Shown piece by piece: positions 1 to 64,000 of a stretch of DNA of 64,000 bases. Source of the DNA: Anaerolineales bacterium. Its GTDB lineage: Bacteria; Chloroflexota; Anaerolineae; Anaerolineales; Villigracilaceae. Within the stretch, counting starts at the first letter, position 1, and every line of letters begins with the position of its first letter. Below the pieces are notes generated by a model. The model saw only the letters and a list, made by a program, of their open reading frames with translations. It ran no database searches and was not told where the DNA came from. The position numbers were made by a program, and so were the translations under genes. The stretch lies in the NCBI GenBank assembly GCA_016789025.1, contig JAEURC010000052.1, forward strand, positions 1 to 64,000, in the 5' to 3' direction.

Positions 1-945
1 CAAATTTTCCATCGCCACTTTGGTGATCGTGCCAAGCCCCATGATGTAATCAATGGGCTCGTATCTTTTTTCGAGCGGCACGTGGATGTGCATGCGATAC
101 ATGCCCTCGCCCTCGCCCACTTGAATGGACGTGCCCATCTCTTCGAGCCGTCCGTAAAATTTTTGCAGGTCGAAGTTTTGCGGCGGCATAAAATCAACGA
201 CCACTTCGTAATCTTGCCCCTCTTCCACTTCTTCGAGCGCGCCCTGCAAGTTCATCGCCGAGATCGGTTGCACGCTCATCAACGGCGCGTCGAGCGACTC
301 GCCGTAGACGTGGCGCAACATTCCCTCCAAAATAAAAAACAAACCTTTGCCGCCTGAATCGACGACGCCGGCTTGTTTGAGCAGAGGCAGAAGATCGGGA
401 GTCCGCTGGACGGCTTCGTCTGCCGCCCGCACCGCCACTTCAAGGATTGTGATCGCGTCGCTCGTGGACTGGAGGGCTGCTTCAGTCGCGTCAGCCACTC
501 CGCGTATGACGGTTAAGATCGTCCCCTCCACCGGCTTGACCACGCCTTTGTAGGCGGTGTCGCGCGCTTCGGCGAATCCTTTGGCAAGCGACTCGCCGTC
601 CAACGTTTCGCGCTCATGCACCGCGCGCGCGAACCCGCGCCAGATTTGCGAAAGGATTACGCCCGAGTTGCCGCGCGCGCCCATCAACGCGCCTTTCGCC
701 ACTCCAGCCGCCATGTCGCTAACCTTGCGGTGACTCGAATCTTTGATCTCGTTCCACGCCGATTGCATGGTCAGCGTCATGTTCGTGCCGGTGTCGCCGT
801 CGGGGACGGGGAACACGTTCAACGCGTTGACGGTCTGCTGGTTGACTCGCAACCACGTCATGCCGGCTTCCACCAGCCGCTTCATGGATTGTCCATTGAT
901 GGTCTTTTTACGCAAGCCTTCGACGCGTTGGGTATCCACTGTCAT
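1..945 (-). CDS. FakA-like DhaL-domain kinase (YloV family), partial
   Basis: Reading leftward from the ATG at 945, 315 codons run open to the window edge, so the C-terminus is missing. The N-terminal DhaL domain carries PDGDTGTNM (residues 48-56) and GARGNSGVILSQ (89-100), the Mg-ATP-binding motifs shared by dihydroxyacetone kinase DhaL and fatty acid kinase FakA. FakA phosphorylates fatty acids presented by a FakB (DegV) partner so that they enter phospholipid synthesis; no FakB is visible here. An AGGAG site precedes the start. It lies 76 bp downstream of the Asp23-type gene, and rpmB is divergent just beyond, matching the rpmB-yloU-yloV neighbourhood known from Firmicutes. Family assignment is firm; the exact substrate is inferred. 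Confidence 0.9.
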   Translation of the reverse strand, partial: MTVDTQRVEGLRKKTINGQSMKRLVEAGMTWLRVNQQTVNALNVFPVPDGDTGTNMTLTMQSAWNEIKDSSHRKVSDMAAGVAKGALMGARGNSGVILSQIWRGFARAVHERETLDGESLAKGFAEARDTAYKGVVKPVEGTILTVIRGVADATEAALQSTSDAITILEVAVRAADEAVQRTPDLLPLLKQAGVVDSGGKGLFFILEGMLRHVYGESLDAPLMSVQPISAMNLQGALEEVEEGQDYEVVVDFMPPQNFDLQKFYGRLEEMGTSIQVGEGEGMYRMHIHVPLEKRYEPIDYIMGLGTITKVAMENL

Positions 946-1021
946 GCAAGTATTCTCCTGAAACGGTTAGTCAATTCCTGCCCGCAGTGCCACTGCGAAC
1001 GAACAAAGATAATATAAACTC

Positions 1022-1378
1022 TTAGTCGGTGTTGCTCACGCGCAGTCCCGCCACGTGGACGTTGACAGAATTCACTTTCAAACCGAGCGCCTTCTCCACA
1101 TGAAAGCGGACGGTGTTCGCCACGCTTTCTGCTACACTGCTGATGCGCGTGCCATATTCGACGATGATGTGGATCTCAATATCCAGATCTTCGCCGTTGT
1201 AGCGCACAGTAATACCCCGCGAAGGGTCGCGCGTGATGGATTTCATCAATCCATCCGCGAGGTTGCGCGCCGCCAGCCCCACCACGCCATACGATTCAAG
1301 CGTCGCCTGGCAGGCGATGGTCGCCACCGCGTTCGGGGAGATGTGGATGCCTCCCAAGGATGTCGTGTCTTCGCCCAT
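1022..1378 (-). CDS. Asp23/Gls24 family protein (YloU-like)
   Basis: A 118-residue protein with the Asp23/Gls24 (DUF322) pattern: GGIHISPNAVATIACQATLE near the start, a central GITVRYNGEDLDIEIHIIVEYG strand region and a C-terminal VNVHVAGL. Members are small cytoplasmic or membrane-associated proteins linked to envelope stress. I chose the ATG at 1378 rather than an in-frame ATG seven codons upstream because GGAGAGG sits seven bases before it. It is followed by the FakA-like gene on the same strand, a pairing conserved in many bacteria, which suggests a shared envelope or lipid role. The upstream side is occupied by an inverted repeat (1394-1471). Confidence 0.88.
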   Translation of the reverse strand: MGEDTTSLGGIHISPNAVATIACQATLESYGVVGLAARNLADGLMKSITRDPSRGITVRYNGEDLDIEIHIIVEYGTRISSVAESVANTVRFHVEKALGLKVNSVNVHVAGLRVSNTD

Positions 1379-1393
1379 GAGTCCTCTCCGGCA

Positions 1394-1471
1394 TGTCACT
1401 CTGAGACGCCTTCAGGCGTCGAAGAGTCTCTCGCGCTGAATTGGAGATCCTTCGCTACGCTCAGGATGACA
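1394..1471. repeat. Dispersed inverted repeat, TGTCA(T/C)TCTGAG family
   Basis: The ends TGTCACTCTGAG (1394-1405) and CTCAGGATGACA (1460-1471) are inverted copies with small mismatches; the interior contains GAAGAGTCTC and GAGATCCTTCGC. The same word set recurs at 20667-20773. It lies directly upstream of the Asp23-type gene, in what would be its leader. Confidence 0.75.
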
Positions 1472-1490
1472 GCGTTTCTATTTTAACATC

Positions 1491-1519
1491 TTGCCTGCCA
1501 TTAAGTCACGTGGTAAAAT
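1491..1519 (+). promoter_or_regulatory. Probable rpmB promoter
   Basis: TTGCCT at 1491-1496 and TAAAAT at 1514-1519 are separated by exactly 17 bp and point at rpmB, leaving a leader of about 55 nt with an AAGGAAAGGA ribosome-binding site. Confidence 0.6.
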
Positions 1520-1579
1520 GCCGTGCCTTCAAAAGGGCAGAGATAACGGAATTATAGCAAGGAAAGGAAACAGTACGTC

Positions 1580-1765
1580 ATGGCTAAGTGTGCAAACTGC
1601 GGCAAGTCCACCACCTTTGGGCATAATCGCTCGTTCTCCCAACGCGCCACCAACCGCACGTTCAAACCCAACCTCCAGAAGACGATCGTGATGGAAAAGG
1701 GTCGCGTCGTGCGCAAGGTGTTATGCACCAAGTGCATCAAGGCGATGAGCAAGTCGGTCGCGTAA
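1580..1765 (+). CDS. rpmB: 50S ribosomal protein L28
   Basis: A 61-residue basic protein beginning MAKCANCGKSTTFGHNRSFS, characteristic of ribosomal protein L28, including the paired cysteines of the C+ form (CANC near the N-terminus and CTKC near the C-terminus) expected to bind zinc. It is an RNA-binding component of the large subunit. A purine-rich AAGGAAAGGA lies about 10 bases before the ATG, and an intrinsic terminator follows 23 bp after the stop, so it is probably transcribed as a single gene from the promoter at 1491-1519. The divergent neighbours are the Asp23 and FakA-like genes. Confidence 0.96.
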   Translation: MAKCANCGKSTTFGHNRSFSQRATNRTFKPNLQKTIVMEKGRVVRKVLCTKCIKAMSKSVA

Positions 1766-1787
1766 AGATTTCGCCCCATAACAAAAG

Positions 1788-1811
1788 TCACGGCAACCGC
1801 CGTGATTTTTT
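1788..1811. terminator. Intrinsic terminator between convergent rpmB and rpe
   Basis: TCACGGC (1788-1794), a 4-nt loop and GCCGTGA (1799-1805) form a perfect stem followed by TTTTTT; an A-run on the left side lets it also act for the opposite strand. Confidence 0.85.
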
Positions 1812-1823
1812 GTTTTAAGCGCC

Positions 1824-1868
1824 GATACGCAGTACGCAATACGAAGTACTGCGCGCTACGTATCGCGT
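1824..1868. repeat. Degenerate heptamer tract (NNTACGN units) at the end of rpe
   Basis: Consecutive 7-bp units GATACGC, AGTACGC, AATACGA and AGTACTG (1824-1851) continue into a partly inverted GCGCTACGTATCG. The last codons and stop of rpe (1856) lie inside the tract. Confidence 0.65.
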
Positions 1869-2524
1869 AATTTCGCTTGCAAGATTTTGATCCCCGCCTT
1901 CGTCCCCTTCGGATGTTTGAAGACCGCCGTCGCGGCGACGAAGACATCTGCGCCGGCTTTCTTCATCTTCGGGAGAGTCTCCGCGTCAATGCCGCCGTCC
2001 ACTTCGATGCGCGCGGAGGATTTCAACGCGGTCAACCTTTTGCGGATCTCTTTCACCTTTGCAACCGTGGAGGATATGAACTTCTGACCGGAGTAACCGG
2101 GATTCACGCTCATCATCAAAAACAGATCCGCGTCTCCCAACACCGCCTCGATCGCGCCGACGGGGGTGCCCGGATTCAAGGCGACGCCGGCTGTGCATCC
2201 CAGCGAGTGGATGTGTTGGATCGTCCGATGAATATGCGGGCAAGCCTCAATATGAACAGTGATGTTGTCCGCGCCCGCTTTGGCAAACGCTTTGAGATGG
2301 CGTTCAGGCTTTTCGATCATCAGATGCACATCGAGCGGAAGTTTCGTGACGCGCTTGCAGGCTTCGACGATGAACGGTCCCATGGTAATGTTCGGCACGA
2401 AGCGACCATCCATCACGTCAATGTGGATCCAATCGGCGTTGGAAGATTCGCACACGGCGAGTTCTTCGCCAAGGCGGGTAAAGTCTGCGGAGAGGATAGA
2501 GGGAGCGAGGAGAAGTTTGGGCAT
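1856..2524 (-). CDS. rpe: Ribulose-phosphate 3-epimerase
   Basis: 222 residues, full length for this TIM-barrel enzyme, which interconverts D-ribulose 5-phosphate and D-xylulose 5-phosphate in the pentose phosphate pathway. Family motifs are clear: LLAPSILSADF at the N-terminus, HIDVMDGRFVPNITMGP (metal-binding His and catalytic Asp), LDVHLMI, MSVNPGYSGQKF and EVDGGI near the C-terminus. No Shine-Dalgarno sequence is evident; the region from 12 bp upstream is a repeat (2536-2706) separating it from the kinase gene on the same strand. The final RDT-stop codons fall in a heptamer tract, so the extreme C-terminus may be repeat-derived. Confidence 0.96.
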   Translation of the reverse strand: MPKLLLAPSILSADFTRLGEELAVCESSNADWIHIDVMDGRFVPNITMGPFIVEACKRVTKLPLDVHLMIEKPERHLKAFAKAGADNITVHIEACPHIHRTIQHIHSLGCTAGVALNPGTPVGAIEAVLGDADLFLMMSVNPGYSGQKFISSTVAKVKEIRKRLTALKSSARIEVDGGIDAETLPKMKKAGADVFVAATAVFKHPKGTKAGIKILQAKLRDT

Positions 2525-2535
2525 GATAAGCAGGT

Positions 2536-2706
2536 CGGTGGTTGAGTAGTCCCGCGCGTGCTGAGCGGAGCGCTAGCGAAGACGAAGCATCGCGGGACGT
2601 ATCGAAACCACCAGTATTCAAAATATCTTTTCTTTCAAAATTATTTTTGAAACTTGTTGGTTTCGATACGGGCGAGACGAGCACTCGCCCTACTCAACCA
2701 ACGAGG
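2536..2706. repeat. REPIN-like paired palindromic repeat, copy A
   Basis: Unit 1 (2536-2612) runs CGGTGGTTGAGTAG to CGTATCGAAACCACC and contains CCCGCG/CGCGGG arms. Unit 2 (2657-2706) is an inverted relative, TTGGTTTCGATACGG to CTACTCAACCAACGAGG. About 44 bp of AT-rich DNA separates them. The element fills the kinase-rpe gap. Other copies: 24610-24753, 32341-32485, 34575-34694 and 49368-49444 (partial). Confidence 0.85.
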
Positions 2707-2711
2707 TAACA

Positions 2712-3779
2712 CTAACGCGGGTTGTAAACGAAGTAAATATAGATCCAAAACGGGATTAACCCGCCGACAGAAATGAGCGCGAGCAATGCAAGCCCAATGG
2801 TTGCCCAATCCGCCTCAAAGGAGGAAGATGCGGAGGGTGGGTAGGCAGGCCGGGGAGTCGATTGAACCGGTTCGTAGGCTGGGATCGGTTCGGGCTGTTG
2901 GTACGTTGTCACCGCTTCGGGGGTCAAAGCTAGGGCGGGCGCGGGAGTCGCTTCGCGTTGAGTCCCAAATTTGAGGAGCACGCGCCCGAGTTGGTCGGCG
3001 GTGCGGTAACGCGCAGACGGTTCCTTCGAGAGGACTTTCATGACGATTTCTTCGAGCGCGGGAGGAATATCGGGAACGTATTCGCTGATGGGAATGGGTT
3101 GTTCTTCGAGATGCATGCGGGCGAGTTCGTCGCTGGTGGGGGCGTTGAACGGCAGGGCACCGGTCAGGATTTCGTATAAGACAATGCCCAGCGAGTACAC
3201 ATCGGAAGATGGGGAGGGCGCTTCGCCAACGGCTTGCTCAGGCGAGAAATATTGCGGCGAGCCCCAGACCACATCGGCGCGTTCATCGGGCTGGATGGTG
3301 GAGAGAGCGCGAGCGATACCGAAGTCTGTCACTTTGAGGCGGTTGTCGGGGGTGAGGATCATGTTGTGCGGCTTGATATCGCAGTGGACAAGCCCGGCGC
3401 GGTGGGCATAACCGATGCCGGCACAGGCTTGCACCATGATGGGAATCCCCTCCTCCACGCTGAAGCGTCCGCGCTGGCGCAGGATGGTCTTCAAATCTTT
3501 GCCAGGGATGTATTCCATGACGATGTATAACTGCCCGAAGTCGAAGCCGAAATCGTGGACGGTGACGATGTTGGGGTGCGAAAGGTTTGCCGCGGCGCGC
3601 GCCTCCATTTTGAAGCGCTCCTGAAACGCCGGGTCCTGGGAGTATTTTTCGTGCAGAACTTTAATGGCAACGTTGCGTTCGAGCATCAGGTCGCGCGCGC
3701 GATAGACGTTCGACATTCCGCCCATGCCGAGTTGCTCCAGCAGTTGATAACGTTTGTTGAGAAGCGCTCCAGATTCCAT
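2712..3779 (-). CDS. Ser/Thr protein kinase with C-terminal membrane anchor
   Basis: A 355-residue Hanks-type kinase. Visible motifs: glycine loop LGMGGMSNVYRARD (17-30), catalytic VAIK lysine (Lys40), HCDIKPHNMIL catalytic loop, DFGIARAL, and GSPQYFSPEQ in the activation segment. Residues about 270-320 are Pro/Ala-rich, and a hydrophobic segment WATIGLALLALISVGGLIPF anchors the protein, ending almost at the membrane (VYNPR), so there is no extracellular sensor domain. A TATAAT box on this strand (3794 to 3789) stands 9 bp before the ATG with no Shine-Dalgarno, suggesting a near-leaderless mRNA. Substrates are not evident. Confidence 0.93.
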   Translation of the reverse strand: MESGALLNKRYQLLEQLGMGGMSNVYRARDLMLERNVAIKVLHEKYSQDPAFQERFKMEARAAANLSHPNIVTVHDFGFDFGQLYIVMEYIPGKDLKTILRQRGRFSVEEGIPIMVQACAGIGYAHRAGLVHCDIKPHNMILTPDNRLKVTDFGIARALSTIQPDERADVVWGSPQYFSPEQAVGEAPSPSSDVYSLGIVLYEILTGALPFNAPTSDELARMHLEEQPIPISEYVPDIPPALEEIVMKVLSKEPSARYRTADQLGRVLLKFGTQREATPAPALALTPEAVTTYQQPEPIPAYEPVQSTPRPAYPPSASSSFEADWATIGLALLALISVGGLIPFWIYIYFVYNPR

Positions 3780-3813
3780 GATGAAAAGATTATATCATCT
3801 CAATTTCAACCAA

Positions 3814-3838
3814 AAGCCCCCGCAAGTGGCGAGGGCTT
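3814..3838 (-). terminator. Probable terminator after phnE
   Basis: AAGCCC/GGGCTT and CGC/GCG arms with a 5-nt loop form a stem with one mismatch; on the minus strand it is followed by TTTTGGTT, a short U-run. Confidence 0.55.
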
Positions 3839-3868
3839 GGTGTTGAAGTGTGTATTCAAATGAACGAG

Positions 3869-5713
3869 TTAGACGTATTTTTCTCGCAACACGGAGGAGA
3901 TGTAGTCCATGCTGGCGACCACAATAGCGATGGCAAGCATTTGCGCGCTGGCGGCGCGATAGTTGAGCAGGTTAATGTTCTGCTGTAACAGGAAGCCGAT
4001 GCCGCCGCCGCCCACAAAACCGATGATGGTGGACATGCGCACGTTGATATCCCAGCGATACATGGTGTACGAAATATACGGCGGCACGATCTGCGGGATC
4101 ACCGCATAGATGATGGTCTGCAAGCGATTTGCGCCGGTGGCTTGAATCGCTTCCAATGGACCGGGCTGGATGCTCTCCACTTGTTCAGAATAAAGTTTCG
4201 CCAGGCTGACAATGGTGTGCAAGCCGAGCGCCATCACACCGGCGAAAGGACCAATGCCCACCGCGATCACAAAAACGATCGCCATCACCAGCGCCTCGAC
4301 AGAACGCAAGCCGTTGAGGATCGTGCGCGTCACATAATAGATGACCATGCCGGTGGAAAGCGTATCCTTGGGTTTGGTGATCAACGCTATAACCAACCCG
4401 AGCAAGCCTCCAACAATGAGCGGACCCCATAGCACATAAACGGACTGACCAATCTGGTACAACCATTCAACCAACCACCCAAATAGCCCGAACAGCGTCG
4501 CGCCGGCGAGGGTGGCAAATAGAATGTTGAGCAGACGTATCGCGCTGGGCGCCAGTCTTTCAGAAGCGCGCTGACCCGTCCGTCCCAGAAAACTGCTCAA
4601 CGCGCTGCCGGTTGCCAGTCCCCCCAGCACGGGGGTTGTGATTGCGATAATATCGCCAAGTTGGAACAGAAAGTTTCCCAAAAATGCCAGCGAACCGAGC
4701 CCGGCAATCCCCAACAAGCCTACATTGATTGCCAAGTGGGCAAGTTGGAACAAGCCATAAAAAGCAACCAACACCGTAATAAACAAGACGATCAGACGCG
4801 CAACCTGCGTTGTTTTATTCGGCTTGGAGGTTTCTTCCTCAGGCAAAGCCCAGCGTAACCCCAGAGAAGCAAGGATCGGAGTCAGTACAACGAAAATCAC
4901 GTTGACGGGAATATTCTCCGCAAAGGGAGCGCTCAACGTTCCAACCCAACTCACCAACAAATAGCCCACCGCAATTCCAAGAGGCCAGCCCAACAGAGAC
5001 AAGGCAATGCTCGTCAGCGGGCTTCTCACCGATTTCATCAGGTTACGCGCGGCAATGAAACTAAGCGGGATGGCAAGAATAGTGCCGAGGGTGGTCGCCA
5101 GCAAGGCGAGGAATACCGTCTCGATGATCTTATCCCATGTCTCACGCGCGGTTTCGGTGAACTGCGGAGTCCCCACATTTCGCCGCATGGTAACGCGGAT
5201 AAATTGCACCTCGTCGCTAGGGCGTTTAGGCAGTTTGATCGCAACCGAAAAACTGCCGTCGGCGTCGGTAGTAGCGGTATCGTTGCCCAACTCCACCACA
5301 TTGGTCGGGTCGCTCCCCGGCACAAAACGAACGGGTCCGCTGGAATTGGGGATGAATTTAAAACCCTCCACCGTGACCATTTCCCCCGGTTCCGCGCAGG
5401 ACGGGGTGACTGTCACGTACGGACCCGACGTATCCGGCGCCTCGACGATCCCGCCGTCCGCCGGGCAAGTCACATGGACGGGGGCGGTGAAGGCTTCGGC
5501 AACCTGCTCGTATTCGAATATATCCGGCTGAGCCAGCGCGCGCGTTACGCGCACCAGGCTTTCCTGGCGCCGCTCACTGCGTAGTTGTTCAAGATCGATC
5601 TTGGTGATCTGAAAACCGTACGCATAAACGATCAAGCCTGCCAGAACGGCAAGACCCGTGCCCAGAGATTTCCAAGGGGATGATTTTTTATCGTTCTTAT
5701 TGGGTTCCTTCAT
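3869..5713 (-). CDS. phnE: Phosphonate-type ABC transporter permease, enlarged PhnE
   Basis: A 614-residue inner-membrane permease, over twice the usual PhnE length of about 270. In order: a membrane helix (17-34); an extracytoplasmic region with a TIG-like beta segment around TVTPSCAEPGEMVTVEGFKF (roughly 80-165); the PhnE start ETWDKIIETVFLALLATTLG (about 187); roughly 200 residues with extra hydrophobic helices and a charged PEEETSKPNK loop; then the conserved PhnE core with LRSVEALVMAIVFV, GPFAGVMALGLHT and SIQPGPLEAIQATGANRLQ (the EAA loop that contacts PhnC). It begins 4 bp after phnC and is followed by a hairpin. The substrate may be phosphonate, phosphite or phosphate. Confidence 0.9.
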   Translation of the reverse strand: MKEPNKNDKKSSPWKSLGTGLAVLAGLIVYAYGFQITKIDLEQLRSERRQESLVRVTRALAQPDIFEYEQVAEAFTAPVHVTCPADGGIVEAPDTSGPYVTVTPSCAEPGEMVTVEGFKFIPNSSGPVRFVPGSDPTNVVELGNDTATTDADGSFSVAIKLPKRPSDEVQFIRVTMRRNVGTPQFTETARETWDKIIETVFLALLATTLGTILAIPLSFIAARNLMKSVRSPLTSIALSLLGWPLGIAVGYLLVSWVGTLSAPFAENIPVNVIFVVLTPILASLGLRWALPEEETSKPNKTTQVARLIVLFITVLVAFYGLFQLAHLAINVGLLGIAGLGSLAFLGNFLFQLGDIIAITTPVLGGLATGSALSSFLGRTGQRASERLAPSAIRLLNILFATLAGATLFGLFGWLVEWLYQIGQSVYVLWGPLIVGGLLGLVIALITKPKDTLSTGMVIYYVTRTILNGLRSVEALVMAIVFVIAVGIGPFAGVMALGLHTIVSLAKLYSEQVESIQPGPLEAIQATGANRLQTIIYAVIPQIVPPYISYTMYRWDINVRMSTIIGFVGGGGIGFLLQQNINLLNYRAASAQMLAIAIVVASMDYISSVLREKYV

Positions 5714-5716
5714 GGC

Positions 5717-6469
5717 TTAACCCACCCTTTCCGCGTCGCGGCCATAAATATCTTTAAATTTTTTGTCATCGATCTCGCTGGGCAAACCTTCAAACACCAG
5801 TTTCCCCTCGTTCAAAGCGATCACACGGTCGGCATATCGATGAACCAGATCGAGGAAGTGCAGGCTGCATAACACAGTCACGCCGTCCTTTTTATTGATC
5901 TCCTCAAGATGCTTCATGATGCTGTGCGCCAGGACCGGATCAAGGCTGGCAACCGGTTCATCGGCAAGGATGATTTCAGGATCCTGCATGAGCGCGCGCG
6001 CGATTCCCACGCGTTGTTGCTGACCGCCGCTCAACTCATCGGCGCGCTGGTTTGCCTTATCCGCGATGCCGACGCGCTCGAGTTGTTGGAGCGCCTTTGC
6101 CATATCTTCTTTTGGAAAACGGTTAAGGAGACTCCAGGCGGGGTTGACGTACCCGAGCCGCCCAGCCAGCACATTGGTCAATACTTTGGAGCGGTGTACC
6201 AGATTGAAGTGTTGAAAGACCATGCCGATCTTGCGGCGGATGCGGCGCATCTCCTCCGGGTTGGCGGCGGTGATATCCTCCCCGTTCCACAGAATTTGCC
6301 CTTCGGTGGGATCGATCAGGCGGTTGATACAGCGCAAGAGCGTGGATTTGCCCGAGCCGCTCAAGCCGATCACAGCCAGAAACTGTCCTTTGGGCGCGTC
6401 GAATGTAACATTGTTCAGCGCCTTGACCCCCCTATCGTATACCTTTGTCAGATTTTTTACTTGGAGCAT
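5717..6469 (-). CDS. phnC: Phosphonate-type ABC transporter ATP-binding protein
   Basis: 250 residues from the ATG at 6469; an in-frame upstream ATG at 6526 would add 19 residues of non-family sequence. Walker A GLSGSGKSTLLR, Q-loop region MVFQHFNLV, signature LSGGQQQRVGIARAL, Walker B IILADEPVASLDP and the H-loop LCSLHFLDL are all present. The QRADELSGGQQQR and VASLDP spacing matches PhnC. It energises import through PhnE and is translated between phnD and phnE; the phnD-phnC gap carries a strong hairpin that may lower its expression relative to the binding protein. Confidence 0.95.
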   Translation of the reverse strand: MLQVKNLTKVYDRGVKALNNVTFDAPKGQFLAVIGLSGSGKSTLLRCINRLIDPTEGQILWNGEDITAANPEEMRRIRRKIGMVFQHFNLVHRSKVLTNVLAGRLGYVNPAWSLLNRFPKEDMAKALQQLERVGIADKANQRADELSGGQQQRVGIARALMQDPEIILADEPVASLDPVLAHSIMKHLEEINKKDGVTVLCSLHFLDLVHRYADRVIALNEGKLVFEGLPSEIDDKKFKDIYGRDAERVG

Positions 6470-6557
6470 GGTGGGTTCTCGCAATCTATGATTTGATAAT
6501 GAACATACCAGCCTGCATTGCCCCATTATAAAAAGAAAAAAGACTTTAATAAAGACA

Positions 6558-6587
6558 ATTCGAGCAGGGAGTTTTCCCTGCTCGAAT
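6558..6587 (-). promoter_or_regulatory. Strong hairpin in the phnD-phnC gap
   Basis: ATTCGAGCAGGGA (6558-6570) and TCCCTGCTCGAAT (6575-6587) form a perfect 13-bp stem with a 4-nt loop, 19 bp after the phnD stop. There is no immediate U-run in the direction of transcription, so it is more likely an mRNA-stabilising or attenuating hairpin than a full terminator. Confidence 0.75.
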
Positions 6588-6605
6588 ATCTTGATGAGCT
6601 AAACT

Positions 6606-7703
6606 TTAGCGGAGCGATTCGATCGTGGTTCCAGATTCCACAACCAGCTTGCGGATGAAATCATATTCCGCGTCGGCGGCGGGTTGCATACCAGACCAGC
6701 CATAGAAGTCTTCGCTACCCAGCGAGGTGCCCCATGCTTCAGATTCGGCAAACGCCTGCAGAGCCGCTTCAATCTGGGCGCGCACATCGGCGGGGAATTC
6801 GGGACCGAAGGACATGGTGTCGTTCGGGATTTCCGGGGAGAGCATCAGGATGCGCACCTTGGAGATCACATCGGGGAACTCTTCGCGGATGTTGGCGCGG
6901 GCATCGAGAACGCGGTAGCCTTCGCAGAGCAGTTTGCTCTTGTCTTCGTTGAGCGCGCAGGAATTCACATCCACGGGCACTTCAGGATCGTCGCCGATCG
7001 CCCACGGAGCGCCGCCTTCAGGAGCCGCCCAGGGGCTGTAGAACGCCGCGGCAAAATCTGCTTCACCGGTGTACACAGCGCGGACAGCCTGCGGGTGACC
7101 ACCGGCTTCGAGTTCTTCGCCAACCGTTACGCCCGCTTCTTTGAGCATCACGGAAGGAACGAGGTAACCGGAGGTGGAACCGGCATCGGGGAAGGCGAAC
7201 TTCTTGCCGTTCAGGTCATCGATGGAATCGATGTCGCTGTCGCGAGCAACCACGAGCATGGTCCAGTACACGCCCCAGCCGCGGCGCACAGCTTTGAAAG
7301 CAACATCCACGCCGCAGAGGTCATTGGCAAGCACATAACCGAAAGCGGGGATGAACGCCATCGTGTCTGAAGGCGAGGCGCACATTTCTTCGATCGTGGC
7401 GGCGTAGGAAGTAGGAACCACCACTTCGAAGGTGAGGCCCGTGGCTTCGTTCAACGCATTCGCCATTACTTCACCGCCGGTGACGATCACGTTCGCATCC
7501 ACAGAGGGAACGAACAACACCTTGATCGGGTGTTCCGGTGAACCGATGGCGGGGGGCGCCTCGGTAGCGGTAGGCGGAACGGCTGTCGGCGGAACCGCCG
7601 TGGGAGCAGGCGGCTCAGTGGCGACCGGGGTGGCGGGTGCGCAGGCAGAAAGCGCCAACGCGAAGACCGTCACCATGGAAAGAAACAGGTACATCTTTTT
7701 CAT
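6606..7703 (-). CDS. phnD: Phosphate/phosphite/phosphonate-binding lipoprotein
   Basis: 365 residues. A signal peptide ends in the lipobox LSAC (Cys21), followed by a Pro/Ala/Thr-rich linker (PTAVPPTAVPPTATEAPP) typical of envelope proteins in this genome, then a periplasmic-binding fold: IKVLFVPSVDANVIVTGGEVMANAL, GKKFAFPDAGSTSGYLVPSVML and GEADFAAAFYSPW match the PhnD/PtxB family. It should be a lipid-anchored solute receptor that delivers substrate to PhnE. AAGGAG lies 8-10 bases before the ATG, and a promoter is visible upstream. First gene of phnD-phnC-phnE. Confidence 0.94.
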   Translation of the reverse strand: MKKMYLFLSMVTVFALALSACAPATPVATEPPAPTAVPPTAVPPTATEAPPAIGSPEHPIKVLFVPSVDANVIVTGGEVMANALNEATGLTFEVVVPTSYAATIEEMCASPSDTMAFIPAFGYVLANDLCGVDVAFKAVRRGWGVYWTMLVVARDSDIDSIDDLNGKKFAFPDAGSTSGYLVPSVMLKEAGVTVGEELEAGGHPQAVRAVYTGEADFAAAFYSPWAAPEGGAPWAIGDDPEVPVDVNSCALNEDKSKLLCEGYRVLDARANIREEFPDVISKVRILMLSPEIPNDTMSFGPEFPADVRAQIEAALQAFAESEAWGTSLGSEDFYGWSGMQPAADAEYDFIRKLVVESGTTIESLR

Positions 7704-7754
7704 TCTTCTTCTCCTTGATTAATGTGTTGGGATATTGATTTTCCCATAGCGTGC

Positions 7755-7783
7755 ATCATACAACCATAAAACGATTTGCACAA
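7755..7783 (-). promoter_or_regulatory. Probable phnDCE promoter
   Basis: On the minus strand, TTGTGC (7783-7778) and TATGAT (7760-7755) are separated by 17 bp, giving a leader of about 45 nt to phnD. I could not identify a clear Pho-box-like direct repeat. Confidence 0.55.
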
Positions 7784-7894
7784 GTGCCGATTGGTTGAAG
7801 TTATTTTTTTGTCTGACAAATTTGAAAAACCGATGTGACAGTACGGCAACGTTCATGTTGCAATCACCCGGCGATGGACGGTCAAGCCAACGGG

Positions 7895-7900
7895 TATAAT
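7895..7900 (+). promoter_or_regulatory. -10 box of a leaderless gene
   Basis: TATAAT ends 6 bp before the ATG at 7907, so transcription should start at or next to the start codon; there is no Shine-Dalgarno sequence. Confidence 0.6.
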
Positions 7901-7906
7901 CTCTTT

Positions 7907-8845
7907 ATGCGCAGCGCGGTCATCATTTACAACCCGGCGGCGGGAAGATTTTCCGTCAAGCCGTTCATCAACTCAGTGGTGAAGACTCTCGCATCGGCGG
8001 GGTGGAGCGCCGAAGCCGCGGAGACCAAAAACGGACCGCACACGGTGGAGTTGGCGAAGCAAGCCGCACTCGAGCAAAAAGACGCGGTGTTTGCCGTCGG
8101 CGGCGATGGCACGATCGGCAACGTCGTCAACGGGTTGATCGATTCGGATACCGCGCTGGGAGTCCTGCCGGCGGGAACGGCGAACGTGTGGAGCATCGAA
8201 CTGGGTTTGCGCCCGTTCACCCTGACCAATTTCTGGGTATTGAAACGCAACGCGCAAACCCTTGCCCATGCGCCCTGTTATGCGATCGACGTGGGCGTAT
8301 GCAACGACACTACGTTCATGATGTGGGCAGGCATCGGGTTGGACGCGCTGACCATCCACGCGCTCGAGCCGCGCATCCGCCTCGAAAAATTTTTTGCCTT
8401 TCCTGAATTCACCGCGCAAACGCTCATGCAAGCCGCGAAATACAACGGCGTGAAATTGCGGCTGTGGGCAGATGAGCAGGAAGTGGAAGGGCAATACATC
8501 GTCGCTGTCGCCACGAACATTCGTCATTATCTCGGCGGGCTTTCGAAACTTTCACCCGATGCCTGTCTCGACGACAACCTGCTCGACCTGTGGTTGTTCA
8601 GCGGCAAACACCTCGGCGACGCGCTCCGTCATGCGTATGAGATGATGACGGGACGTCACATCAACTCGGATGTGGCGCGCAAGATTTCCTTCCGCTCGTT
8701 GCGCATCGAGGGCGAGTCGCCGTTTTTGATCCAGACCGACGGCGAGCCGCGCGGTTCCGCGCAACAAGTGAATATCCATATTAAGCATGGCGCGTTAAAA
8801 TTACTCGTCCCGCCGCGCGGGATGGATTTGTTGAAAAATAAATGA
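7907..8845 (+). CDS. Diacylglycerol kinase-like lipid kinase (YegS/LCB5 family)
   Basis: 312 residues from MRSAVIIYNPAAG. The DAGK catalytic-domain motifs are present: IIYNPAAG at the N-terminus, AVGGDGTIGNVVNGL (nucleotide-binding GGDGT) and GVLPAGTANVWSIELG. The family phosphorylates diacylglycerol, sphingoid bases or undecaprenol. The start is chosen because the homology begins there and a TATAAT lies 6 bp upstream, suggesting a leaderless message. The SH3-domain gene follows after 4 bp and is probably co-transcribed. The lipid substrate cannot be told from sequence. Confidence 0.93.
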   Translation: MRSAVIIYNPAAGRFSVKPFINSVVKTLASAGWSAEAAETKNGPHTVELAKQAALEQKDAVFAVGGDGTIGNVVNGLIDSDTALGVLPAGTANVWSIELGLRPFTLTNFWVLKRNAQTLAHAPCYAIDVGVCNDTTFMMWAGIGLDALTIHALEPRIRLEKFFAFPEFTAQTLMQAAKYNGVKLRLWADEQEVEGQYIVAVATNIRHYLGGLSKLSPDACLDDNLLDLWLFSGKHLGDALRHAYEMMTGRHINSDVARKISFRSLRIEGESPFLIQTDGEPRGSAQQVNIHIKHGALKLLVPPRGMDLLKNK

Positions 8846-8849
8846 AACC

Positions 8850-9320
8850 ATGAACCTGACGCAACTCTTCAACCGGCGCGTGATGCTCGGCGCGATCCTC
8901 ATCGCAGGATTGTTGCTTCTCATCACCATCATCTCCATCGGATTCACATCCCCGCTTCAACCTTCGGACGTGGGGTTTGCCCCCGCCAACCTGACCGTGA
9001 TCGCCGCCCCCACAGTGACCTCCAACGCGCCGCCCACGCCGACCATCGACCCTTTCGCGCCGACCCCCGTTCCAACCGGCATCGCCATCGGCAACTATGT
9101 GCAGATCACCGGCACCGACGGCGAGGGGCTGCGCATCCGTTCGGAGGCGGGACTCAACAGCGAGTCGGCATTCCTCGGCTTTGATTCGGAAGTCTTCCTC
9201 GTGCAAGATGGTCCCGTTGTGCTGGATGGGTACGTGTGGTGGTTCCTTGTCGCCCCATATGACGAAACGCGCAACGGCTGGGCGGCGGCGGACTTTTTGA
9301 GCTATATTCCATCGCCGTAA
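8850..9320 (+). CDS. Membrane-anchored bacterial SH3-domain protein
   Basis: 156 residues. One N-terminal membrane helix (MLGAILIAGLLLLITIISIGF, about 11-31), then a Pro/Thr-rich spacer (TPTIDPFAPTPVPTG), then a bacterial SH3-like domain: QITGTDGEGLRIRSEAGLNS, GYVWWFLVAPYD and GWAAADFLSYI. Such domains usually bind cell-wall or other envelope ligands on the outside of the membrane. It starts 4 bp after the lipid kinase, so the two are probably one operon. No catalytic residues are recognisable; function unknown. Confidence 0.85.
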   Translation: MNLTQLFNRRVMLGAILIAGLLLLITIISIGFTSPLQPSDVGFAPANLTVIAAPTVTSNAPPTPTIDPFAPTPVPTGIAIGNYVQITGTDGEGLRIRSEAGLNSESAFLGFDSEVFLVQDGPVVLDGYVWWFLVAPYDETRNGWAAADFLSYIPSP

Positions 9321-9355
9321 TGGATTTGCTGTGAAGAAGGATGATAAAGTCCGTA

Positions 9356-9383
9356 CCGCAAAGTTTACTTTGCGGTTGCGCAA
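9356..9383. repeat. Double-hairpin word repeat
   Basis: CCGCAAAGTTTACTTTGCGG is a palindrome with a 2-nt centre and is followed by TTGCGCAA. The same AAAGT-NN-ACTTT core occurs twice at 31285-31339. Confidence 0.6.
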
Positions 9384-9403
9384 CCAACCAGGAATCATAA
9401 AAC

Positions 9404-9772
9404 ATGACTGAACGCCCCGCCAACATCACCGTCAATAAAAAAACGCGCGAACTCACCATCGTTTGGGACGACGCGCACACCAGCGTGTATCCCTTCGATC
9501 TGTTGCGCGCAGCATGTCCGTGCGCTTCGTGCCGCGGCGGGCATGAAAACATGAAGCCCGAACCCGACCCAAGTGTGTTCGTTTTGAAAATGGCGGAGTC
9601 GCCGTCCACGCGGCTGGCAAACGTGGTGAAGACCGGCTCCTACGCGCTCACCTTCGTCTGGGAGGATGGTCACGATTACGGCATTTACAACTGGCATTAC
9701 CTGCGCGCGTTATGTCCGTGCGAGGAGGATCGGAAAAAATTTGGGAGCGCTGATGAACAAAAAAACGACTGA
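9404..9772 (+). CDS. DUF971 / gamma-butyrobetaine hydroxylase N-terminal-like protein
   Basis: 122 residues with the DUF971 pattern: ITVNKKTRELTIVWDDAHTSVYPFDLLRAACPCASCRGGH, then VGNYALTFVWEDGHDYGIYNWHYLRALCPC-like elements (here VKTGSYALTFVWEDGHDYGI). The paired CPCASC cysteines and the final CPC suggest a zinc site. Stand-alone DUF971 proteins have been linked to Fe-S protein maturation, but this is not settled. The stop codon lies inside the arm of the following terminator. Confidence 0.88.
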   Translation: MTERPANITVNKKTRELTIVWDDAHTSVYPFDLLRAACPCASCRGGHENMKPEPDPSVFVLKMAESPSTRLANVVKTGSYALTFVWEDGHDYGIYNWHYLRALCPCEEDRKKFGSADEQKND

Positions 9773-9794
9773 TTTCTCAGTCGTTTTTTTGTTC
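9755..9794. terminator. Bidirectional terminator, 18-bp perfect stem
   Basis: GAACAAAAAAACGACTGA (9755-9772) pairs perfectly with TCAGTCGTTTTTTTGTTC (9777-9794) around a 4-nt loop, with A- and T-runs inside the arms. It serves the convergent DUF971 and TPR genes; both stop codons lie in or at its arms. Confidence 0.92.
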
Positions 9795-11625
9795 ACTTCG
9801 TCGGCGTAGGACTCGGCGTGCGCGTGGGGGTTGGGGTGACGGTCTTCGCTTGGGAGGGCGACCCAGTTACAGGCGGGGTGCGAGTCGGAGTCCGCGATTT
9901 GGTGGGGGTGACGGCGGGAGTCAACGTGGGAATGGCGAGCAGGTGTTCTTCCGCAACAGAGCGTTGTTCCTCGGTGGTCGCGTCTTCGGGCAGGTCCAAC
10001 AGTAACTGCCAATACTCGGCGGCTTTATCGAGTTCGTCGCGCTCTTCATAGACAGCGCCCGCCCAGAAATACGCGGTGGCGCGTTGTTCATCCGATTCGG
10101 CGAGGCTGATTGCCTTCTCGATGATCTGTAACGCGCTCCCGTTGCGCTTCTGGATCAAATGCGCGCGCGTCAGGGCGATGTTGAAATCGAACAGATCGGG
10201 ATAATAAACCAGGAGACGGTCGAGGTCCTCGTCGGCGGCTTCACCGTTCCCCAATTCAATGTTGGCATAGAAACGATATAGGTATGCCTCGCGCCGGTTG
10301 CGGTCGATGCCGATCACGCGGTTCATTGTGCGGATGGTCTCTTCATAATCACCATCGGCAAATTGCATCCTGCCGAGCAACATGTAAGCGTCTGCATCGC
10401 CTTCATTATATTTCAAGTAAATATCGAGAACCCGCACCGCATCGGATGAGTTGCCGGTCGCTTCATATAGTTGACCAAGCAATAAGTAGGTGGGCATGTA
10501 GGTCACATCGAGTTGGCTGGCATGCAAGGCAGTCGTCAGCGCGAGATCGAACTCTCCTTCGCGTTGCCGCGCCACTGCCAGCGTGTAATACACCAACGGT
10601 GAATTCGGCAGGAGGCGGTTGGCATTGTCGAGATCGACGATCGCGCCGGCAATGTTGTTATCGCGCAAACGGACTTTGGCGCGCTCGAGGTATGCCTCGC
10701 CGAAGTTCGGGTCGAAGCGGATGGCTTCATCGAGCAACGGCTCGGTATTCGCGCCGGGGTCGATGTGAATACGCGCCCGCGCCAGCCCCACGTAGGCGGG
10801 ACCAAATTCCACGTTCGCTTGAAGCGCCAGGTTGTAAGCGTCGATTGCGCTTGCCATATCGCCCTTGAAACGATACGCCTCGCCGATGTAATAATACGGA
10901 TCGGCATATTCGGGTTCCAGGCGCGCGATCTCTTGCATTGCCGCGATTGCCTCATCCCAATTTCCGCTTTTGAATGCATTGTCAAATCTGCTATACATAT
11001 CCATCGTCAGCGGCGAGCGCGGCGTGTTCACGTATAACGCTGTCGGCGTATACGGAACTTCAAGTAATTCAGAGAAGGGGAGCGGCGTACCGGCGGCTTG
11101 AGGCTGGCTCGTGGCATTGAGCGCGGTGGGGGTAAACGTCCACGTGGGCGATGCGCCCGGCGTGGATGTAGGCGGACGCGCTTGTTGCCGCGCCGGCACA
11201 ACGAACCCGAAGTACACAAATCCAGTCAACGCGGCGATCAACACGGCAATTCCCCCAAGGCGAAAGACCGGGCTGGCTTTTATCGCCGCCCATCCTTTGG
11301 GCTTCGGCTTTTCGTGCGCGAGTAAAAGTTTTTGCTCCCACACGCGCGGACGGTTGAGTGAAAACGGCTGGATAGTTTCGTCCGGCGGCAGTGAACCGAG
11401 CAAGATCAAGCCGCGCTTGGCAGTGGCATTTTCAGGGTCAAGTTTGAACGCTGTTTGCAGGCAGTAGACGCGCTCTTTTTCCGAATCCACTGTCGCGCTC
11501 ATCCACACCCAATAGGTTGCATTGCCCTGGTCGGTTTTAAGCAAGCCCGTGAGCAACTCGCGCGCTTTGGCTTTATTTCCCTCGCGCAGCGCCTCCACTG
11601 CCTCCTGAAAGACTTCGTCGGTCAT
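9793..11625 (-). CDS. Membrane-anchored TPR protein
   Basis: 610 residues. N-terminal cytoplasmic TPR-like helices (1-75), a membrane helix (about 122-143), a Thr/Pro linker, then about eight TPR units outside the membrane (roughly 210-560; for example AYLERAKVRLRDNNIAGAIVDL and PLVYYTLAVARQREGEFDLA), and a Thr/Pro/Ser-rich tail (TPTRTPPVTGSPS) likely to be glycosylated or wall-spanning. It is probably a scaffold for protein interactions at the envelope. On its strand, TAAAAT (11637 to 11632) stands 6 bp from the ATG, suggesting a leaderless mRNA. Confidence 0.88.
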   Translation of the reverse strand: MTDEVFQEAVEALREGNKAKARELLTGLLKTDQGNATYWVWMSATVDSEKERVYCLQTAFKLDPENATAKRGLILLGSLPPDETIQPFSLNRPRVWEQKLLLAHEKPKPKGWAAIKASPVFRLGGIAVLIAALTGFVYFGFVVPARQQARPPTSTPGASPTWTFTPTALNATSQPQAAGTPLPFSELLEVPYTPTALYVNTPRSPLTMDMYSRFDNAFKSGNWDEAIAAMQEIARLEPEYADPYYYIGEAYRFKGDMASAIDAYNLALQANVEFGPAYVGLARARIHIDPGANTEPLLDEAIRFDPNFGEAYLERAKVRLRDNNIAGAIVDLDNANRLLPNSPLVYYTLAVARQREGEFDLALTTALHASQLDVTYMPTYLLLGQLYEATGNSSDAVRVLDIYLKYNEGDADAYMLLGRMQFADGDYEETIRTMNRVIGIDRNRREAYLYRFYANIELGNGEAADEDLDRLLVYYPDLFDFNIALTRAHLIQKRNGSALQIIEKAISLAESDEQRATAYFWAGAVYEERDELDKAAEYWQLLLDLPEDATTEEQRSVAEEHLLAIPTLTPAVTPTKSRTPTRTPPVTGSPSQAKTVTPTPTRTPSPTPTK

Positions 11626-11692
11626 GCGCTGATTTTACCCCACTCACGATGCGCATTGCCACAAAGCGCGCCGGCAATAATGAGAATACCGT

Positions 11693-12262
11693 TCACTCGT
11701 GAAATTCCTCCACTTGATACGTGAGCGCCTCAAGATGCTTCTTTCGCCACAGATCGTAGTTCGCGCCCATTTTGTAACACAGGTTATCCATGAACTCACC
11801 GGGCTGTGGAATCTTCTCCCACACCTGCGGCAGGAACGTCGCCCGGCGGATACCATCGCGCAAGATGACTCCGTCTACGTGCGGCTTCAATTTAGATAAC
11901 AGATCGGCGGCGTCTTTGTACTCCAGCGGATGCGGACGCGTCAACCTCGAAATTTCGATCTGGATCGCCCCTAGGTCGCTTTCACTCACGGGTGGAAAGC
12001 GCGGGTCCTCCAACGCCGCAGAAATCGCGTGCTCGCGCACATCCTCCGCCAGCGGCTGATACGCCTCCAACGCGCCGATACACCCGCGCAGGTTTCCGCG
12101 AATCGTCAACGTGACGAACGACGCGCCATCCGCGCGTAAACGTTCCGTCAGCGACGAAACGTCCAGCGGCGGAAGCGCCTCTCCTTTCACGCGGCATGTC
12201 ATCGCCTCGCGCGCCAGGCGGAGGAGAGTCTGTTGTTCTTCGATGGTAAGTTTGTCTTGCAT
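11693..12262 (-). CDS. AMMECR1-domain protein (AmmeMemoRadiSam protein A)
   Basis: 189 residues covering the AMMECR1 fold, with the invariant LRGCIGALEAYQPLAEDV motif, DPRFPPVSESDL and EISRLTRPHPLEY. In many prokaryotes this protein occurs with a Memo-like protein and a radical SAM enzyme, a system of unknown product; those partners are not in this window, so it is isolated here. AGGGAGGT lies upstream of the ATG. The next gene on the same strand upstream is the flavin reductase (43 bp away), possibly one transcript. Confidence 0.93.
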   Translation of the reverse strand: MQDKLTIEEQQTLLRLAREAMTCRVKGEALPPLDVSSLTERLRADGASFVTLTIRGNLRGCIGALEAYQPLAEDVREHAISAALEDPRFPPVSESDLGAIQIEISRLTRPHPLEYKDAADLLSKLKPHVDGVILRDGIRRATFLPQVWEKIPQPGEFMDNLCYKMGANYDLWRKKHLEALTYQVEEFHE

Positions 12263-12305
12263 GAGGTTACCTCCCTCATCCCCTCCTTTCCTTGATCGAA
12301 CAAGG

Positions 12306-12821
12306 CTAGGGTGAGGGTGAATTCAACGTCCAATATACACGGTTATGATACACAAGCGGATCGCCTTCGCCTTCGCCCTTTGCCGCGATCACTTCCGCCA
12401 CGAACAATGTATTCTCGCCAACCGTATGCATACTCAACACACGACAATTGAAAAACGCCATCCCGCCCTCGATCAACGGCGCGGGGATGGAAAGCGTTGT
12501 GGTGGGTATCCCTTCAAACCGATTCGCAACCTGCGGATGTTTGCCGGCGAAGCGGCTCGAAAGTTCTTTCTGCGAGGCAGAGAGTACCGTCACCGAGAAT
12601 TCGCCGGACTTTTCGACAAGCTCGTGCGTGTGAGTCAGTCTCTTCAACGTGACGCACACCAACGGCGGCTCCAGCGAAACGGACGTGAACGAGTTGACCG
12701 TCATGCCATATTGCTGACCGTCGTGCGCGGCCGTAACGACTGTCACACCGGTCGTCCACGCGCGCATGGCGCGACGGAGGGTTTCTGAATCAAGTTGGGG
12801 TTGGTGAGCGTGTTGAGCCAT
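12306..12821 (-). CDS. Flavin reductase-like FMN-binding protein
   Basis: 171 residues with the flavin reductase split-barrel pattern: LRRAMRAWTTGVTVVTA, GMTVNSFTSVSLEPPLVCVTL and KSGEFSVTVLSASQKELSSRFAG, ending DPLVYHNRVYWTL. The family reduces FMN with NAD(P)H, often to supply a monooxygenase, or uses bound flavin directly; no oxygenase partner is adjacent. It appears to be the first gene of a pair with the AMMECR1 gene. Confidence 0.92.
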   Translation of the reverse strand: MAQHAHQPQLDSETLRRAMRAWTTGVTVVTAAHDGQQYGMTVNSFTSVSLEPPLVCVTLKRLTHTHELVEKSGEFSVTVLSASQKELSSRFAGKHPQVANRFEGIPTTTLSIPAPLIEGGMAFFNCRVLSMHTVGENTLFVAEVIAAKGEGEGDPLVYHNRVYWTLNSPSP

Positions 12822-12946
12822 GATGCGGTTTCCAAAGCAAAGTCATCATAACGGCGAGGGATGGGCGAGTCAAGATGAAAAATTTCCCGTCGATGGCAGG
12901 CCCACTTTCATATTTGACGATCATGTCCTCGCTTATACAACGGGGA

Positions 12947-12952
12947 TATAAT
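12947..12952 (+). promoter_or_regulatory. -10 box of a leaderless gene
   Basis: TATAAT with a 6-bp gap to the ATG at 12959; no ribosome-binding site is present. Confidence 0.6.
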
Positions 12953-12958
12953 CCCGTT

Positions 12959-13366
12959 ATGCCCAATAATCACCCTGTCCTTGAATTGCGTATCGCCTTC
13001 ACAGTAAAAGACTTCGAACGCGCGGTGAAATTCTACTGCGACGGACTCGGCATCGAACCATCCGCCATCTGGAACAACGGAGACGGTCACGCGCTCGTCA
13101 TTGACATGGGACGCGCCACCCTCGAACTCTTCGACGAACCCCAAGCCGAGACGATCGACTCGCTCGAAGCAGGGGAACGCCTCAGCGGACAGATCCGCTT
13201 TGCCTTGCAAGTCCCCGACCTGCACACCGCCATGGACAAACTCCTCGCCCAAGGCGCGACCCTCATCCACGAACCCGTGATGACCCCGTGGGGTGATTAC
13301 AACGTCCGCTTGCAAGACCCTGATGGGATGCAGACCACGTTGTTTCAGGTATCTGATAACAAATAA
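12959..13366 (+). CDS. VOC/glyoxalase-fold protein
   Basis: 135 residues with paired beta-alpha-beta units of the vicinal oxygen chelate superfamily: LRIAFTVKDFERAVKFYCDGLGIEP at the N-terminus and IRFALQVPDLHTAMDKLLAQGA plus VRLQDPDGMQTTLFQ in the second half. Members include glyoxalases, dioxygenases and antibiotic-binding proteins, and the activity cannot be assigned here. The start follows a TATAAT box by 6 bp. The gene borders the AT-rich islet. Confidence 0.88.
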   Translation: MPNNHPVLELRIAFTVKDFERAVKFYCDGLGIEPSAIWNNGDGHALVIDMGRATLELFDEPQAETIDSLEAGERLSGQIRFALQVPDLHTAMDKLLAQGATLIHEPVMTPWGDYNVRLQDPDGMQTTLFQVSDNK

Positions 13367-13420
13367 GATGAGTAATTTTTGATAAGCAAAGGAAGTAAAT
13401 AAAATAACACCAACTTTAAA

Positions 13421-13873
13421 ATGATTGCTCGAACAAGTCATTCTATGCCAAAATCAGAAAGATCATTTTCTCGAAAAACAGCTCTAAAATTTGTAATTGT
13501 TGGCATCTTGCTGACAATTAGTTTTGTCGTTGCATTTTTTGGCGTGCTTCTATACATAGATATGAACGGTGGGGTTGATGTTTTTCTAGCACTTGCACCT
13601 TTCTTAGTTCTCTCATGTTTATTGCCATATGCTCTTGTTTTAAGCATATATGTGGGAACTTTTATGGCGGCATTCTCAGAGAGTAAAGGCAAGCTTTATT
13701 GGTTATGGGGCTTTTTTGGTTTTGCCATAACGGTTGGACTCATGTATATTTTCTTTGTATACATCGCTCCACCGTTTATTGTCTTAGCTCCAGTTCTGTC
13801 GACTCTCCTTACTACAATACTAATTCAAGCTACTAATAGGAACGCTAAAGAATCTGGTGTTGACAATAACTAA
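13421..13873 (+). CDS. Unrecognised AT-rich membrane protein
   Basis: 150 residues (142 if the ATG at 13445 is used). Four hydrophobic stretches are evident: FVIVGILLTISFVVAFFGVLL, LALAPFLVLSCLLPYALVLS, WGFFGFAITVGLMYIFFVYI and PFIVLAPVLSTLLTTILI. Family unknown. Base composition is clearly more AT-rich than the flanking genes, and codons such as TTA, ATA and AGA are used freely, which suggests acquisition by transfer. No good Shine-Dalgarno sequence lies before either start. A repeat remnant and mazEF follow. Confidence 0.6.
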   Translation: MIARTSHSMPKSERSFSRKTALKFVIVGILLTISFVVAFFGVLLYIDMNGGVDVFLALAPFLVLSCLLPYALVLSIYVGTFMAAFSESKGKLYWLWGFFGFAITVGLMYIFFVYIAPPFIVLAPVLSTLLTTILIQATNRNAKESGVDNN

Positions 13874-13912
13874 TAACTATTGTTCATCATCTAAAAACCC
13901 TCTCATCCCTCC

Positions 13913-13958
13913 TCACCCACGAAAACCACTCCACATCTCTCCTCGCCTGCATGCCCAA
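13913..13958 (-). pseudogene. Remnant copy of a glycosyltransferase 3' end
   Basis: 46 bp match 14659-14704 with about four substitutions and no gaps. Read on the minus strand it would give LGMQARRDVEWFSWV, against LGAQARKDVERFSWV in the intact glycosyltransferase. The two copies are direct repeats bracketing mazEF. Confidence 0.7.
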
Positions 13959-13982
13959 AATATAATCTTTCAAGTTTTACCC

Positions 13983-14023
13983 TTGCTGATTCACCGAAAA
14001 AGGTGTATCTTTATTGTAGATAC
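13983..14023 (+). promoter_or_regulatory. mazEF promoter and operator-like inverted repeat
   Basis: TTGCTG (13983-13988), a 17-bp spacer and TATCTT (14006-14011). The inverted repeat GTATCT-N7-AGATAC (14005-14023) overlaps the -10 box, which fits autorepression by MazE, as known for this family. Confidence 0.55.
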
Positions 14024-14038
14024 GCAAGGAGATACGAT

Positions 14039-14281
14039 ATGCTTACTAAAATTCAGAAGTGGGGCAACAGCCTCGCACTGCGAATTCCGAAAACGTTCGC
14101 GCTGGATGCCAACCTGGAGAACGATTCCACGGTTGAAATTTCGCTCGTGGACGGGAAGATCGTCGTTAAACCAATCAGCGCCCCGCAATGGACGTTGGAT
14201 GAATTGCTGGCAGGTATCAACAACAACAACCTTCATCAAGAAGTTGACAGCGGCGAACCCGTAGGGAATGAAGTTTGGTGA
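14039..14281 (+). CDS. mazE: MazE-type antitoxin
   Basis: 80 residues starting MLTKIQKWGNSLALRIPKTFA, the AbrB/MazE swapped-hairpin DNA-binding domain, then a short acidic tail (LDELLAGINNNNLHQEVDSGEP) expected to occlude the MazF active site. AAGGAG lies 7-8 bases before the ATG at 14039. It overlaps mazF by 14 bp if mazF starts at 14268. An inverted repeat at the promoter is a likely self-binding operator. The module is bracketed by direct repeats of a glycosyltransferase 3' end. Confidence 0.93.
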   Translation: MLTKIQKWGNSLALRIPKTFALDANLENDSTVEISLVDGKIVVKPISAPQWTLDELLAGINNNNLHQEVDSGEPVGNEVW

Positions 14282-14621
14282 CATCATGGGGTACATTCCG
14301 AATCGCGGCGACATCGTTTGGATCACATTCAATCCACAGGCAGGGCACGAACAAGCGGGACGACGCCCTGCATTAGTTTTATCTCCAGCGGCGTATAACG
14401 GGAAGGTTGGGCTGGCAATCCTTTGTCCGATCACAAGTCAGGTCAAAGGCTATCCATTTGAAGTGTTGATCCCCGAAGGTTCGAAAATCAACGGCGTTGT
14501 ACTATCCGATCAGATCAAAAGCTTGGATTGGAAAGCAAGACAGGCAGAGTTTGTATCAAAACTACCCGCAAACACAATGGACGAAGTTCTGAAAAAATTA
14601 GGCGTTCTCTTGAACGAGTGA
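14268..14621 (+). CDS. mazF: MazF-type mRNA interferase toxin
   Basis: 117 residues. Family motifs are GYIPNRGDIVWITFNPQAGHEQAGRRPALVLSP (N-terminal; catalytic Arg in RRPALVLSP) and LCPITSQVKGYPFEV, then GVVLSDQIKSLDWKAR. It should be a sequence-specific endoribonuclease neutralised by MazE. The start at 14268 overlaps mazE; an ATG at 14286 would begin exactly at the family's usual N-terminus and is equally possible. The stop is 5 bp from the convergent glycosyltransferase stop. Confidence 0.93.
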   Translation: MKFGDIMGYIPNRGDIVWITFNPQAGHEQAGRRPALVLSPAAYNGKVGLAILCPITSQVKGYPFEVLIPEGSKINGVVLSDQIKSLDWKARQAEFVSKLPANTMDEVLKKLGVLLNE

Positions 14622-14626
14622 TTTTT

Positions 14627-15763
14627 TTATATCCCCTCCATCACCCGCTCCTCCCTCTTCACCCACGAAAACCGCTCCACATCTTTCCTCGCCTGCGCGC
14701 CCAACGCGAGCCTGCGCGATTCATCCGCAAGCAACGACTCAATCGCCAGTCTCCAATTACTAATTACTAATTCCCAATTACCTGCCTCACAAAACACCGC
14801 ATTCCCCTCATTCAACACCTCCCGAATCACAGGCAACTCCGCGCACACGATCGCCCGCCCCGCCGCCATGTACTCGAACATCTTCATCGGGTTGATCACC
14901 TCGGCAATGTCCTGTCCGCTCGACGCCAAAATAGAACGCGAATACGGCATCAGCAGAACATCCGCCGCGGCTTGATACAGCGGAATTTTGCTATGCTCCA
15001 CGAAGCCCGTCATCGTCACGTTCGCAACGCGCTCGCCCTCCAACTTCGATCTCCAAAACGACACGAGTTCGGGCGTCCCGCCGACCCACAAAAAATTGAC
15101 GCGCGGCATTTGCTTCGCGAGTTCGAACAACAACTCCGCACCGCGCCCAGGGTAGATGTGACCCGTGAAGCCGACGGTCAGTCCATCGGGCAGATTCAAT
15201 TGACGACGCGCCTCAGACGGACTCGGCAGGGATTCATATCTCTCCAACTCGACACCATTCGGCGCGACGAGGACCGCTTCATTCTCCAATTTGAGGCTGG
15301 TTGACCTTTCTAACGCCTTTCTCAAAGCGGACGTGGTCACGGTCATCGTCTTCTTCCCCTTCGCATTCCAAAATTGGCGGAGCCACCACGCGCCCATGCG
15401 ACCTGTCACATCCGCGTGCATTTCTAGCACAACGGGATACTTCATCCACACACCCAGCGCGGCGGATTGAGGCAGCCACGTATAAATTAATTCCGCGCCA
15501 AATTTCTGCGCCGCTCGCTGGGCATGGACGATAAAGTCGAGGCGTTTGAGTCCGCTGATGGACGGGAGCAGTTCGAGGGGCGGAGAGAGGCGTAATCCGT
15601 AATGAGTAATTAGTAATTCAGGCGCAACAGGTTGAGTCTCCGCAGGCGCAAACATCCGTACATCATGTCTGAGTTGCATCAACGCCTGCGCCACCTTCAT
15701 CGCCTGAATCGAATTTGCAGTTAATGACGGAATCCGTGAATTGGTGATCAGAGCGATCTTCAT
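14627..15763 (-). CDS. GT4-family glycosyltransferase
   Basis: 378 residues from MKIALITNSRIPSLTANS. Glycosyltransferase 4 features: GHIYPGRGAELLFELAKQMP, GFVEHSKIPLYQAADVL-type segment and a nucleotide-sugar-binding PMKMFEYMAAGRAIV. The start overlaps the flippase stop as TGATG, so the two are one operon, probably for exopolysaccharide or lipid-linked glycan. Two heptamer tracts lie in frame: 15593-15620 (encoding ELLITHY) and 14746-14780 (encoding NWELVISNWRL). The C-terminal coding end is duplicated as a remnant at 13913-13958. Confidence 0.9.
   Translation of the reverse strand: MKIALITNSRIPSLTANSIQAMKVAQALMQLRHDVRMFAPAETQPVAPELLITHYGLRLSPPLELLPSISGLKRLDFIVHAQRAAQKFGAELIYTWLPQSAALGVWMKYPVVLEMHADVTGRMGAWWLRQFWNAKGKKTMTVTTSALRKALERSTSLKLENEAVLVAPNGVELERYESLPSPSEARRQLNLPDGLTVGFTGHIYPGRGAELLFELAKQMPRVNFLWVGGTPELVSFWRSKLEGERVANVTMTGFVEHSKIPLYQAAADVLLMPYSRSILASSGQDIAEVINPMKMFEYMAAGRAIVCAELPVIREVLNEGNAVFCEAGNWELVISNWRLAIESLLADESRRLALGAQARKDVERFSWVKREERVMEGI
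14746..14780. repeat. In-frame heptamer tract within the glycosyltransferase
   Basis: Five 7-bp units: CCAGTCT, CCAATTA, CTAATTA, CTAATTC, CCAATTA. Confidence 0.7.
15593..15620. repeat. Second in-frame heptamer tract in the same gene
   Basis: Four 7-bp units: TAATCCG, TAATGAG, TAATTAG, TAATTCA. Confidence 0.65.
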
Positions 15764-17094
15764 CAGTCTCCAGTCTCCAGTCTCCGAATCTCTTTTACCC
15801 CCCGCCACGCCATCACCCCCACCGACGCGACATAATAAAACGACAACAACGCACCTGCCGCGACGATGCCGAATCGAGGCACGAGTACGAACGCCAACGC
15901 GATTTTGATTAAGCCGACGATGAGCGTGACCTTGATGGGATATTCAGGCATTCCGAGCGAAAGCAACAGCGGACGATTCCAGAACAACGTGTAATTGAAC
16001 GCGAGACCGACCACGAGCGCGATCATCGCGGGATACGCGGAAAGATAGCCCTCGCCGCTGTAGATCGAGATCATCCATTTTCCGAACAACACGAAGCCGA
16101 CGGCGATGGCGGCGTTGTACGCCAACGAAAGCGACGTGACCTTGCGTAGAAAATCTTTGAGCCGCGCCCACGCGCTTTGCACAACGAGACGATTGATCTC
16201 AGGGAACGTGCTTGCAATGAGCGGGTCGGTGACGATGGATAGAAAACTGACCAACGTGTACGCCACGCGATAATATCCCGCCGCGGTGGTGGAGAGGAAA
16301 AAGCCGACCCACAGAATTTCGCTTTCGCGGAAGATTTTGATGATCGTCGCGCTGACGTTGGAACTGACCGCGAACCAGATCAACTCGCGCCACGAAGCGA
16401 TGACCGAAAACGATTCGCGCCACCAGCCTTTGCCAAGCGCGCGATGCAATTGAATCTGCGCGGCGATGAACATGCCAAGCCCGAGAATTGTTTTGCTGAG
16501 GAGATATGCAAACAGGATCGTTTGAAGCGTGCCACCTGTGAGAAACGCGGCGACGATGACAATCGTCGTGACAATGCTTTGCAGGAGATTGACCGTGCCT
16601 TGTAATTTTATTTTGTTTGTGACTTGTAAAATGCCAGTGGCTGTTTCGGTGTTGAAGTTGGCAAGCAAGCCAATCGCGTAGACGGGGAACATCCACGCGA
16701 TGCCCGATGTTTTGGCAAGATTCGCTTCCGCCCAAAATGCTGTGACCGCGACGATGACGAACGCAAGAATTGAAACGAATAATTCTGTGAGCGCCGCCGC
16801 TTTCATCAACGCAGAGGCTTTGTCCTTTTCTCCCTTTTCGAGATATTCCCCTCCATATCTCACAACCACCTCGCTCATCCGAAACGAGAAGACGCTGTTG
16901 ACCGTCGAAGCGTAAAACAGGATGATGCCGAGCAAACCGAATCCCGAAGGTCCGAGCAGACGCGTGACCAACGCGCCTTGAAGCACGCTCAACGCCAACG
17001 CGATGGTATTGTTGCTGAAAAGGTGGAGGCTGTTGCCGACGACGCGGCGGAAGAGATTGTCTTCGCGGAGGGAGGTTCGGATTCGATGAAACAT
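15763..17094 (-). CDS. Polysaccharide flippase (Wzx/MATE-like)
   Basis: 443 residues, highly hydrophobic with about 12 membrane helices, starting with the family-typical NSLHLFSNNTIALALSVLQG and LVTRLLGPSGFGLLGIILFY. It is expected to move lipid-linked oligosaccharides or similar glycans across the membrane. TGATG overlap joins it to the downstream glycosyltransferase. Its C-terminal RRLETGD and stop codon come from three CAGTCTC heptamers. A GAGGT lies near the ATG, with a TACAAT further upstream; beyond that are three tandem hairpins. Confidence 0.92.
   Translation of the reverse strand: MFHRIRTSLREDNLFRRVVGNSLHLFSNNTIALALSVLQGALVTRLLGPSGFGLLGIILFYASTVNSVFSFRMSEVVVRYGGEYLEKGEKDKASALMKAAALTELFVSILAFVIVAVTAFWAEANLAKTSGIAWMFPVYAIGLLANFNTETATGILQVTNKIKLQGTVNLLQSIVTTIVIVAAFLTGGTLQTILFAYLLSKTILGLGMFIAAQIQLHRALGKGWWRESFSVIASWRELIWFAVSSNVSATIIKIFRESEILWVGFFLSTTAAGYYRVAYTLVSFLSIVTDPLIASTFPEINRLVVQSAWARLKDFLRKVTSLSLAYNAAIAVGFVLFGKWMISIYSGEGYLSAYPAMIALVVGLAFNYTLFWNRPLLLSLGMPEYPIKVTLIVGLIKIALAFVLVPRFGIVAAGALLSFYYVASVGVMAWRGVKEIRRLETGD
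15764..15784. repeat. Three exact CAGTCTC heptamers at a gene junction
   Basis: CAGTCTC three times in a row (15764-15770, 15771-15777, 15778-15784), partly continued by CGAATCTC. It encodes the last residues of the flippase (RLETGD-stop). Confidence 0.75.
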
Positions 17095-17108
17095 ACCTCG
17101 GCAAATTG

Positions 17109-17196
17109 TAATCGGTCTGACCGATTAGCGGGATCGAAAGCAGTTCTTGACGCAGTTGTACTGCGTCAAGACAGGCGACAATACAACTGTCGCCTG
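17109..17196. repeat. Three tandem perfect hairpins between divergent genes
   Basis: TAATCGGT-N3-ACCGATTA (17109-17127), CTTGACGCAGT-N3-ACTGCGTCAAG (17146-17170) and CAGGCGACA-N7-TGTCGCCTG (17172-17196). Hairpins 2 and 3 share an inverted AGTTGTAYTG core but have different paired stems. Confidence 0.75.
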
Positions 17197-17286
17197 AACT
17201 TCCGGCGGTATTCGCGTTCCTAAATTCCTTCTTATCAACCAACTTTCGCCACCCAGCCGGATCAAAAAGTTACCTTCGGGAGTCTT

Positions 17287-19701
17287 ATGATAAGATTCGC
17301 ACACGCAGTCAAGATAGGAGAAGCCAGCTTGATCGCCATTTTTCGTACAAAATCATCCAAGATACTATTGCTCTCAATTTTGCTAGCAAGCATGTCTTCC
17401 GCGTTTGGGGGAGGGCAATTTGCCCGCGCGCAGACCGAGGGAATCACGTTGAGCGCCGCGGCGGGGTTCGACGGGTATTGCAAGGATGGAAACTGGCTGC
17501 CCGTCCGCGTGCAAGTGGAAAATAACGGACCCGATCTGGATGCCAGCGTTGAAGTCTCATACAAAAATAGCAGCGGCGGCATAACTTCCACCACAACACA
17601 AGTCCAACTCCCAACCTCCTCGCGCAAAACCTTCTTCGTTTACATTTTTGCCCACGGATCGCTTAGAGATTTCGCGGTCAGCCTATTGGATGGAAAGAAG
17701 GTTCTGCAGCAAACAAAACTACTGACAAATTGTCTGGCTGGCAACATTATGCTGGTCGGCGCGATTTCCGATACGCCTGCGGCATTCGATAGGTTGAGCG
17801 ATGTGACTCCGCTGGGCGGGACCTCCCGCGTGGCGCAATTGAAAATTTCCGACCTGCCCGAACGCTATCAAGCCTGGGACGCGCTGGATGCGCTCGTCGT
17901 TTCAAACGCGGACACGGGCGCTCTCACCGCCGCGCAGAAACAGGCGCTGGACCTCTGGCTTAGTTCAGGCGGAAAATTGTTCGTCACCGGCGGGGCACAA
18001 TGGCAGAGGACAACCGCCGGGCTGAACGAATTCCTTCCTGTCGAAATAGGATCCACGCGAAATGTGACGGGGCTTTCGAGCCTCAGCGCGTATGTCGAAG
18101 ATGCGAATCCGCTGAATGCGGCGGCAATGGTGACCGTCGGAACGATGCGCGAGGATGCGCAGGCGTTGGTCGAGCAGAACGGAATCCCGATCTTCGCGTG
18201 GAAATCGGTCGGGTTTGGCGCGGTCTATTATCTCGCGGCGGACCCGTCGGTGAATCCGTTGCGCGGCTGGGTGGGAATGAAAACGCTGTACGAGCAATCG
18301 CTGGCGGCGCATTCGCCTCTTCCGTCGTGGGCGGTAACAACGTTTGATTCCACTGGATACTCCAATCCAGCGGAACAGGCGCTCGGCGCAATGAAAGAAT
18401 TGAGCATGCCTTCGATCCTTTACATCTGCGGCTTGCTCGGGTTGTATGTAGTTGTGATGGGACCGTTGAATTTTCTTGTCTTACGCCGCGCAAAACGCCG
18501 CGAACTGGCATGGATGACGATCCCCGCGTTGGTGATCCTTTTTTCGTGCGTGTTCTATGCCACAGGTTTTTCCTTCCGGGGGTTCACGCCCATCCTGAAC
18601 CGTTTAATGGTGATTCAAGCATGGGACGGCTTGCCGCAGGCAAAGGTAAAAGCGCTGGTGGGGATATATTCTCCCGTACGCGCCGAATATGAGGTGACCG
18701 CCGATGAGGGGTTCATGCCTTATGCGTTTTCGGGAAATTTCGGAGACTTGCAAACCGACAATCAGTGGGCGCTGATTCAACAAGATGACTCGATGACTGT
18801 GCCGGGCGCGCGCCTGGAGATCGCCGGCATGAAGGCGCTCATTCTGGAGGGGAGCCTGCCCGCGCTCCCGATCAGCCACACGCTGACGATAGACCTCGGC
18901 ACAGCGTCGCCCGCCGTTACCGGCGCCGTGGTTAACTCAAGCGAGTTCACTCTGAGGGATGCCATGCTCATCACCCCCGGCGGCTGGAAGAAACTCGGCG
19001 ATTTGAAACCCGGCGCTTCGGCGAATGTGAACCTCATCCTTCGCGCGACAAGTTCCAGTTTCTACTCCCTTCAGGCGAGCGATATTTTGAATTTCAACTC
19101 CATTTCGATGCAACCCGATGTGGAAGCCTCGCGGCGGTATGCTTTTCTGCAAACGGCTTTAACCATCAGCGATTATTCGTATATGAACACCGGCAACTGG
19201 GGCGTCTACCTGATGGGTTGGTTGGATCGCTCCGATCTGCCTGTTGGCGTAGACGGGCGGAGATATAACTCGGTAGATACGGTTTTGTACGTTCACAATC
19301 TCGCGCCCGAAATCAAAACAGCCGGCGATACGTTATACCTGCCATCGGGATTCTTTGCATGGGAATCGTCTAATCCGCTGATCTCGCCCTACACCGTGTA
19401 CGAGATTCCAGACGAGGGCTATATTCTGCGTTTCAGACCCGCCATGCCGATTCAATTCCGAAGCGTGCAATCGCTCAAGCTTATGCTGGTCAGTTCCAAT
19501 CCCAGCGCATTGACCGCCTATGCCTGGGATTTTGAAACCGAATTATGGGTGCAATTATCAGATAACAACATGACCATCACCATCCCCAACCCGGATCGTT
19601 TTGTCGCCTCCAATGGCGAGGTGCGCATCCGCGTGGTTCAGGATCAATCCGCGTATACCGAGATCACAGCCACATCCATCAATATGGAAGTGAAGCCATG
19701 A
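17287..19701 (+). CDS. Large membrane protein, first gene of the ABC/MoxR/VWA cluster
   Basis: 804 residues. An N-terminal hydrophobic segment (about 25-42, followed by ARAQ) looks like a signal sequence. Residues 150-340 resemble a class I glutamine amidotransferase-like fold (WDALDALVVSNAD, LDLWLSSGGKLFVTGG), followed by two membrane helices (about 378-425) and a beta-rich C-terminal region. GGGAG lies five bases before the ATG. It overlaps the ABC ATPase gene by ATGA, so both are co-translated. I do not recognise a named family; it is probably an extracytoplasmic accessory component of the neighbouring transporter. Confidence 0.8.
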   Translation: MIRFAHAVKIGEASLIAIFRTKSSKILLLSILLASMSSAFGGGQFARAQTEGITLSAAAGFDGYCKDGNWLPVRVQVENNGPDLDASVEVSYKNSSGGITSTTTQVQLPTSSRKTFFVYIFAHGSLRDFAVSLLDGKKVLQQTKLLTNCLAGNIMLVGAISDTPAAFDRLSDVTPLGGTSRVAQLKISDLPERYQAWDALDALVVSNADTGALTAAQKQALDLWLSSGGKLFVTGGAQWQRTTAGLNEFLPVEIGSTRNVTGLSSLSAYVEDANPLNAAAMVTVGTMREDAQALVEQNGIPIFAWKSVGFGAVYYLAADPSVNPLRGWVGMKTLYEQSLAAHSPLPSWAVTTFDSTGYSNPAEQALGAMKELSMPSILYICGLLGLYVVVMGPLNFLVLRRAKRRELAWMTIPALVILFSCVFYATGFSFRGFTPILNRLMVIQAWDGLPQAKVKALVGIYSPVRAEYEVTADEGFMPYAFSGNFGDLQTDNQWALIQQDDSMTVPGARLEIAGMKALILEGSLPALPISHTLTIDLGTASPAVTGAVVNSSEFTLRDAMLITPGGWKKLGDLKPGASANVNLILRATSSSFYSLQASDILNFNSISMQPDVEASRRYAFLQTALTISDYSYMNTGNWGVYLMGWLDRSDLPVGVDGRRYNSVDTVLYVHNLAPEIKTAGDTLYLPSGFFAWESSNPLISPYTVYEIPDEGYILRFRPAMPIQFRSVQSLKLMLVSSNPSALTAYAWDFETELWVQLSDNNMTITIPNPDRFVASNGEVRIRVVQDQSAYTEITATSINMEVKP

Positions 19702-20660
19702 GCGCGATCATCGAGATCAAAGACCTGAGCAAGCGCTTTGCCCGGCGGCTCGCGGTGAACAACGTCAATCTTTCCATCGAAAGCGGCGAGATCTTCGGCT
19801 TGGTCGGTCCCAACGGCGCGGGCAAGACCACCACCATGCGCATGGTCGTCGCCCTGCTCCAGCCCGATCGCGGCGAGATCACCGTGGGCGGGCATTCCGT
19901 GCGCAAATTTCCACGCGAAGTTCGCCGCATGATCGGCTTCATGCCCGATTCGTTCGGCGTATATAACGACATGACCGTGCAAGAGTACCTCGACTTCTTC
20001 GGCGCCTGCTACAAGATTCCCCCCTCTCAGCGCAAAACCCTCATCAACGACCTGCTTCAACTGGTGGACATCGCCCACCGCCGGGACGACATGGTGGATA
20101 CCCTCTCGCGCGGACTCAAACAACGCCTCTCCATCGCCCGCGTCCTGATCCACGACCCCAGCATTCTCATCCTCGACGAGCCCGCCTCCGGGTTGGACCC
20201 TCGTGCGCGCGTCGAAATCCGGGAACTCCTGTTGGAGATCGCGCGTCTCGGAAAAACGATCATTTTCTCCAGCCACATCCTCGCCGACGTGGCGGAACTC
20301 TGCACCCGCGTGGGAATCATGGAAGGCGGCAAGTTGGTGGCGCTCGGCGCGCTCAACGAGCTGACGGAAAAGGTCATGCCGCATCGCTTGATCCGCATCG
20401 CGTTGTTGAATCAGGTCGAGCCGGAGCAGGCGCAAAACGCGCTCGCCGCATTGCCGGGCATCTCCGCCGTCCGCGCGCAGGACGGACTCGGAAAAGCCGG
20501 TTGGCTATCCCTCGAAGCCGAGTTCACCGGCGACGACGCCTCTCTGCGCGGACTCCTCTCCGCTTTGGTCTCGCAAGGGCTCCCCATCATCCACTTCAGC
20601 GAAGAGACCCAAGACCTTGAAGAGGTCTTCATGCGAACCACGCGCGGGATCGTCTCATAA
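19698..20660 (+). CDS. ABC transporter ATP-binding protein
   Basis: 320 residues. Walker A GPNGAGKTTTMRM, Q-loop MIGFMPDSFGVYNDM, signature LSRGLKQRLSIARVL, Walker B ILILDEPASGLDP and H-loop IFSSHILADV are intact; the C-terminal 90 residues form the regulatory tail common in ABC-2 exporters. It is translationally coupled to the 804-residue protein (ATGA) and followed by a matching permease, as in gliding-type and Nos/Cu-type ABC systems near MoxR clusters. Confidence 0.95.
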   Translation: MSAIIEIKDLSKRFARRLAVNNVNLSIESGEIFGLVGPNGAGKTTTMRMVVALLQPDRGEITVGGHSVRKFPREVRRMIGFMPDSFGVYNDMTVQEYLDFFGACYKIPPSQRKTLINDLLQLVDIAHRRDDMVDTLSRGLKQRLSIARVLIHDPSILILDEPASGLDPRARVEIRELLLEIARLGKTIIFSSHILADVAELCTRVGIMEGGKLVALGALNELTEKVMPHRLIRIALLNQVEPEQAQNALAALPGISAVRAQDGLGKAGWLSLEAEFTGDDASLRGLLSALVSQGLPIIHFSEETQDLEEVFMRTTRGIVS

Positions 20661-20666
20661 TGGCAT

Positions 20667-20773
20667 GTCATTCTGAGCGGAGCGAAGAATCTCTGACATC
20701 ATCCAAGAGATTCTTCGCCGCAAAGAACAGGAGCGCGTCTCACATCGTCCCGATGTCCTTCGGGAGAATGACA
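20667..20773. repeat. Dispersed inverted repeat, TGTCATTCTGAG family
   Basis: TGTCATTCTGAGCGGAGCG (from 20667) begins the element and GGGAGAATGACA (to 20773) ends it; GAAGAATCTCT and AGAGATTCTTCGC form an inner inverted pair. A relative lies at 1394-1471. It fills the ATPase-permease gap. Confidence 0.75.
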
Positions 20774-20831
20774 TTGTTTAGGATAATAAGCAACGCGGCT
20801 AAAAAAGTTTGAAGTACGTATAGGAACCAAC

Positions 20832-21782
20832 ATGGAATCCACAACCTCCATTCCTGAAGCCCCCAAAAAGATCGAGCGGCAGAGCCTCCTCAGCCGTTTT
20901 ATAGACAACCCCGTCATCCTCAAAGAACTGCGCGGCAGGATGCGCGGCGGGCAAGCCTTTGTCTTGCTCAGCATCTACCTTGGGCTGATCGCCATGTTCA
21001 TCCTGTTTGTCTACAGTGTCATCTCCCCAGTCTATTCATTCGGGTTTGACCCAAGCGCCCGTCAAGACGCCGGCAAAGCGATCTTCGGCACGGTGGTCTT
21101 GCTCGAACTCCTGCTGGTCAGTTTCATCGCGCCCGGTCTCACCGCCGGGGCGATCACCTCCGAGCGCGAACATCAGACCTATGAGATACTGCGCACCACA
21201 TTGCTCTCGGCGCGCTCGCTGGTGTTGGGCAAACTTGGTTCTGCCTTTGCCTACATCTTTCTTTTGATCCTCACCGCCATCCCCCTGCAAAGTATCGCAT
21301 TTTTATTGGGCGGCGTGGGCGTAGGCGAATTGATCGCCTCCGGGTTGATGCTGATCGTCACCGCGGTTTTCTTTTGCACGCTGGGCATCTTCTTCTCCAG
21401 CCTCCTCAAACGGACGCTCGCCGCCACCGTCAGTTCGTACGCCGCGATCCTCTTTTCATTTTTCGTGATCGTGTTCATCTTTTTCCTCATTGCGTATACA
21501 GAGGCGCTTTCCTATAACAGCATTATCGAAGAATTTGCCGAATACATCCTAGGCTTGATCATCTGGGCGCTGGTTTGCACAAACCCCCTCATGGCGGCGA
21601 TCATCAGCGAAGTGATTCTTGTGGAAGATCAAAGTCTGTTCTACACTACGAGCCAAATGTTCGGCTCGAACGGACCGGCCTTCCTCCCCTCGCCATGGAT
21701 CGTGTACGTCCTGTTCTATGCGGGCTTCACCCTGCTCTTGATCTTCCTCAGCATCCAATTGGTAAAACGCCCGGAACGGTGA
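20832..21782 (+). CDS. ABC-2 type transporter permease
   Basis: 316 residues with about six hydrophobic helices: VLLSIYLGLIAMFILFVYSV, TVVLLELLLVSFIAPGLTAG, FAYIFLLILTAIPLQSIAFL and further ones to YVLFYAGFTLLLIFLSIQLV. The loop after helix 2, GAITSEREHQTYEILRTTLLSARSLVLGK, is the typical ABC-2 coupling segment. It pairs with the preceding ATPase. AGGAAC precedes the ATG. The following gene starts 3 bp after its stop. Confidence 0.9.
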   Translation: MESTTSIPEAPKKIERQSLLSRFIDNPVILKELRGRMRGGQAFVLLSIYLGLIAMFILFVYSVISPVYSFGFDPSARQDAGKAIFGTVVLLELLLVSFIAPGLTAGAITSEREHQTYEILRTTLLSARSLVLGKLGSAFAYIFLLILTAIPLQSIAFLLGGVGVGELIASGLMLIVTAVFFCTLGIFFSSLLKRTLAATVSSYAAILFSFFVIVFIFFLIAYTEALSYNSIIEEFAEYILGLIIWALVCTNPLMAAIISEVILVEDQSLFYTTSQMFGSNGPAFLPSPWIVYVLFYAGFTLLLIFLSIQLVKRPER

Positions 21783-21785
21783 GCC

Positions 21786-23360
21786 ATGTCAACCATCTCC
21801 GAACTCAACCAACCCCTCCACGCCTGGATTCGCCGCCTGCGGATACAGCGCGCGCTCACGTGGTCTCTGCGCGGCCTGATCGTCGGTCTGCTGTTATCGC
21901 TTGCTGTCGGGTCGCTCATGCTGTATCAAACCAAAATCCTGCGGGCTGAATTCCTCGCGCTCGTCCTCTCGTCAGCGCTTCTCGCCTCCATTCTTTTTGG
22001 ATTGATCGCCGCCCTCCGACGGATTCGTCCCCTCGACGCCGCCCGCCGCTTCGACCTTCTCTTCCATTTGGACGAACGCGTCAGCACCGCCGTCGAGCTG
22101 ACTCGCCTCCCCAGCCGCATCCCGCCCGATCTGCTTGATCGCCAACTCGCCGACGCAGTGACCGCCGCGCGGAAGGTGAATCCGCGCCGTGACCTGCCAC
22201 TGCAAACAAAACCGCGCGAGGCGCTCATCGCTGTGTTGTGCGTCGCGTTGACGTCCCTCGTCTGGTTTCGCGGCGAGGCGATGTTTCAAGCCGCGCAACA
22301 AGCGCGCAACGTCGAACAAGCCGTGCAAGAACAAGTTACCCAGATCGAAGAGATCATTCAACAGATCGAAGCGAACGACGCGCTGACCGACGAGCAAAAG
22401 CAAGCCATCACCGAACCGCTCAAAGAGGCGCTACAGGCATTGCATGATAATCCCTCGCTTGAAAATTCTGTGTCAGTGTTGACCAACACCGGCGAAGAAT
22501 TGCAAGCGCTCTCAGACCCGCAAGCGCAGCAGACGAACGAAGCGCTGAAAGAGGCGGGGAATCAACTCGCGAATCAAAACGGCAGTCCGCTTGAATCGGT
22601 GGGGGAGCAATTGGCGCAGGGCAACGCCGTCAACGCCGCGACGGAACTTGCGAACATTGATCCCAGCCAGTTGAGCGCGGAGGAGCAAGCGCAACTCGCC
22701 GATCAGTTGAACGCGCTGGCAGAGTCGCTTCAATCTACGAATCCCGAATTGGCGAATCAACTTAATCAGGCGGCGGAGGCTCTGCAAAACGGCGATGTCC
22801 AAGCCGCGCAACAAGCGTTGGATCAAGCCGCGCAATCCCTCGCGCAAACGGGACAGCAAGTCGCGTCGTCGCAGATCGCAAGCCAGACCGCGAGTCAACT
22901 TCAACAAGGGGCGGGGCAGGTGTTGGCGGCGGGAGGCGGAGGTCAGCAGGCGAGTCAGGGGAATCAAAGCGGGCAAAATGCCGGGGGTGGCGGGGCAGGC
23001 TCAGGATCCGGAAATGAATCGGGCGAGTCCCAAGGCGGAAACGAAGCGGGGAGCGATCCCATCGCGCAGAACAACGGGCCCGGCGATGGCGGCGAATCAT
23101 CCTACGAACAAATTTACGCGCCGCAATTGTTGGGAGGCGAAGGCGGCGAGCAGGTGAACCTGCCGCCCTCCGACCCGAACAGCGGCGAGGTGATCGGGCA
23201 GGGACCGACGACGCCGGGCAGTCCCGGCGAAAGCACGGTTCCGTATAACGAAGTGTATTCGCAATACCAGCAGGTCAATAACGAGGCGATCGAAAACGGA
23301 AGCGTTCCGCCCGCGTTCATTCAGATCGTCAAAAATTATTTCGATTCGTTGAAACCGTAG
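21786..23360 (+). CDS. Unrecognised membrane protein with Ala/Gln-rich helical region
   Basis: 524 residues. Two membrane helices near the N-terminus (about 25-75), a third at about 140-155, then a long Ala/Gln/Asn-rich, coiled-coil-like region (about 170-400; for example AEEQAQLADQLNALAESLQ), a Gly/Ser/Asn-rich linker and a conserved-looking tail VPPAFIQIVKNYFDSL. The order resembles DUF4175-like proteins of MoxR/VWA clusters, but I cannot confirm that. It starts 3 bp after the permease and is probably part of the same operon. Confidence 0.78.
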   Translation: MSTISELNQPLHAWIRRLRIQRALTWSLRGLIVGLLLSLAVGSLMLYQTKILRAEFLALVLSSALLASILFGLIAALRRIRPLDAARRFDLLFHLDERVSTAVELTRLPSRIPPDLLDRQLADAVTAARKVNPRRDLPLQTKPREALIAVLCVALTSLVWFRGEAMFQAAQQARNVEQAVQEQVTQIEEIIQQIEANDALTDEQKQAITEPLKEALQALHDNPSLENSVSVLTNTGEELQALSDPQAQQTNEALKEAGNQLANQNGSPLESVGEQLAQGNAVNAATELANIDPSQLSAEEQAQLADQLNALAESLQSTNPELANQLNQAAEALQNGDVQAAQQALDQAAQSLAQTGQQVASSQIASQTASQLQQGAGQVLAAGGGGQQASQGNQSGQNAGGGGAGSGSGNESGESQGGNEAGSDPIAQNNGPGDGGESSYEQIYAPQLLGGEGGEQVNLPPSDPNSGEVIGQGPTTPGSPGESTVPYNEVYSQYQQVNNEAIENGSVPPAFIQIVKNYFDSLKP

Positions 23361-23366
23361 AACGCA

Positions 23367-23424
23367 GCCGCAGAGAACACAGAGATTTTGAGATTTTTCT
23401 CTGAGAACTCTGCGGTCTCTGTGG
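23367..23424. repeat. Inverted repeat of 9-bp CACAGAG-type words
   Basis: CCGCAGAGAACACAGAG on the left is mirrored by CTCTGAGAACTCTGCGG and CTCTGTGGC on the right, immediately after the stop of the preceding gene. Confidence 0.6.
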
Positions 23425-23445
23425 CTAAACATCTCGCAATCACAA

Positions 23446-23607
23446 GCGACATGTTGCACTTTTCTAAATTAATCGAGCAATAAACCAAACCACTGAGACA
23501 CGGAGACGCAGAGAAAACCAATTAAAAACTCCGTGACTCAGTGTCTCCGTGGTTCAAAACGAAGCGGAAGGATTGCTCGGTTTAATTGTTAATCTACAAA
23601 ATGTCGC
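23446..23607. mobile_element. MITE-like element with 36-bp inverted ends, upstream of moxR
   Basis: Left end 23446-23481 and right end 23572-23607 are inverted copies of equal length, matching at 26 of 36 positions with perfect outermost 7 bp (GCGACAT) and innermost 8 bp (CGAGCAAT). The interior holds a second inverted repeat of CACTGAGA, CACGGAGA and CGCAGAGA octamers. No target duplication is obvious. No ORF. Confidence 0.6.
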
Positions 23608-23624
23608 GTTACATGGAGATATAC

Positions 23625-24602
23625 ATGACTTTAACCGTTGACCAATTTCTCGCGCGCGCAGAAACGATCGAAAATGAAGTGGGGCGCGTCATCGTCGGGC
23701 AAAGCGACGTGGTGCGGCATGTGCTGGTGAGCATCCTCGCGGGCGGGCATGTGTTGCTCGAAGGCGTGCCGGGACTCGGCAAGACGATGCTGATCCGCAC
23801 GCTGGGCGAGGCGCTAGATTTGAAATTCTCGCGCATTCAATTCACGCCCGATATGATGCCCGCCGACATTATCGGCACGGAGATCCTCAGCGACTCGAAC
23901 GGGTCGCGCGAGTTCCGTTTCCGCCGCGGACCGGTGTTTGCCAATTTGATCCTCGCGGACGAGATCAACCGCGCCACGCCGAAGACTCAATCGGCGTTGC
24001 TCGAAGCCATGCAAGAAACTTCGGTGACGGCGGCGCAACAGACCTATCGTCTCGATGAGCCGTTCTTCGTGATGGCGACTCAGAATCCGCTTGAAATGGA
24101 AGGGACGTATCCCTTGCCCGAAGCGCAACTGGATCGCTTCTTCTTTAAAGTTAACGTGAATATGCCGAACGTGAACGAGATGGTCGAGATCATGGATCGC
24201 ACAACCGGCAAAGACTCTCCCTCGGCGAACAAGGTCGTCAGCGGCGCGGAAATTTTGGAGATGCGCGAACTGGCGCGCGGCGTGCCGATGGCGTCGCACG
24301 TCAAAGAGTTTGTCGCGCGTTTGGTCCTCGCCACGCATCCCGAAGACCCGAACGGTTCGCCGCTGGTGAAAAAATTTGCGCGGTACGGCGTCTCGCCGCG
24401 CGGCGCACAGGCATTGACGTTAGGCGCCAAAGTCACCGCGCTGTTGAACGGTCGCTTCAACGTCGCCTTCGAAGACATCAAAGCCGTCGCTCCCGCCGCG
24501 CTGAGGCATCGCCTGTTGTTGAACTTCGACGGTTTGGCAGAGGGAGTGAAGACGGATGATGTGATCGGCGAGTTGATCAGTACTTTGGCAATATCTGTTT
24601 AA
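23625..24602 (+). CDS. MoxR-family AAA+ ATPase
   Basis: 325 residues from MTLTVDQFLARAE; GGAG seven bases upstream decides this start over two in-frame upstream ATGs. Walker A EGVPGLGKTMLIR, Walker B NLILADEINRATPKTQSALLEAM and the sensor region MATQNPLEMEGTYPLPEAQLDRF define the MoxR family. These ATPases act as chaperones with VWA-domain partners, usually encoded as here by DUF58 and BatA-type genes next door. Its upstream region lies within a MITE-like element. Confidence 0.96.
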   Translation: MTLTVDQFLARAETIENEVGRVIVGQSDVVRHVLVSILAGGHVLLEGVPGLGKTMLIRTLGEALDLKFSRIQFTPDMMPADIIGTEILSDSNGSREFRFRRGPVFANLILADEINRATPKTQSALLEAMQETSVTAAQQTYRLDEPFFVMATQNPLEMEGTYPLPEAQLDRFFFKVNVNMPNVNEMVEIMDRTTGKDSPSANKVVSGAEILEMRELARGVPMASHVKEFVARLVLATHPEDPNGSPLVKKFARYGVSPRGAQALTLGAKVTALLNGRFNVAFEDIKAVAPAALRHRLLLNFDGLAEGVKTDDVIGELISTLAISV

Positions 24603-24609
24603 AAAACTT

Positions 24610-24753
24610 CGGTGGTCGAGTAGACAGCGGCGCTCTTCCGCTGTCGTATCGAGACCACCAGAATACATACAATCTTTTGTTACAAGAATTTCTTTACGTC
24701 GTGGTGGTTTCGATACGTCCCGCGACGAGCATCGCGGAACTACTCAACCACCG
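24610..24753. repeat. REPIN-like paired palindromic repeat, copy B
   Basis: Unit 1 (24610-24659) CGGTGGTCGAGTAG to CGTATCGAGACCACC; a spacer with TTGTTACAAGAATTTCTTTA; unit 2 (24703-24753) GGTGGTTTCGATACG to CTACTCAACCACCG. Confidence 0.88.
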
Positions 24754-24775
24754 ATTTGGAATCAAACAAACCTTC

Positions 24776-24810
24776 TTTCCTCTTTCATCTTTCATTTCAT
24801 CCTTCATCCT
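24776..24810. repeat. Heptamer tract in the leader of the DUF58 gene
   Basis: TTTCCTC, TTTCATC, TTTCATT, TCATCCT, TCATCCT in direct succession, ending 15 bp before the ATG at 24826. Confidence 0.7.
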
Positions 24811-24825
24811 TCAAAATTCCTCCTT

Positions 24826-25707
24826 ATGCTCTTCGACGAATCCACCCTCCGCAAATTAAACCAACTCACCCTCATCGCCTCGCGCATCCGCAGTGGAGCG
24901 ATGAAGGGCGAGCGGCGTTCCTCGCGGCGCGGTTCCAGCGTGGAATTTGCCGACTATCGCAACTACGCGCCCGGCGACGATCTGCGCCGACTCGATTGGA
25001 ACATTTACGCGCGGCTCGAGCGTCCGTTCATCAAATTGCTTGAAGAGGAAGAAGACCTAGCCGTTCACGTTCTGATTGACGGCTCGCAATCCATGGATTG
25101 GGGCGAGGGCGCGCAAAATAAATTCCAATACGCGCTGAAACTCGCGGCGGGACTCGGCGCGGTCACGCTCGCTTCGGGCGACGCGCTGACGATCGGACTG
25201 CTCCAACAAGGCAAAGTCGCATCCGAGTTCGGTCCCTCGCGCGGAGGAGCCTCGCTTGCGCGATTATTCCGCTTTCTCGAAAATCTCGAACCCGGCGGCG
25301 AAACGAATCTCAACCGGGCGATGCGCGACTACTCGATCATCCCTCGCCGCGCGGGACTCGTCATCCTGCTCTCCGACCTGTTCGCAAACGACGGCTACGA
25401 AACGGGTCTGCGTCAACTCATGGGGCGCGGACACGAAGCCGCGCTGGTCCACGTCCTCGCGCCCGACGAACTCGATCCGCCGCTTGCGGGCGACATCCAA
25501 CTCGTGGACATCGAAACGAATCAGACTCAAGACGTGTCGCTCGACGGCGGCTTGCGCGAACGCTACCGAACCCGCGCCCGCGCCTGGATCCAATCCACGC
25601 AAGCCGAGTGCCGCAAACGCAACATCCGCTACCTCGAGGCGGTCACGAGCCAAACGTGGGACCACATCCTGCTCCTTGAAATGAGAAGGGCTGGGTTTGT
25701 AAAATGA
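24826..25707 (+). CDS. DUF58 / VWA-like protein
   Basis: 293 residues with the DUF58 core GSSVEFADYRNYAPGDDLRRLDW (38-58) and a VWA-like domain with VLIDGSQSMDWG (83-94, a MIDAS-like DGSQS). The protein is predicted cytoplasmic and is a regular MoxR partner, possibly delivering substrates or subunits for chaperoning. No Shine-Dalgarno is seen; the leader consists of heptamer repeats and ends in CTCCTT. It lies downstream of moxR on the same strand with a REPIN copy between them. Confidence 0.92.
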   Translation: MLFDESTLRKLNQLTLIASRIRSGAMKGERRSSRRGSSVEFADYRNYAPGDDLRRLDWNIYARLERPFIKLLEEEEDLAVHVLIDGSQSMDWGEGAQNKFQYALKLAAGLGAVTLASGDALTIGLLQQGKVASEFGPSRGGASLARLFRFLENLEPGGETNLNRAMRDYSIIPRRAGLVILLSDLFANDGYETGLRQLMGRGHEAALVHVLAPDELDPPLAGDIQLVDIETNQTQDVSLDGGLRERYRTRARAWIQSTQAECRKRNIRYLEAVTSQTWDHILLLEMRRAGFVK

Positions 25708-25806
25708 CAACTACTGCGTATTTCGTATTGTGAAGTCATGCAATCATAATTTTCTCTTTCCCCACGGGTTGAAGAGTGTAAAGTAAATTTTATTTTGGAG
25801 AATGTC

Positions 25807-26223
25807 ATGAATTCATTCAGCACAAAACTTAGCAAGGGACTTTGGGGATGGCTAATTGTCATTTTCGCAATAAATGGATGCACAAGTAGCAAACCGACTC
25901 TTGAAGAACTCAGCCAGAGTTATAAACAAAATCATGATTACGAGAGTCTCGTTTCAATTTTGCCATATCTAAACTTCACGATGACACGTGCGGAAGTTGA
26001 AGATCTATTAGGCAAACCAGACAGTTGCTTCAATTCAACATCATGCCTATATGTTACGACCAAAACCGTGATCGCTTACTGCCCAACTCAAAACGTAGTA
26101 TCTCAACAATCGTGTTCTAGCCATTATATAGTTTTGGCAGTGGGTTATCATTTGGTAGACAGTATTAATAGTTCACCACAAGATGTTTTATGGACATTTA
26201 CTTTGTCCCCTGTTGGCGAATAA
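25807..26223 (+). CDS. Small AT-rich lipoprotein with BamE/SmpA-like motif
   Basis: 138 residues from the ATG at 25807, with GGAG seven bases before it. The signal LWGWLIVIFAINGC ends in a lipobox-like INGC, so a lipid-anchored protein is likely. FTMTRAEVEDLLGKPDSC resembles the MTxxEVxxLLGxP motif of BamE/SmpA-like domains. Base composition is markedly more AT-rich than the cluster around it, and it separates the DUF58 and BatA-like genes, so it may be a late insertion. Family assignment is tentative. Confidence 0.65.
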   Translation: MNSFSTKLSKGLWGWLIVIFAINGCTSSKPTLEELSQSYKQNHDYESLVSILPYLNFTMTRAEVEDLLGKPDSCFNSTSCLYVTTKTVIAYCPTQNVVSQQSCSSHYIVLAVGYHLVDSINSSPQDVLWTFTLSPVGE

Positions 26224-26230
26224 AACAATC

Positions 26231-26285
26231 TTTCTTCTTTCCTCTTTCCTCGTATCCCGTATCTCGTAACCCGTATCTCGTACCC
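26231..26285. repeat. Eight heptamers abutting the BatA-like start codon
   Basis: TTTCTTC, TTTCCTC, TTTCCTC (overlapping by one base at 26251), then CGTATCC, CGTATCT, CGTAACC, CGTATCT, CGTACCC (26251-26285), with the ATG at 26286 as the next base. Confidence 0.8.
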
Positions 26286-28220
26286 ATGCAACTCCTCACC
26301 CCCCTCGCCCTCACCCTCGCCGCGCTCGCCGTTCCTATCATTCTCCTCTACATGCTCAAACTGCGCCGCAAACAGGAGACGGTCTCCTCCACATTCCTCT
26401 GGCGCCAACTTCTGCGCGAGCAACAAGCCAACGCGCCGTGGCAAAAACTCAAACGCAACCTCCTGCTCCTCCTGCAACTCCTCATCCTCGCCGCGCTCGT
26501 CTTTGCCCTCGCCCGCCCCGCGCTGCAAGTCCCCGTCGTCGCCAGCGGATCGGTGATCGTCCTGCTCGACGCCTCCGCTTCGATGAACGCGGTGGATGTG
26601 AACCCAACCCGCTTCGACTCGGCGCGCGACTCCGTCCTCGACCTCATCAACGGACTCTCCCCCGCTTCTTCCCTGACCTTGATTCTGGTCGCCGAGAAGC
26701 CCCAAACTTTGATCGCCGCCGAAACCGACAAATCCCTGCTGAGGCAAGCGCTCGACAACGCGCAAGCCTCGCAAGGATCAGCCGACTGGGAATCCGCCTT
26801 CGCGCTTGCGGCGGGCGCGGGGAGTAACTCGACATTCGTCATCGTCTCCGACGGCGGCTTGCCCGAAAGCGGACTCCCCGCGTTGCCCGGCGAGGTCCGT
26901 TTCATTCCTGTCGGCGCATCGCAAAACAACCTCGCCATCTCCGCGCTGGCGTTGCGCCCAGCGCAAAAATCTCCGCAGTTATTCGCCGAAGTCACCAACT
27001 ACGATTCAGCGGACCGCAATGTGTTGCTCTCAATTTATTTCAACGATCAACTCATTGACGCGAGGCAATTATCCGTTCAAGCAAATTCAAGCCGCAGTCT
27101 CACCCTCGATGCTCTTTCCAACGAGAGCGGCATCTACAAAGCGACGATCACAACCCCCAATTCCAACAATTCTCTTAATTCTCTAAATCCTCCCAATTCT
27201 CAAAGTTCCATTAACTCCCTCGACTCCCTTCCCCTCGACAACACCGCCTTCGCTGTTTTCCAATCTTCCTCTTCCCGCCGCGTTCTGCTCGTCTCAAACG
27301 GGAATCTGTTCCTCGAGCAACTGCTCGCCTCGTTGCCCGGCATTCAACCCTTCCGCGCCCTGCCCGCCGCCGACGGGACGATTCAAATGCCCAACGATCC
27401 GTTCGACCTCTACATCTTCGACGGAGTCGCGCCTCCCGAATTGCCGAAAGCGAACCTGTTGTTTGTGAACCCGTCGTCCAATCCGCTCTTTGAAGTCGGC
27501 GGGACGTATAACGAATTTCAAAACATGCAAGTTGATCAACATGCCCTCACTAACTTTGTGGATTGGAGCAATGTCCACATCCTGCAAGCGAAGACCGTGC
27601 AAACTCCCGCATGGGCAGAGACGTTGATCGAATCCGACTCGGGTCCGCTTGTGTTCGCGGGCGAGACGAAAGGTCAACGCATCGCGGCGCTCGCCTTCGA
27701 CTTGAAAGAAAGCGACCTGCCGCTTCAGATCGCCTACCCGATCCTCTTTTCCAACCTGATCAACTACCTCGCGCCGCCCAGCGCCTTCGACGCGACGAGA
27801 TCGCTGGAACCCGGCGAGAGCCTGTCCATTTTGCCTCCATCGAACGCGGAGCGCATCGTCGTCGCCTCGCCGTCAGACCAAGCCTATACGCTCGCGCTCG
27901 ATCAAACCGTTTTCACGCAGACCGACGAACTCGGCTACTACGCGGTCAACTTCATCTCGGGCGATTCAAACCACGTCGAATATTTCGCCGTCAATCTTTT
28001 CGACGAAGCCGAATCGAACATCAGCCCACGAGAGACGATTCAAATCGGACGGTCGACCGTCACGCCCACCGCCTCGCAACAGATCGGTCAACGCGAACTG
28101 TGGAGCTGGCTCGCCGCGCTGGCATTGCTCGTGCTGATGATCGAATGGCAGGTATTTCATCGCAGGCAAATTCCGTCATTGCCCATCTTTAGAAATAATT
28201 TGGACGCAGAAAAACGCTGA
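26286..28220 (+). CDS. BatA-like membrane protein with VWA domain
   Basis: 644 residues starting MQLLTPLALTLAALAVPIIL, the typical BatA N-terminus, with a second helix at about 58-76. A VWA domain begins at IVLLDASASMNAV (MIDAS DASAS, 95-99). Residues about 290-315 are a Ser/Asn-rich linker made from 9-bp repeats (NSLNSLNPPNSQSS), followed by an amidotransferase-like region and a C-terminal helix (LWSWLAALALLVLMI). No Shine-Dalgarno: heptamers directly precede the ATG. The last codons (DAEKR-stop) lie in a dispersed repeat. Likely an extracytoplasmic partner of MoxR. Confidence 0.88.
   Translation: MQLLTPLALTLAALAVPIILLYMLKLRRKQETVSSTFLWRQLLREQQANAPWQKLKRNLLLLLQLLILAALVFALARPALQVPVVASGSVIVLLDASASMNAVDVNPTRFDSARDSVLDLINGLSPASSLTLILVAEKPQTLIAAETDKSLLRQALDNAQASQGSADWESAFALAAGAGSNSTFVIVSDGGLPESGLPALPGEVRFIPVGASQNNLAISALALRPAQKSPQLFAEVTNYDSADRNVLLSIYFNDQLIDARQLSVQANSSRSLTLDALSNESGIYKATITTPNSNNSLNSLNPPNSQSSINSLDSLPLDNTAFAVFQSSSSRRVLLVSNGNLFLEQLLASLPGIQPFRALPAADGTIQMPNDPFDLYIFDGVAPPELPKANLLFVNPSSNPLFEVGGTYNEFQNMQVDQHALTNFVDWSNVHILQAKTVQTPAWAETLIESDSGPLVFAGETKGQRIAALAFDLKESDLPLQIAYPILFSNLINYLAPPSAFDATRSLEPGESLSILPPSNAERIVVASPSDQAYTLALDQTVFTQTDELGYYAVNFISGDSNHVEYFAVNLFDEAESNISPRETIQIGRSTVTPTASQQIGQRELWSWLAALALLVLMIEWQVFHRRQIPSLPIFRNNLDAEKR
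27155..27225. repeat. In-frame 9-bp repeat tract (Asn/Ser linker)
   Basis: Units such as TTAATTCTC, TAAATCCTC, CCAATTCTC, ATTAACTCC and CTCGACTCC recur every 9 bp and encode NSL/LDS-type triplets. Confidence 0.6.
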
Positions 28221-28376
28221 GAACACTGATTTTTTGATTCGGAGAAAAGATGAACAGAAGCCTGAAACCAAACGCCGCTCCTTCGACAACACGCGGAAGG
28301 AATGGTGACTCGCCCAACACAAATCTGAATCCCAAAAATAAGATCAGCGTTTTTCAGCGCGCTTCGCGGTCAGCGT
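28203..28376. repeat. Dispersed inverted repeat, CGCAGAAAAACGCTGA family
   Basis: GACGCAGAAAAACGCTGA (from 28203) and TGATTTTT are mirrored by AAAAATAAGATCAGCGTTTTTC and AGCGTC on the right. Its left end contains the stop codon of the BatA-like gene. No gene is visible between 28221 and 28389. Confidence 0.65.
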
Positions 28377-28389
28377 CCCCAAAGATTTT

Positions 28390-31278
28390 ATGAGATTCAC
28401 CTCCCCTCTCTTCCTCCTCCTTCTGCTCCTCGTGCCGCTCGCGGCATGGATGGGCAAACCAGCCAAAGGTCCCGGGCGGACGCGTGAGCTCGTCTCGTTG
28501 ATCCTACGCGTGGTCATCCTCCTGTGTCTGATATTTTCACTCGCGGGACTCGAAATCGTCCAGCGTGGAGACGCTCTCGCCGTTGTGTTTTTGGTGGATG
28601 TGTCCGACTCGATGCCGGGCGAGGCGATCAGCGCCGAAGTGGGATATGTGCAAGAGGCGCTGGAGGCGATGTCGCCAGACGATCAGGCGGCGGTGGTCTT
28701 GTTCGGCGCGGACGCGTTGGTCGAACGGCAGATGTCTGCCGCGAAGGAGTTGAGCGCGTTCACCTCCGCCCCGGTCACCAACCAGACGAATCTCGAAGAG
28801 GCGATCCAACTCAGCTTGGCGCTTTTCCCCTCCGGCTACGCCAAACGGATGGTGATCCTCTCCGACGGGGCGCAGACCCGGGGCGACGCGCTCGAAGCGG
28901 CGAAGTTCGCGGAGGCGTCCGATGTGCAATTGGTCGTGTTGCCCATCGTCAATCAGCGCGGCGCGGAGGTGTCCATCCAAAACGTGGACGCGCCGTCGCG
29001 CCTGCGACCGGGCGAGCGCTTCGATCTCACGATCACCCTGCAAGCGAGCGAACCGACTCGCGCCAACGTGCGCGTGCTGGGCGGGAGCGAAGTTCTGTAT
29101 GAAGGCGCGTACGATCTGCGGCGCGGCGTTCAATCGTTGAGCCTGCCGTTGGTCGCGGGCGAACCGGGCTTTGTCAATTATCAAGTGCAGGTCTCCGCGG
29201 CGGACGACGGGTTTTACCAAAACAATATTCTCGACGCGTTTTCGCAAGTGGAGGGTCCGCCGCGCATTTTGATTGTCGCGCCCCCGGCGGGCGAGGCGTT
29301 GCCCGGCGGCGATCCGCGCCCCGATGAATCCTCCGCGTTATCAACCGCGCTTCAATCGGCGGGCTTTCAAGTGGAAATTGTCGCGCCGAATCGCCTGCCC
29401 TCCGATCTGCCATCGCTGGCGCAATATGATTCGGTCGTGTTGGTGGATGTCCCCGCGCGGTCGTTGGGCGCCAACCAAATGAAGAACCTGCAAAGTTATG
29501 TGCATGATCTCGGCGGCGGATTGGTCGCCGTCGGCGGACCGACCAGTTACGGCGTGGGCGGATATTTCCAAACCCCGCTCGAAGAGGCGCTGCCGGTCGA
29601 GATGCAGATCAAAGACGAAAAGCGCCGACCGAATTTGGGAATCGTGTTCATCATTGACCACTCCGGCAGTATGGAGGAAACCAGCGGCGGCGTGACCAAA
29701 CTTGAGCTCGCCAAAGAAGCCGCGGCGCGTTCGATTGACTTCCTCTTCCCCACCGACCGCGTCGGCGTGATCGCGTTCGACGATTCCGCCTCGTGGGTCG
29801 TGCCGATGACCGATCTCAGCGACCCCGGTCAAGTGATCGGCGCCATCGGCTCGATCCGCGGCGGAGGCGGCACCGACATTATGTCCGGCGTGCGAGCCAT
29901 GTCTGAAGTGCTGCCGGGCGATCCCGCCAAAGTGAAGCACGTCATCCTGCTCACCGATGGCGGCGCGGACCCGACCGGCATCCCCGAGCTTGTGCAAAAA
30001 TTATACGAAGAAAATGGCATCACGCTTTCCACCGTGGGCGTGGGCAACGACGCCGCGCCGTTCCTCGAAGACCTCGCCGAGGTCGGCGGCGGTCGCTATC
30101 ACTTCACCAACGATCCCAGCAGTATTCCCAGCATCTTCACCGAGGAAGTCTCGCTCGCCACGCGCGCCTATCTCGTCGAAGAGCCGTTCTTCCCCGCGCT
30201 TGCCAATTCCTCGCCGATCCTTTCCGGCATCAACGAACTGCCGCGTTTATACGGCTACGTGGCGTCGAGTCCGAAAGACCTCGCGCAGGTGATCCTCAAG
30301 TCCGATAAGGACGATCCGATTCTCGCGGCGTGGCAATATGGGCTGGGGCGCTCCGTCGCGTTCACCTCCGACGCCACCGGTCGCTGGGCGCGCGATTGGC
30401 TCGCGTCGGACGACTTCGCAAAATTTTGGGCGCAAACGGTTCGCTACACCGTCGGCAATAATGTGGACAACGCGCTCGCAACCAACATCGAACTCGTCAA
30501 TGGGCAAGCGCGTATCACCCTCGACGCGCAAACTCCCAGCGGCGAATTCATCAACGGTTACGAAGCGAGCGCCAACATCGTGGCGCCGAACGGCGAAACC
30601 CAATCGCTCACGTTGAGGCAGGTCGCCCCGGGGAGATACGAAGCGTCCTTCGATCCGAAAGAGCAGGGAGTCTACTTGATCCGATTCGCGGGGACATCCG
30701 CCGATGAAACCGATTCGTTCGCCGAGACGATGGGCTGGGCGCTTTCGTATTCGCCCGAATACAAACGGCTCGATTCGGACCCCGACCTGCTTCTGCGTCT
30801 CGCGGCTTTATCGAACGGGGAGGTCGCCACATCGAACCCCGCGGACGCTTTTCTCCACAACCTCAACGCCGCGCGCGCCTCGCGTCCCATTTGGCAATGG
30901 CTGATTCTGCTCGCCGTGTTGTTATTACCGTTCGATATCGCCTCGCGCCGTTTGATTATTACGAAACAAGATATTTCAAACAGGCGGGTATGGATGATGA
31001 AACGACTCGGTCTCGCTCAACCGCGAGCGCTGGCGACCGCGCAATCGTCGCCACGCATGGAAGCGCTGCTCAAAGCCAAAGACCGCGCCGCCGAGTCAGC
31101 CAAACGCGAGCAGGCGACTCCTGTGGAAGTTAAAGAACCGCAACCTTCAGAAAGTTTTGTCGAATTGGTTGAGCAAGAGAAACAGACAGAAACAAAACTT
31201 CCCCCATCAGGAACCGCGACCTCTACAACGTCGTCATTGCTCGCGCGAAAGAATGCGTTGAAAAATAAACGGAAGTGA
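28390..31278 (+). CDS. Large membrane protein with two VWA domains
   Basis: 962 residues. Two N-terminal helices (5-20, 35-53); VWA 1 with VVFLVDVSDSMPGE (MIDAS 70-74); a middle amidotransferase-like segment (about 300-400, VVLVDVPARSLG, GGGLVAVGGPTSYGVGG); VWA 2 with IVFIIDHSGSMEE (about 418-430) and VILLTDGGADPTG; a beta-rich region; a C-terminal helix (WLILLAVLLLPF, about 836-848) and a charged cytoplasmic tail. This order matches large VWA proteins found with MoxR, DUF58 and BatA. Last gene of the cluster; convergent with the epimerase. Confidence 0.9.
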   Translation: MRFTSPLFLLLLLLVPLAAWMGKPAKGPGRTRELVSLILRVVILLCLIFSLAGLEIVQRGDALAVVFLVDVSDSMPGEAISAEVGYVQEALEAMSPDDQAAVVLFGADALVERQMSAAKELSAFTSAPVTNQTNLEEAIQLSLALFPSGYAKRMVILSDGAQTRGDALEAAKFAEASDVQLVVLPIVNQRGAEVSIQNVDAPSRLRPGERFDLTITLQASEPTRANVRVLGGSEVLYEGAYDLRRGVQSLSLPLVAGEPGFVNYQVQVSAADDGFYQNNILDAFSQVEGPPRILIVAPPAGEALPGGDPRPDESSALSTALQSAGFQVEIVAPNRLPSDLPSLAQYDSVVLVDVPARSLGANQMKNLQSYVHDLGGGLVAVGGPTSYGVGGYFQTPLEEALPVEMQIKDEKRRPNLGIVFIIDHSGSMEETSGGVTKLELAKEAAARSIDFLFPTDRVGVIAFDDSASWVVPMTDLSDPGQVIGAIGSIRGGGGTDIMSGVRAMSEVLPGDPAKVKHVILLTDGGADPTGIPELVQKLYEENGITLSTVGVGNDAAPFLEDLAEVGGGRYHFTNDPSSIPSIFTEEVSLATRAYLVEEPFFPALANSSPILSGINELPRLYGYVASSPKDLAQVILKSDKDDPILAAWQYGLGRSVAFTSDATGRWARDWLASDDFAKFWAQTVRYTVGNNVDNALATNIELVNGQARITLDAQTPSGEFINGYEASANIVAPNGETQSLTLRQVAPGRYEASFDPKEQGVYLIRFAGTSADETDSFAETMGWALSYSPEYKRLDSDPDLLLRLAALSNGEVATSNPADAFLHNLNAARASRPIWQWLILLAVLLLPFDIASRRLIITKQDISNRRVWMMKRLGLAQPRALATAQSSPRMEALLKAKDRAAESAKREQATPVEVKEPQPSESFVELVEQEKQTETKLPPSGTATSTTSSLLARKNALKNKRK

Positions 31279-31284
31279 AGCCCA

Positions 31285-31339
31285 GTACAGCAAAGTTCAC
31301 TTTGCTTTTTATGAAATGACAAAGTGAACTTTGTCGTAC
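31285..31339. terminator. Paired hairpins between convergent genes
   Basis: GTACAGCAAAGT-TC-ACTTTGC followed by TTTTT, then GACAAAGT-GA-ACTTTGTC and GTACT; outer AGTAC/GTACT arms also pair. Position and T-run suggest a terminator made from repeat words (compare 9356-9383). Confidence 0.65.
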
Positions 31340-31345
31340 TTTACC

Positions 31346-32317
31346 TTACGGCGTGAGAATATCCTTCGCCCATTCGCGCTCGGCGTTGTACCATTCCACG
31401 AGTTTCTCCACCCCTCTCCTCATATCGAATTGCGCTTCCCAGCCGAGCAATTCGCCCGCTTTGCTCACGTCGGCTTGATTCGTCAACATATCCGCCGGGT
31501 TGGGCGGACCATATTCCACGATCGCCTTTTTGCCGACCGCATCCTCGACGATCTTGATCAACTCATTGATCGTGACGACTTCATGCCCGCCGATGTTGAT
31601 GATCTCAAAACCGAGCGGTCTCAACGCAAGGATCGTGCCGCGCGCGATGTCGTCAATGTAGGTGAAGCCGCGCGATTGATTTCCGTCTCCGTTGACTCGC
31701 ACGGGCTTGCCTTCGCTGATCCACTGCACGAATCGCAGGTGCGCGAGGTCGGGTCTGCCCGCGGGACCGTAGACGGTGAAAAAACGCAGGATACTGACGT
31801 CTATCCCGTAGAGATGATGATACGCGTGACACATCGCCTCCGCTCCCTTTTTGCTTGCCGCGTACGGTTGGAGCGGCTCACTGCTGTCAGCGGACTCGGG
31901 CGTCGGGTACGGCGGATCCTCGCCATAAATGCTCGACGTGGACGCGACGACAAATTTCTTGATCCCATTCTGTTTGCACAACTCGAGCATGTTCAACGTG
32001 CCGATCATGTTCGTCTCGACGAACACCCACGGATTTTCCACGCTGAAGCGCACGCCCGCCCGCGCCGCGAGGTTGATGACCGCGTCGAACTTCTCGCTTT
32101 TGAATTTCTCGATGATGGATCTGTCCGCCACATCCAATTTGTGGAAGGTGAATCCCTTCATCGCCTGTAATCGTTTCAAGCGATACTCTTTGATGCGCGG
32201 ATCGTACGCGTCGTTCATGTTGTCCACGCCGACGACGGAATGACCATCGTTGAGTAATAACTCCGCCGTCCGCGCGGCGATGAAGCCTGCTGTGCCTGTG
32301 ATTAAGTAGTTTGACAT
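31346..32317 (-). CDS. NAD-dependent epimerase, UDP-glucuronate 4-epimerase-like
   Basis: 323-residue extended SDR. N-terminal YLITGTAGFIAARTAELLL binds NAD (the usual GxxGFIG has Ala at the last Gly); AARAGVRFSVENP, STSSIYGEDPPYPT, catalytic YAASKKGAE (YxxxK), RFFTVYGPAGRPD and RGFTYIDDIARG follow. The RAGVR and P-x-S pattern is typical of GAE-type epimerases, so UDP-glucuronate or a close relative is the likely substrate. The upstream same-strand gene is a nucleotide-sugar dehydrogenase, consistent with surface glycan precursor synthesis. Confidence 0.9.
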   Translation of the reverse strand: MSNYLITGTAGFIAARTAELLLNDGHSVVGVDNMNDAYDPRIKEYRLKRLQAMKGFTFHKLDVADRSIIEKFKSEKFDAVINLAARAGVRFSVENPWVFVETNMIGTLNMLELCKQNGIKKFVVASTSSIYGEDPPYPTPESADSSEPLQPYAASKKGAEAMCHAYHHLYGIDVSILRFFTVYGPAGRPDLAHLRFVQWISEGKPVRVNGDGNQSRGFTYIDDIARGTILALRPLGFEIINIGGHEVVTINELIKIVEDAVGKKAIVEYGPPNPADMLTNQADVSKAGELLGWEAQFDMRRGVEKLVEWYNAEREWAKDILTP

Positions 32318-32340
32318 GTAATTCCTATATCATCCAGATT

Positions 32341-32485
32341 CGGTGGTTGAGTAGTCCCGCGATGCTCGTCGCGGGACGTATCGAAACCACCACGCCGTAA
32401 AAAATTCTTGTTACAAAAGTTTGTATGCGTACCTGTGGTCTCGATACGGTCTCGGCTATCGCCTCGACCTACTCGACCACCGAGG
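32341..32485. repeat. REPIN-like paired palindromic repeat, copy C
   Basis: Unit 1 (32341-32391) CGGTGGTTGAGTAG to CGTATCGAAACCACC with CCCGCGA/TCGCGGG arms; central TTCTTGTTACAAAAG; unit 2 (32436-32485) TGGTCTCGATACGG to CTACTCGACCACCGAGG. Lies between the dehydrogenase and epimerase genes. Confidence 0.88.
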
Positions 32486-32489
32486 TTTT

Positions 32490-33803
32490 CTACAATCTCA
32501 CCACTTTATCATTCGCAATTTTCCTCGTCGCATTCCTGCTATCGAACACAAACTGCGCCGCGTTGACGATCGCTTCGTAATCATACGCCTTGTGATTCGT
32601 GACGATGACCACCGCATCCGACTCCTTCACCGACTTCATCACGTCTTTCACGCTATCCATGCGCCAGCCTTCGGTCTCGTGATGGATGTGAGGAATGTAC
32701 GGATCGTGATATTCCACTTTCGCGCCTTTGTTTTGCAACAAGCCGATCACATCCAGCGCGGGCGATTCGCGGACATCGCTTACGTCGGGCTTGTAGGCGA
32801 CGCCGAGGATGAGGATCTTCGAGCCCTTCAACGCTTTGCTTTTATCGTTCAACGCGTCCATGATGCGCTCGACAACGTAACGCGGCATGTTGGTGTTGAT
32901 CTCGGATGCCAACTCGATGAAGCGCGCGTTGTAGTTGAACGATTTCATCTTCCACGAAAGATACAACGGGTCAATTGGGATGCAATGTCCGCCCAAGCCC
33001 GGTCCCGGCGTGAACTTCATAAAGCCGAAGGGTTTGGTCGCCGCCGCGTCTATCACTTCCCACACGTCCACGCCGAGACGTTCGCACATCATCGCCAGTT
33101 CGTTGACCAATCCGATGTTGATCATGCGGAAGGTGTTTTCGAGCAGTTTCGCCATCTCCGCCGCTTCCGCAGACGAGACGCGATGCACAACGTCAATCGC
33201 GCCCTCGTACCAAGCCGTCGCCACTTCGCCGCACGCTTCGGTGATTCCGCCCATCACTTTGGGAGTGTTCTTCGTTGTGAAATCCACGCGCCCGGGGTCA
33301 ACTCGTTCGGGAGAGAACGCGAGGAAAAAATCTTCGCCCACTTTGAGGTTGTTATCTATTCCAAGTTTTGGAAGCAACAACTCGCGCGTCGTGCCGGGAT
33401 AGGTCGTGGACTGCAACACGACTACCATACCCTTGTGCATGTACTTCGATAACTCGTCCGCGGCGGAGATGATGAATGACATATCCGGGTCGCCCGTCTG
33501 ACGAAGCGGAGTCGGCACGCAGATGCTGACCGCGTCCATTTCTTTCAACGCGGAGAAATCCGTCGTCGCGCTGAGATGACCGGACTTCACCAGCTTCGCA
33601 ACCGTTTCGGTCTTCACGTCGGGAATGTAGGAAATGCCGCCCTTTAGCGAATCAACTTTCCCTGCGTCAGGATCGATGCCCGTCACGTTGAATCCCGCCT
33701 CGGCAAAGACGACCGCGAGAGGGAGTCCCACATAGCCGAGTCCAAGAATCGCAACGCGGGCATTTTTATTTTTTAGTTTTTGAATCAAATCTTCTTTCGA
33801 CAT
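32490..33803 (-). CDS. Nucleotide-sugar 6-dehydrogenase (UDP-GlcNAc/ManNAc type)
   Basis: 437 residues of the UDP-glucose/GDP-mannose dehydrogenase family. NAD-binding ARVAILGLGYVGLPLAVVFAEAGF, CVPTPL, STTYPGTTREL and the active-site loop GPGLGGHCIPIDPLYLSWK with catalytic Cys; C-terminal domain LILGVAYKPDVSDVRESPAL. The CIPIDPLYL and SFIISAADEL patterns favour N-acetylhexosamine substrates (WbpA/WecC type) over UDP-glucose. AAGGAAAAG lies before the ATG. It probably supplies a uronic acid sugar to the epimerase or to glycan assembly. Confidence 0.93.
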   Translation of the reverse strand: MSKEDLIQKLKNKNARVAILGLGYVGLPLAVVFAEAGFNVTGIDPDAGKVDSLKGGISYIPDVKTETVAKLVKSGHLSATTDFSALKEMDAVSICVPTPLRQTGDPDMSFIISAADELSKYMHKGMVVVLQSTTYPGTTRELLLPKLGIDNNLKVGEDFFLAFSPERVDPGRVDFTTKNTPKVMGGITEACGEVATAWYEGAIDVVHRVSSAEAAEMAKLLENTFRMINIGLVNELAMMCERLGVDVWEVIDAAATKPFGFMKFTPGPGLGGHCIPIDPLYLSWKMKSFNYNARFIELASEINTNMPRYVVERIMDALNDKSKALKGSKILILGVAYKPDVSDVRESPALDVIGLLQNKGAKVEYHDPYIPHIHHETEGWRMDSVKDVMKSVKESDAVVIVTNHKAYDYEAIVNAAQFVFDSRNATRKIANDKVVRL

Positions 33804-33819
33804 TCTTTTCCTTAATTTC

Positions 33820-33910
33820 CGTCATTGCGAGGAGCCCGAAGGGCGACGAAGCAATCTCCGTCATTGTGTTGGGGATTGCTTCGAGGCGCGAGGCGCCACT
33901 CGCAATGACG
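33820..33910. repeat. Dispersed inverted repeat, CGTCATTGCGAG family
   Basis: CGTCATTGCGAG (33820-33831) and CTCGCAATGACG (33899-33910) are perfect inverted ends; GAAGCAATCTC and GGGATTGCTTCG form an inner pair. Confidence 0.8.
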
Positions 33911-33915
33911 AGTTG

Positions 33916-34554
33916 TTAGAACATACTCAACTGTTTCGGATTATCTTCTTGCGACCCCTCAACCTTCATCACCGGCGCAGACTTTCCCAAACCTTTGCGA
34001 GCCTGTTCCAACAACTCGGGAAGTTTTGCAAAATCAGCCAAAATCGCGGGCTTGAGCGCGGCTTGGTGCAGCGCCGCGGCGGGATGGAACATCGCGATCA
34101 CGTAGCGCTCGCCGACTTTCTTCATCTGCCCATGCACCGCGCTGATCTTCGCGCCGGGGAAAAATTTATTCATCGAGAAACGTCCCAGCGTGACGATGAT
34201 GCTTGGGTTGATCGCCTCGATCTGCCGTTCGAGATATTCGTTGCACGCGGCGAGTTCCTCCGGCAGCGGATCGCGGTTTTCGGGCGGGCGGCATTTTACC
34301 ACGTTGCCGATCCACACATCCGCGCGCGTCACTCCCGCCTGCGCGAGCAGTTGATCGAGAAATTTTCCCGCCGCGCCCACGAACGAACGTCCTTGCTCGT
34401 TTTCGTGAAAGCCCGGTCCCTCGCCGATGAACATGATCTCGGCAGTGGCGGGTCCCTCGCCCGGCACAGACTTCTTGCGGGTGTGATGCAACGCGCAATT
34501 CACACACACGGTCACTTCTTTGGCAATTTGGGCAAGAGTTTCTTCAGCGGTCAT
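33916..34554 (-). CDS. Family 4 uracil-DNA glycosylase
   Basis: 212 residues from the ATG at 34554 (GGAG six bases upstream). Family 4 features: Cys17 and Cys20 (CVNC), Cys88 (KCRPPENRDPLPEE) and Cys104, the expected 4Fe-4S ligands; FIGEGPGFHE (motif with the catalytic-loop Glu) and FHPAAAL. It removes uracil from DNA to begin base excision repair. The C-terminus reads PKQLSMF, resembling the bacterial sliding-clamp-binding consensus QL(S/D)LF. It follows REPIN copy D; the upstream same-strand gene is rimI. Confidence 0.93.
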   Translation of the reverse strand: MTAEETLAQIAKEVTVCVNCALHHTRKKSVPGEGPATAEIMFIGEGPGFHENEQGRSFVGAAGKFLDQLLAQAGVTRADVWIGNVVKCRPPENRDPLPEELAACNEYLERQIEAINPSIIVTLGRFSMNKFFPGAKISAVHGQMKKVGERYVIAMFHPAAALHQAALKPAILADFAKLPELLEQARKGLGKSAPVMKVEGSQEDNPKQLSMF

Positions 34555-34574
34555 AGATTCTCCATAATATAACG

Positions 34575-34694
34575 TTGGTTGAGCGCAAGCAGTCGAAACC
34601 AACGATGTTCAAGAAAAAACTTGTAACAAAATTTTCTTTATGCGCTGGTGGTCTCGATACGCTCCTCGTTTCACTCGTCGCTACTCGACCACCG
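34575..34694. repeat. REPIN-like paired palindromic repeat, copy D
   Basis: Short unit 1 (34575-34603) TTGGTTGAG to TCGAAACCAACG; centre ACTTGTAACAAAATTTTC; unit 2 (34647-34694) GGTGGTCTCGATACG to CTACTCGACCACCG. Unit 2 overlaps the end of rimI and contains its stop codon. Confidence 0.85.
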
Positions 34695-35133
34695 ATATAT
34701 TTTCAAGCGTCATCAAAATCGCATCCTCGCTATTATCCTTGTAATAACGCGGACGACGCCCCGATTCCTCAAAACCAAATTTACGATACATCTCTTGCGC
34801 GGCGGCGTTACTCTCGCGCACCTCTAACACCGATGTCACCGCGCCTTCGCTCCTCATATACTCCAACGCATGAATCAACAACTTGCTCGCAACGCCTCGC
34901 CGACGAAACTCGGGATGCGTCGCAATCGTCGCGATGTGCGCCTCGTCAACCAGCAGCCACGCCACGATCATGCCGACAATTTTTCCATCCTCTTCCGCGA
35001 TCCACGCGCGCGAGGCGGGGTTATCCGTGATCTCGAATCGAAACGACCGTTCGGGCCACGGCAAACTGAACGATACTTGATCAATCGCGATCACCTGCGC
35101 AAGGTCTTCGAGAGTCATGCGGCGGATGTTCAT
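34681..35133 (-). CDS. rimI: Ribosomal-protein-alanine N-acetyltransferase RimI
   Basis: 150-residue GNAT protein. IRRMTLEDLAQVIAIDQVSFSLPWPERSF is the RimI N-terminal signature; VGMIVAWLLVDEAHIATIATHPEFRRRGVASKLL contains the acetyl-CoA loop (RRRGVA) and VRESNAAAQEMYRKFGFEESGRRPRYY the C-terminal motif. It acetylates ribosomal protein S18 in known cases. It overlaps tsaB by 4 bp (ATGA), completing tsaE-tsaB-rimI. The final SVVE and stop are encoded by a REPIN unit. Confidence 0.93.
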   Translation of the reverse strand: MNIRRMTLEDLAQVIAIDQVSFSLPWPERSFRFEITDNPASRAWIAEEDGKIVGMIVAWLLVDEAHIATIATHPEFRRRGVASKLLIHALEYMRSEGAVTSVLEVRESNAAAQEMYRKFGFEESGRRPRYYKDNSEDAILMTLENISVVE

Positions 35134-35795
35134 GTCTCGATCGGCGCGGCGGTGTGCAAATAGATTGGCGCAAGCGAAGCCGCGTCATCCACGTCGCCGT
35201 TTTGAAAACGCGCCCACGCGAGTTTTGCCAACATCGCGGGCTTGCGTTGCGACTCTTCAAGTGAAGTTAACTGCGCGTTTGGATTCGATTCAATTTTTTG
35301 ACGAACTTCGCCCGTGAACTCTCCGCACACCACAGACGGACTCGCTGCTTCATCCTTTATCGCTTCGACCGACACGACTCTTGCCGGACCCTCAGCCTGC
35401 CACAGTTTCCTGACGCTCTTATACCAACCCAAAGCGTACCTCCCGCGCCCGGCTCCAATCGCCACCGCCAGCGGAAGATTCGACTCGGGCAATGCGCGCG
35501 CGAGGATATCGAGAGTCGGAATCCCGATCAACGGAATGTTCCGCGCAAAAGCGATTCCCTTCGCCAGCGCGAGACCGACTCGCAAACTTGTAAATGAACC
35601 GGGACCGATGGCGACTCCCACAGCCGTGACGTTTTCCATTTTCAAATTATTGGAAGTCAGCAATTCTTGAATCGCCGGCGCAAGTTCCACCGTATGATGT
35701 TGACTGCTCCGCCACGCACGCTCGCCGATGACTTGTTCGCCATCGTAGATCGCCAGCCCCATCCATTCATTGGATGTGTCCACAGCCAGCAACAT
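35130..35795 (-). CDS. tsaB: tRNA t6A37 biosynthesis protein TsaB
   Basis: 221 residues from the ATG at 35795, overlapping the tsaE stop as TGATG (a GTG one codon earlier is also open). MLLAVDTSNEWMGLAIYDGEQVIGE, QHHTVELAPAIQELL and VGVAIGPGSFTSLRVGLALAKGIA are the TsaB signatures. It is the non-catalytic ASKHA partner of TsaD in attaching threonylcarbamoyl to A37 of ANN-decoding tRNAs. tsaD is not in this window. Confidence 0.95.
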   Translation of the reverse strand: MLLAVDTSNEWMGLAIYDGEQVIGERAWRSSQHHTVELAPAIQELLTSNNLKMENVTAVGVAIGPGSFTSLRVGLALAKGIAFARNIPLIGIPTLDILARALPESNLPLAVAIGAGRGRYALGWYKSVRKLWQAEGPARVVSVEAIKDEAASPSVVCGEFTGEVRQKIESNPNAQLTSLEESQRKPAMLAKLAWARFQNGDVDDAASLAPIYLHTAAPIET

Positions 35796-36280
35796 CACTT
35801 GCCTCCGCGAAGAATTTCGAGCAAGGCTTCATATCGCTTGCCGTGCGCGTTGAATTTTAATTCGCGTTCTTCTTCGCCCGATGGAGTGAACTCCACCCAC
35901 AAGCGTTCATTTGGAATGAGACCTTGCATCCGCTCGGGCCACTCGACGATCAGCGCGCCTTCCGCGAGCATCGAGTCGAGGTCGAGCTCCTCAGCCTCCC
36001 CCGTCGAATCGAGGCGGTAGGCGTCCATGTGAAAAAGTTGACCTCCGTCGGCGCGGCGATACATGTTGACCAGAATAAACGTCGGGCTGGAAACCGAATC
36101 GGTTGAACCCCATCCCTGCGCGATGCCTTGCACGAACGTCGTCTTGCCCGCGCCGAGATCGCCCTGCAAACAGATCATGTCGCCGGTTTGCAACGCCTCG
36201 CCCAAACGCATTCCAAGATGGCGCGTCTGTTCGGGATTGTGACTTTTCACTTCGATGGTGTGTGAATCAATTGCAAACAT
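35795..36280 (-). CDS. tsaE: tRNA t6A37 biosynthesis ATPase TsaE
   Basis: 161 residues. Walker A GDLGAGKTTFVQGIAQGWG (40-58), SPTFILVNMYRRADG, HMDAYRLDSTGEAEEL and EWPERMQGLIP are the TsaE family motifs. It supports turnover of the TsaBD complex. First gene of tsaE-tsaB-rimI. On this strand TATAAT (36293 to 36288) lies 7 bp from the ATG with no Shine-Dalgarno, so a leaderless operon mRNA is likely. Confidence 0.95.
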   Translation of the reverse strand: MFAIDSHTIEVKSHNPEQTRHLGMRLGEALQTGDMICLQGDLGAGKTTFVQGIAQGWGSTDSVSSPTFILVNMYRRADGGQLFHMDAYRLDSTGEAEELDLDSMLAEGALIVEWPERMQGLIPNERLWVEFTPSGEEERELKFNAHGKRYEALLEILRGGK

Positions 36281-36288
36281 CGGGAAGA

Positions 36289-37044
36289 TTATACCGTGAG
36301 GGGTTTACTTCCCAGAAAGGGAAGGATTAACTCCGCTAGTTGGCGGGATGCGGTCTGCGCGGCGCTATGGTTGGCATGGATGATATGGTCTTGAGAGGAT
36401 GGTCGCGGCGTTTCAATGATACGGTCATTGTCCGCCCAGATGAACAAGGTATTGTTCCCCGCCGACAAAAACGGTTGCGCGCCTTCGTGAGAAAGGCTTC
36501 GTAATGTTTCTTTCAAAATTTCGACAGGTTGCGAGCTGATCTCTTGAAACCAGCGCGGAGAGCGTTCGTTCGGCTGTGAATTGAATCCGAGCAAACCGAT
36601 CAGGCAATGCAACCGCGCACCAGAAAGAACCCAGTTTCCAAGTTGGGGGATCATCGTGTCGAGTTGCATGGCTAGGCGAAGCCCCCAAGCCCTTCTCGAT
36701 GAGATTTTCGCGGGGCAGACAAAAATTGCGCGTTCCACGCGGTTGGCGCAGAGGTTCATATAGCGTTCTCCCACGCGCGTGCCGGAGGAATAACTTAGCA
36801 TGCGCCATCGTTCGATCTTCAAAGCGGCGCGTACTTGTTCGACCCCCTCTACTGCCGCGTCAAGATAATTTTGCCCCTTTTTGGGAGGCGGAGAAGAACC
36901 AATGCCGGGCAGTTCGATTTGTATTAACGAGAATTGATCGCGAAGCAGTGGAAGCAGGTCTTCCCAGATGTAGAAGGAGATCCCAAACCCATGGATCAAT
37001 AAGAACGGCTCCCCGCCGCCTTCTATCTTGTAGTTGAGCATCAT
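36289..37044 (-). CDS. Alpha/beta hydrolase
   Basis: 251 residues from MMLNYKIEGGGEPFLLIHGFG. The oxyanion HGFG, the elbow-like SYSSGTRVG (G/S-x-S-x-G) and a late LPFL tail fit the alpha/beta hydrolase fold; the C-terminal His may be DRIIETPRPSSQDHIIHAN. The start overlaps the stop of the upstream glycolipid glycosyltransferase (ATGA), so both are co-translated, suggesting a lipid or glycolipid substrate. The stop lies just upstream of the tsaE promoter. Confidence 0.85.
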   Translation of the reverse strand: MMLNYKIEGGGEPFLLIHGFGISFYIWEDLLPLLRDQFSLIQIELPGIGSSPPPKKGQNYLDAAVEGVEQVRAALKIERWRMLSYSSGTRVGERYMNLCANRVERAIFVCPAKISSRRAWGLRLAMQLDTMIPQLGNWVLSGARLHCLIGLLGFNSQPNERSPRWFQEISSQPVEILKETLRSLSHEGAQPFLSAGNNTLFIWADNDRIIETPRPSSQDHIIHANHSAAQTASRQLAELILPFLGSKPLTV

Positions 37045-38201
37045 CCACTCAAACGCGTCGATAAACCCAGTAACTTGCCAATCGCGCGAGCAATGACGCG
37101 CGCGGCTTCCGGCTTGCCTGCTCGGCGGCAATTTTCAATTACTTTTTTCCGTTCCTCCGGGCGCGATAGCCAGCGCGTCAGCGCACGGACCACATCCTGC
37201 GGCTTGGGCGCCCACACGCCCGCGCCTTCATGTTCTACAAATGTGACATTGCCATCTTCCTGCCCCGGAAGTTTGGAATATAAAATGATCGGCAGTTCAG
37301 CGTTGAGCGCTTCGGCGATTGTGCCGGGACCCGCCTTTGTGACGATGAAGTCGGAGGCGCGCATGAAGTCGGGCATATCGCGCGTGAAGCCGTAAATGAA
37401 TGTTGGGTTCTCCCATTTCTGCGCTTCGAGAGTCGTTTTCAGGCGTTGATTCCGCCCGCACACGATGACCAGCCCCACGTCCAGACCGGAAGCGTCGATC
37501 GCGCGCGCGGTCTTTGCCAGAGGTCCCATCCCCTCGCCGCCGCCGACGAGTAACACGATGGGTTTATCGAGAGTCCACCCCAGTTTTTTTCGGATCACGC
37601 TTTTTCTACCGAGCGGCTTGCAATATTTATTGGCAACAGGAAGCCCAACGACGCGGACTTTTTCGGGAGGCATGTTGTATTTGAGGGCGCGTTGGCGAGC
37701 CAATTGGGTTGGGACGAGGATCAGGTCGGCGCGGTTATCGAACCATAACGCGTGCGTGGTGACCATGTCGGTAACCACTGTGATGAAAGGCGGGCGGTTA
37801 TTTCCAAGGGCTTTGAGCGCAAGGGAATTCGCGCCCAAGTGAACGGTGACGATCAAGTCGGCGGGATGTTCGCGCACAAGGGCTTTCGCCGCGCGACGCG
37901 CAAGGGGCCATGTGGTGGCGGTGATCATGCGCGCGCGGGCGCGTCCATCGGTGGCGTAAAAACTTGCGCTCCACAATCGCGGCGCTTTGACCGCGTACCG
38001 GTACATATCTGCCGTATGATTAAATGGCACCGGCGCGTAATCTTTGAAAAAATCCACCATCTCAGTGGTCACATTGTTTTTGTATTCAATGTGAACCGCT
38101 TCGATGATGGCTTCTGCCGCGGAACGATGCCCGCCTCCGGTGTCGGAGAAGAAAAAGACAATATGAGGCTTTTTAGGAGTTGTTTTTTTCGGTGTCATCA
38201 T
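37041..38201 (-). CDS. Glycolipid glycosyltransferase, MGDG synthase/UgtP family
   Basis: 386 residues. IVFFFSDTGGGHRSAAEAIIEAV is the MGDG synthase N-terminal motif (GGGH), followed by VVTDMVTTHALWFDN and the GT28-like C-terminal domain: VLLVGGGEGMGPL, FIYGFTRDMPDFMRASDFIVTKAGPGTIAEAL and LPGQEDGN. The family transfers sugar from UDP-hexose to diacylglycerol. It overlaps the DUF951 gene by 29 bp upstream and the hydrolase by 4 bp downstream: a three-gene operon, probably for membrane glycolipid synthesis. Confidence 0.92.
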   Translation of the reverse strand: MMTPKKTTPKKPHIVFFFSDTGGGHRSAAEAIIEAVHIEYKNNVTTEMVDFFKDYAPVPFNHTADMYRYAVKAPRLWSASFYATDGRARARMITATTWPLARRAAKALVREHPADLIVTVHLGANSLALKALGNNRPPFITVVTDMVTTHALWFDNRADLILVPTQLARQRALKYNMPPEKVRVVGLPVANKYCKPLGRKSVIRKKLGWTLDKPIVLLVGGGEGMGPLAKTARAIDASGLDVGLVIVCGRNQRLKTTLEAQKWENPTFIYGFTRDMPDFMRASDFIVTKAGPGTIAEALNAELPIILYSKLPGQEDGNVTFVEHEGAGVWAPKPQDVVRALTRWLSRPEERKKVIENCRRAGKPEAARVIARAIGKLLGLSTRLSG

Positions 38202-38385
38202 GTTCCGTCAGGTTGATTTTAAGTCTCTTTGCCAGTTCGCGTCGCGTGAGCATGACGCGCCGACCGCAGCCTTTGCATTCCAGTCCAATATCCGCGCCGA
38301 GGCGCGTCACTGTCCATTCGTAAGAGCCGCAGGGGTGTTGTTTGCGGAGGCGGAGGTGATCGTGGAGGCGGAGGTTGGGGAGCAT
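38173..38385 (-). CDS. DUF951 family protein
   Basis: 70 residues: LRLHDHLRLRKQHPCGSYEW, TVTRLGADIGLECKGCGRRVMLTRREL. The Cys in HPCGSYEW and the CKGC pair suggest a small zinc- or nucleic-acid-binding protein; function is unknown in the family. It leads the operon with the glycolipid transferase, whose start codon lies inside its 3' end. ACCTCC-rich sequence rather than AGGAGG precedes the start, so no Shine-Dalgarno is visible. Confidence 0.9.
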   Translation of the reverse strand: MLPNLRLHDHLRLRKQHPCGSYEWTVTRLGADIGLECKGCGRRVMLTRRELAKRLKINLTEHDDTEKNNS

Positions 38386-38424
38386 GGAGGTAATTGGTAA
38401 ATGATAATTGAGGGTGGAGAAGAG

Positions 38425-38485
38425 GAGAATTGGAGGATTAGAGGATTAGAGAATTGAGACCAGAGATTGGAGACTGGAGATTGGG
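38425..38485. repeat. Octamer/heptamer tract
   Basis: GAGAATTG, GAGGATTA, GAGGATTA, GAGAATTG, AGACCAGA, then GATTGGA, GACTGGA, GATTGGG. It fills most of the gap between the DUF951 and phosphoribosyltransferase genes. Confidence 0.7.
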
Positions 38486-38542
38486 GAACATTATAAATGA
38501 ATCGTGATAAACTTCAGCTGAGATTTGACTGTGGAGAATGGA

Positions 38543-39094
38543 ATGGCTAAACACGAAACTTACGCGGTTGAGATTGCGGGATTAAAACGCGAACTGCCTC
38601 TGTTCGAGATCAAGCCCGGGTTGAAGATCGCGATCCTCAATATTCTAGGCGATACGGAACTGGCGCAGGCTTCCGCGAAGGAATTGGCGAAGAAATTAGC
38701 AGAGAAACAATTCGATGTGTTGGTGACGGCGGAGGCGAAATCCATCCCGCTGGCGTATGCGTTGTCTGTGGAAACAAAAAAGCCTTACGTGGTGCTCCGC
38801 AAGGCGTATAAACTCTACATGGGCGACGCGCTCAAAGCCGAGACGTTGTCCATCACCACAGGTCAACCGCAAACGTTGATCCTTGACGAGAAAGACCGCG
38901 AATTGGTGAAAGGTAAAAATGTTGTGATCGTGGACGATGTGATCAGCACGGGGTCCACGCTTCAAGGTATGCGGATGATCCTCGATAAAGCGGGTTCCAC
39001 GGTTGTAGCGGAGGCGGCCATCTTCACCGAAGGCGATCGCGCCGAATGGATGCACATCGTTTCGCTGGGGCATTTGCCGTTGTTTACGGAGTGA
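38543..39094 (+). CDS. Adenine-phosphoribosyltransferase-like protein
   Basis: 183 residues; GGAG six bases before the ATG at 38543 decides the start. The PRPP-binding loop is VVIVDDVISTGSTLQGM, preceded by LVTAEAKSIPLAYALS and followed by the hood region. The length and AEAKSIPL motif fit the Apt/Xpt group, salvaging purine bases with PRPP, but a PurR-like regulatory role cannot be excluded. A hairpin terminator follows at 39136-39173. Confidence 0.85.
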   Translation: MAKHETYAVEIAGLKRELPLFEIKPGLKIAILNILGDTELAQASAKELAKKLAEKQFDVLVTAEAKSIPLAYALSVETKKPYVVLRKAYKLYMGDALKAETLSITTGQPQTLILDEKDRELVKGKNVVIVDDVISTGSTLQGMRMILDKAGSTVVAEAAIFTEGDRAEWMHIVSLGHLPLFTE

Positions 39095-39098
39095 GGAA

Positions 39099-39206
39099 GT
39101 AGACACGTAGACAGGATAGACAGGTATACACGTGAAAGGCTGTAGGTCGTACAACCTCCAGCCTTCTTTTTTTCCTTGTGTACTTGTTTACGTGTTTCCT
39201 TGTTTA
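39099..39206. repeat. Inverted octamer tracts flanking a terminator
   Basis: GTAGACAC, GTAGACAG, GATAGACAG, GTATACAC (39099-39131) lie on one side; CTTGTGTA, CTTGTTTA, CGTGTTTC, CTTGTTTA (39175-39206) on the other are the same GTANACAN family reversed. The right part contains the end and stop codon of the GIY-YIG gene. Confidence 0.7.
39136..39173 (+). terminator. Terminator of the phosphoribosyltransferase gene
   Basis: AAGGCTG/CAGCCTT and AGGT/ACCT arms (39136-39165) followed by CTTTTTTT. Confidence 0.85.
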
Positions 39207-39469
39207 CGTCGCTTGCCCCTTTTACCGCTCACAATCAACCGCACCTTCCCCTCCCTCTTCATCCTCTTGATAGCGCGCTCGCGTTTCATGGCGGAGGTTC
39301 GATCCGGCTGTTCTTCCACGTACGCCAATTTCACCGGCAGGCGCATCCGCGTGTATTTTGCGCCGCGTCCCTTGTTGTGAACGGTAACGCGCTTTTCGGG
39401 GTCAATTGCCCAGCCCGTGTAATACGTCCCGTCCGCGCATTCGACAATGTAGCAAAAGCAGACGCTCAC
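39188..39469 (-). CDS. GIY-YIG endonuclease-fold protein (YhbQ/UPF0213-like)
   Basis: 93 residues from a GTG at 39469 that overlaps the stop of the upstream gene (GTGA). CYIVECADGTYYTGWAID is the GIY-YIG motif, followed by HNKGRGAKYTRMRLPVKLAYVE and AMKRERAIKRMKREGK, matching the small UPF0213 proteins thought to act on damaged or branched DNA. The C-terminal QGNT and stop are encoded by an octamer repeat. Confidence 0.9.
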   Translation of the reverse strand: MSVCFCYIVECADGTYYTGWAIDPEKRVTVHNKGRGAKYTRMRLPVKLAYVEEQPDRTSAMKRERAIKRMKREGKVRLIVSGKRGKRRKQGNT

Positions 39470-40458
39470 TTTTTATTTTTATTGCGCCCGAATAAATTGC
39501 CCATGAACAACTGGTTCATGCGCGCGCCAAGCGTGACCGAATCCATTTCGGATCGTTGCGCGTCCTGCCAGTCTGCGCGCGCGCGTTCATTGAGCCACCG
39601 ATCTCGCGCCTTGACGGCATTTTCAAGATAGGATAAAACCTCCGCCTCATTCCCATTGTGGATCTGATCGCGCAGCTTCTGCAAAGACGCCATGTACGCG
39701 TCTAACATACGGACCGTGTTCTCGCGGTTTAGCAATGCGGCCTCTCGCAGTGATCCCGCTTCATCATGATAGGCAATTCCCGAAGTGACCGACGCATACG
39801 GGCGCGCAGCCACCTTGCGCGCTTCCGTCCAGCCGGGTTGGTTCACCGTGGCATCAAGAAGCGCCGCCGCCGCTAATTGCGGCAACACGTGCGCAGATGC
39901 CAGTAACCCATCCGCTTCGACCGAATCGGTGAACATCACGCGCGCACCTAACAGGCTGACGAGATTGCTTGCCAGGTCTAACGCTTCGCTGGGCGTGCCG
40001 GCAGGCGCGTTGACGAGGAATAGCCCATCTTTAAAGAGATCGGCGCGCGCAGAGTTCACACCGAGGTCCGTGCCATGCAGGTAATTTGCACCAGCCGCGG
40101 GTGAAAGCCCCACATAATAACGTCCCTGTGGAATCAACTTTCCCACCCACGAGGCAACCTCCCCCTTGGCGGGAGCCGTGTCGAGAATCACCGTGCCCTC
40201 TTGAACGTCTTGGGCGATATACCCAAGCGTGTCGCGTATTTCACTCAGCGGCATGCTGAGCACGACGATGTTCGCGTTGCTAACCGAAGAGGGTAGATTG
40301 ACCTTGATCTCGTCCACCGCGCCGGCTTTTTGTGAAAGACGCGCAACTTCGTAATCTTTATCATGCCCGACTCGTTTGATGTTTTTCTGGTTGGCAAGAG
40401 CCAGCCCGATAGAACTCCCTACCTGCCCCAGACCGAGAATAGTGATTTGAACTGTCAT
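39466..40458 (-). CDS. Prephenate dehydrogenase-like NAD-binding protein
   Basis: 330 residues. N-terminal Rossmann motif ITILGLGQVGSSIGLALANQ, then VVLSMPLSEIRDTLGYIAQ, VILDTAPAKGEVASWV and a helical C-terminal domain with SAHVLPQLAAAALLDATVN, as in TyrA-type dehydrogenases. It probably oxidises prephenate or arogenate for tyrosine synthesis, but no aromatic pathway neighbours confirm it. A TATAAT on its strand (40494 to 40489) gives a leader of about 24 nt containing AAGAGGTC. Confidence 0.8.
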   Translation of the reverse strand: MTVQITILGLGQVGSSIGLALANQKNIKRVGHDKDYEVARLSQKAGAVDEIKVNLPSSVSNANIVVLSMPLSEIRDTLGYIAQDVQEGTVILDTAPAKGEVASWVGKLIPQGRYYVGLSPAAGANYLHGTDLGVNSARADLFKDGLFLVNAPAGTPSEALDLASNLVSLLGARVMFTDSVEADGLLASAHVLPQLAAAALLDATVNQPGWTEARKVAARPYASVTSGIAYHDEAGSLREAALLNRENTVRMLDAYMASLQKLRDQIHNGNEAEVLSYLENAVKARDRWLNERARADWQDAQRSEMDSVTLGARMNQLFMGNLFGRNKNKK

Positions 40459-40741
40459 CTTGACCTCTTGGAATGAATTCGAAGGAATATTATAACGGCA
40501 GTTCCAACAGCCCGCCCGTTAAAGTGCGAGAACCGCGGACGCCGACCGCGGTTCCCTACGAAAGGAGGAGAAGAGAAATCACCTTACGGGGTCAAATTTA
40601 TCATAGTCGACTCCATCGTGCTTGACGCCAAACCTACGATTACCCTACGATTAACCGACGCCCAATACGTTCTGGGAATGTTCATCATAAGCGATAGAGA
40701 AAATCTACGAGAGTCCGATTGGCATAGGGGAGAGTGTGGTT
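40459..40741. repeat. Gene-free gap with hairpin and short direct repeats
   Basis: Holds the tyrA-like promoter, a palindrome GAACCGCGG-N7-CCGCGGTTC (40529-40553) next to CCTACGAAAGG, and duplicated CCTACGATTA words near 40631-40652. No ORF or RNA gene is recognisable. Confidence 0.5.
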
Positions 40742-41674
40742 TCATCCGTTGACTTCTTGAGATGTTGAATCCCGCTTTTGTTTGCCGCCATTTTGCTCCG
40801 CAACTGCGCTATGTTCGAAAAGCCAGAGCAGGAATCCCTTGGAGAGAAATTTCCTCTGCAAATTGACTTTATACCCCTTCCCTGCAAGCGATTCCGCCGT
40901 CGCAATGAACCACTGCCTCGTCCCGTATGTTTTCATCACGGAGGTCTCCCTTGCCGATCGCTTCCATGCTTCGAAGAAATTATAGATCGGCTCGCCGCGC
41001 ACAACGCGATGGATCAAGTTCTTTGGCAGGATGGTTTGAAATTCATCCACATCGAAGCCCAAGCGGAAATTTGTGCTGAATACCAGCGCCTCGAATCTCC
41101 AGTCCTCCAGTTCCCAATCTCTAGTCTCCAACTCTCTACTTCTCTGTTTCCCGGCATCCTCCACACGCCGCGCCACGTTCGCGCACCAAACACTCCCAAA
41201 CGGATTCGAGGTTCCCTCGATCATCAACCCGCCGGGCAAAATATATTGAGCGAGTCGTTCATAGGCGGGAGCGACATCTTTTTCTTCGTACTGACGCAAC
41301 ACGTTGAAGGCGCGGATTAAACGAACACGTTCTCCCTCCTGCAACGGCAAGTTGAATCCGCCCAAACGGAAGAATGTTTTGTCGTCTGCGAATGGCAATG
41401 CGGCTTTTACGCGCTCTTTTTCAATTTCTACGCCGAGGATTTTCAAGTCGGGGTTCACGCGCCGGAAGCGCGACGCGGCTTCGAGCGTGGTACGCGCGTC
41501 GAAGCCGTAGCCGAGGTCGACGAATATCGAGTTGGCGAACCAGCCATCCGTTCGCGAAAGAAGCGATGGTTCGTAGAGCAGGATGAAATTGTCCACGCGG
41601 CGGAGTCGATTGGAGGCGGTTTTGCCGCGAGTGGGAAGTCCCTCTGGTTTTTTTGAGGCGCGTTGATGGGACAT
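40742..41674 (-). CDS. SAM-dependent methyltransferase-like protein
   Basis: 310 residues with a class I methyltransferase core: SIFVDLGYGFDARTTLE (motif I-like), KILGVEIEKERVKAA (acidic ribose-binding) and RLIRAFNVLRQY. Substrate unknown. Residues about 170-192 (GKQRSRELETRDWELEDWRFE) are encoded by a heptamer/octamer tract (41094-41152) and look like an insertion. The ATG directly follows the U-run of the rpoC terminator, leaving no room for a Shine-Dalgarno sequence, so expression may depend on read-through or an internal start. Confidence 0.75.
   Translation of the reverse strand: MSHQRASKKPEGLPTRGKTASNRLRRVDNFILLYEPSLLSRTDGWFANSIFVDLGYGFDARTTLEAASRFRRVNPDLKILGVEIEKERVKAALPFADDKTFFRLGGFNLPLQEGERVRLIRAFNVLRQYEEKDVAPAYERLAQYILPGGLMIEGTSNPFGSVWCANVARRVEDAGKQRSRELETRDWELEDWRFEALVFSTNFRLGFDVDEFQTILPKNLIHRVVRGEPIYNFFEAWKRSARETSVMKTYGTRQWFIATAESLAGKGYKVNLQRKFLSKGFLLWLFEHSAVAEQNGGKQKRDSTSQEVNG
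41094..41152. repeat. In-frame heptamer/octamer tract in the methyltransferase
   Basis: AATCTCC, AGTCCTCC, AGTTCCC, AATCTCT, AGTCTCC, AACTCTCT, ACTTCTCT, GTTTCCC in sequence. Confidence 0.7.
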
Positions 41675-41709
41675 AAAAAAATTGGGACACGGTAATTGCC
41701 GTGTCCCAA
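41675..41709 (-). terminator. rpoC terminator
   Basis: TTGGGACACGG (41682-41692), 6-nt loop, CCGTGTCCCAA (41699-41709); on the minus strand it is followed by seven T residues. Confidence 0.93.
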
Positions 41710-41715
41710 GGTTTG

Positions 41716-44700
41716 TTAGTCAGCCGCGGATGCGTCTGGTGAAATTTCCGCCGCTTGCGACGCGCCGCCTTCTTGAAAGACAGGGTCTTCGCTCTTGACC
41801 GGCTCTTTGATGAAACCGGTGCCGGCGGGGATCAATTTACCGATGATCACGTTCTCTTTCAAGCCGCGCAACGGATCGCTGGTGGAGCCAATCGCCGCGC
41901 CTGCCAGCACTTTGATGGTGTGCTGGAACGAGGAGGCTGAGAGGAACGAGTCGGTGCTGAGTGAGGCTTTTGTAACGCCGAGCAACACTTCGGAGAACTT
42001 GGCGGGCTGTTTACCATCAGCCAGCAACTGCTCGTTGATCTTGCGGAGTTCGAGCCGTTCCACCGGGTCCCCAGGCAGGAACTTGGAATCGCCGGGGCGG
42101 GTGATCTGCACCTTGCTCAACATCTTGCGGATGATGACCTCGAAGTGTTTGTCGTGGATGTTCTGCCCTTGCGAGCGGTACACTTTTTGCACTTCGGTCA
42201 TCAAATACATCTGGCAGGCTTCGCGCCCTTGAATTTTCAACACACGGTGCGGGTTGAGCGAGCCTTCGGTGAGCGGGCGCCCGGCTTCGATCTTTTCGCC
42301 GTCTTTCACGAGCAGGCGGGATGTGGTCGGCACTTCGTTAACAGATTCCTCGCGGCGGTCATACGAGACGATCACTTTGCGTTCTTTCTTTTCGACGCGC
42401 ACGCGGCCGCCGTGCTGGGCGACGATCTTCGCATCGTCCAACGTTGCGAGTGTTTCGCCCGCCTTGACCTCCGCCTCATCTTTGACAGCGAACTTCCACT
42501 CCTCGGGGATACCGTATTCATCGCTGACAAGTTCGCTCTGTTCGATGATCACTTCGCGCAGATCGGCGTATTTTTCCGATTGCTTGATGCGCACCGTGCC
42601 GCTGATCTCCGCCACGACGGCTTCGCCCTTTGGCTGTTTGCGCGCTTCGAACAATTCTTCCACGCGCGGCAGACCGGTGGTAATGTCTGCTCCGCCGGCG
42701 GCGACACCGCCCGTGTGGAAGGTGCGCAGCGTGAGTTGCGTGCCCGGCTCGCCGATGGATTGCGCGGCGACGATGCCAACAGCCGAGCCGAGTCCCACCA
42801 TCATACCGCGACCGAGATCAAGCCCGTAGCAGCTGGCGCAGATGCCGTGTTGCAGTTCGCAGCTCAGCGGCGAGCGGACTTTAATCTCTTCAATTCCAGA
42901 AGCGGCAATTTTACGCGCCATATCCTGGCTGATTACATCGTTATATTCTCCAAGGACCTCGCCGGTCTTCGGGTCGACGACTCGTTCAGCAAGCAAACGG
43001 CTGAACAAGCGACTACTGAGCGATTGACCTGCCACATCGTCGCGGCGGCGAATCATTACGCCATCGTGCGTACCGCAATCGGGTTCGTTGATGATAATAT
43101 CCTGCGCAATATCCACGAGGCGGCGAGTGAGATAGCCGGCATCTGCGGTGCGCAGAGCGGTATCTGCCAGACCCTTGCGCGCACCATGCGTCGAGATGAA
43201 GTATTCCTGCGCGGTGAGTCCCTCGCGGAAGTTGGACCGGATCGGCATCGGGATGATGCGCCCGGACGGGTCTGCCATCAAACCGCGCATACCCGCCAAC
43301 TGGCTGATGGTGGAGAATCCGCCTTTGGTCGCGCCGGAGGATGCCATGGTCGAGAGGTTGCCGTCCGGATCCATGGATTTCTTGACCGCATCGGCGACCT
43401 TATCGGTTGTGCCCTGCCAGATCTCGATCTCGCGCTCGTTCTTTTCCTGTTCGGTGAGCAAGCCGCGGCGGAAGTCGCGTTGCACGAGTTCGACGGCTTT
43501 GAGGGCTTCGTCGATGATGCCCTTGCGTTCCGGCGGGATGGAAATGTCGGCAACCGCAAGCGTGGTGCCAGACCTCATGGCGTATTCAAAGCCGAGCGAT
43601 TTGATGCGGTCAGCGACGTCAGTGGTCTCTTCCTGCCCGCACAGTTCGTACACTTCGGCGATCAAATCTTTCACGCCACCTTTGTCCAATTTTTCGTTCA
43701 CGAACTGCACTTCCGGGGGGAGGATGCGGTTGAAGATAACGCGACCAACTGTCGTGTCGACGAGACGCGTTACCGGTTCTTCGAGACGATCACCTTTATC
43801 GTTGTACCAGGTAGTCGCCAGCAATTTGATCTCGGAATGAACTTCCACCTGATCGAGAGCGTACGCCATCTCCACTTCATCCATATCGGCGAAGGCGCGT
43901 CCATCGCCTTTGTGCGCGGCTTTCTGCGGCATCGTCAAATAATAAACGCCCAACACCATATCCTTCGAAGGCGAGATGATCGGCTCGCCGTCGGCAGGTT
44001 TGAGCAAGTTCTTGGAGGCAAGCATCAACTCGCGCGCTTCTTTCACTGCCTTTTGTGAAAGCGGAACATGCACAGCCATCTGGTCGCCGTCGAAGTCCGC
44101 GTTGAACGCGGTGGTGACGAGCGGATGCAACTGGATCGCCGAGCCCTCGATCAGAAGCGGCTCGAATGCTTGGATGCCCAGGCGATGCAGCGTCGGTGCG
44201 CGGTTCAATAAAACGGGGCGATCGCCGATAACACCCTCGAGCGCTTCCCACACTTCGGGGCGGTTGCGCTCGATCAGGCGACGAGCTCCCTTCACGTTGG
44301 CGGCATAGTTGCTCTGCACAAGCCGCGCAATGACGAACGGGCGATAGAGTTCAAGAGCCATGCTCTTGGGAAGCCCACATTGATAGAGTTTGAGTTGCGG
44401 ACCGACCACGATCACGGAGCGACCGGAATAGTCCACGCGCTTGCCGAGCAGGTTGCGGCGAAAGCGACCCTTCTTGCCTTTGAGCATATCACTCAAGGAT
44501 TTGAGTTCGCGGCGTCCGCGACGAGAAAGGGCTTTGCCGCGCTGTGAATTGTCAATGAGGCTGTCTACCGCTTCTTGCAACATGCGCTTCTCGTTGCGGA
44601 TGATGACATCCGGCGCGCCAAGTTCAAGCAGACGCTTCAAGCGGTTGTTGCGGTTGATGACGCGGCGATAGAGATCGTTCAGATCGGAAGTGGCAAAGCG

Positions 44701-45975
44701 TCCGCCGTCGAGTTGCACCATCGGGCGCAGGTCGGGAGGGATGACCGGCAGGATGGTGAGGATCATCCATTCGGGGCGATTGCCGGAACGTTTGAAGGCT
44801 TCAACAACTTTCAAACGAGTCGTCGCCTTCTTGCGCTTCTGTTTCGATTTGGTGGTCTTCACCTCGTGCCAGAGTTCTTCGGCGAGTTTGTCGAGGTCGA
44901 GGCGTTCAAGCACATCGTAGAATGCCTCGGCACCCATGTCGGCGCGGAAGACTTGTCCCCAGCGTTGTTTGAGTTCGCGGTAGCGAATTTCGCTGAGGAA
45001 GGTGAACGGGCGCAGTTCGAGCAATTCGTCGCGCTGGCGCGAGGATTGGTTCGAGGAAACCGAAGTCTGCTCTTCGAGTTGCGAGCGCAAGGCTTCCATC
45101 CTCAAGTCGGCGTCAGCTTTGACGCGCCCCGCGTCCATTTTTAGATTTTCCATTTCACGGGCGCGTTCGTCTTTCAATTCGTTTTCCAACGATTCGAGTT
45201 TCTTCTGGACGATCTTTTGCACCTGCGTGATATGTTTTGCCGCGACCTTATCGCCAGCATCCAGGATCTTCTCGTCGGTCAACTCAAAGACGATGGTCTT
45301 TTTGGCGTGTTCACCCATCTGCCCTTGCAGGAGTTTTTCAAGTTTTTGCCCTTCCTTGATAACCGGGTCAAGTTTCTCAGCAATGACTTCGTCGTATCCC
45401 TGCTCAAGGTTGGCGATCTTTTGGTTGATATCCGCGACGGTGTGGTCGCGCTTGGTTTTGATCTCGGCAATCTTGGCATTGACGCCGGCCGCCTGTTCGC
45501 GTTCGGTATCCGAAATTTCATCTTCAATTCGCTTCAGGGCTTTGGTGCGGGCTTCCTCATCCACGTAGGTGATGATGTACTGGGCGAAATACAACACGCG
45601 GTCGAGGTTGCGGCGCGAAATATCCAGCAACATGCCGAGGTAGGAGGGAATGCGGCGCGTGTACCAGATGTGCGCAACCGGCGTGGCAAGGTTGATGTGC
45701 CCCATGCGCTCGCGACGCACGGCGGCGCGCGTCACTTCGACGCCGCATTTATCGCAGACGATTCCTTTATAACGGGGGTTCTTGTATTTTCCGCAGTAGC
45801 ATTGCCAATCGCGTTGGGGTCCGAAAATGGCTTCACAGAACAAGCCATCTTTTTCGGGGCGCAGGCGGCGGTAGTTAATGGTTTCGGGCTTGAGCACCTC
45901 ACCGTATGACCACGATAAGATGGTCTGTGGCGAGGCGAGACTGATACGGAGTGCGGTTAATCCCTTGGTTTCCAC
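41716..45975 (-). CDS. rpoC: RNA polymerase beta-prime subunit
   Basis: 1,419 residues. Zinc site 1: Cys59, Cys61, Cys74, Cys77. A long charged coiled-coil stretch (about 170-310, rich in Lys/Glu) lies between the zinc site and the clamp. Then [37 protein letters not shown], the catalytic [16 protein letters not shown] (around 625), and zinc site 2 (CGTHDG ... [13 protein letters not shown]). It starts with GTG at 45975, decided by AGGAGAG five bases upstream. rpoB is not adjacent: the upstream gene is a Moco-sulfurase-like protein 211 bp away. Confidence 0.98.
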
Positions 45976-46059
45976 GTGTTCTCTCCTGAGAAAAGAAGGT
46001 TAAGGAGTATCACTGTCTCTATACAGCGTATAGTCGGCTGGTATCAGAGACAAACAAAG

Positions 46060-46094
46060 GCAAGCGCTTCCAGAGTGTTTTCTGAAGCGCTTGC
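46060..46094. terminator. Hairpin upstream of rpoC, downstream of the sulfurase-like gene
   Basis: GCAAGCGCTTCCAGA and TCTGAAGCGCTTGC pair along 14 bp with one bulged C around a 6-nt loop. T-run weak; likely ends the sulfurase-like transcript before the rpoC promoter. Confidence 0.6.
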
Positions 46095-46185
46095 TGGTAA
46101 GTACTCGTTTTTTACATCCAACGGGGGCAATTATACGCGTTAAAGAAGGAGAGTCAAGGCTAGCGCGTAAGAGTTACGTCAACGT

Positions 46186-47589
46186 TCAGGAAAGCAGGGT
46201 ACGGGCAAAGGCAAGGAATTTCTGCACATCCTTAAAGTTGGTCATCAAACCAATGGAAATCCGCACCGCTCCGGTAGATTTGCCATCGATGCACGTGCGG
46301 AAGTCGTCAATCGTCAGGCGGTCTTCGTGACCGGGGCTGGCAAAGCACACATCCAACTCCACGCGCGAAATTTCAAGCGCAACCTCTCCAGCTCCCGGAT
46401 TGCAGAAACAGCCCGTGCGCAGGGAAATATTGGATTTGTTCGCCTGCTCCTCGATATAACGATGATCGAGAGCGTTGTCGTCTTTATCGTAGAAATTAAC
46501 GGTGATCGCCCCGCCTCTTCCCACCATTACGGTTGGTCCGTAAACCCGGACCAAGCCCGCCCCATTGGCGTGTTTCAGGCTGGTCAGGTTTTCGAGCAAC
46601 CAGCTGGTCAGGCAATGGACGCGTTCGTGAATCACCTCGTAGCCGATGGATTCGATGTGCTTGAGCCCGATCTCGATGGCGGGGATGTTGAGGTAGTCAA
46701 TCGTGCCATCCTCGAACGCGGACGAGCCGTCTGCCATGTAAAATTTATCGCCCTGCACCGATGCGACGGTGATCGTGCCGCCCGCGAACCACGGACGATG
46801 CAACTTTGCCAGCGCCGATTTACGCGCGATCAACGCGCCCAGCCCGGTGGGATAGCCAAACATTTTATAAAATGAAATCGGTACAAAATCGGGATGCGCC
46901 GCGCCAAGGTCGAGCCGGCTGGTGGGCACGAACGCGGCGGCGTCGAGCAGAACGTCCCAGCCGTGTTTGTGCGCTTCCTCGATCCACTCAAGCGGATGTT
47001 GCACGGAGGAAAAGTTCGATTGCGCCGGGTAGGCAAAAAGGTTGTGTCCGTTCTCCGATGGGCGAGACAGTTCGAGGCTGAGTTGCGAAGCGTCCGCGCT
47101 CATATCGGGTAACGCAACCGGGATATACGTCACCTCGGCGCCGCGCGCGTGGGCAAATTCCCGAATCCCGTTGACCGAGTTGTGATTATCGAAGGTGAGG
47201 AGATAACGTCCCTTTGCAAATGGGTATGACTCACCGACCAGTTTCAGCGCGCCGCTGGCATTGGATGTGAAGATGGCGAGGTATTCATCTGGGTCCGCGT
47301 TGAAAAAATGCAGAACATATTCACGCGCGTGTTCAATCAGTTGCGTGGCAGCAAGCGAGGTGGGATTGGTGGAGTGCGGGTTGCCAAAGACATGCTCGGT
47401 GAGGAGTTTGTTATGGCGTCGTAATTGTGAATCGGCATACAGCCCGCCCCCGGTGTAATCGAGGTAGACGTGCCCGCCCAGATCGAGACGCGAATAGTCG
47501 GTGGCGCGCAGATCGTCGATGATCTTTGTGGTGGGATACGTGGGATATGCTTTCAGGAAATTGACGAACTCAATATCGGGTTTTTCCAT
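46186..47589 (-). CDS. Class V aminotransferase, molybdenum cofactor sulfurase-like
   Basis: 467 residues from MEKPDIEFVNFL (GAGG eight bases upstream). PLP-enzyme features: YLDYTGGGLYADSQL, FGNPHSTNPTS, TSNASGALKLVGESYPF, DVLLDAAAFVPTSRLDLGAAHPDFVPISFYKMFGYPTG (Lys Schiff base) and the sulfur-carrying Cys in SLRTGCFCNPGAGE. The last motif is typical of the NifS-like domain of Moco sulfurase; the MOSC domain is absent. It may mobilise cysteine sulfur for a cofactor; moaA lies 11 kb away. It shares a bidirectional promoter with the next gene. Confidence 0.87.
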   Translation of the reverse strand: MEKPDIEFVNFLKAYPTYPTTKIIDDLRATDYSRLDLGGHVYLDYTGGGLYADSQLRRHNKLLTEHVFGNPHSTNPTSLAATQLIEHAREYVLHFFNADPDEYLAIFTSNASGALKLVGESYPFAKGRYLLTFDNHNSVNGIREFAHARGAEVTYIPVALPDMSADASQLSLELSRPSENGHNLFAYPAQSNFSSVQHPLEWIEEAHKHGWDVLLDAAAFVPTSRLDLGAAHPDFVPISFYKMFGYPTGLGALIARKSALAKLHRPWFAGGTITVASVQGDKFYMADGSSAFEDGTIDYLNIPAIEIGLKHIESIGYEVIHERVHCLTSWLLENLTSLKHANGAGLVRVYGPTVMVGRGGAITVNFYDKDDNALDHRYIEEQANKSNISLRTGCFCNPGAGEVALEISRVELDVCFASPGHEDRLTIDDFRTCIDGKSTGAVRISIGLMTNFKDVQKFLAFARTLLS

Positions 47590-47606
47590 GTGATTTCCTC
47601 GCGGCA

Positions 47607-47614
47607 ATTATAAT
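47607..47614. promoter_or_regulatory. Overlapping bidirectional -10 element
   Basis: ATTATAAT reads TATAAT on both strands (47609-47614 forward, 47612-47607 reverse). Forward, it stands 6 bp from the ATG at 47621; reverse, it gives a short leader with GAGG for the gene starting at 47589. Confidence 0.6.
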
Positions 47615-47620
47615 ACCCTC

Positions 47621-48634
47621 ATGCCTCGCATTTGCATTTTCCCCCGCGTCGAGGGACTCGGCGGCGTCACATCGTTCCGACTCAAATTTGAAAGCGGACT
47701 CCGCGCTCGCAATGTGGATGTGACGTACGATCTGGATCAGCCAGCGGATGCCGTCCTCGTTCTCGCCGGGACGAAGAACCTGACTCGCCTGCGCCGGGCT
47801 CGCTCAAAGGGAGGGCGAATCGTCCAGCGGCTGGACGGCTTGAACTGGGTGCACCGCGTCCGCTGGGCGGGACTGCGCTACACCAGCCGCGCGATCTACG
47901 GCAATTGGAATCTCTCGTTCATCCGAAAACATTTTGCGGACAAAGTGATCTATCAAAGTCAATTTGTCAAAGGCTGGTGGGAGGATTGGTATGGCGCGAC
48001 GAACGTTCCCTCTTCCGTGATTCTCAACGGCGTGGATTTGAATCAATATTCGCCAAATGGATTGCATGAACGCCCAACGGATTTTTATCGTCTGCTCGTG
48101 GTGGAAGGAAGCCTCGCAGGCGGATTAGATTCGGGATTGTTCTACGCAGTTGACTTGGCAAAGCAGTTAGCGAAGAAACACAGAATCGAATTGGTCATCG
48201 TCGGGCGCATGGATGCGAGCGCGAAAAAGAAATTGGGAGAACAAAAAGATTTCCGAATCCGTTTTGTTGACTCGATGCCGCGCGAGGAGATCCCATTTCT
48301 CGAACGCTCGTCGCATCTTCTATTTTCCGCGGAGGTGAATCCGCCGTGCCCAAATTCGGTCATCGAAGCGCTGGCGTGCGGATTGCCCGTGGTCGGCTTT
48401 GATACCGGCTCGCTTTCCGAACTCGTACAGGGAGACGCCGGTCGGCTCGCGGCTCACGGGGCAAACCCGTGGAAGTTGGAGCGACCAGACATCCCGTCGC
48501 TGGCGGAGGCGGCGGAAGAAATCTTGCGCGACAATGAACGCTTCCGCACATCCGCGCGCGAGAGGGCAGAGGCTGTGTTCGGGTTGGATACAATGGTGGA
48601 TGAGTATTTGAAGGTGTTGTTGGATTTCTCGTAA
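47621..48634 (+). CDS. Glycosyltransferase, GT4-like
   Basis: 337 residues starting MPRICIFPRVEGLGGVTSFRLKFE. The C-terminal donor domain has VVEGSLAGGLDSGLFYAVDLAK, LVIVGRMD and a shortened PPCPNSVIEALACGLPVVGFDTGSLSELV, the GT4 nucleotide-sugar signature. It probably adds a sugar to a surface glycan. The mRNA appears leaderless (TATAAT 6 bp before the ATG), divergent from the sulfurase-like gene. Confidence 0.88.
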   Translation: MPRICIFPRVEGLGGVTSFRLKFESGLRARNVDVTYDLDQPADAVLVLAGTKNLTRLRRARSKGGRIVQRLDGLNWVHRVRWAGLRYTSRAIYGNWNLSFIRKHFADKVIYQSQFVKGWWEDWYGATNVPSSVILNGVDLNQYSPNGLHERPTDFYRLLVVEGSLAGGLDSGLFYAVDLAKQLAKKHRIELVIVGRMDASAKKKLGEQKDFRIRFVDSMPREEIPFLERSSHLLFSAEVNPPCPNSVIEALACGLPVVGFDTGSLSELVQGDAGRLAAHGANPWKLERPDIPSLAEAAEEILRDNERFRTSARERAEAVFGLDTMVDEYLKVLLDFS

Positions 48635-48687
48635 GTCACGGTTGTGACGTATGTGATGTCTAGAATGAAGTTGCTGACAAGGTAAAA

Positions 48688-49302
48688 ATGACAATCAAAC
48701 GAATATTGTTGCTTTGCTTGGGAATAACAATAGTTGCGGCAGTTCTTTTTCTGCTTTGGAAACTTAGAGAACCTACTCCTGCTGAGCTTTTACAGGCAGA
48801 GCAAGAAATATACGCGCTTCTGCTTGAAGAACAGAAATATGCTTACAGTGACTTACCGGATGCTATCCAAGTAGTAGAACTTACAAATTCTGATGAATTT
48901 CAACCGGGCGTTCCATCCAGCGGGCTAGGTCTCTTTCGAGAAAGTCTTGAGCTGAAATATTTTTCCAGCCTGGAAGAAGGAACACTGCTTGATTATCAGG
49001 CGAAAAATGCTAAGCCGTATCCCATCAAGAATTACCTATCCGATTCTGCAAATATCATATTAGTCAATCCCGCAGATGGCAAACAATTGAATTGGTGGGT
49101 GTCGTTTTCTCGGATAGGTTTCAACTCGTCAATGACACAGGCGCTTGTCTTAGAAGGTGATTGCCGTGGCGAAGCATGTTACGACAACGCCAGTGTTTAC
49201 ATCTACAGCATGGGCGAATATATAGTGTTGAACAGAATAGGCGGCAAGTGGATAATCAAGGAGCGACAGAGTGCTTGGATTGTAGAGTCACCGGCTCCAT
49301 AA
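48688..49302 (+). CDS. Unrecognised AT-rich membrane-anchored protein
   Basis: 204 residues with one N-terminal helix (RILLLCLGITIVAAVLFLLW, about 5-24), then a soluble, presumably extracytoplasmic region with GGKWIIKERQSAW near the end. No family recognised. AAGG precedes the ATG by about five bases. The gene is clearly AT-richer than the glycosyltransferases on either side and uses many A/T-ending codons, which suggests recent acquisition. Compare the AT-rich genes at 13421 and 25807. Confidence 0.65.
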   Translation: MTIKRILLLCLGITIVAAVLFLLWKLREPTPAELLQAEQEIYALLLEEQKYAYSDLPDAIQVVELTNSDEFQPGVPSSGLGLFRESLELKYFSSLEEGTLLDYQAKNAKPYPIKNYLSDSANIILVNPADGKQLNWWVSFSRIGFNSSMTQALVLEGDCRGEACYDNASVYIYSMGEYIVLNRIGGKWIIKERQSAWIVESPAP

Positions 49303-49334
49303 TTTACTGGCGCGATCAATACAAGGAGATACCA

Positions 49335-49475
49335 ATGTCCGAAGAAATCACTACGCCGAAGGATAATACTTGCAACAAGATTTCTTTTGAAACTGGTGGT
49401 TTCGATACGGGCTCGCTGTCGCTCGCCCTACTCAACCACCGAGGTAACTTGAAAAGGAGTTCACATGTCCGATGA
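49335..49475 (+). pseudogene. Truncated duplicate of the start of the next gene
   Basis: AAGGAGATACC precedes an ATG whose first codons read MSEEIT, close to MSDEII of the gene at 49465; the DNA ATGTCCGAAGAAATCA differs from ATGTCCGATGAAATCA by one base. After about 11 codons the frame enters REPIN copy E and ends as meaningless sequence. It looks like a start-site duplicate cut by the repeat. Confidence 0.5.
49368..49444. repeat. REPIN-like repeat, partial copy E
   Basis: Central ACTTGCAACAAGATTTC followed by one unit, GGTGGTTTCGATACGG to CTACTCAACCACCGAGG (49395-49444); the left unit is missing. Confidence 0.82.
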
Positions 49476-49893
49476 AATCATCTCTTTCCTGAAAAAACAT
49501 TTGCAATCCATTCAAGAGAACGACACAAAAACCTACAACGAAACCACTGCCGAAGAGTTGACTCTTTACGAATGGTGGATCACGCCGCATCGCATTGACG
49601 GGCTTCCTTTTCATGAGTTTATGATGTCGTCCAATGCCGAGCGCGGCACGGTCTTCGGCGCGGACGCGAGGGGAAAATCTAAAACGCGGTTCGATCTCTC
49701 GAATGTGCATATTCAAAATTATGGCGAGACTGCGATTGCGAGTTACACATTGCTCATCAGTACAGCATCTGCGGAGGGCGTGAAGGTCGCCTCGCACAAC
49801 GAAAGCCGCGTGATGGTAAAAGTCAACGGCGCGTGGAAAATTGTCCACGTTCATAAATCTCCCGCGTGGCAGGCTCCGCACATCCCATCATGA
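49465..49893 (+). CDS. NTF2-like / CaMKII association-domain protein
   Basis: 142 residues: LKKHLQSIQENDTKTYNETTAEELTLYEW, FHEFMMSS and VKVNGAWKIVHVHKS are typical of the SnoaL/DUF4440-like group related to the CaMKII association domain, a cone-shaped fold that binds small molecules or oligomerises. AAAAGGAG lies before the ATG. The stop overlaps the next glycosyltransferase start (ATGA), so the two are co-translated. Its ligand is unknown. Confidence 0.82.
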   Translation: MSDEIISFLKKHLQSIQENDTKTYNETTAEELTLYEWWITPHRIDGLPFHEFMMSSNAERGTVFGADARGKSKTRFDLSNVHIQNYGETAIASYTLLISTASAEGVKVASHNESRVMVKVNGAWKIVHVHKSPAWQAPHIPS

Positions 49894-50969
49894 ATCGATT
49901 CAATGGCAGGCTCGCCCTGCAACAACGTGTGCTCCCCAACTATCGCGCTCCCTTCTTTGACCGGCTCGCCTCGGCTTGCGAAGGCGGGATGAGTCTCTTC
50001 ACCGGCGTGCCGCGCCCAAGCGAGGGAATTACAACGACCGACGAGTTACGAGTTACGAGATACGAGTTAGGAAAAAACATTCATTTGCTCGGAGGCGCTC
50101 TTTACCTTTGTTACCAGCAGGGATTGACAAACTGGCTGAAAGAATGGAATCCCGACGCGCTGATCGTGGAAGCCAACCCGCGCTATCTTTCTACATCCTC
50201 CGCTGTGAATTGGATGCGCGAAGAGAACAAACCGGTGATTGGTTGGGGACTCGGCGCGCCGCCGGTCAGCGGATGGCGTGAACGAAGAAGGAGCGCCTTC
50301 CTCAGTCAATTCGACGCGCTGATCGCATACAGTCAACGCGGCGCAGATGAGTACGCCGACTTGGGTTTTCCGCTCGATCATATTTTCGTCGCGCATAATT
50401 CCGTTTCCCCGTCGCCGACATGGGATATGCCGCAACGACCTTCAACCTTCAACCTTCAACCCACAATCCTTTTCGTGGGACGTTTACAACTCCGCAAAAA
50501 TATAGATTTGCTGTTGGGCGCGTGCGCGGAAATCCAAAACGCGCGGCTGGTCATCGTCGGCGACGGACCGGCGCGCGAGGCGTTCGAGGAACTCGCCGCG
50601 GAAATTTATCCGTCCGCGGAATTTGTGGGGGCAAAGCATGGGGAGGAGTTAAAGGCTCACTTTGCCGAAGCAGACCTCTTCGTCCTGCCGGGAACCGGGG
50701 GCTTGGCTGTGCAAGAGGCAATGAGTTACGGTCTGCCGGTTATCGTGGCGCAGGGAGACGGCACGCAAGATGATCTCGTGAGAAAAGAAAACGGCTGGCA
50801 AATTCCGCCCGACGATTTCGACGCGCTGGTGGCTACAATGAAAGACGCGCTGTCGGATGCGGCGCGCCTGCGAAGGATGGGAGAAGAGTCGTTTCGGATC
50901 GTGAAAGAGGAGATCAACATCGAGAAGATGGCGGATGTGTTTGTAACCGCGCTACAAACGGTGAAGTGA
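49890..50969 (+). CDS. GT4-family glycosyltransferase
   Basis: 359 residues from the ATG at 49890, overlapping the previous stop by ATGA. LQQRVLPNYRAPFFDRLASAC at the N-terminus, then a GT4 donor domain: ILFVGRLQLRKNIDLLLGACAE, LVIVGDGPAREAFEELA, ADLFVLPGTGGLAVQEAMSYGLPVIVAQGDG. Two heptamer tracts are in frame: 50034-50068 (encoding TDELRVTRYEL) and 50438-50460 (encoding PSTFNLQPT just before the donor domain). They look like inserts in surface loops or the interdomain linker. Confidence 0.88.
   Translation: MNRFNGRLALQQRVLPNYRAPFFDRLASACEGGMSLFTGVPRPSEGITTTDELRVTRYELGKNIHLLGGALYLCYQQGLTNWLKEWNPDALIVEANPRYLSTSSAVNWMREENKPVIGWGLGAPPVSGWRERRRSAFLSQFDALIAYSQRGADEYADLGFPLDHIFVAHNSVSPSPTWDMPQRPSTFNLQPTILFVGRLQLRKNIDLLLGACAEIQNARLVIVGDGPAREAFEELAAEIYPSAEFVGAKHGEELKAHFAEADLFVLPGTGGLAVQEAMSYGLPVIVAQGDGTQDDLVRKENGWQIPPDDFDALVATMKDALSDAARLRRMGEESFRIVKEEINIEKMADVFVTALQTVK
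50034..50068. repeat. In-frame heptamer tract ACGAGTT
   Basis: ACGACCG, ACGAGTT, ACGAGTT, ACGAGAT, ACGAGTT in succession. Confidence 0.75.
50438..50460. repeat. In-frame heptamer tract ACCTTCA
   Basis: Three exact ACCTTCA units followed by the partial unit ACCCACA. Confidence 0.75.
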
Positions 50970-50999
50970 TAATCCCGTTCAACGCACCTTCATTTTCGC

Positions 51000-51398
51000 C
51001 TACGTGAATGAGTCGAGCGCCTCTCCCAGGTTATTAAAGACCAGTATATTTTGCACGAAGCCGGTAATGTTGAGGATATAGTAGATCTGCGGGTTGGAGC
51101 AGATCATTTTGAAATATGGGGATTTGTACTGTTCTGTTTCGCGCCGGTTGATCGTTTCGACATCGCGCGGCGGGGTAAACAGTTTGAACGCGGCTTGAAT
51201 ACCGCGTAAGCCCGCGCTGGACAACACATCCAAGCCGGAGGTGTCTAGTACAAGATGTCTTGCCCCGTCTTCATGCGCCTGACGCGCCGCATCCAGTAAC
51301 TGATGTTCGGTCGCGCCGTGCAGATGACCGGCAAGGTTCAAAATCGTAACCGAAACATCCCCCTGCACTTGCGATGTTTTGATCGTCAGTTCGCTCAT
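51000..51398 (-). CDS. STAS-domain protein (anti-sigma-factor antagonist-like)
   Basis: 132 residues. VSVTILNLAGHLHGATEHQLLDAA and HLVLDTSGLDVLSSAGLRGIQAAF match the STAS fold; the SSAG serine is the usual phosphorylation site in SpoIIAA-like proteins. C-terminal YYILNITGFVQNILVFNNLGEAL completes it. No kinase or sigma factor is adjacent, so the partner is unknown, though the Ser/Thr kinase at 2712 shows such signalling exists here. comEC ends 4 bp before... its start lies 3 bp from the comEC stop, so it is downstream of comEC in the same direction. Confidence 0.88.
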   Translation of the reverse strand: MSELTIKTSQVQGDVSVTILNLAGHLHGATEHQLLDAARQAHEDGARHLVLDTSGLDVLSSAGLRGIQAAFKLFTPPRDVETINRRETEQYKSPYFKMICSNPQIYYILNITGFVQNILVFNNLGEALDSFT

Positions 51399-51401
51399 GG
51401 T

Positions 51402-53816
51402 TCATTCTCCTTGATTTCTCTCCACATTCACCCACATTTGCTCACCGTTCGTGGTGATCTCGATCCAACCGTTTTGGTCGGTGCGCAGCAACTCATGATC
51501 CTTGACCGCGTCGAGCGTTTCATCGTCCGGCATCCCGTTTTCGTCGCCGGCGGCAACGTTTAGCACGATCAACTCCGGGTTAAGATTCACGATCCATTCC
51601 GGCGGGTTGGAGGGCGCGTATCCCGAGTCGGCGAGCGACAGCACGCTCACCGGTCCAACCGACAGACCGTCGCGCAGTTCAGCCATGGCTTCAAAACTCA
51701 TGCCGATGGGCAATACCGCGCGGAAGTTCTGCCACTCAATTAATAACACCGAACCGCGCGCGCCCGTTGTGAGCGTTCGCAGTGTGGCGCCATCGCCGAG
51801 GTCGAGGGTTTGATTTGTTTCCGCGAACGTCACGGGAATGGCTTGCAGGGTGAGATACTCGTACAACACTTGCGAGGAAAACGATCCCTGCCGGTTGCCG
51901 CTCCACAACACGTTATCGGGCGTGTAACGTTCGAGCGCGCGCGGCAGCGATGCCACCTGTTCCTCGTCCGTGTTGGCGATAATCAACCAGTCGAGCGAAC
52001 GGTTGAAGGCAGAGACGCGCCTGCCAAGTTCGTCTGAAAGGATGGTTACGCTGGGTCCGCCGTTGACGAGGATGTTCTTGCCCGATGGCGTTTTGATGAA
52101 GACGGCATCCGCCGAGCCGACATCGAGGAAGGTGACGTGCAGGAGTCTGTCCGGGAGGGAGGAAGCCGCGCGCCAGATGAGGAGCAGGGCAATGGTCAAC
52201 AGGACGACCGCGCTTCCCGCGCCGAGTGTGCCTGCCTTCGCCCGTAGGGAGTGGATCCGCTCCCGAAGGGCAGACCAGCCGAACGTCAGCGAAAGAAGCG
52301 CCGCGTAGAAAAGGACGACGAATCCGAAAGAGAAGTCGCCCAAGAAGATCGTCCCATGCGGCACGCGGTCGAACAGTTCGACGATGCGAATCGTGTACAA
52401 CGTGAAAGGATATGCCACCCACGCCGCGAGTTGACCGAGCGGAATCCAAATGAGGCTGAGAATCACAGCAAGACCACCAAGGATCATTACCGCCGGTTGC
52501 GCCGGCAAGATGAACGGGTTGGCGATGAACGAGACGAGCGAGATGCGCTGAAAATGATATGCCATGATCGGGATGGTGGTGAGTTGCGCGGCGAAGGTGA
52601 GGAGGACAAAGTCGGAAAGCGGTTGGATGATCTTTTGGGCAGTGGAAACTGGAAAGTAGCGGATAAGGAGGTTGGATACGAAATTCGAGAACGGCTCGGC
52701 GTAGAGGATGAGACCCAGCGTTGCGAAGAATGATAGTTGAAAACCGACATCCCAAATATACAACGGATTCCACGCGCACATCAACATTGCCACGGCAAGC
52801 AATGTGTTCAGCGCGAATTGTCTCCGCCCGATCTGCCTGGCGAACAGGGCAAACGTTCCCATAATTGCGGCGCGCACAACTGCCGCGTCGCCGCCGACGA
52901 GTAGGGTGTAAAAGACGATTCCCAGCACGGCAAGCGCCGAGCCCCAGCGCGGACCAAAGAAGCGGCTGAACATCGTAAAGAAGATCCCGGCGATGATGCT
53001 GATGTTGAAGCCCGAAATGGCGATGATGTGCGCAGTGCCGGTGTTTTTGAAGGCGCCTTGCAATTCTTTGGTGAGTCCCGTATCCACACCGAGGAGGATA
53101 CCCGCCAGCAGGGATGATTCGGGGTCGGGGAAGATGCGGTAGATGTTGGCGAGCGATTTCTCTTTAAGGGTGTAGAGCGCGGCAGAGAAGATATTGCCGC
53201 CGTTGCCGGGTAATACCGTCACCTCCGCGCTAGACATGTACGAGTGGATGTTTTGCGCGGCGAGGTAGTCGCGGTATGAGAAGTCTTCGTTTTCAGGCGG
53301 GGTTTTGAGCTTGCCGCGCAAGCGGAGGATCTCGCCGTATCGATAGATTTGGTTGTTCGAGACGCGCACGAGGAGCAAGCCTTCGGCTGGGAGATCGCCG
53401 TCGCCGGTGTCTACGGCTGTCACTTTTAGGCGGAGGTTGGTGTAGGAGTCGCGATAATCGGGAGGTTCAATCAGGTAACCCGTGATTAGTAAATCATAAT
53501 TACGATCGTTGTAGAAGGCGATGTGGAACGCGTCGAAGTTGGGAACGGAGAATTGGTAACGGGCTGAGCCGAGGAAGAGGGAGAATAGGAGGATAAAAGG
53601 AAAAGGGCGAAGGATAAAAAAGAAAGAGGAAAGAGGAAAGATGCGAACGAGGATGGCAAGGAGAATAAAGAGAACGGCAAGCGCCACCCAAACCCAAACC
53701 GGCAGAGAGAAATAACTGGCAAGCACAATCCCCGCGAGGAAGGCGAGCGAAACCCATACCAGCGGGAGGTACGTTGACAAATGCCCTTGAACACGACTCA
53801 GTGCTGAAGTTTGCAT
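51402..53816 (-). CDS. comEC: ComEC/Rec2 DNA-uptake channel protein with degenerate hydrolase domain
   Basis: 804 residues from MQTSALSRVQG. An N-terminal DUF4131-like region, the competence domain with IYRIFPDPESSLLAGILLG, GTAHIIAISGFNISIIAGIF and GGDAAVVRAAIMGTFAL, many membrane helices, then a C-terminal beta-lactamase-like domain (HVTFLDVGSADAVFIKTPSGKNILVNGG). The usual metal motif HxHxDH is replaced by NTDEEQ in IIANTDEEQVASLP, so this nuclease-like domain is probably inactive. ComEC is the inner-membrane channel of natural transformation. A Ser/Phe/Pro stretch near residue 60 is encoded by GAAAGAG heptamers. Confidence 0.9.
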   Translation of the reverse strand: MQTSALSRVQGHLSTYLPLVWVSLAFLAGIVLASYFSLPVWVWVALAVLFILLAILVRIFPLSSFFFILRPFPFILLFSLFLGSARYQFSVPNFDAFHIAFYNDRNYDLLITGYLIEPPDYRDSYTNLRLKVTAVDTGDGDLPAEGLLLVRVSNNQIYRYGEILRLRGKLKTPPENEDFSYRDYLAAQNIHSYMSSAEVTVLPGNGGNIFSAALYTLKEKSLANIYRIFPDPESSLLAGILLGVDTGLTKELQGAFKNTGTAHIIAISGFNISIIAGIFFTMFSRFFGPRWGSALAVLGIVFYTLLVGGDAAVVRAAIMGTFALFARQIGRRQFALNTLLAVAMLMCAWNPLYIWDVGFQLSFFATLGLILYAEPFSNFVSNLLIRYFPVSTAQKIIQPLSDFVLLTFAAQLTTIPIMAYHFQRISLVSFIANPFILPAQPAVMILGGLAVILSLIWIPLGQLAAWVAYPFTLYTIRIVELFDRVPHGTIFLGDFSFGFVVLFYAALLSLTFGWSALRERIHSLRAKAGTLGAGSAVVLLTIALLLIWRAASSLPDRLLHVTFLDVGSADAVFIKTPSGKNILVNGGPSVTILSDELGRRVSAFNRSLDWLIIANTDEEQVASLPRALERYTPDNVLWSGNRQGSFSSQVLYEYLTLQAIPVTFAETNQTLDLGDGATLRTLTTGARGSVLLIEWQNFRAVLPIGMSFEAMAELRDGLSVGPVSVLSLADSGYAPSNPPEWIVNLNPELIVLNVAAGDENGMPDDETLDAVKDHELLRTDQNGWIEITTNGEQMWVNVERNQGE
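53622..53642. repeat. In-frame heptamer tract GAAAGAG in comEC
   Basis: GAAAGAG, GAAAGAG, GAAAGAT, preceded by looser AGGATAAAA and AGGAAAAGG words. Confidence 0.6.
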
Positions 53817-53853
53817 TCTGTTTGCATCATAGCATAATTTGAAAGAGGGAGGA

Positions 53854-53859
53854 TACAAT
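53854..53859 (+). promoter_or_regulatory. -10 box of a leaderless gene
   Basis: TACAAT, 6 bp before the ATG at 53866. Confidence 0.55.
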
Positions 53860-53865
53860 TTAGAA

Positions 53866-55038
53866 ATGGCCGTGAAGCGCGCTTTGCTTTATCTTCTTAT
53901 TATTGTCATCCTGCTGGGCATGATGCTGGCGGTGGCGTTGTATATCCCCTCAGCCCTGCCCGCCCGGTCGGACTTTAGCGCGCTCTACAACACGACGCTC
54001 GCGCTGGTGAACGGTGTGCCGATCTACGATCTCGACGCGGTGCAGGCGGTGGCGATGCGCGCGTCAAATGTGCCGTCGGATAAATTTTTTCTGGCGCGAT
54101 TCCCATACCCGCCCTGGTATGCGTTATCCGTGTTCTATCTTGGCTATCTGCCGGCGCAGAACGCGGCAACGCTCTGGTTCGAATTGAACCTCGTAATGCT
54201 ATTCACGTCGGTTTGGCTGTTGACCGACGGGTGGGATGGCAGAGCACGGCTGGTTGCCTTCCCCCTGGGGTTATTCTTTTTACCGGTGTTGGGGGCGTTA
54301 TCTGTCGGGCAGTACGATTTCCCGGCTTTGTTAGGCGCGTCGTTGCTGATTTATTCCCTGCGCAGAGAAAACACCGCCCTGACCGTGTTCGGCATGGTTC
54401 TGCTCACATTCAAGCCGCACATCGGCACATTGATCTTGCTCGCCGCGCTGGGCTGGTTGATCGGGCGGCGGAACGACTTCGGTCGGCGCGCCTTGCGAGG
54501 CGTTTTGATCGCATGCGCCCTGCTTTGCATCCTCGGGTTCCTCGCAGATTCCAAATGGATTCTCAGTTATCCTGCTTTGTTGTTGAACTATCAAGGGGAG
54601 GGCAATGTGGCATCCTGCTCGGAGTGCGCAAGTTTACCGGTCTTCCTCTCGCGCTGGTTGCTCGATGGATCGCTGGCGTCTGCGGCGAGGATCGCCCTGG
54701 GGATATTGCTGGCGTTGATCGGGATCTTCATTTGGAGTCGCAACAGGTTGACGAAATCTCCCGAATCCGTTCTGACGTTCGGCCTGCTTGCCACCCTGCA
54801 GGTCAGCCCCTACTTGTACAATTACGATTTCCTGCTATTGCTCATACCATTCGTCGTGCTCGCCGCAGGGAAGATGTTCTTTCAACGCGCTGTGGTGATT
54901 CTCTCGTACGCGATCCCAACAGCCGCGCTGTTGATCTTGGGCAGAGATGGGAATGTGTTTCTTATTTTAGCGGCGATGGCATTACTGTGGGGGATAGTCG
55001 GTAGATCACAAAAATTCTGCGTAGGATGCGCTCTCTAG
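53866..55038 (+). CDS. Membrane glycosyltransferase, GT87/DUF2029-like
   Basis: 390 residues, polytopic, with about ten helices from LLYLLIIVILLGMMLAVALYI to VFLILAAMALLWGIV. An early SDFSALYNT and LARFPYPPWYALSVFYLGYLP match the GT87 (DUF2029) family, which uses polyprenyl-phosphate sugars outside the membrane. Its last 12 or so codons (GRSQKFCVGCAL-stop) are encoded by a dispersed twin-hairpin repeat, so the natural C-terminus has been replaced. TACAAT 6 bp before the ATG suggests a leaderless mRNA. It is divergent from comEC. Confidence 0.83.
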   Translation: MAVKRALLYLLIIVILLGMMLAVALYIPSALPARSDFSALYNTTLALVNGVPIYDLDAVQAVAMRASNVPSDKFFLARFPYPPWYALSVFYLGYLPAQNAATLWFELNLVMLFTSVWLLTDGWDGRARLVAFPLGLFFLPVLGALSVGQYDFPALLGASLLIYSLRRENTALTVFGMVLLTFKPHIGTLILLAALGWLIGRRNDFGRRALRGVLIACALLCILGFLADSKWILSYPALLLNYQGEGNVASCSECASLPVFLSRWLLDGSLASAARIALGILLALIGIFIWSRNRLTKSPESVLTFGLLATLQVSPYLYNYDFLLLLIPFVVLAAGKMFFQRAVVILSYAIPTAALLILGRDGNVFLILAAMALLWGIVGRSQKFCVGCAL

Positions 55039-55092
55039 CGCAAATTTGACGTTAGAGAACGTCAATTACGCGCTTTCGTGAAGTACTGATAG
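54996..55092. repeat. Twin-hairpin repeat, copy 1 (overlaps a gene end)
   Basis: GGTAGATCACAAAAAT, hairpin TGCGCT-CTCT-AGCGCA, hairpin TTGACGTT-AGAG-AACGTCAA, then CGCTTTCGTGAAGTACTGATA. Copy 2 is at 57888-57984. Confidence 0.85.
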
Positions 55093-55229
55093 TAAAAAAA
55101 CAAAATATGAGTTACGCAGTTGAACGTGTTTCGCCGCAGGTGCGCCAACTGCGTAAGTCCTAACGAAATAAAAAACTTCCGAGGCTTAAACCCGGAAGTT
55201 TTCAACTATCGAACTATTCAACTTTCCAA
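55093..55229. other. Gene-free gap
   Basis: Contains a long-loop inverted pair TTACGCAGTTG / CAACTGCGTAA (about 55111-55158), the cysS terminator and octamer repeats; no gene. Confidence 0.6.
55172..55202 (-). terminator. cysS terminator
   Basis: AAAACTTCCG (55172-55181) and CGGAAGTTTT (55193-55202); on the minus strand the stem is followed by TTTTTTATTTC. Confidence 0.8.
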
Positions 55230-55233
55230 CTAT
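55202..55233. repeat. Octamer tract at the end of cysS
   Basis: TCAACTAT, CGAACTAT, TCAACTTT, CCAACTAT; the last unit contains the cysS stop codon. Confidence 0.7.
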
Positions 55234-56627
55234 CCCCATCTCCATGTCGTTCCATCCTTGCTGTCTTCAATGGTCACGCCCATGGCTTTGAGCTGGTCGC
55301 GGAGTTCGTCTGAGCGCGCCCATTGTTTTTGTTTGCGGGCTTCGGTGCGTTCGGCGATGAGCGCGATAACTTTCGCTTCGTCCTCGCTGGAGCCGGTCTT
55401 TTCTTTGAGTTGCAAGCCGAACACGCCGGTCAATTCGCGCAACATTTTTTGCGCGGGTTCGAGTTGAGAATCGTTTGCGCCGTTGTCGCGGGCGGTGTTA
55501 ATCGCTTTGACGAGTTCGTATAACGCGGCAAGCGCGAGCGGGGAGTTGAAGTCGTCGTCCATCGCGTCGGCAAAGGATTGCTTGATAGCTTCGGCTTGCG
55601 CGGCGAGCTCGGAGGCGGTCCCGGCGGAGAGTCCGCTTGACGAGGGCGAGGCAGGTCGAAGCGCGGACTTGAGGCGGTCGAGCGATTTTTCGGCGGCGTC
55701 TTGAGTCTCGTCGTTGAAGATCAATGGCGCGCGGTACGATCCCATCAACACGAGCATCCGCATCACGTCGGCGTCGCGTGTTTTCAAAAAATCTTTGATG
55801 CTGACGATGTTGCCGAGCGACTTGGACATCTTCTCGCCGCCGAGTTGTAACATGCCGTTGTGGATCCAATAGCGCGAAAATTGTTTGCCCGTGTATGACT
55901 CGGTTTGCGCGATCTCGTTTTCGTGATGAGGAAAGATCAGGTCGTTGCCGCCGCCGTGAATGTCAATTTGTTCGCCGAGTTCGGCGAGGTTCATCGCGGA
56001 ACATTCGATGTGCCAGCCGGGGCGCCCCTTGCCCCACGGACTGTCCCATGAAATTTCACCGGGTTTCGCGGCTTTCCACAACGCGAAATCCATTGGGTGA
56101 TTCTTCGCTTCGCCCACTTCGATGCGCGCGCCTGCCTGCATGTCGTCGAGTTTGCGCCCGGACAGTTTGCCGTAATCTTTATCGTCGGTGACGCTGAAAT
56201 ACACGTCGCCGTTCGACGCGGCATACGCGGCTTCTTTGTGGATCAGCCCTTGAATGAATTCGATGATGAGCGGCATGGTCTTGCTCACCTGCGGATTCGA
56301 TGTGGCAGGAAGCACATTTAAATTCTTGAGATCGTTAGCATAATCTTCGATATAACGCTGTGACAATTTGAGCGGGTCTTCGCCGAGCGCGTTGGCGCGG
56401 TTGATGATCTTATCGTCCACGTCGGTGTAATTCATCACGTGCCGCACGTTGTAGCCGCGATATTCGAGATAACGGCGGATGATGTCGAACACGATGGCAG
56501 ACATGGCGTGACCCACATGCGCATCGTTGTACACTGTCACACCGCAGACGTACATCTTGACGACGTTCGGCTCGAGGGTTTGGAAGTCTTCTTTTTTGCG
56601 AGTGAGGGTGTTGTAGAGTCGGATCAT
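55230..56627 (-). CDS. cysS: Cysteinyl-tRNA synthetase
   Basis: 465 residues from MIRLYNTLTRKKEDF, full length. Class I motifs: VCGVTVYNDAHVGHAMS (HIGH equivalent HVGH; zinc Cys), WHIECSAM and GGGNDLIFPHHENE (other zinc ligands), and GEKMSKSLGN (KMSKS). It charges tRNA-Cys. The whole upstream gap to the PIN-TRAM gene is an inverted repeat (56642-56716), and the stop codon lies in an octamer tract. An in-frame upstream start at 56666 would be repeat-encoded and is not favoured. Confidence 0.97.
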   Translation of the reverse strand: MIRLYNTLTRKKEDFQTLEPNVVKMYVCGVTVYNDAHVGHAMSAIVFDIIRRYLEYRGYNVRHVMNYTDVDDKIINRANALGEDPLKLSQRYIEDYANDLKNLNVLPATSNPQVSKTMPLIIEFIQGLIHKEAAYAASNGDVYFSVTDDKDYGKLSGRKLDDMQAGARIEVGEAKNHPMDFALWKAAKPGEISWDSPWGKGRPGWHIECSAMNLAELGEQIDIHGGGNDLIFPHHENEIAQTESYTGKQFSRYWIHNGMLQLGGEKMSKSLGNIVSIKDFLKTRDADVMRMLVLMGSYRAPLIFNDETQDAAEKSLDRLKSALRPASPSSSGLSAGTASELAAQAEAIKQSFADAMDDDFNSPLALAALYELVKAINTARDNGANDSQLEPAQKMLRELTGVFGLQLKEKTGSSEDEAKVIALIAERTEARKQKQWARSDELRDQLKAMGVTIEDSKDGTTWRWG

Positions 56628-56641
56628 CACATTCTCTTTTC

Positions 56642-56716
56642 TAAACACAAAGGACACGAAGTACACAAAGGATTTAAAAAGAAAACCTTAGTGACCTTCG
56701 TGTCCTTCGTGGTTAA
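56642..56716. repeat. Inverted repeat of 9-bp CACGAAGGA-type words
   Basis: TAAACACAAAGGACACGAAG on the left is mirrored by CTTCGTGTCCTTCGTGGTTA on the right; each arm is built from 9-bp units. Confidence 0.75.
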
Positions 56717-56719
56717 ATT

Positions 56720-57799
56720 TTACTTTCTTTTCTTCCCATTATCCTCTTCCACCCGCGCGAAGATCATGCGACCCGCCGCAGTCTGGAGGACTTTCGTGAC
56801 AACCACTTCTTTATATTCGCCGATGTAATCGTGACCGTTCTCCACCACCACCATCGTGCCATCGTCCATATAGCCCACGCCCTGACCGTGTTCCTTGCCT
56901 TCCTGGAAGATGTTCAAGGTCATGCGCTCGGCAGGCAGAACAACGGACTTGACCGCGTTCGCCAACTCATTGATGTTGAGGATCGTCACGCCTTGCAGTT
57001 CGGCGACCTTGTTCAAGTTGTAATCGTTGGTGAGGATTGGACATTTCAATTGCTTGGCAAGAACGACGAGTTTATCGTCCACTTCGCGCACGCCCTCGGC
57101 GTTGATGTCGCTGATACGCACGAGGATGTTCGGAAGTTTTTGCAGTTCAGCCAGCGCGTCCATGCCGCGCCGCCCGCGTTGACGGCGCAAACCGTCCGGT
57201 GAGTCGGCGATGTATTGCAGTTCATTCAACACGAAACGCGGGATGAGAAGCGTGCCGGGTAAAAATCCCGTTCGGGCAATATCCGTCACCCGCCCGTCAA
57301 TGATCACGCTCGTATCCAGTAAGATGGTGCGGTTAAGATTCGTCCATGAAGACGAAGAGCCGCCCTCGCCGCCGCGTCCGCTCAACGTGCTGAGCAGACC
57401 CATAATATCTCCCTGCCGCATCACGAACAGCGAAATACCGAGCCACGCGAACGCGATCACGCCGACCAGCGGCATGATCTGACCGAACGGTTTAGGCAGT
57501 AACGAGAGCGGAAAGGCAAGCAGAGCGGCGGTCAATAGACCTATGATCAAGCCGAGCAGACCGGCGAAAAGAGTCTCCGCCGAGAGCCGCCCCAAGCGGA
57601 CGCGCACCGCGCGAGCCGGGCGCGTCGTCACATACGGCGTCAGCACCAACCCTGTCAACGCGCCGAGCAACCCGATGATCGCGGTATAACGGATGGATTC
57701 ATATTCGTTTCCGCCCAACCCGTACCCCCAGATGCCCGCGACGATCCCGATAAAGATCATGCCAACAATACGCAGAATAAATTCAACGCTGACGTTCAT
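56720..57799 (-). CDS. PIN-TRAM domain membrane protein (YacL-like)
   Basis: 359 residues from MNVSVEFILRIVGM with AAGGAG upstream. Four N-terminal membrane helices (about 8-135), a Ser/Gly linker, then a PIN nuclease domain: ILLDTSVIIDGRVTDIARTG (catalytic Asp), FVLNELQYIADSPDGLRRQRGRRGMD and CPILTNDYNLNKVAEL, ending with a TRAM RNA-binding domain (GVGYMDDGTMVVVENG). YacL-type proteins are predicted membrane-tethered RNases; substrates are unknown. Confidence 0.93.
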   Translation of the reverse strand: MNVSVEFILRIVGMIFIGIVAGIWGYGLGGNEYESIRYTAIIGLLGALTGLVLTPYVTTRPARAVRVRLGRLSAETLFAGLLGLIIGLLTAALLAFPLSLLPKPFGQIMPLVGVIAFAWLGISLFVMRQGDIMGLLSTLSGRGGEGGSSSSWTNLNRTILLDTSVIIDGRVTDIARTGFLPGTLLIPRFVLNELQYIADSPDGLRRQRGRRGMDALAELQKLPNILVRISDINAEGVREVDDKLVVLAKQLKCPILTNDYNLNKVAELQGVTILNINELANAVKSVVLPAERMTLNIFQEGKEHGQGVGYMDDGTMVVVENGHDYIGEYKEVVVTKVLQTAAGRMIFARVEEDNGKKRK

Positions 57800-57887
57800 A
57801 AAAAACTCCTTGATAAAGTACGAATAATGACGGATGATAGCACGGCAGAGATGGCTAGTCAAATAGACCTTCGGTGGAATTGTTATA

Positions 57888-58075
57888 ATCGGTAAATCAC
57901 GAAAATACTGCGTAACTTGCGCTCTCTAGCGCAAATACGGCGGTAGAGACCGCCAAATACGCGCTTTCGTGAAGTACTGATAATCGGTAGATCACGAACG
58001 CGTAGTAACGACTTCAGTCGTTCGATGAAAGAGCGACTAAAGTCGCAACTACGAAGCCTTTCGTGAAGTTTGATA
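57888..58075. repeat. Twin-hairpin repeats, copy 2 and a hybrid copy in tandem
   Basis: Copy 2 (57888-57984): TTGCGCT-CTCT-AGCGCAA and GGCGGT-AGAG-ACCGCC between ATCACGAAAAT and CTTTCGTGAAG. The hybrid (to about 58075) keeps GGTAGATCACGAA and CTTTCGTGAAG ends but carries ACGACTTCAGTCGT and GCGACTAAAGTCGC hairpins. The region from 57800 to 58123 has no gene. Confidence 0.85.
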
Positions 58076-58123
58076 AGGACAGACGCCTCTTTCCACGGGC
58101 AAGCTTGCCTCTAACCCTCAACC

Positions 58124-59128
58124 ATGAACCTCACTGACGCCTTAAACCGCCCCCTGCGCGACCTGCGCATTTCAGTCACCGACCGCTGCAACTTCCGGTG
58201 TGTCTATTGCATGCCGAGAGAGATCTTCGGCTCCGATTATCCCTACCTGCCGCACAGCGAAGTGCTCACCTTCGAGGAGATCGCGCGTCTGGCGCGCATA
58301 TTCGTCGGACATGGCGTGCGAAAGATTCGCCTGACCGGCGGCGAGCCTCTCGTCCGCAAAGATGCGCATCTGCTTGTAAAAATGCTCGCGGAGATTCCCG
58401 GTCTCGACCTCACGCTCACGACGAACGGCGCGTTATTGGCGAGGCAGGCTCAAGCGTTGAAAGACGCGGGCTTGAAACGCGTCACCGTGAGTTTGGATTC
58501 GCTCGACGATGAAACTTTCAAAGCGTTGAACGACGCGGATTTCCCGGTGGCGAAAGTGCTCGAAGGGATGGACACAGCCGCACTCGTCGGGTTGGAACCG
58601 ATCAAAGTCAACATGGTGGTCAAGCGCGGGGTGAATGAGTCCAGCATTTTGCCGATGGCGCGATTCTTCCGCGAGAAGGGATACATCCTGCGCTTCATCG
58701 AATACATGGATGTGGGGCACACCAACGGCTGGCGCATGGACGATGTTGTGTCGTCGGCGGAGATCGTCAAAATTATTTCCGCTGAAATGCCGCTCGAACC
58801 GATTGACCCGAATTATCGCGGCGAGGTTGCCGAGCGTTGGCGCTACACAGACGGGGGCGGCGAGATCGGAGTCATTTCATCGGTGACGCACGCCTTCTGC
58901 CGCGATTGCAACCGCGCGCGCATTTCCGCGGAGGGAAAATTGTATACCTGCCTGTTCGCCGTGAATGGACACGACTTGAAATCGCTCATCCGAAACGGCG
59001 CATCGGATGAGGAGATCTCGCAACTGATCGCGCGCATCTGGGGCAAACGCGACGACCGATACTCGGAACTTCGCTCTGAAAATACGATCGACCTGCCCAA
59101 AGTGGAAATGTCTCACATCGGCGGGTAA
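58124..59128 (+). CDS. moaA: GTP 3',8-cyclase MoaA
   Basis: 334 residues. Radical SAM cluster Cys22, Cys26, Cys29 in [34 protein letters not shown]; substrate-side cluster in [23 protein letters not shown] (CxxC plus Cys); and a C-terminal GG essential for the cyclic pyranopterin step. It performs the first step of molybdenum cofactor synthesis. No other moa genes are adjacent. No Shine-Dalgarno is seen; a GGCAAGCTTGCC palindrome lies near 58098-58109. Confidence 0.95.
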
Positions 59129-59140
59129 ATTTACTGGGTA

Positions 59141-59226
59141 CAAGTTGCAGGTTGCAAGTTGACAAGTTCAATCTTCCAACCTTCAAATTTTTCCTTTCAA
59201 CCTTTCAACATTCAACATTCAACCAT
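59141..59226. repeat. Heptamer/octamer tracts before the HAD gene
   Basis: CAAGTTG, CAGGTTG, CAAGTTG (59141-59161), then AACCTTTC, AACATTC, AACATTC, AACC ending 3 bp before the ATG at 59227. Confidence 0.75.
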
Positions 59227-59943
59227 ATGAATATCAAAGCCATCTTCTTCGACCTCGACGGAACGCTCCGTCACAACCTCCCCGGTGGAGGGGAAATTTT
59301 TTCCGAACACGTCCGTTCGCTGGGACTCGAACTCAGCGACGATGACCTGCAACGCGCCATGCGCTGGGAATTCGCGTACTGGGCAAACTCCGCCGACCTG
59401 CTTAATGATTTCAAAAAGCACGAGGGCGAGAACGAAAAGTTTTGGGTCAATTACAGTTACCGCCGCCTCACTGCATTGGGTATCGCTGCTAAAAGATCAA
59501 GATCGCTCGCGCCGAAAGTTTCCGCGTACATGCAAGAGTTTTACACGCCCAAAAGCATCGTCCCCGATGATGTGAAGAAAACCCTGAGTGACTTGAAACA
59601 ACGCAGATACGTCATGGCGGTTATCTCGAACCGCGATAAACCGTTCGGTGAAGAACTCGAATCGCACGGCATCAACGGCTTTTTCGATTTCTCGCTCGCC
59701 GGCGGCGAAGTGGATTCGTTCAAGCCTGAGCCTGAAATTTTTCATCACGCCCTCAAACGTATCGCGGGACTTTCCGCGCGCGAAACGATCTACGTCGGCG
59801 ACAATTACTACGCGGATGTGATCGGTTCGCGCCGCGCGGGACTTCAACCTGTCCTCTACGACCCCGGCGGATTCTTCCCCGAAGCCGATTGCACCGTCAT
59901 CAAATCGTTCGATGAATTGATACCGGCGATCAAAAATTTATGA
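59227..59943 (+). CDS. HAD-superfamily hydrolase
   Basis: 238 residues from MNIKAIFFDLDGTLRHN (catalytic DLDGT), with SNRDKPFG (motif II), KPEPEIFHHAL (motif III Lys) and YVGDNYYADVIGSRRAG (motif IV acidic pair). Probably a phosphatase with unknown substrate. Its leader is a heptamer tract and lacks a Shine-Dalgarno sequence. The downstream gap carries two repeats. Confidence 0.92.
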   Translation: MNIKAIFFDLDGTLRHNLPGGGEIFSEHVRSLGLELSDDDLQRAMRWEFAYWANSADLLNDFKKHEGENEKFWVNYSYRRLTALGIAAKRSRSLAPKVSAYMQEFYTPKSIVPDDVKKTLSDLKQRRYVMAVISNRDKPFGEELESHGINGFFDFSLAGGEVDSFKPEPEIFHHALKRIAGLSARETIYVGDNYYADVIGSRRAGLQPVLYDPGGFFPEADCTVIKSFDELIPAIKNL

Positions 59944-59946
59944 ACT

Positions 59947-60030
59947 TGTAGGGGCGGGGTCCGCGCTGAGCGGAGGTCTGAGCGAAGCGATAGCGGAGAC
60001 GAAGACCGAAGTCGAAGCGCCGCCCCTACA
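59947..60030. repeat. Dispersed inverted repeat, TGTAGGGGCGG family
   Basis: TGTAGGGGCGG (59947-59957) and CCGCCCCTACA (60020-60030) are perfect inverted ends; the interior has GAAGACCGAAG and related words. Confidence 0.75.
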
Positions 60031-60032
60031 TT

Positions 60033-60170
60033 AGACCTCTTGCATAAGTCTGTAATGTAAAGACTCAATCAAATTCTTAGCTACGGATTACACGAATTCA
60101 CACGGATTTTTTAGATAAATTAGTGAAAATCCGTGAAATCTGTGGCAAAAAATACTTTTGCAAAAGGTCT
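60033..60170. mobile_element. MITE-like element with AGACCT ends
   Basis: AGACCTCTTGCATAAGTCT (from 60033) against ATACTTTTGCAAAAGGTCT (to 60170): about 15 of 19 inverted positions match. TA lies on both flanks if the ends are trimmed by one base. Inside are ACGGATTACACGAATTCACACGG and ATCCGTGAAATCTGTGG-type inverted words. It ends 1 bp from the aminotransferase stop. No ORF. Confidence 0.65.
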
Positions 60171-60171
60171 A

Positions 60172-61398
60172 TTATTTATCCGCGATCAATTCCTTCAACG
60201 TAATCCCCAGCCTCGAAATTCCCTGGCGGATCGTCTCCGGCGAGGGATACGAAAAATTGAGCCGCATCGTGTTCTTGCCTCCGCCGATGGGATGGAATGC
60301 TTCGCCCGGCACGAACGCGACCTTCTTTTCTATGGCGCGCTTCAACACTTCCGCCGAGTCCATGCCTTCGGGCAAAATGCTCCACAGGAACATTCCGCCT
60401 TTCGGCTTTCGCCACGTCACGCCGGCAGGGAACATCTCCTCCATCATCTCGACCATTACATCGCGGCGTTCCTTGTATGTGGCGCGGATCATTTTCACGT
60501 GCTCATCGAGGAATCCGCCCTTTGCCGCCTCGAACGCGACGTATTGATTGAACGAAGACGTGTGCAGGTCTGCCGCTTGTTTGCTCATCACCAGTTTCTG
60601 GATCACCTCCGAGGGCGCGATCACCCATCCCAGCCGCAGACCCGGCGCGAGCAATTTCGAAAACGTGCTGAGATAGATCACATTGCCGCTGTAATGCCCG
60701 CCGTTCGGACCGCGATACTCGCTGTCCAACGCCACAATGGATGGAATGTGCTCGCCTTCATAACGCAACTGACCGTACGGGTCATCTTCGATGATCGGCA
60801 CGCCGTATTTGTCCGCGATCCTCACAAGCTGTTCCCTCCGCTCGAGGCTCAGGGTGGATCCGCCGGGGTTTTGAAAATTTGGAAGAACGTAGATAAATTT
60901 AGGTCCGACGCGAAGCGCCGCTTCTAATTCATCCACGATCATCCCGTGCTCATCCGTTCTCACGGGGATATATTGCGCGCCATAGGTATTCCACGCCTGC
61001 AGGGCGCCGAGATACGTCGGCGATTCGACCACGATAAAGTCGCCGCGATTGACGAACAGCCGTCCAATAAAATCCAACGCTTGTTGTGAACCGGAGGTGA
61101 TGAGGATGTTATCCAATCCCACTTCCGAACTGAAGCGCGAGATGTGCCGCGCGATCATCTCTCGCAAGGGACGGTGTCCTTCGGTTGTGCTGTATTGAAG
61201 CGACTGCGGTCCAAAATTCTCCAGCACAGTATTGCTTGCCTCGCGGAACCGCTCCAGCGGGAAAACCTCCGGCGCCGGCAGACCGCCGGCAAACGAAATG
61301 ATCTCCGGCTGTTCGGTTAACTTCAACAATTCGCGGATGACCGAACTCGACATTTGTTGGGTGCGAAAAGCATAGCGATATTCCCAGGGTGTTTGCAT
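60172..61398 (-). CDS. PLP-dependent aminotransferase, 2-aminoadipate/MocR-like
   Basis: 408 residues. Fold type I features: IISFAGGLPAPEVFPLERF, YSTTEGHRPLREMIARH, ITSGSQQALDFIGRLFVNRGD, PNFQNPGGSTLSLERR, IIEDDPYGQLRYEG and YLSTFSKLLAPGLRLGW (Lys Schiff base). Matches LysN-like or broad-range aromatic/2-oxo acid aminotransferases. GGAG precedes the ATG; a terminator-like hairpin in the leader (61422-61457) suggests attenuation. The gene end adjoins a MITE-like element. Confidence 0.92.
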   Translation of the reverse strand: MQTPWEYRYAFRTQQMSSSVIRELLKLTEQPEIISFAGGLPAPEVFPLERFREASNTVLENFGPQSLQYSTTEGHRPLREMIARHISRFSSEVGLDNILITSGSQQALDFIGRLFVNRGDFIVVESPTYLGALQAWNTYGAQYIPVRTDEHGMIVDELEAALRVGPKFIYVLPNFQNPGGSTLSLERREQLVRIADKYGVPIIEDDPYGQLRYEGEHIPSIVALDSEYRGPNGGHYSGNVIYLSTFSKLLAPGLRLGWVIAPSEVIQKLVMSKQAADLHTSSFNQYVAFEAAKGGFLDEHVKMIRATYKERRDVMVEMMEEMFPAGVTWRKPKGGMFLWSILPEGMDSAEVLKRAIEKKVAFVPGEAFHPIGGGKNTMRLNFSYPSPETIRQGISRLGITLKELIADK

Positions 61399-61418
61399 TC
61401 AGGCTCCTTTGTAGAAAC

Positions 61419-61457
61419 AAAAAAGCCCGCCAGGTACATTTGTACCCGTCAGGCTTT
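61419..61457 (-). promoter_or_regulatory. Terminator-like hairpin in the aminotransferase leader
   Basis: On the minus strand AAAGCC...GGTAC and GTACC...GGCTTT arms form a stem followed by TTTTTT, 20 bp before the start codon. A short ORF (MPSQSLTGTNVPGGLFCFYK...) spans it and stops directly before the ATG. Consistent with transcription attenuation. Confidence 0.55.
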
Positions 61458-61586
61458 GGCTTGGCATTGCGTGGATGATCCAAAGATAAAATATTCGAAT
61501 ATGTCTCATCTCAACCCAATCTTAGCACGGATTTCTCCGCTGGCAATGGACAAATGAAACTTCCATAAGATGACAAGCGGACATTC

Positions 61587-61718
61587 TAGGGTAATCGCAT
61601 TTGAAAATCTTGATGCCCAACCTTTGGTTATTTTGTTTCAGAATCCGCTAATCTTTCTGAAAAATTCGCGTAGATTGGCGCAGATTAGCGGATAAAAAAT
61701 CTAAATGCGATAGCCCTA
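61587..61718. mobile_element. MITE-like element with 10-bp target duplication
   Basis: 132 bp. Inverted ends TAGGGTAATCGCATTT and AAATGCGATAGCCCTA match at 14 of 16 positions. GCGGACATTC occurs on both sides (61577-61586 and 61719-61728), a perfect target duplication. The interior has ATCCGCTAATCT and AGATTAGCGGAT as a perfect inverted pair. No ORF. Confidence 0.82.
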
Positions 61719-61751
61719 GCGGACATTCATCGTCGTAACTTTCGACTGCGT

Positions 61752-61757
61752 TACAAT
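61752..61757 (+). promoter_or_regulatory. -10 box of a leaderless gene
   Basis: TACAAT, 6 bp before the ATG at 61764. Confidence 0.55.
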
Positions 61758-61763
61758 GGGGCA

Positions 61764-62327
61764 ATGCCCCGCGCCTCTCGCCTCCCCTCCGGTCTGCTCC
61801 CCTTCCAACAGGGCGGTCTCGACTCGCTGTGCGGGCTGTACAGCATCATCAACGCGGAACGGATCATCAACCTCTCCTCCGATGAAGAAACCCAACAACT
61901 ATTCAACGACCTGATCCGCTTCTTATCGCGGCGGCGGCTGTTGCGCAAACTTCTCATCAACGGGATCATCCACACGGAAATGCTGTTGATCCTCGACAAA
62001 GTCGTCGGCAAGCAGAGGATCTCCAGCGTCGAAATCCCGTGGCGCGGCGTGCCAAACCCCGACCTCACCACCTTTTGGAAATCCATGCAAACGTTTCTCG
62101 ATGGCACACCCGGACGCGCCATCATCCTCGGCTTGCAGGGCTATCACGACCATTGGACAGTCATCGAAGCCATCACCAACCGCTCCATACTTTTATACGA
62201 CTCGTCGAAGATCAAACGCCTGCCGCGCCCGCATTGCACCACCGTCTACGCCACGTGGACGCGCAAACACCTGCTCCTGCCCGCGCAAACCTATTTCCTT
62301 TCCAACGAGAACGACGATGAAGAGTGA
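61764..62327 (+). CDS. Papain-like cysteine peptidase-fold protein (C39-like)
   Basis: 187 residues. LLPFQQGGLDSLCGLYSIINA places a Gln (15/16) eight residues before a Cys (23), as in papain-like and C39 peptidases; GYHDHWTVIEAI (His128/130) and ILLYDSS (Asp146) complete a plausible Cys-His-Asp triad. No signal peptide, so it should be cytoplasmic. It overlaps the nitroreductase gene by 11 bp. Could be a peptidase, transglutaminase-like enzyme or inactive relative. Confidence 0.68.
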   Translation: MPRASRLPSGLLPFQQGGLDSLCGLYSIINAERIINLSSDEETQQLFNDLIRFLSRRRLLRKLLINGIIHTEMLLILDKVVGKQRISSVEIPWRGVPNPDLTTFWKSMQTFLDGTPGRAIILGLQGYHDHWTVIEAITNRSILLYDSSKIKRLPRPHCTTVYATWTRKHLLLPAQTYFLSNENDDEE

Positions 62328-62676
62328 ACTCGCCCACGAAGAATATTGCTACCTCACCACCACGGGTCGCGTCACCGGCAACCCGCACGAGATCGAGATC
62401 TGGTTTGGGATGAAAGGCGACACGCTCTACATCCTCTCCGGCGGCGGAAACAAATCGGATTGGGTGAAGAACCTGATGAAGAATCCAAACGTCGCTCTGC
62501 GGATCGGACAAAACCGCTTCACCGCGACGGGCAGGCTGGTGCAACACGCGGAGGAGGAATCCGCCGCCCGGACCCTCCTCGCCGACAAATACAACGAACG
62601 CGAATCCGACGGCTCGCTGAGCGAGTGGGCGCAGTCCGCGCTGGTGGTGGGGATTGATCTGACGGTCGTCCCATAG
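62317..62676 (+). CDS. Deazaflavin/F420-type nitroreductase family protein
   Basis: 119 residues: YLTTTGRVTGNPHEIEIWFGMKGDTLYILSGGG, DWVKNLMKNPNVALRIG and FTATGRLV are typical of the Ddn/DUF385 split-barrel family, whose members bind F420 or other flavins. Start at 62317 overlaps the preceding gene by 11 bp in another frame, so the two are coupled. Confidence 0.88.
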   Translation: MKSELAHEEYCYLTTTGRVTGNPHEIEIWFGMKGDTLYILSGGGNKSDWVKNLMKNPNVALRIGQNRFTATGRLVQHAEEESAARTLLADKYNERESDGSLSEWAQSALVVGIDLTVVP

Positions 62677-62755
62677 TATCCGCTTGAAGGATAACTGAAT
62701 CAACTCACCCGTAGGGCGAAGCGGACGGGAAAACGCGCATGCTATAATCTCGCAA

Positions 62756-63544
62756 GTGAATCCGATGTCCGAATCCAAAATCTTTTTTGAAACTGAACAA
62801 GTAAAGATCATCCACGATGACGTGATCATCACGGATTGCGTCGCCGATTCCAGTGTGGACCTAATCATCACCTCGCCGCCGTACAACGTGGACATCGCGT
62901 ACAACTCGCACAAAGACGATATTTCATACGCGGAATATCTTGAGTTCAGCCAAAAATGGATGACGCGTTGTTATGAGTGGCTGAAGGACGACGGGCGTTT
63001 CTGCTTGAACATTCCGCTCGATAAAAACAAGGGCGGGCAACAAAGCGTCGGCGCGGATTTGACCACGCTCGCAAAACAGATCGGCTTCGGCTATCACTCC
63101 ACCATCATTTGGAATGAGGGGAACATTTCGCGTCGCACCGCGTGGGGCTCGTGGATGAGCGCCAGCGCGCCGTTCGTCATCGCCCCGGTGGAATTGATCC
63201 TTGTGTTGTACAAAAAACAATGGAAGAAAAACGGCGGGAGCAAAATCTCGGACGTGACGCGCGACGAATTCATGGAATGGACCAACGGCGTGTGGACGTT
63301 CAACGGCGAAAGCAAAAAGAAGATCGGTCATCCCGCGCCGTTTCCGCTCGAATTGCCGCGCCGCTGCGTGAAGTTGTTCAGTTACGTTGGCGACACTGTC
63401 CTTGACCCATTCAGCGGAAGCGGCTCGACCATCCTTGCCGCCGCTTCGAATGGACGCAAAGCCATCGGCATCGAAGTGGACGCAAAGTATTGCGAGTTGT
63501 CGAGGAAGAGGGTGGCGTCGGCAATGGAGGCGGAGAAATCATGA
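62756..63544 (+). CDS. DNA methyltransferase (N4-cytosine/N6-adenine, beta-type order)
   Basis: 262 residues starting with GTG at 62756 (an ATG three codons later is possible). Catalytic motif LIITSPPYNVD near the N-terminus and AdoMet motif DPFSGSGSTILAAASNGRKAIGIE near the C-terminus give the beta-type order; TSPPY favours N4-cytosine. No restriction endonuclease is adjacent, so it is probably an orphan regulatory or protective enzyme. An extended -10 TGC-TATAAT (62743-62748) stands 7 bp before the GTG: a leaderless mRNA. Confidence 0.92.
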   Translation: MNPMSESKIFFETEQVKIIHDDVIITDCVADSSVDLIITSPPYNVDIAYNSHKDDISYAEYLEFSQKWMTRCYEWLKDDGRFCLNIPLDKNKGGQQSVGADLTTLAKQIGFGYHSTIIWNEGNISRRTAWGSWMSASAPFVIAPVELILVLYKKQWKKNGGSKISDVTRDEFMEWTNGVWTFNGESKKKIGHPAPFPLELPRRCVKLFSYVGDTVLDPFSGSGSTILAAASNGRKAIGIEVDAKYCELSRKRVASAMEAEKS

Positions 63545-63566
63545 AAGTTAAAATGGAACATTCATT

Positions 63567-64000
63567 ATGGGCGTCATGATGCAAGCCTTTTACTGGGATT
63601 GTCCGCGAGCGGAAAACAAAGATTTCCAATGGTGGAATTACATCCGCGAACAAGTCCCCGCGTTAGCCAAAGTGGGATTCACCGCGTTGTGGCTTCCGCC
63701 GGTACATAAAGCCGCAAATTTGGCGGGACCTTCGATGGGCTATGACCCGTATGATTATTATGACCTCGGCGAGTTCGACCAGAAGGGAAGCATCCCAACG
63801 TGGTTTGGGACGCGCGCAGAGTTGAAGTCGCTCATCGAAACTGCACACAGTTATCGGCTGGGAGTGATCGCGGATATCGTCTTCAATCACAATAGCGGGG
63901 CAGACGCGCAGGAATTGAATCCGCTTATCAATCAATTGCGTTGGACGAAGTTCGATCCCAAAAGTGGAAAGTTCGCGCGCAATTGGGAATGTTTTCATCC
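63567..64000 (+). CDS. GH13 alpha-amylase, partial
   Basis: The first 144 or so codons of a glycoside hydrolase 13 enzyme: MGVMMQAFYWDCP, GFTALWLPPVHKA, MGYDPYDYYDLGEFDQKG and conserved region I DIVFNHNSGAD. The N-terminus without a signal peptide resembles cytoplasmic alpha-amylases. The start at 63567 is the first of three in-frame ATGs. The rest lies beyond the window. Confidence 0.9.
   Translation, partial: MGVMMQAFYWDCPRAENKDFQWWNYIREQVPALAKVGFTALWLPPVHKAANLAGPSMGYDPYDYYDLGEFDQKGSIPTWFGTRAELKSLIETAHSYRLGVIADIVFNHNSGADAQELNPLINQLRWTKFDPKSGKFARNWECFH

Follow-up and report, generated by a model that had tools for sequence, protein, structure and literature searches.

The window, the whole stretch of 64,000 nucleotides that was analysed, is part of a 3.41-Mb draft genome (G000) and carries two twin-hairpin copies that are 86% identical over 98 bases, flanks included. 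The original prediction that two such copies lie here was borne out; their exact limits are listed below, and each lies between direct 5-bp repeats. Unrelated genes, cysS and a gene of the PIN/TRAM type, are also found within 54996-57984. The features were assigned as follows.

54994-54998, no strand: target site duplication ATAGT to the left of MITE copy 1, a direct 5-bp repeat with 55089-55093
54999-55088, forward strand: MITE copy 1, enclosing a REPIN; terminal inverted repeats CGGTAGATCACAAAA / TTTCGTGAAGTACTG; z of -4.2 for folding as single-stranded DNA
55027-55042, forward strand: REP hairpin 1 of copy 1, TGCGCT-CTCT-AGCGCA, with the foot GCGTAG at 55019-55024
55046-55065, reverse strand: REP hairpin 2 of copy 1, inverted, TTGACGTT-AGAG-AACGTCAA, with the foot TACGC at 55068-55072
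55089-55093, no strand: target site duplication ATAGT to the right of MITE copy 1, matching 54994-54998
57885-57889, no strand: target site duplication ATAAT to the left of MITE copy 2; a single ATAAT at the empty site in G017 and G012
57890-57979, forward strand: MITE copy 2, enclosing a REPIN; z of -6.2 for folding as single-stranded DNA; absent in G017 and G012
57917-57934, forward strand: REP hairpin 1 of copy 2, TTGCGCT-CTCT-AGCGCAA, with the foot GCGTA at 57910-57914
57939-57954, reverse strand: REP hairpin 2 of copy 2, inverted, GGCGGT-AGAG-ACCGCC
57980-57984, no strand: ATAAT duplication between MITE copies 2 and 3, shared by both copies in tandem
57985-58072, forward strand: MITE copy 3, the same frame with an unrelated twin-hairpin cargo, GTAG-TAACGACTTCAGTCGTT ... 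GCGACTAAAGTCGC-AA-CTAC
58073-58077, no strand: the sequence ATAAG, the degraded right duplication of MITE copy 3

The cargo of MITE copy 3 consists of two GTAG hairpins with the centres ACTTCAGT and ACTAAAGT, and counterparts of this copy are present in other genomes (L230-L232). A 399-aa open reading frame (53839-55038) runs at its 3′-end into MITE copy 1, which supplies its last residues and its stop codon, and this insertion is common to G012. Two further repeats lie nearby: at 56642-56715, upstream of cysS, an imperfect inverted repeat of 34 bp (CACAAAGGACACGAAGTACACAAAGG...), which is a dispersed hairpin repeat in most genomes of the genus, and a palindrome (GAGTTACGCAGTTG...CAACTGCGTAAGTC) adjoining MITE copy 1 at 55106-55162, of which the word GTTACGCAGTTG occurs at a few other loci as well.

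As single-stranded DNA, copies 1 and 2 each form an outer stem and two inner hairpins. They fold far better than shuffled sequences, and not by chance (z of -4.2 and -6.2, respectively; 0 of 200 shuffles as good). When hairpin 2 is compared in register, two pairs differ on both sides between the copies and are still paired (A-T to G-C and T-A to G-C), and copy 2 has lost the two T-A pairs at the outer end of this stem (A.A and C.A). Compensation at several positions of this stem had been described; it is seen at two pairs and fails at the two outer ones.

The frame is approximately 90 bp, below 300 bp, without coding capacity, and is bounded by imperfect 15-bp terminal inverted repeats CAGTAGATCACGAAA / TTTCGTGAAGTACTG. 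BLAST with copy 2 as query recovered 13 near-full-length framed copies in G000, including both window copies, and the pattern CAGTA(G/C)(A/T)TCACGAAA describes the frame ends. Exact 5/5 direct repeats flank 48 of the 68 distinct frames of the genus-wide set, compared with 9.9 on average and a maximum of 18 when the right ends were re-dealt 1000 times. All 48 exact duplications are AT-rich and of the form ANNNT, with ATAAT or ATTAT most frequent. At 57885-58077, where the window has copy 2 followed by the third frame, G017 and G012 have one ATAAT, which is an empty site. Copy 1 is older than the insertion of copy 2, as its ortholog occurs in G012; the interior of that ortholog has been deleted between GCGC repeats, and it is therefore uninformative on the stems. 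No parent element with the same terminal repeats and a transposase gene was recognised among the ends listed in 18 genomes, for which approximately 20 unpaired or contig-end cases were inspected; the frame would be moved in trans by a transposase of the DDE type. In G009 (L292-L301), ends of the same MITE frame are found at many contig ends and are followed by other palindromic interiors (GGCTTGAACATGG..., CGGAAAACAAGG...), probably representing a variant, of high copy number or greater length, at which the assembly breaks.

The cargo of the framed copies is a pair of inverted GTAG-type REP hairpins (a REPIN) with the loop CTCT/AGAG; REP elements are short hairpins in DNA that a single-strand transposase recognises. 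A hairpin scan covering 864 kb of G000, with the sample taken as 40 stretches of 20 kb, revealed that the commonest perfect hairpins are centred on TAGAGA/TCTCTA and that many of them are free-standing. Their layout is NNN-RCG-YT-AGAG-AR-CGY-N'N'N'-(C)TACGC, which on the other strand reads 5′-GCGTAG followed by the hairpin, the layout of a REP. The family is of the GTAG type, with the foot GCGTAG, a stem of about nine pairs and the loop CTCT or AGAG depending on the strand. Among 37 free REPs, 28 have the foot GTAG and 7 have GTAA, in keeping with a short palindrome with a GT(A/G)G foot. Across the genus, the foot and loop of the free-standing hairpins are constant, and the outer stems are variable and mostly paired. 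One strict form alone occurs 36 times in G000, 96 times in G005 and 59 times each in G010 and G016 (control pattern, 0 or 1), and G008 and G010 likewise hold many free REPs. At the sites inspected, the REPs are extragenic, and inverted pairs are found both within frames and beside a RAYT gene. At one intergenic site, a relative (L138) carries the REP pair in the orientation opposite to that at 26947-26985 of contig C83 in G000, and the pair seems, from this alignment, to have been inverted in place.

Five genes for Y1 transposases were detected in G000, and one of them (C76, approximately 69.99-70.47 kb) is centred in the densest REP cluster, with inverted REP pairs on both sides. Its product matches the NCBIfam family NF047646, REP-associated tyrosine transposase (RAYT), at 117 bits against a cut-off of 80, and the sole solved relative found by sequence is TnpArep [PDB 4er8]. 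The C76 RAYT was compared with 57 RAYT/Y1 loci that align to it, drawn from the genus and a wider genome collection. A hairpin with the AGAG loop lies within 400 bp in 14 of 14 loci with at least 62.9% identity to the C76 RAYT, though these are about 10 distinct loci as four seem to be the same locus from two collections, and in 0 of 43 more distant loci (at most 42% identity; one listed twice). The relatives with names are Candidatus Villigracilaceae and other Anaerolineales MAGs. By this association, the predicted cognate enzyme of the hairpin is one RAYT clade. No RAYT scoring near the C76 clade was found in G008 (best, 66.7 bits), and the search did not find the clade in G008 or G010. Since free REPs are numerous in both genomes, loss of the cognate RAYT has to be assumed there. 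Different hairpins border two other RAYT-like genes of G000, namely GGCGGGATGGCATCCCGCC / GTGCGGATTGACAATCCGCAC at L084 (1120-1850), a pair that differs in the stem too, and GACAAACTTAAGTTTGTC / GTAGGACAAACCTAAGTTTGTC at L085 (1190-1900).

That the stems covary around a constant loop, as originally proposed, held in larger alignments. The covariation score of the 37 free REPs was 0.600 against 0.187 in shuffled alignments (0 of 500 as high), with slid controls reaching at most 0.138. Because these REPs had partly been chosen for pairing, two more samples were drawn without a pairing condition on the outer stem. In 33 hairpins selected on their core and foot, pairing holds at 116 of 132 outer pairs, compared with at most 73 in 2000 re-deals. 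In 43 hairpins from G004, G005 and G008 selected on the loop and a single arm, it holds at 144 of 172 pairs, compared with a maximum of 86 in 5000 shuffles. Covariation is weaker in 41 framed copies (0.105 against 0.065 shuffled, 0 of 500). As the aligned sequences share ancestry, these shuffle counts are not probabilities. Compensated changes in place were seen directly at one orthologous REP beside the RAYT gene, downstream of the same neighbouring gene, where TGGACG/CGTCCA in L239 and L265 corresponds to CGGACG/CGTCCG in L269 (T-A to C-G). At the same REP, CGCT/GGCG stands for CGTT/AACG in L268/L238, which is one compensated pair and one G.T, and L266 has one G.T. At other free REP sites, where intergenic regions turn over completely, stem changes in place were mostly untraceable by ortholog comparison, and they could be followed only next to the RAYT gene.

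In the framed copies, compensated pairs mark subfamilies (GGCGGT/ACCGCC, GGCGTT/AACGCC and GACGTT/AACGTC), and it is as members of different subfamilies that the two window copies differ. Hairpin 2 includes a non-Watson-Crick position in 18 of the 41 framed copies (16 with one and 2 with two). At the right foot, GTAT predominates in the framed copies (30 of 41) and GTAG in the free REPs (28 of 37), and the last foot positions matter for cleavage in the RAYTs that have been studied (PMC8266576). The framed copies therefore probably spread by their terminal repeats and travel as MITEs rather than through the RAYT. The two copies are not a single folded unit that evolves, but MITEs that each enclose a REPIN. 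The suggestion that selection or a copying mechanism acts on the folded form is correct in the way established for REPs: the hairpin is that of a RAYT, and enzymes of this class work on REP DNA folded as a single strand (PMC8266576).

One MITE frame carries at least three unrelated twin-hairpin cargos, and the AGAG cargo occurs in two unrelated frames, which is the less ordinary feature of the system. The 68 frames contain the AGAG cargo in 57 cases, GACTTCAGTC/GACTAAAGTC in 3 cases in addition to 57985-58072 of the window, TTGCACTG in 5 cases, and a few others. In G008, 11 near-identical copies of the AGAG REP pair were retrieved (L215-L225) in a second MITE-like frame with the ends CGCTCTGTTGCAA, and these copies are probably recent.

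We consider it very probable that the window copies are non-autonomous MITEs, each with a REPIN whose hairpins belong to a GTAG-type REP family of one RAYT clade, with foot and loop fixed and the stem drifting in pairs. Group 3 TnpAREP enzymes have perfect palindromic REPs as substrates, in which they recognise the foot and the loop (PMC8266576). By analogy with the biochemistry of other RAYTs, the enzyme would bind the single strand in its folded form by contacts with foot and loop, and pairing would be all that is required of the stem; for the C76 RAYT, such reading is an extrapolation from proteobacterial RAYTs. Under this model, the foot and loop would stay fixed because they are read, the stem would be free to drift by paired changes, and a free REP with an unpaired stem would no longer be copied.

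The window copies may differ because REP alleles were swapped as one block, and not because single positions were compensated one by one. Hairpin 2 would have been exchanged with another REP allele in one event, through recombination or repeated capture, which is compatible with the main explanation and is a plausible course, although we lean against it. Linker and hairpin 2 differ together between subfamilies and hairpin 1 is nearly constant, hairpin 2 of L202 plus its foot (ATCGGCG..CGCCGATTACGCG) is nearly equal to a free REP beside the RAYT gene, and the three unrelated cargos of one frame fit such exchange. However, a swap leaves the source of the stem diversity of free REPs unexplained, and single pairs have changed at a fixed orthologous site. 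More speculatively, and with considerable doubt on our part, the frame could be a vehicle that repeatedly takes up and exchanges REPIN cargo, with a RAYT acting on the folded strand to insert or swap palindromes, and REPINs could thereby spread without their own RAYT.

It is unlikely that copying instead of selection keeps the stems paired, by quasipalindrome template switching in which one arm templates the other at replication and restores perfect hairpins. The stems vary greatly but are paired at most positions, each of the four pair types is present, including G-C/C-G flips that need unpaired intermediates, and G.T intermediates are few (2 of 216 cells and 8 of 172 in two samples), as would be expected of such a process. 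However, unpaired single changes persist in hairpin 2 of the framed copies (one in 16 of 41, two in 2 of 41), and G.T and loop changes persist in the orthologous REPs, so that any correction between arms is not quick, and arm copying leaves the conservation of foot and loop unexplained. Within the RAYT-based explanation, arm-to-arm template switching could contribute, as the few G.T pairs leave room for it. It was also considered that the outer stem bases might be taken over from the target site when a REP inserts. A role as RNA, in which host selection on a structured transcript, terminator or attenuator accounts for the covariation, is very improbable: covarying stems and intergenic location suit it and RNA of the same sequence would fold alike, but there are 0 Rfam matches in the window at the gathering score, presence varies at orthologous intergenic sites even between near relatives, the target duplications are exact, the link to one RAYT clade is exclusive and G.U-type pairs are few. 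Structured RNA was rejected, as it has no Rfam match and fits presence/absence and the duplications poorly.

Several elements of this arrangement have precedents. REP families tagged by GTAG and their dimers are reported, including in Chloroflexi (BMC Genomics 2013, PMC3733652), and they resemble the present family in the GTAG foot, a 6-13 bp stem, a short loop, inverted dimers and subfamilies with alternative complementary stem residues. Loop and stem are different here (CTCT/AGAG), and the outer stem is highly variable. For A. variabilis and H. neapolitanus, the same survey describes GTAG-15 and CGTC-1 dimers enclosed by palindromic frames (PMC3733652), in a passage without mention of target duplications or of more than one cargo per frame. 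In contrast, the frame described here is a MITE with target duplications and empty sites, and it carries several cargos. REPINs associated with RAYTs (PLoS Genet. 2011, PMC3116915) likewise have two inverted REPs as a unit, a RAYT flanked by its REPs and reported compensatory changes, but there the REP parts are highly conserved and compensation is in the spacer, whereas here it is the REP stems that vary, around an unchanging loop. Group 3 TnpAREP/REP systems of Stenotrophomonas and Marinomonas (PMC8266576, PMC2817692) likewise have perfect palindromic REPs of ∼8 bp, which in those systems are recognised by foot and loop. Complementary changes in REP stems have been attributed to selection (PMC2817692), and such compensation is already on record for REPs (PMC2817692, PMC3733652). 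As REP pairs within palindromic frames are in the literature too, the REP/RAYT family nested in a MITE is new within a type already known. Very short hairpins with compensatory changes, the small dispersed repeats SDR4-6, reportedly occur in Nostoc, where they are said to be often nested in minitransposons and where an RNA intermediate has reportedly been proposed, which differs from the RAYT link here.

With this family, the Chloroflexota (Villigracilaceae and relatives) gain a well-delimited REP/RAYT system in which foot and loop are fixed and the stem is almost free, a natural experiment on what a RAYT recognises in its substrate. As part of such a MITE chimera, REPINs could spread even where their own enzyme is missing, which may be why REPs are present in genomes that lack a matching RAYT.

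Follow-up and report, generated by a model that had tools for sequence, protein, structure and literature searches.

MITEs are already known in bacteria as a kind of element, and those named in the available portions of two papers include Correia/NEMIS, RUP and Nezha (PMC10969869, PMC3733652). Those portions contain no ISAs1-driven MITE. The literature consulted, which took in available parts of PMC4133298, PMC3281130, PMC3542288 and PMC9208149, likewise yielded no MITE driven by ISAs1 from Chloroflexota; this is a weak negative.

Here we describe a 132-bp element lying between two genes of a Chloroflexota (Anaerolineales) bacterium, in a 64-kb stretch of DNA, the whole of which we refer to as the window. 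We consider it almost certain that the element is a MITE with ISAs1-family ends, most likely moved by an ISAs1 transposase acting in trans. The only less usual part is an inner palindrome that it shares with other repeats. The locus provides a well-documented transposition footprint in the little-studied Anaerolineales, covering its ends and duplication, its family and likely transposase, and the empty site. How bacterial MITEs originate could be tested on the palindrome, which is common to two MITE classes whose ends differ.

Structure of the element

The features of the locus are collected in Table 1. An earlier note on this DNA had described a MITE with a perfect 10-bp target duplication, inverted ends and an inner 12-bp inverted pair, and direct reading finds its coordinates and match counts correct to the base. 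The inverted ends match at 14 of 16 positions (17 nt at 88% with the shared outer base), the flanking duplication at 10/10, and the inner pair, at 61643-61654 and 61682-61693, is perfect. The element is short and non-coding, and any ORF inside it falls below 60 aa.

Table 1. Features of the element and its surroundings (window positions).
Feature	Position	Strand	Remarks
Left copy of 10-bp target-site duplication, GCGGACATTC	61577..61586	.	Direct reading and flank comparison
ISAs1-type MITE, 132 bp	61587..61718	+ (arbitrary)	TIRs, duplication, alignment
Left terminal inverted repeat, TAGGGTAATCGCATTT	61587..61602	+	Identical to both ends of the L079 ISAs1 transposon
Inner palindrome, ATCCGCTAATCT ... 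AGATTAGCGGAT	61643..61693	.	Repeat also found alone and in a second MITE class
Right terminal inverted repeat, TAGGGCTATCGCATTT (read on -)	61703..61718	-	Identical to one end of the L085 ISAs1 transposon
Right copy of target-site duplication, GCGGACATTC	61719..61728	.	Direct reading and flank comparison
Block ACTTTCGACTGCGTTACAATGGGGCAATG with TACAAT (61752-61757)	61738..61763	+	Outside the MITE; largely conserved in element-free L133-L135
187-aa gene downstream of the insertion	61764..62327	+	Product matches neither Pfam nor NCBIfam at E <= 0.001

The duplicated 10-mer is not a common word in this DNA. Across the window it matches exactly at the two flanks and nowhere else, and its matches with at most one mismatch number 6 against 7.96 expected. 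Identical 10-mer pairs spaced 60-400 bp apart occur 87 times in the window, and the pair around the element is the only one whose enclosed ends agree at 14/16 or more positions. Such ends were absent from 60 dinucleotide shuffles of the window, in which two cases reached at least 10/16.

Related copies and their duplications

The window's own genome is a draft MAG of 3.41 Mb in 103 contigs, 96% complete, and holds one intact copy of the element, besides which contig C92 carries a degraded relative. Several dispersed copies are found across relatives. When 101 genomes were searched with the element, 23, its own included, matched some part of it at E <= 0.001, and near full-length matches outside its own genome were seen at G012:C359, G017:C51, G017:C31 and G059:C8. 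Across 400 genomes of the order, a strict end-to-end pattern retrieved 10 elements, spread over 7 genomes that again include its own; the reversed control of this pattern gave no match in any listed genome. The earlier note had offered, as observations telling against transposition, that no other copy or IS share these ends and that the flanking 10-mer be common; neither is the case, the 10-mer having been counted over the window, although its own genome contains a single intact copy.

Sixteen elements of 129-152 bp, namely the 15 MITEs of the duplication survey described below (window included) and L064, align end to end. The nearest relative of the window copy is that at G012:C359 (L028), with 82% identity. 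It carries, beside a repeated CGCT, 20 bp that have no counterpart in the inner palindrome of the window copy, which makes the latter look like a small internal deletion of the G012:C359 form. A consensus fold computed for these 16 sequences supports the stem formed by the termini (20 pairs, four of them changed on both sides, with a covariation term of -0.38). Because this amounts to little covariation, we make no claim of a selected RNA structure.

Target-site duplications were surveyed, among the loci collected, around distinct TIR pairs whose ends had at most two mismatches; these were chosen by their ends, not their flanks, and duplicates were removed. The degraded or truncated L064, L069 and L072 and the ISAs1 copy L086 lie outside this survey. 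Eight of the 15 MITE-length pairs (100-170 bp apart, window included) have a perfect 10-bp duplication and four have nine matches (9/10 in L129, a perfect 9 bp in L062 and L191, 9/11 in L031), leaving three, L033, L051 and L068, with none. At ISAs1 length there were 11 pairs, one of which, L080, lacks a right flank and could not be evaluated; six of the other 10 have a perfect 10-bp duplication and four have none. When flanks were mixed between elements as a control, 0 of 600 pairings reached eight or more matches in 10. The ISAs1 family makes duplications of 8-10 bp (ISfinder).

The link to ISAs1

An insertion sequence with the element's ends that makes 9-11 bp duplications, for which the earlier note had proposed a search, exists in the form of ISAs1, at 10 bp. 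The transposase was sought in 101 genomes with a single profile, NCBIfam NF033564 (ISAs1), which matched 25 of them at E <= 0.001, 19 over cut-off. Facing ends like those of the element, with at most three mismatches and about 1.2-1.36 kb apart, are present at 11 of 30 ISAs1 loci. The ISAs1 transposon at L079 (421 bits with NF033564), whose host belongs to the same family as that of the window, has at both ends a sequence identical over 16/16 positions to the left end of the element, and at its own left end the identity extends to 20 bp. In the transposon at L085 (407.8 bits) one end is identical, again at 16/16, to the element's right end.

Compared by eye, the identity between element and ISAs1 stops after 16-20 bp and the interior does not come from the transposase gene. 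The element is classed as ISAs1-mobilised and not as a deleted ISAs1 copy because the identity ends there; descent from ISAs1 by internal deletion appears unsupported, the likeness being confined to the termini.

No match to NF033564 was found at E <= 0.001 in the window's own genome, nor did this profile find the ISAs1 transposase in three genomes with sister MITEs, G012, G013 and G017. Repeats are often lost from draft MAGs in binning, and partial ISAs1 copies occur in G014 and G016, of the same genus as the window's genome, so that the absence of the transposase from a draft MAG is weak evidence. Since none turned up in the MAG, the window's copy probably either depended on a transposase acting in trans or can no longer move.

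We envisage that ISAs1 transposase supplied in trans would bind both 16-bp ends and move the element into the spacer between two divergent genes, at a 10-bp staggered cut. Gap filling would then leave GCGGACATTC on either side. The interior is a palindromic repeat common in the lineage, carried between ISAs1 ends, and not transposase sequence.

An empty site and alternative explanations

The earlier note had also suggested looking for the empty site in a relative, and L133 (JADLBX010000038.1, Anaerolineales MAG SJ198) supplies it. The divergent aminotransferase gene (88% aa identity) and 187-aa gene (90%) are both kept there, and the spacer aligns across the joined flanks of the window; the target site occurs in it once (7/10 bases alike) and the element not at all. 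L134 has one site-like stretch (6/10 alike) and likewise no element, its contig ending upstream. In L135, too, both genes are present (92% and 95% aa) and the element is not, although upstream of the TACAAT block the spacer is different. When the element was compared with L133-L135 by BLAST, the sole match was to 31 bp of the inner palindrome, at another place in L133. The empty site, the duplications of the sister copies and the ISAs1 transposons of like ends and duplication length together support the view that the element is a MITE placed by transposition.

Families such as IS4 and IS1634 make duplications of 9-11 bp, and the element could in principle have been moved by another family of this kind, its ends being of ISAs1 type by resemblance only. 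Such an origin would fit both the failure to find an ISAs1 transposase in its own genome and an interior free of ISAs1 sequence beyond about 20 bp, but, from a search that covered the ISAs1 family alone, we hold it to be very improbable: an ISAs1 element from the same family-level group is identical at both its ends (16/16), and ISAs1 elements share the exact 10-bp duplication length. The element also folds well as a DNA single strand (z = -4.5) and sits between divergent genes, as might a conserved regulatory palindrome or terminator that was never a transposon. That reading is, however, refuted and barely credible: the corresponding spacers of L133 and L135 both lack the element, the former being the empty site, its sister copies sit at unrelated sites, each with its own duplication, and the terminator scan is blank here, as is Rfam over the entire 64 kb.

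The downstream gene

The 187-aa gene is kept at 55 loci in public genomes, mostly Anaerolineales or Chloroflexi MAGs. With no match in Pfam or NCBIfam at E <= 0.001, the name peptidase-like is that of the earlier note alone. TACAAT lies 33 bp beyond the element, as had been noted earlier, and ends 6 nt before the ATG of this gene, which suggests a leaderless start. That the promoter comes from the element is a reading we set aside as unsupported, since TACAAT is outside it and is conserved where the element is absent, most of the surrounding block being present in L133, L134 and L135. The insertion spares this block and may have changed contacts upstream of it.

The earlier note's proposal that the insertion could alter expression stands as a possibility compatible with a MITE, although no effect is evident. 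The insertion might act by replacing upstream activating DNA or through an outward promoter. The element ends close to possible contacts of RNA polymerase or an activator, and the available part of PMC10969869 reports promoters directed outward from other MITEs of bacteria. Against this, the TACAAT block is intact and conserved in element-free relatives with differing upstream DNA, the gene itself is kept in relatives where the element is absent, and a sigma-70 consensus scan of the region found no promoter on the + strand. On balance we think a change in expression unlikely.

Separately, a G+C-rich hairpin followed by T's lies on the minus strand at 61421-61460, some 20 bp upstream of where the aminotransferase gene starts. 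It is partly conserved in L133, was not listed by the terminator scan, and is possibly an attenuator or terminator.

The inner palindrome and a second class of MITE

Allowing one mismatch, the pattern GATTNGCGNAGATTAGCGGAY from the palindrome matched at 133 places in 14 of 41 genomes, a count in which one palindrome can appear twice, and its reversed control matched nowhere in the 41. Thirty loci, all those fetched with this pattern, were inspected. ISAs1-type ends lie on both sides of two and on one side of three, GACTTACGCA-type ends on both sides of three and on one side of one, and the remaining 21 have neither end type, so the palindrome stands alone at most sites. Both of its arms are present at 28 of the 30.

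Around GACTTACGCA, 23 chosen loci were inspected. Twelve have an end pair of 96-138 bp enclosing both palindrome arms, L203 has one arm only, L213 has a pair without palindrome, and nine have no pair. One of the 12 two-arm elements (L005, at C97) belongs to the window's own genome, where the palindrome thus occurs in two MITE classes and also alone (C102).

The second class, mostly 105-115 bp long with GACTTACGCA ends around the same palindrome, is seen at L198, L206, L214, L222 and other places in G014 and G008, and G014 has 66 matches to its ends. L203 (G000:C66, 1501-1605), also in the window's own genome, combines these ends with a sister palindrome of CGCGAATT-like units instead of CGCTAATC. 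In the window itself, a roughly 51-bp inverted pair at 55110-55160, AGTTACGCAGTTG ... CAACTGCGTAAGTC, resembles a mini element of the GGACTTACGCA end class.

The earlier note had taken the inner pair as a sign that the element was built from another repeat family. By itself the pair would not have shown this; the proposal gains its support from the occurrence of the palindrome both alone and inside MITEs with unrelated ends. Tentatively, and with rather more doubt than confidence, we suggest that the palindrome may spread as a repeat in its own right and act as interchangeable cargo for at least two unrelated transposon classes, one with ISAs1-type ends and 10-bp duplications and one of GGACTTACGCA type. 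MITEs would then form when ends capture a resident palindrome, and not by internal deletion of an IS.

Comparison with known elements

Like the bacterial MITEs described in the available portions of PMC10969869 and PMC3733652, the element is short, non-coding, intergenic and dispersed, with TIRs and a target duplication. It differs from Correia/NEMIS, RUP and Nezha, as presented there, in having ends of the ISAs1 family. With the ISAs1 insertion sequences (NF033564) it has in common its 16-bp ends, matched by both of those of L079 and one of those of L085, and duplications of 10 bp. Those insertion sequences are about 1.2 kb long and carry a transposase gene, whereas the element, at 132 bp, has no such gene and an unrelated interior. 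The inner palindrome, for its part, can be likened to the REP-like palindromic repeats treated in the available part of PMC3733652, without regard to GTAG/CGTC tags or a linked RAYT transposase: it too is short, extragenic, repeated and often free-standing, but it is longer than they are and is built of repeated CGCTAATCT-like units.
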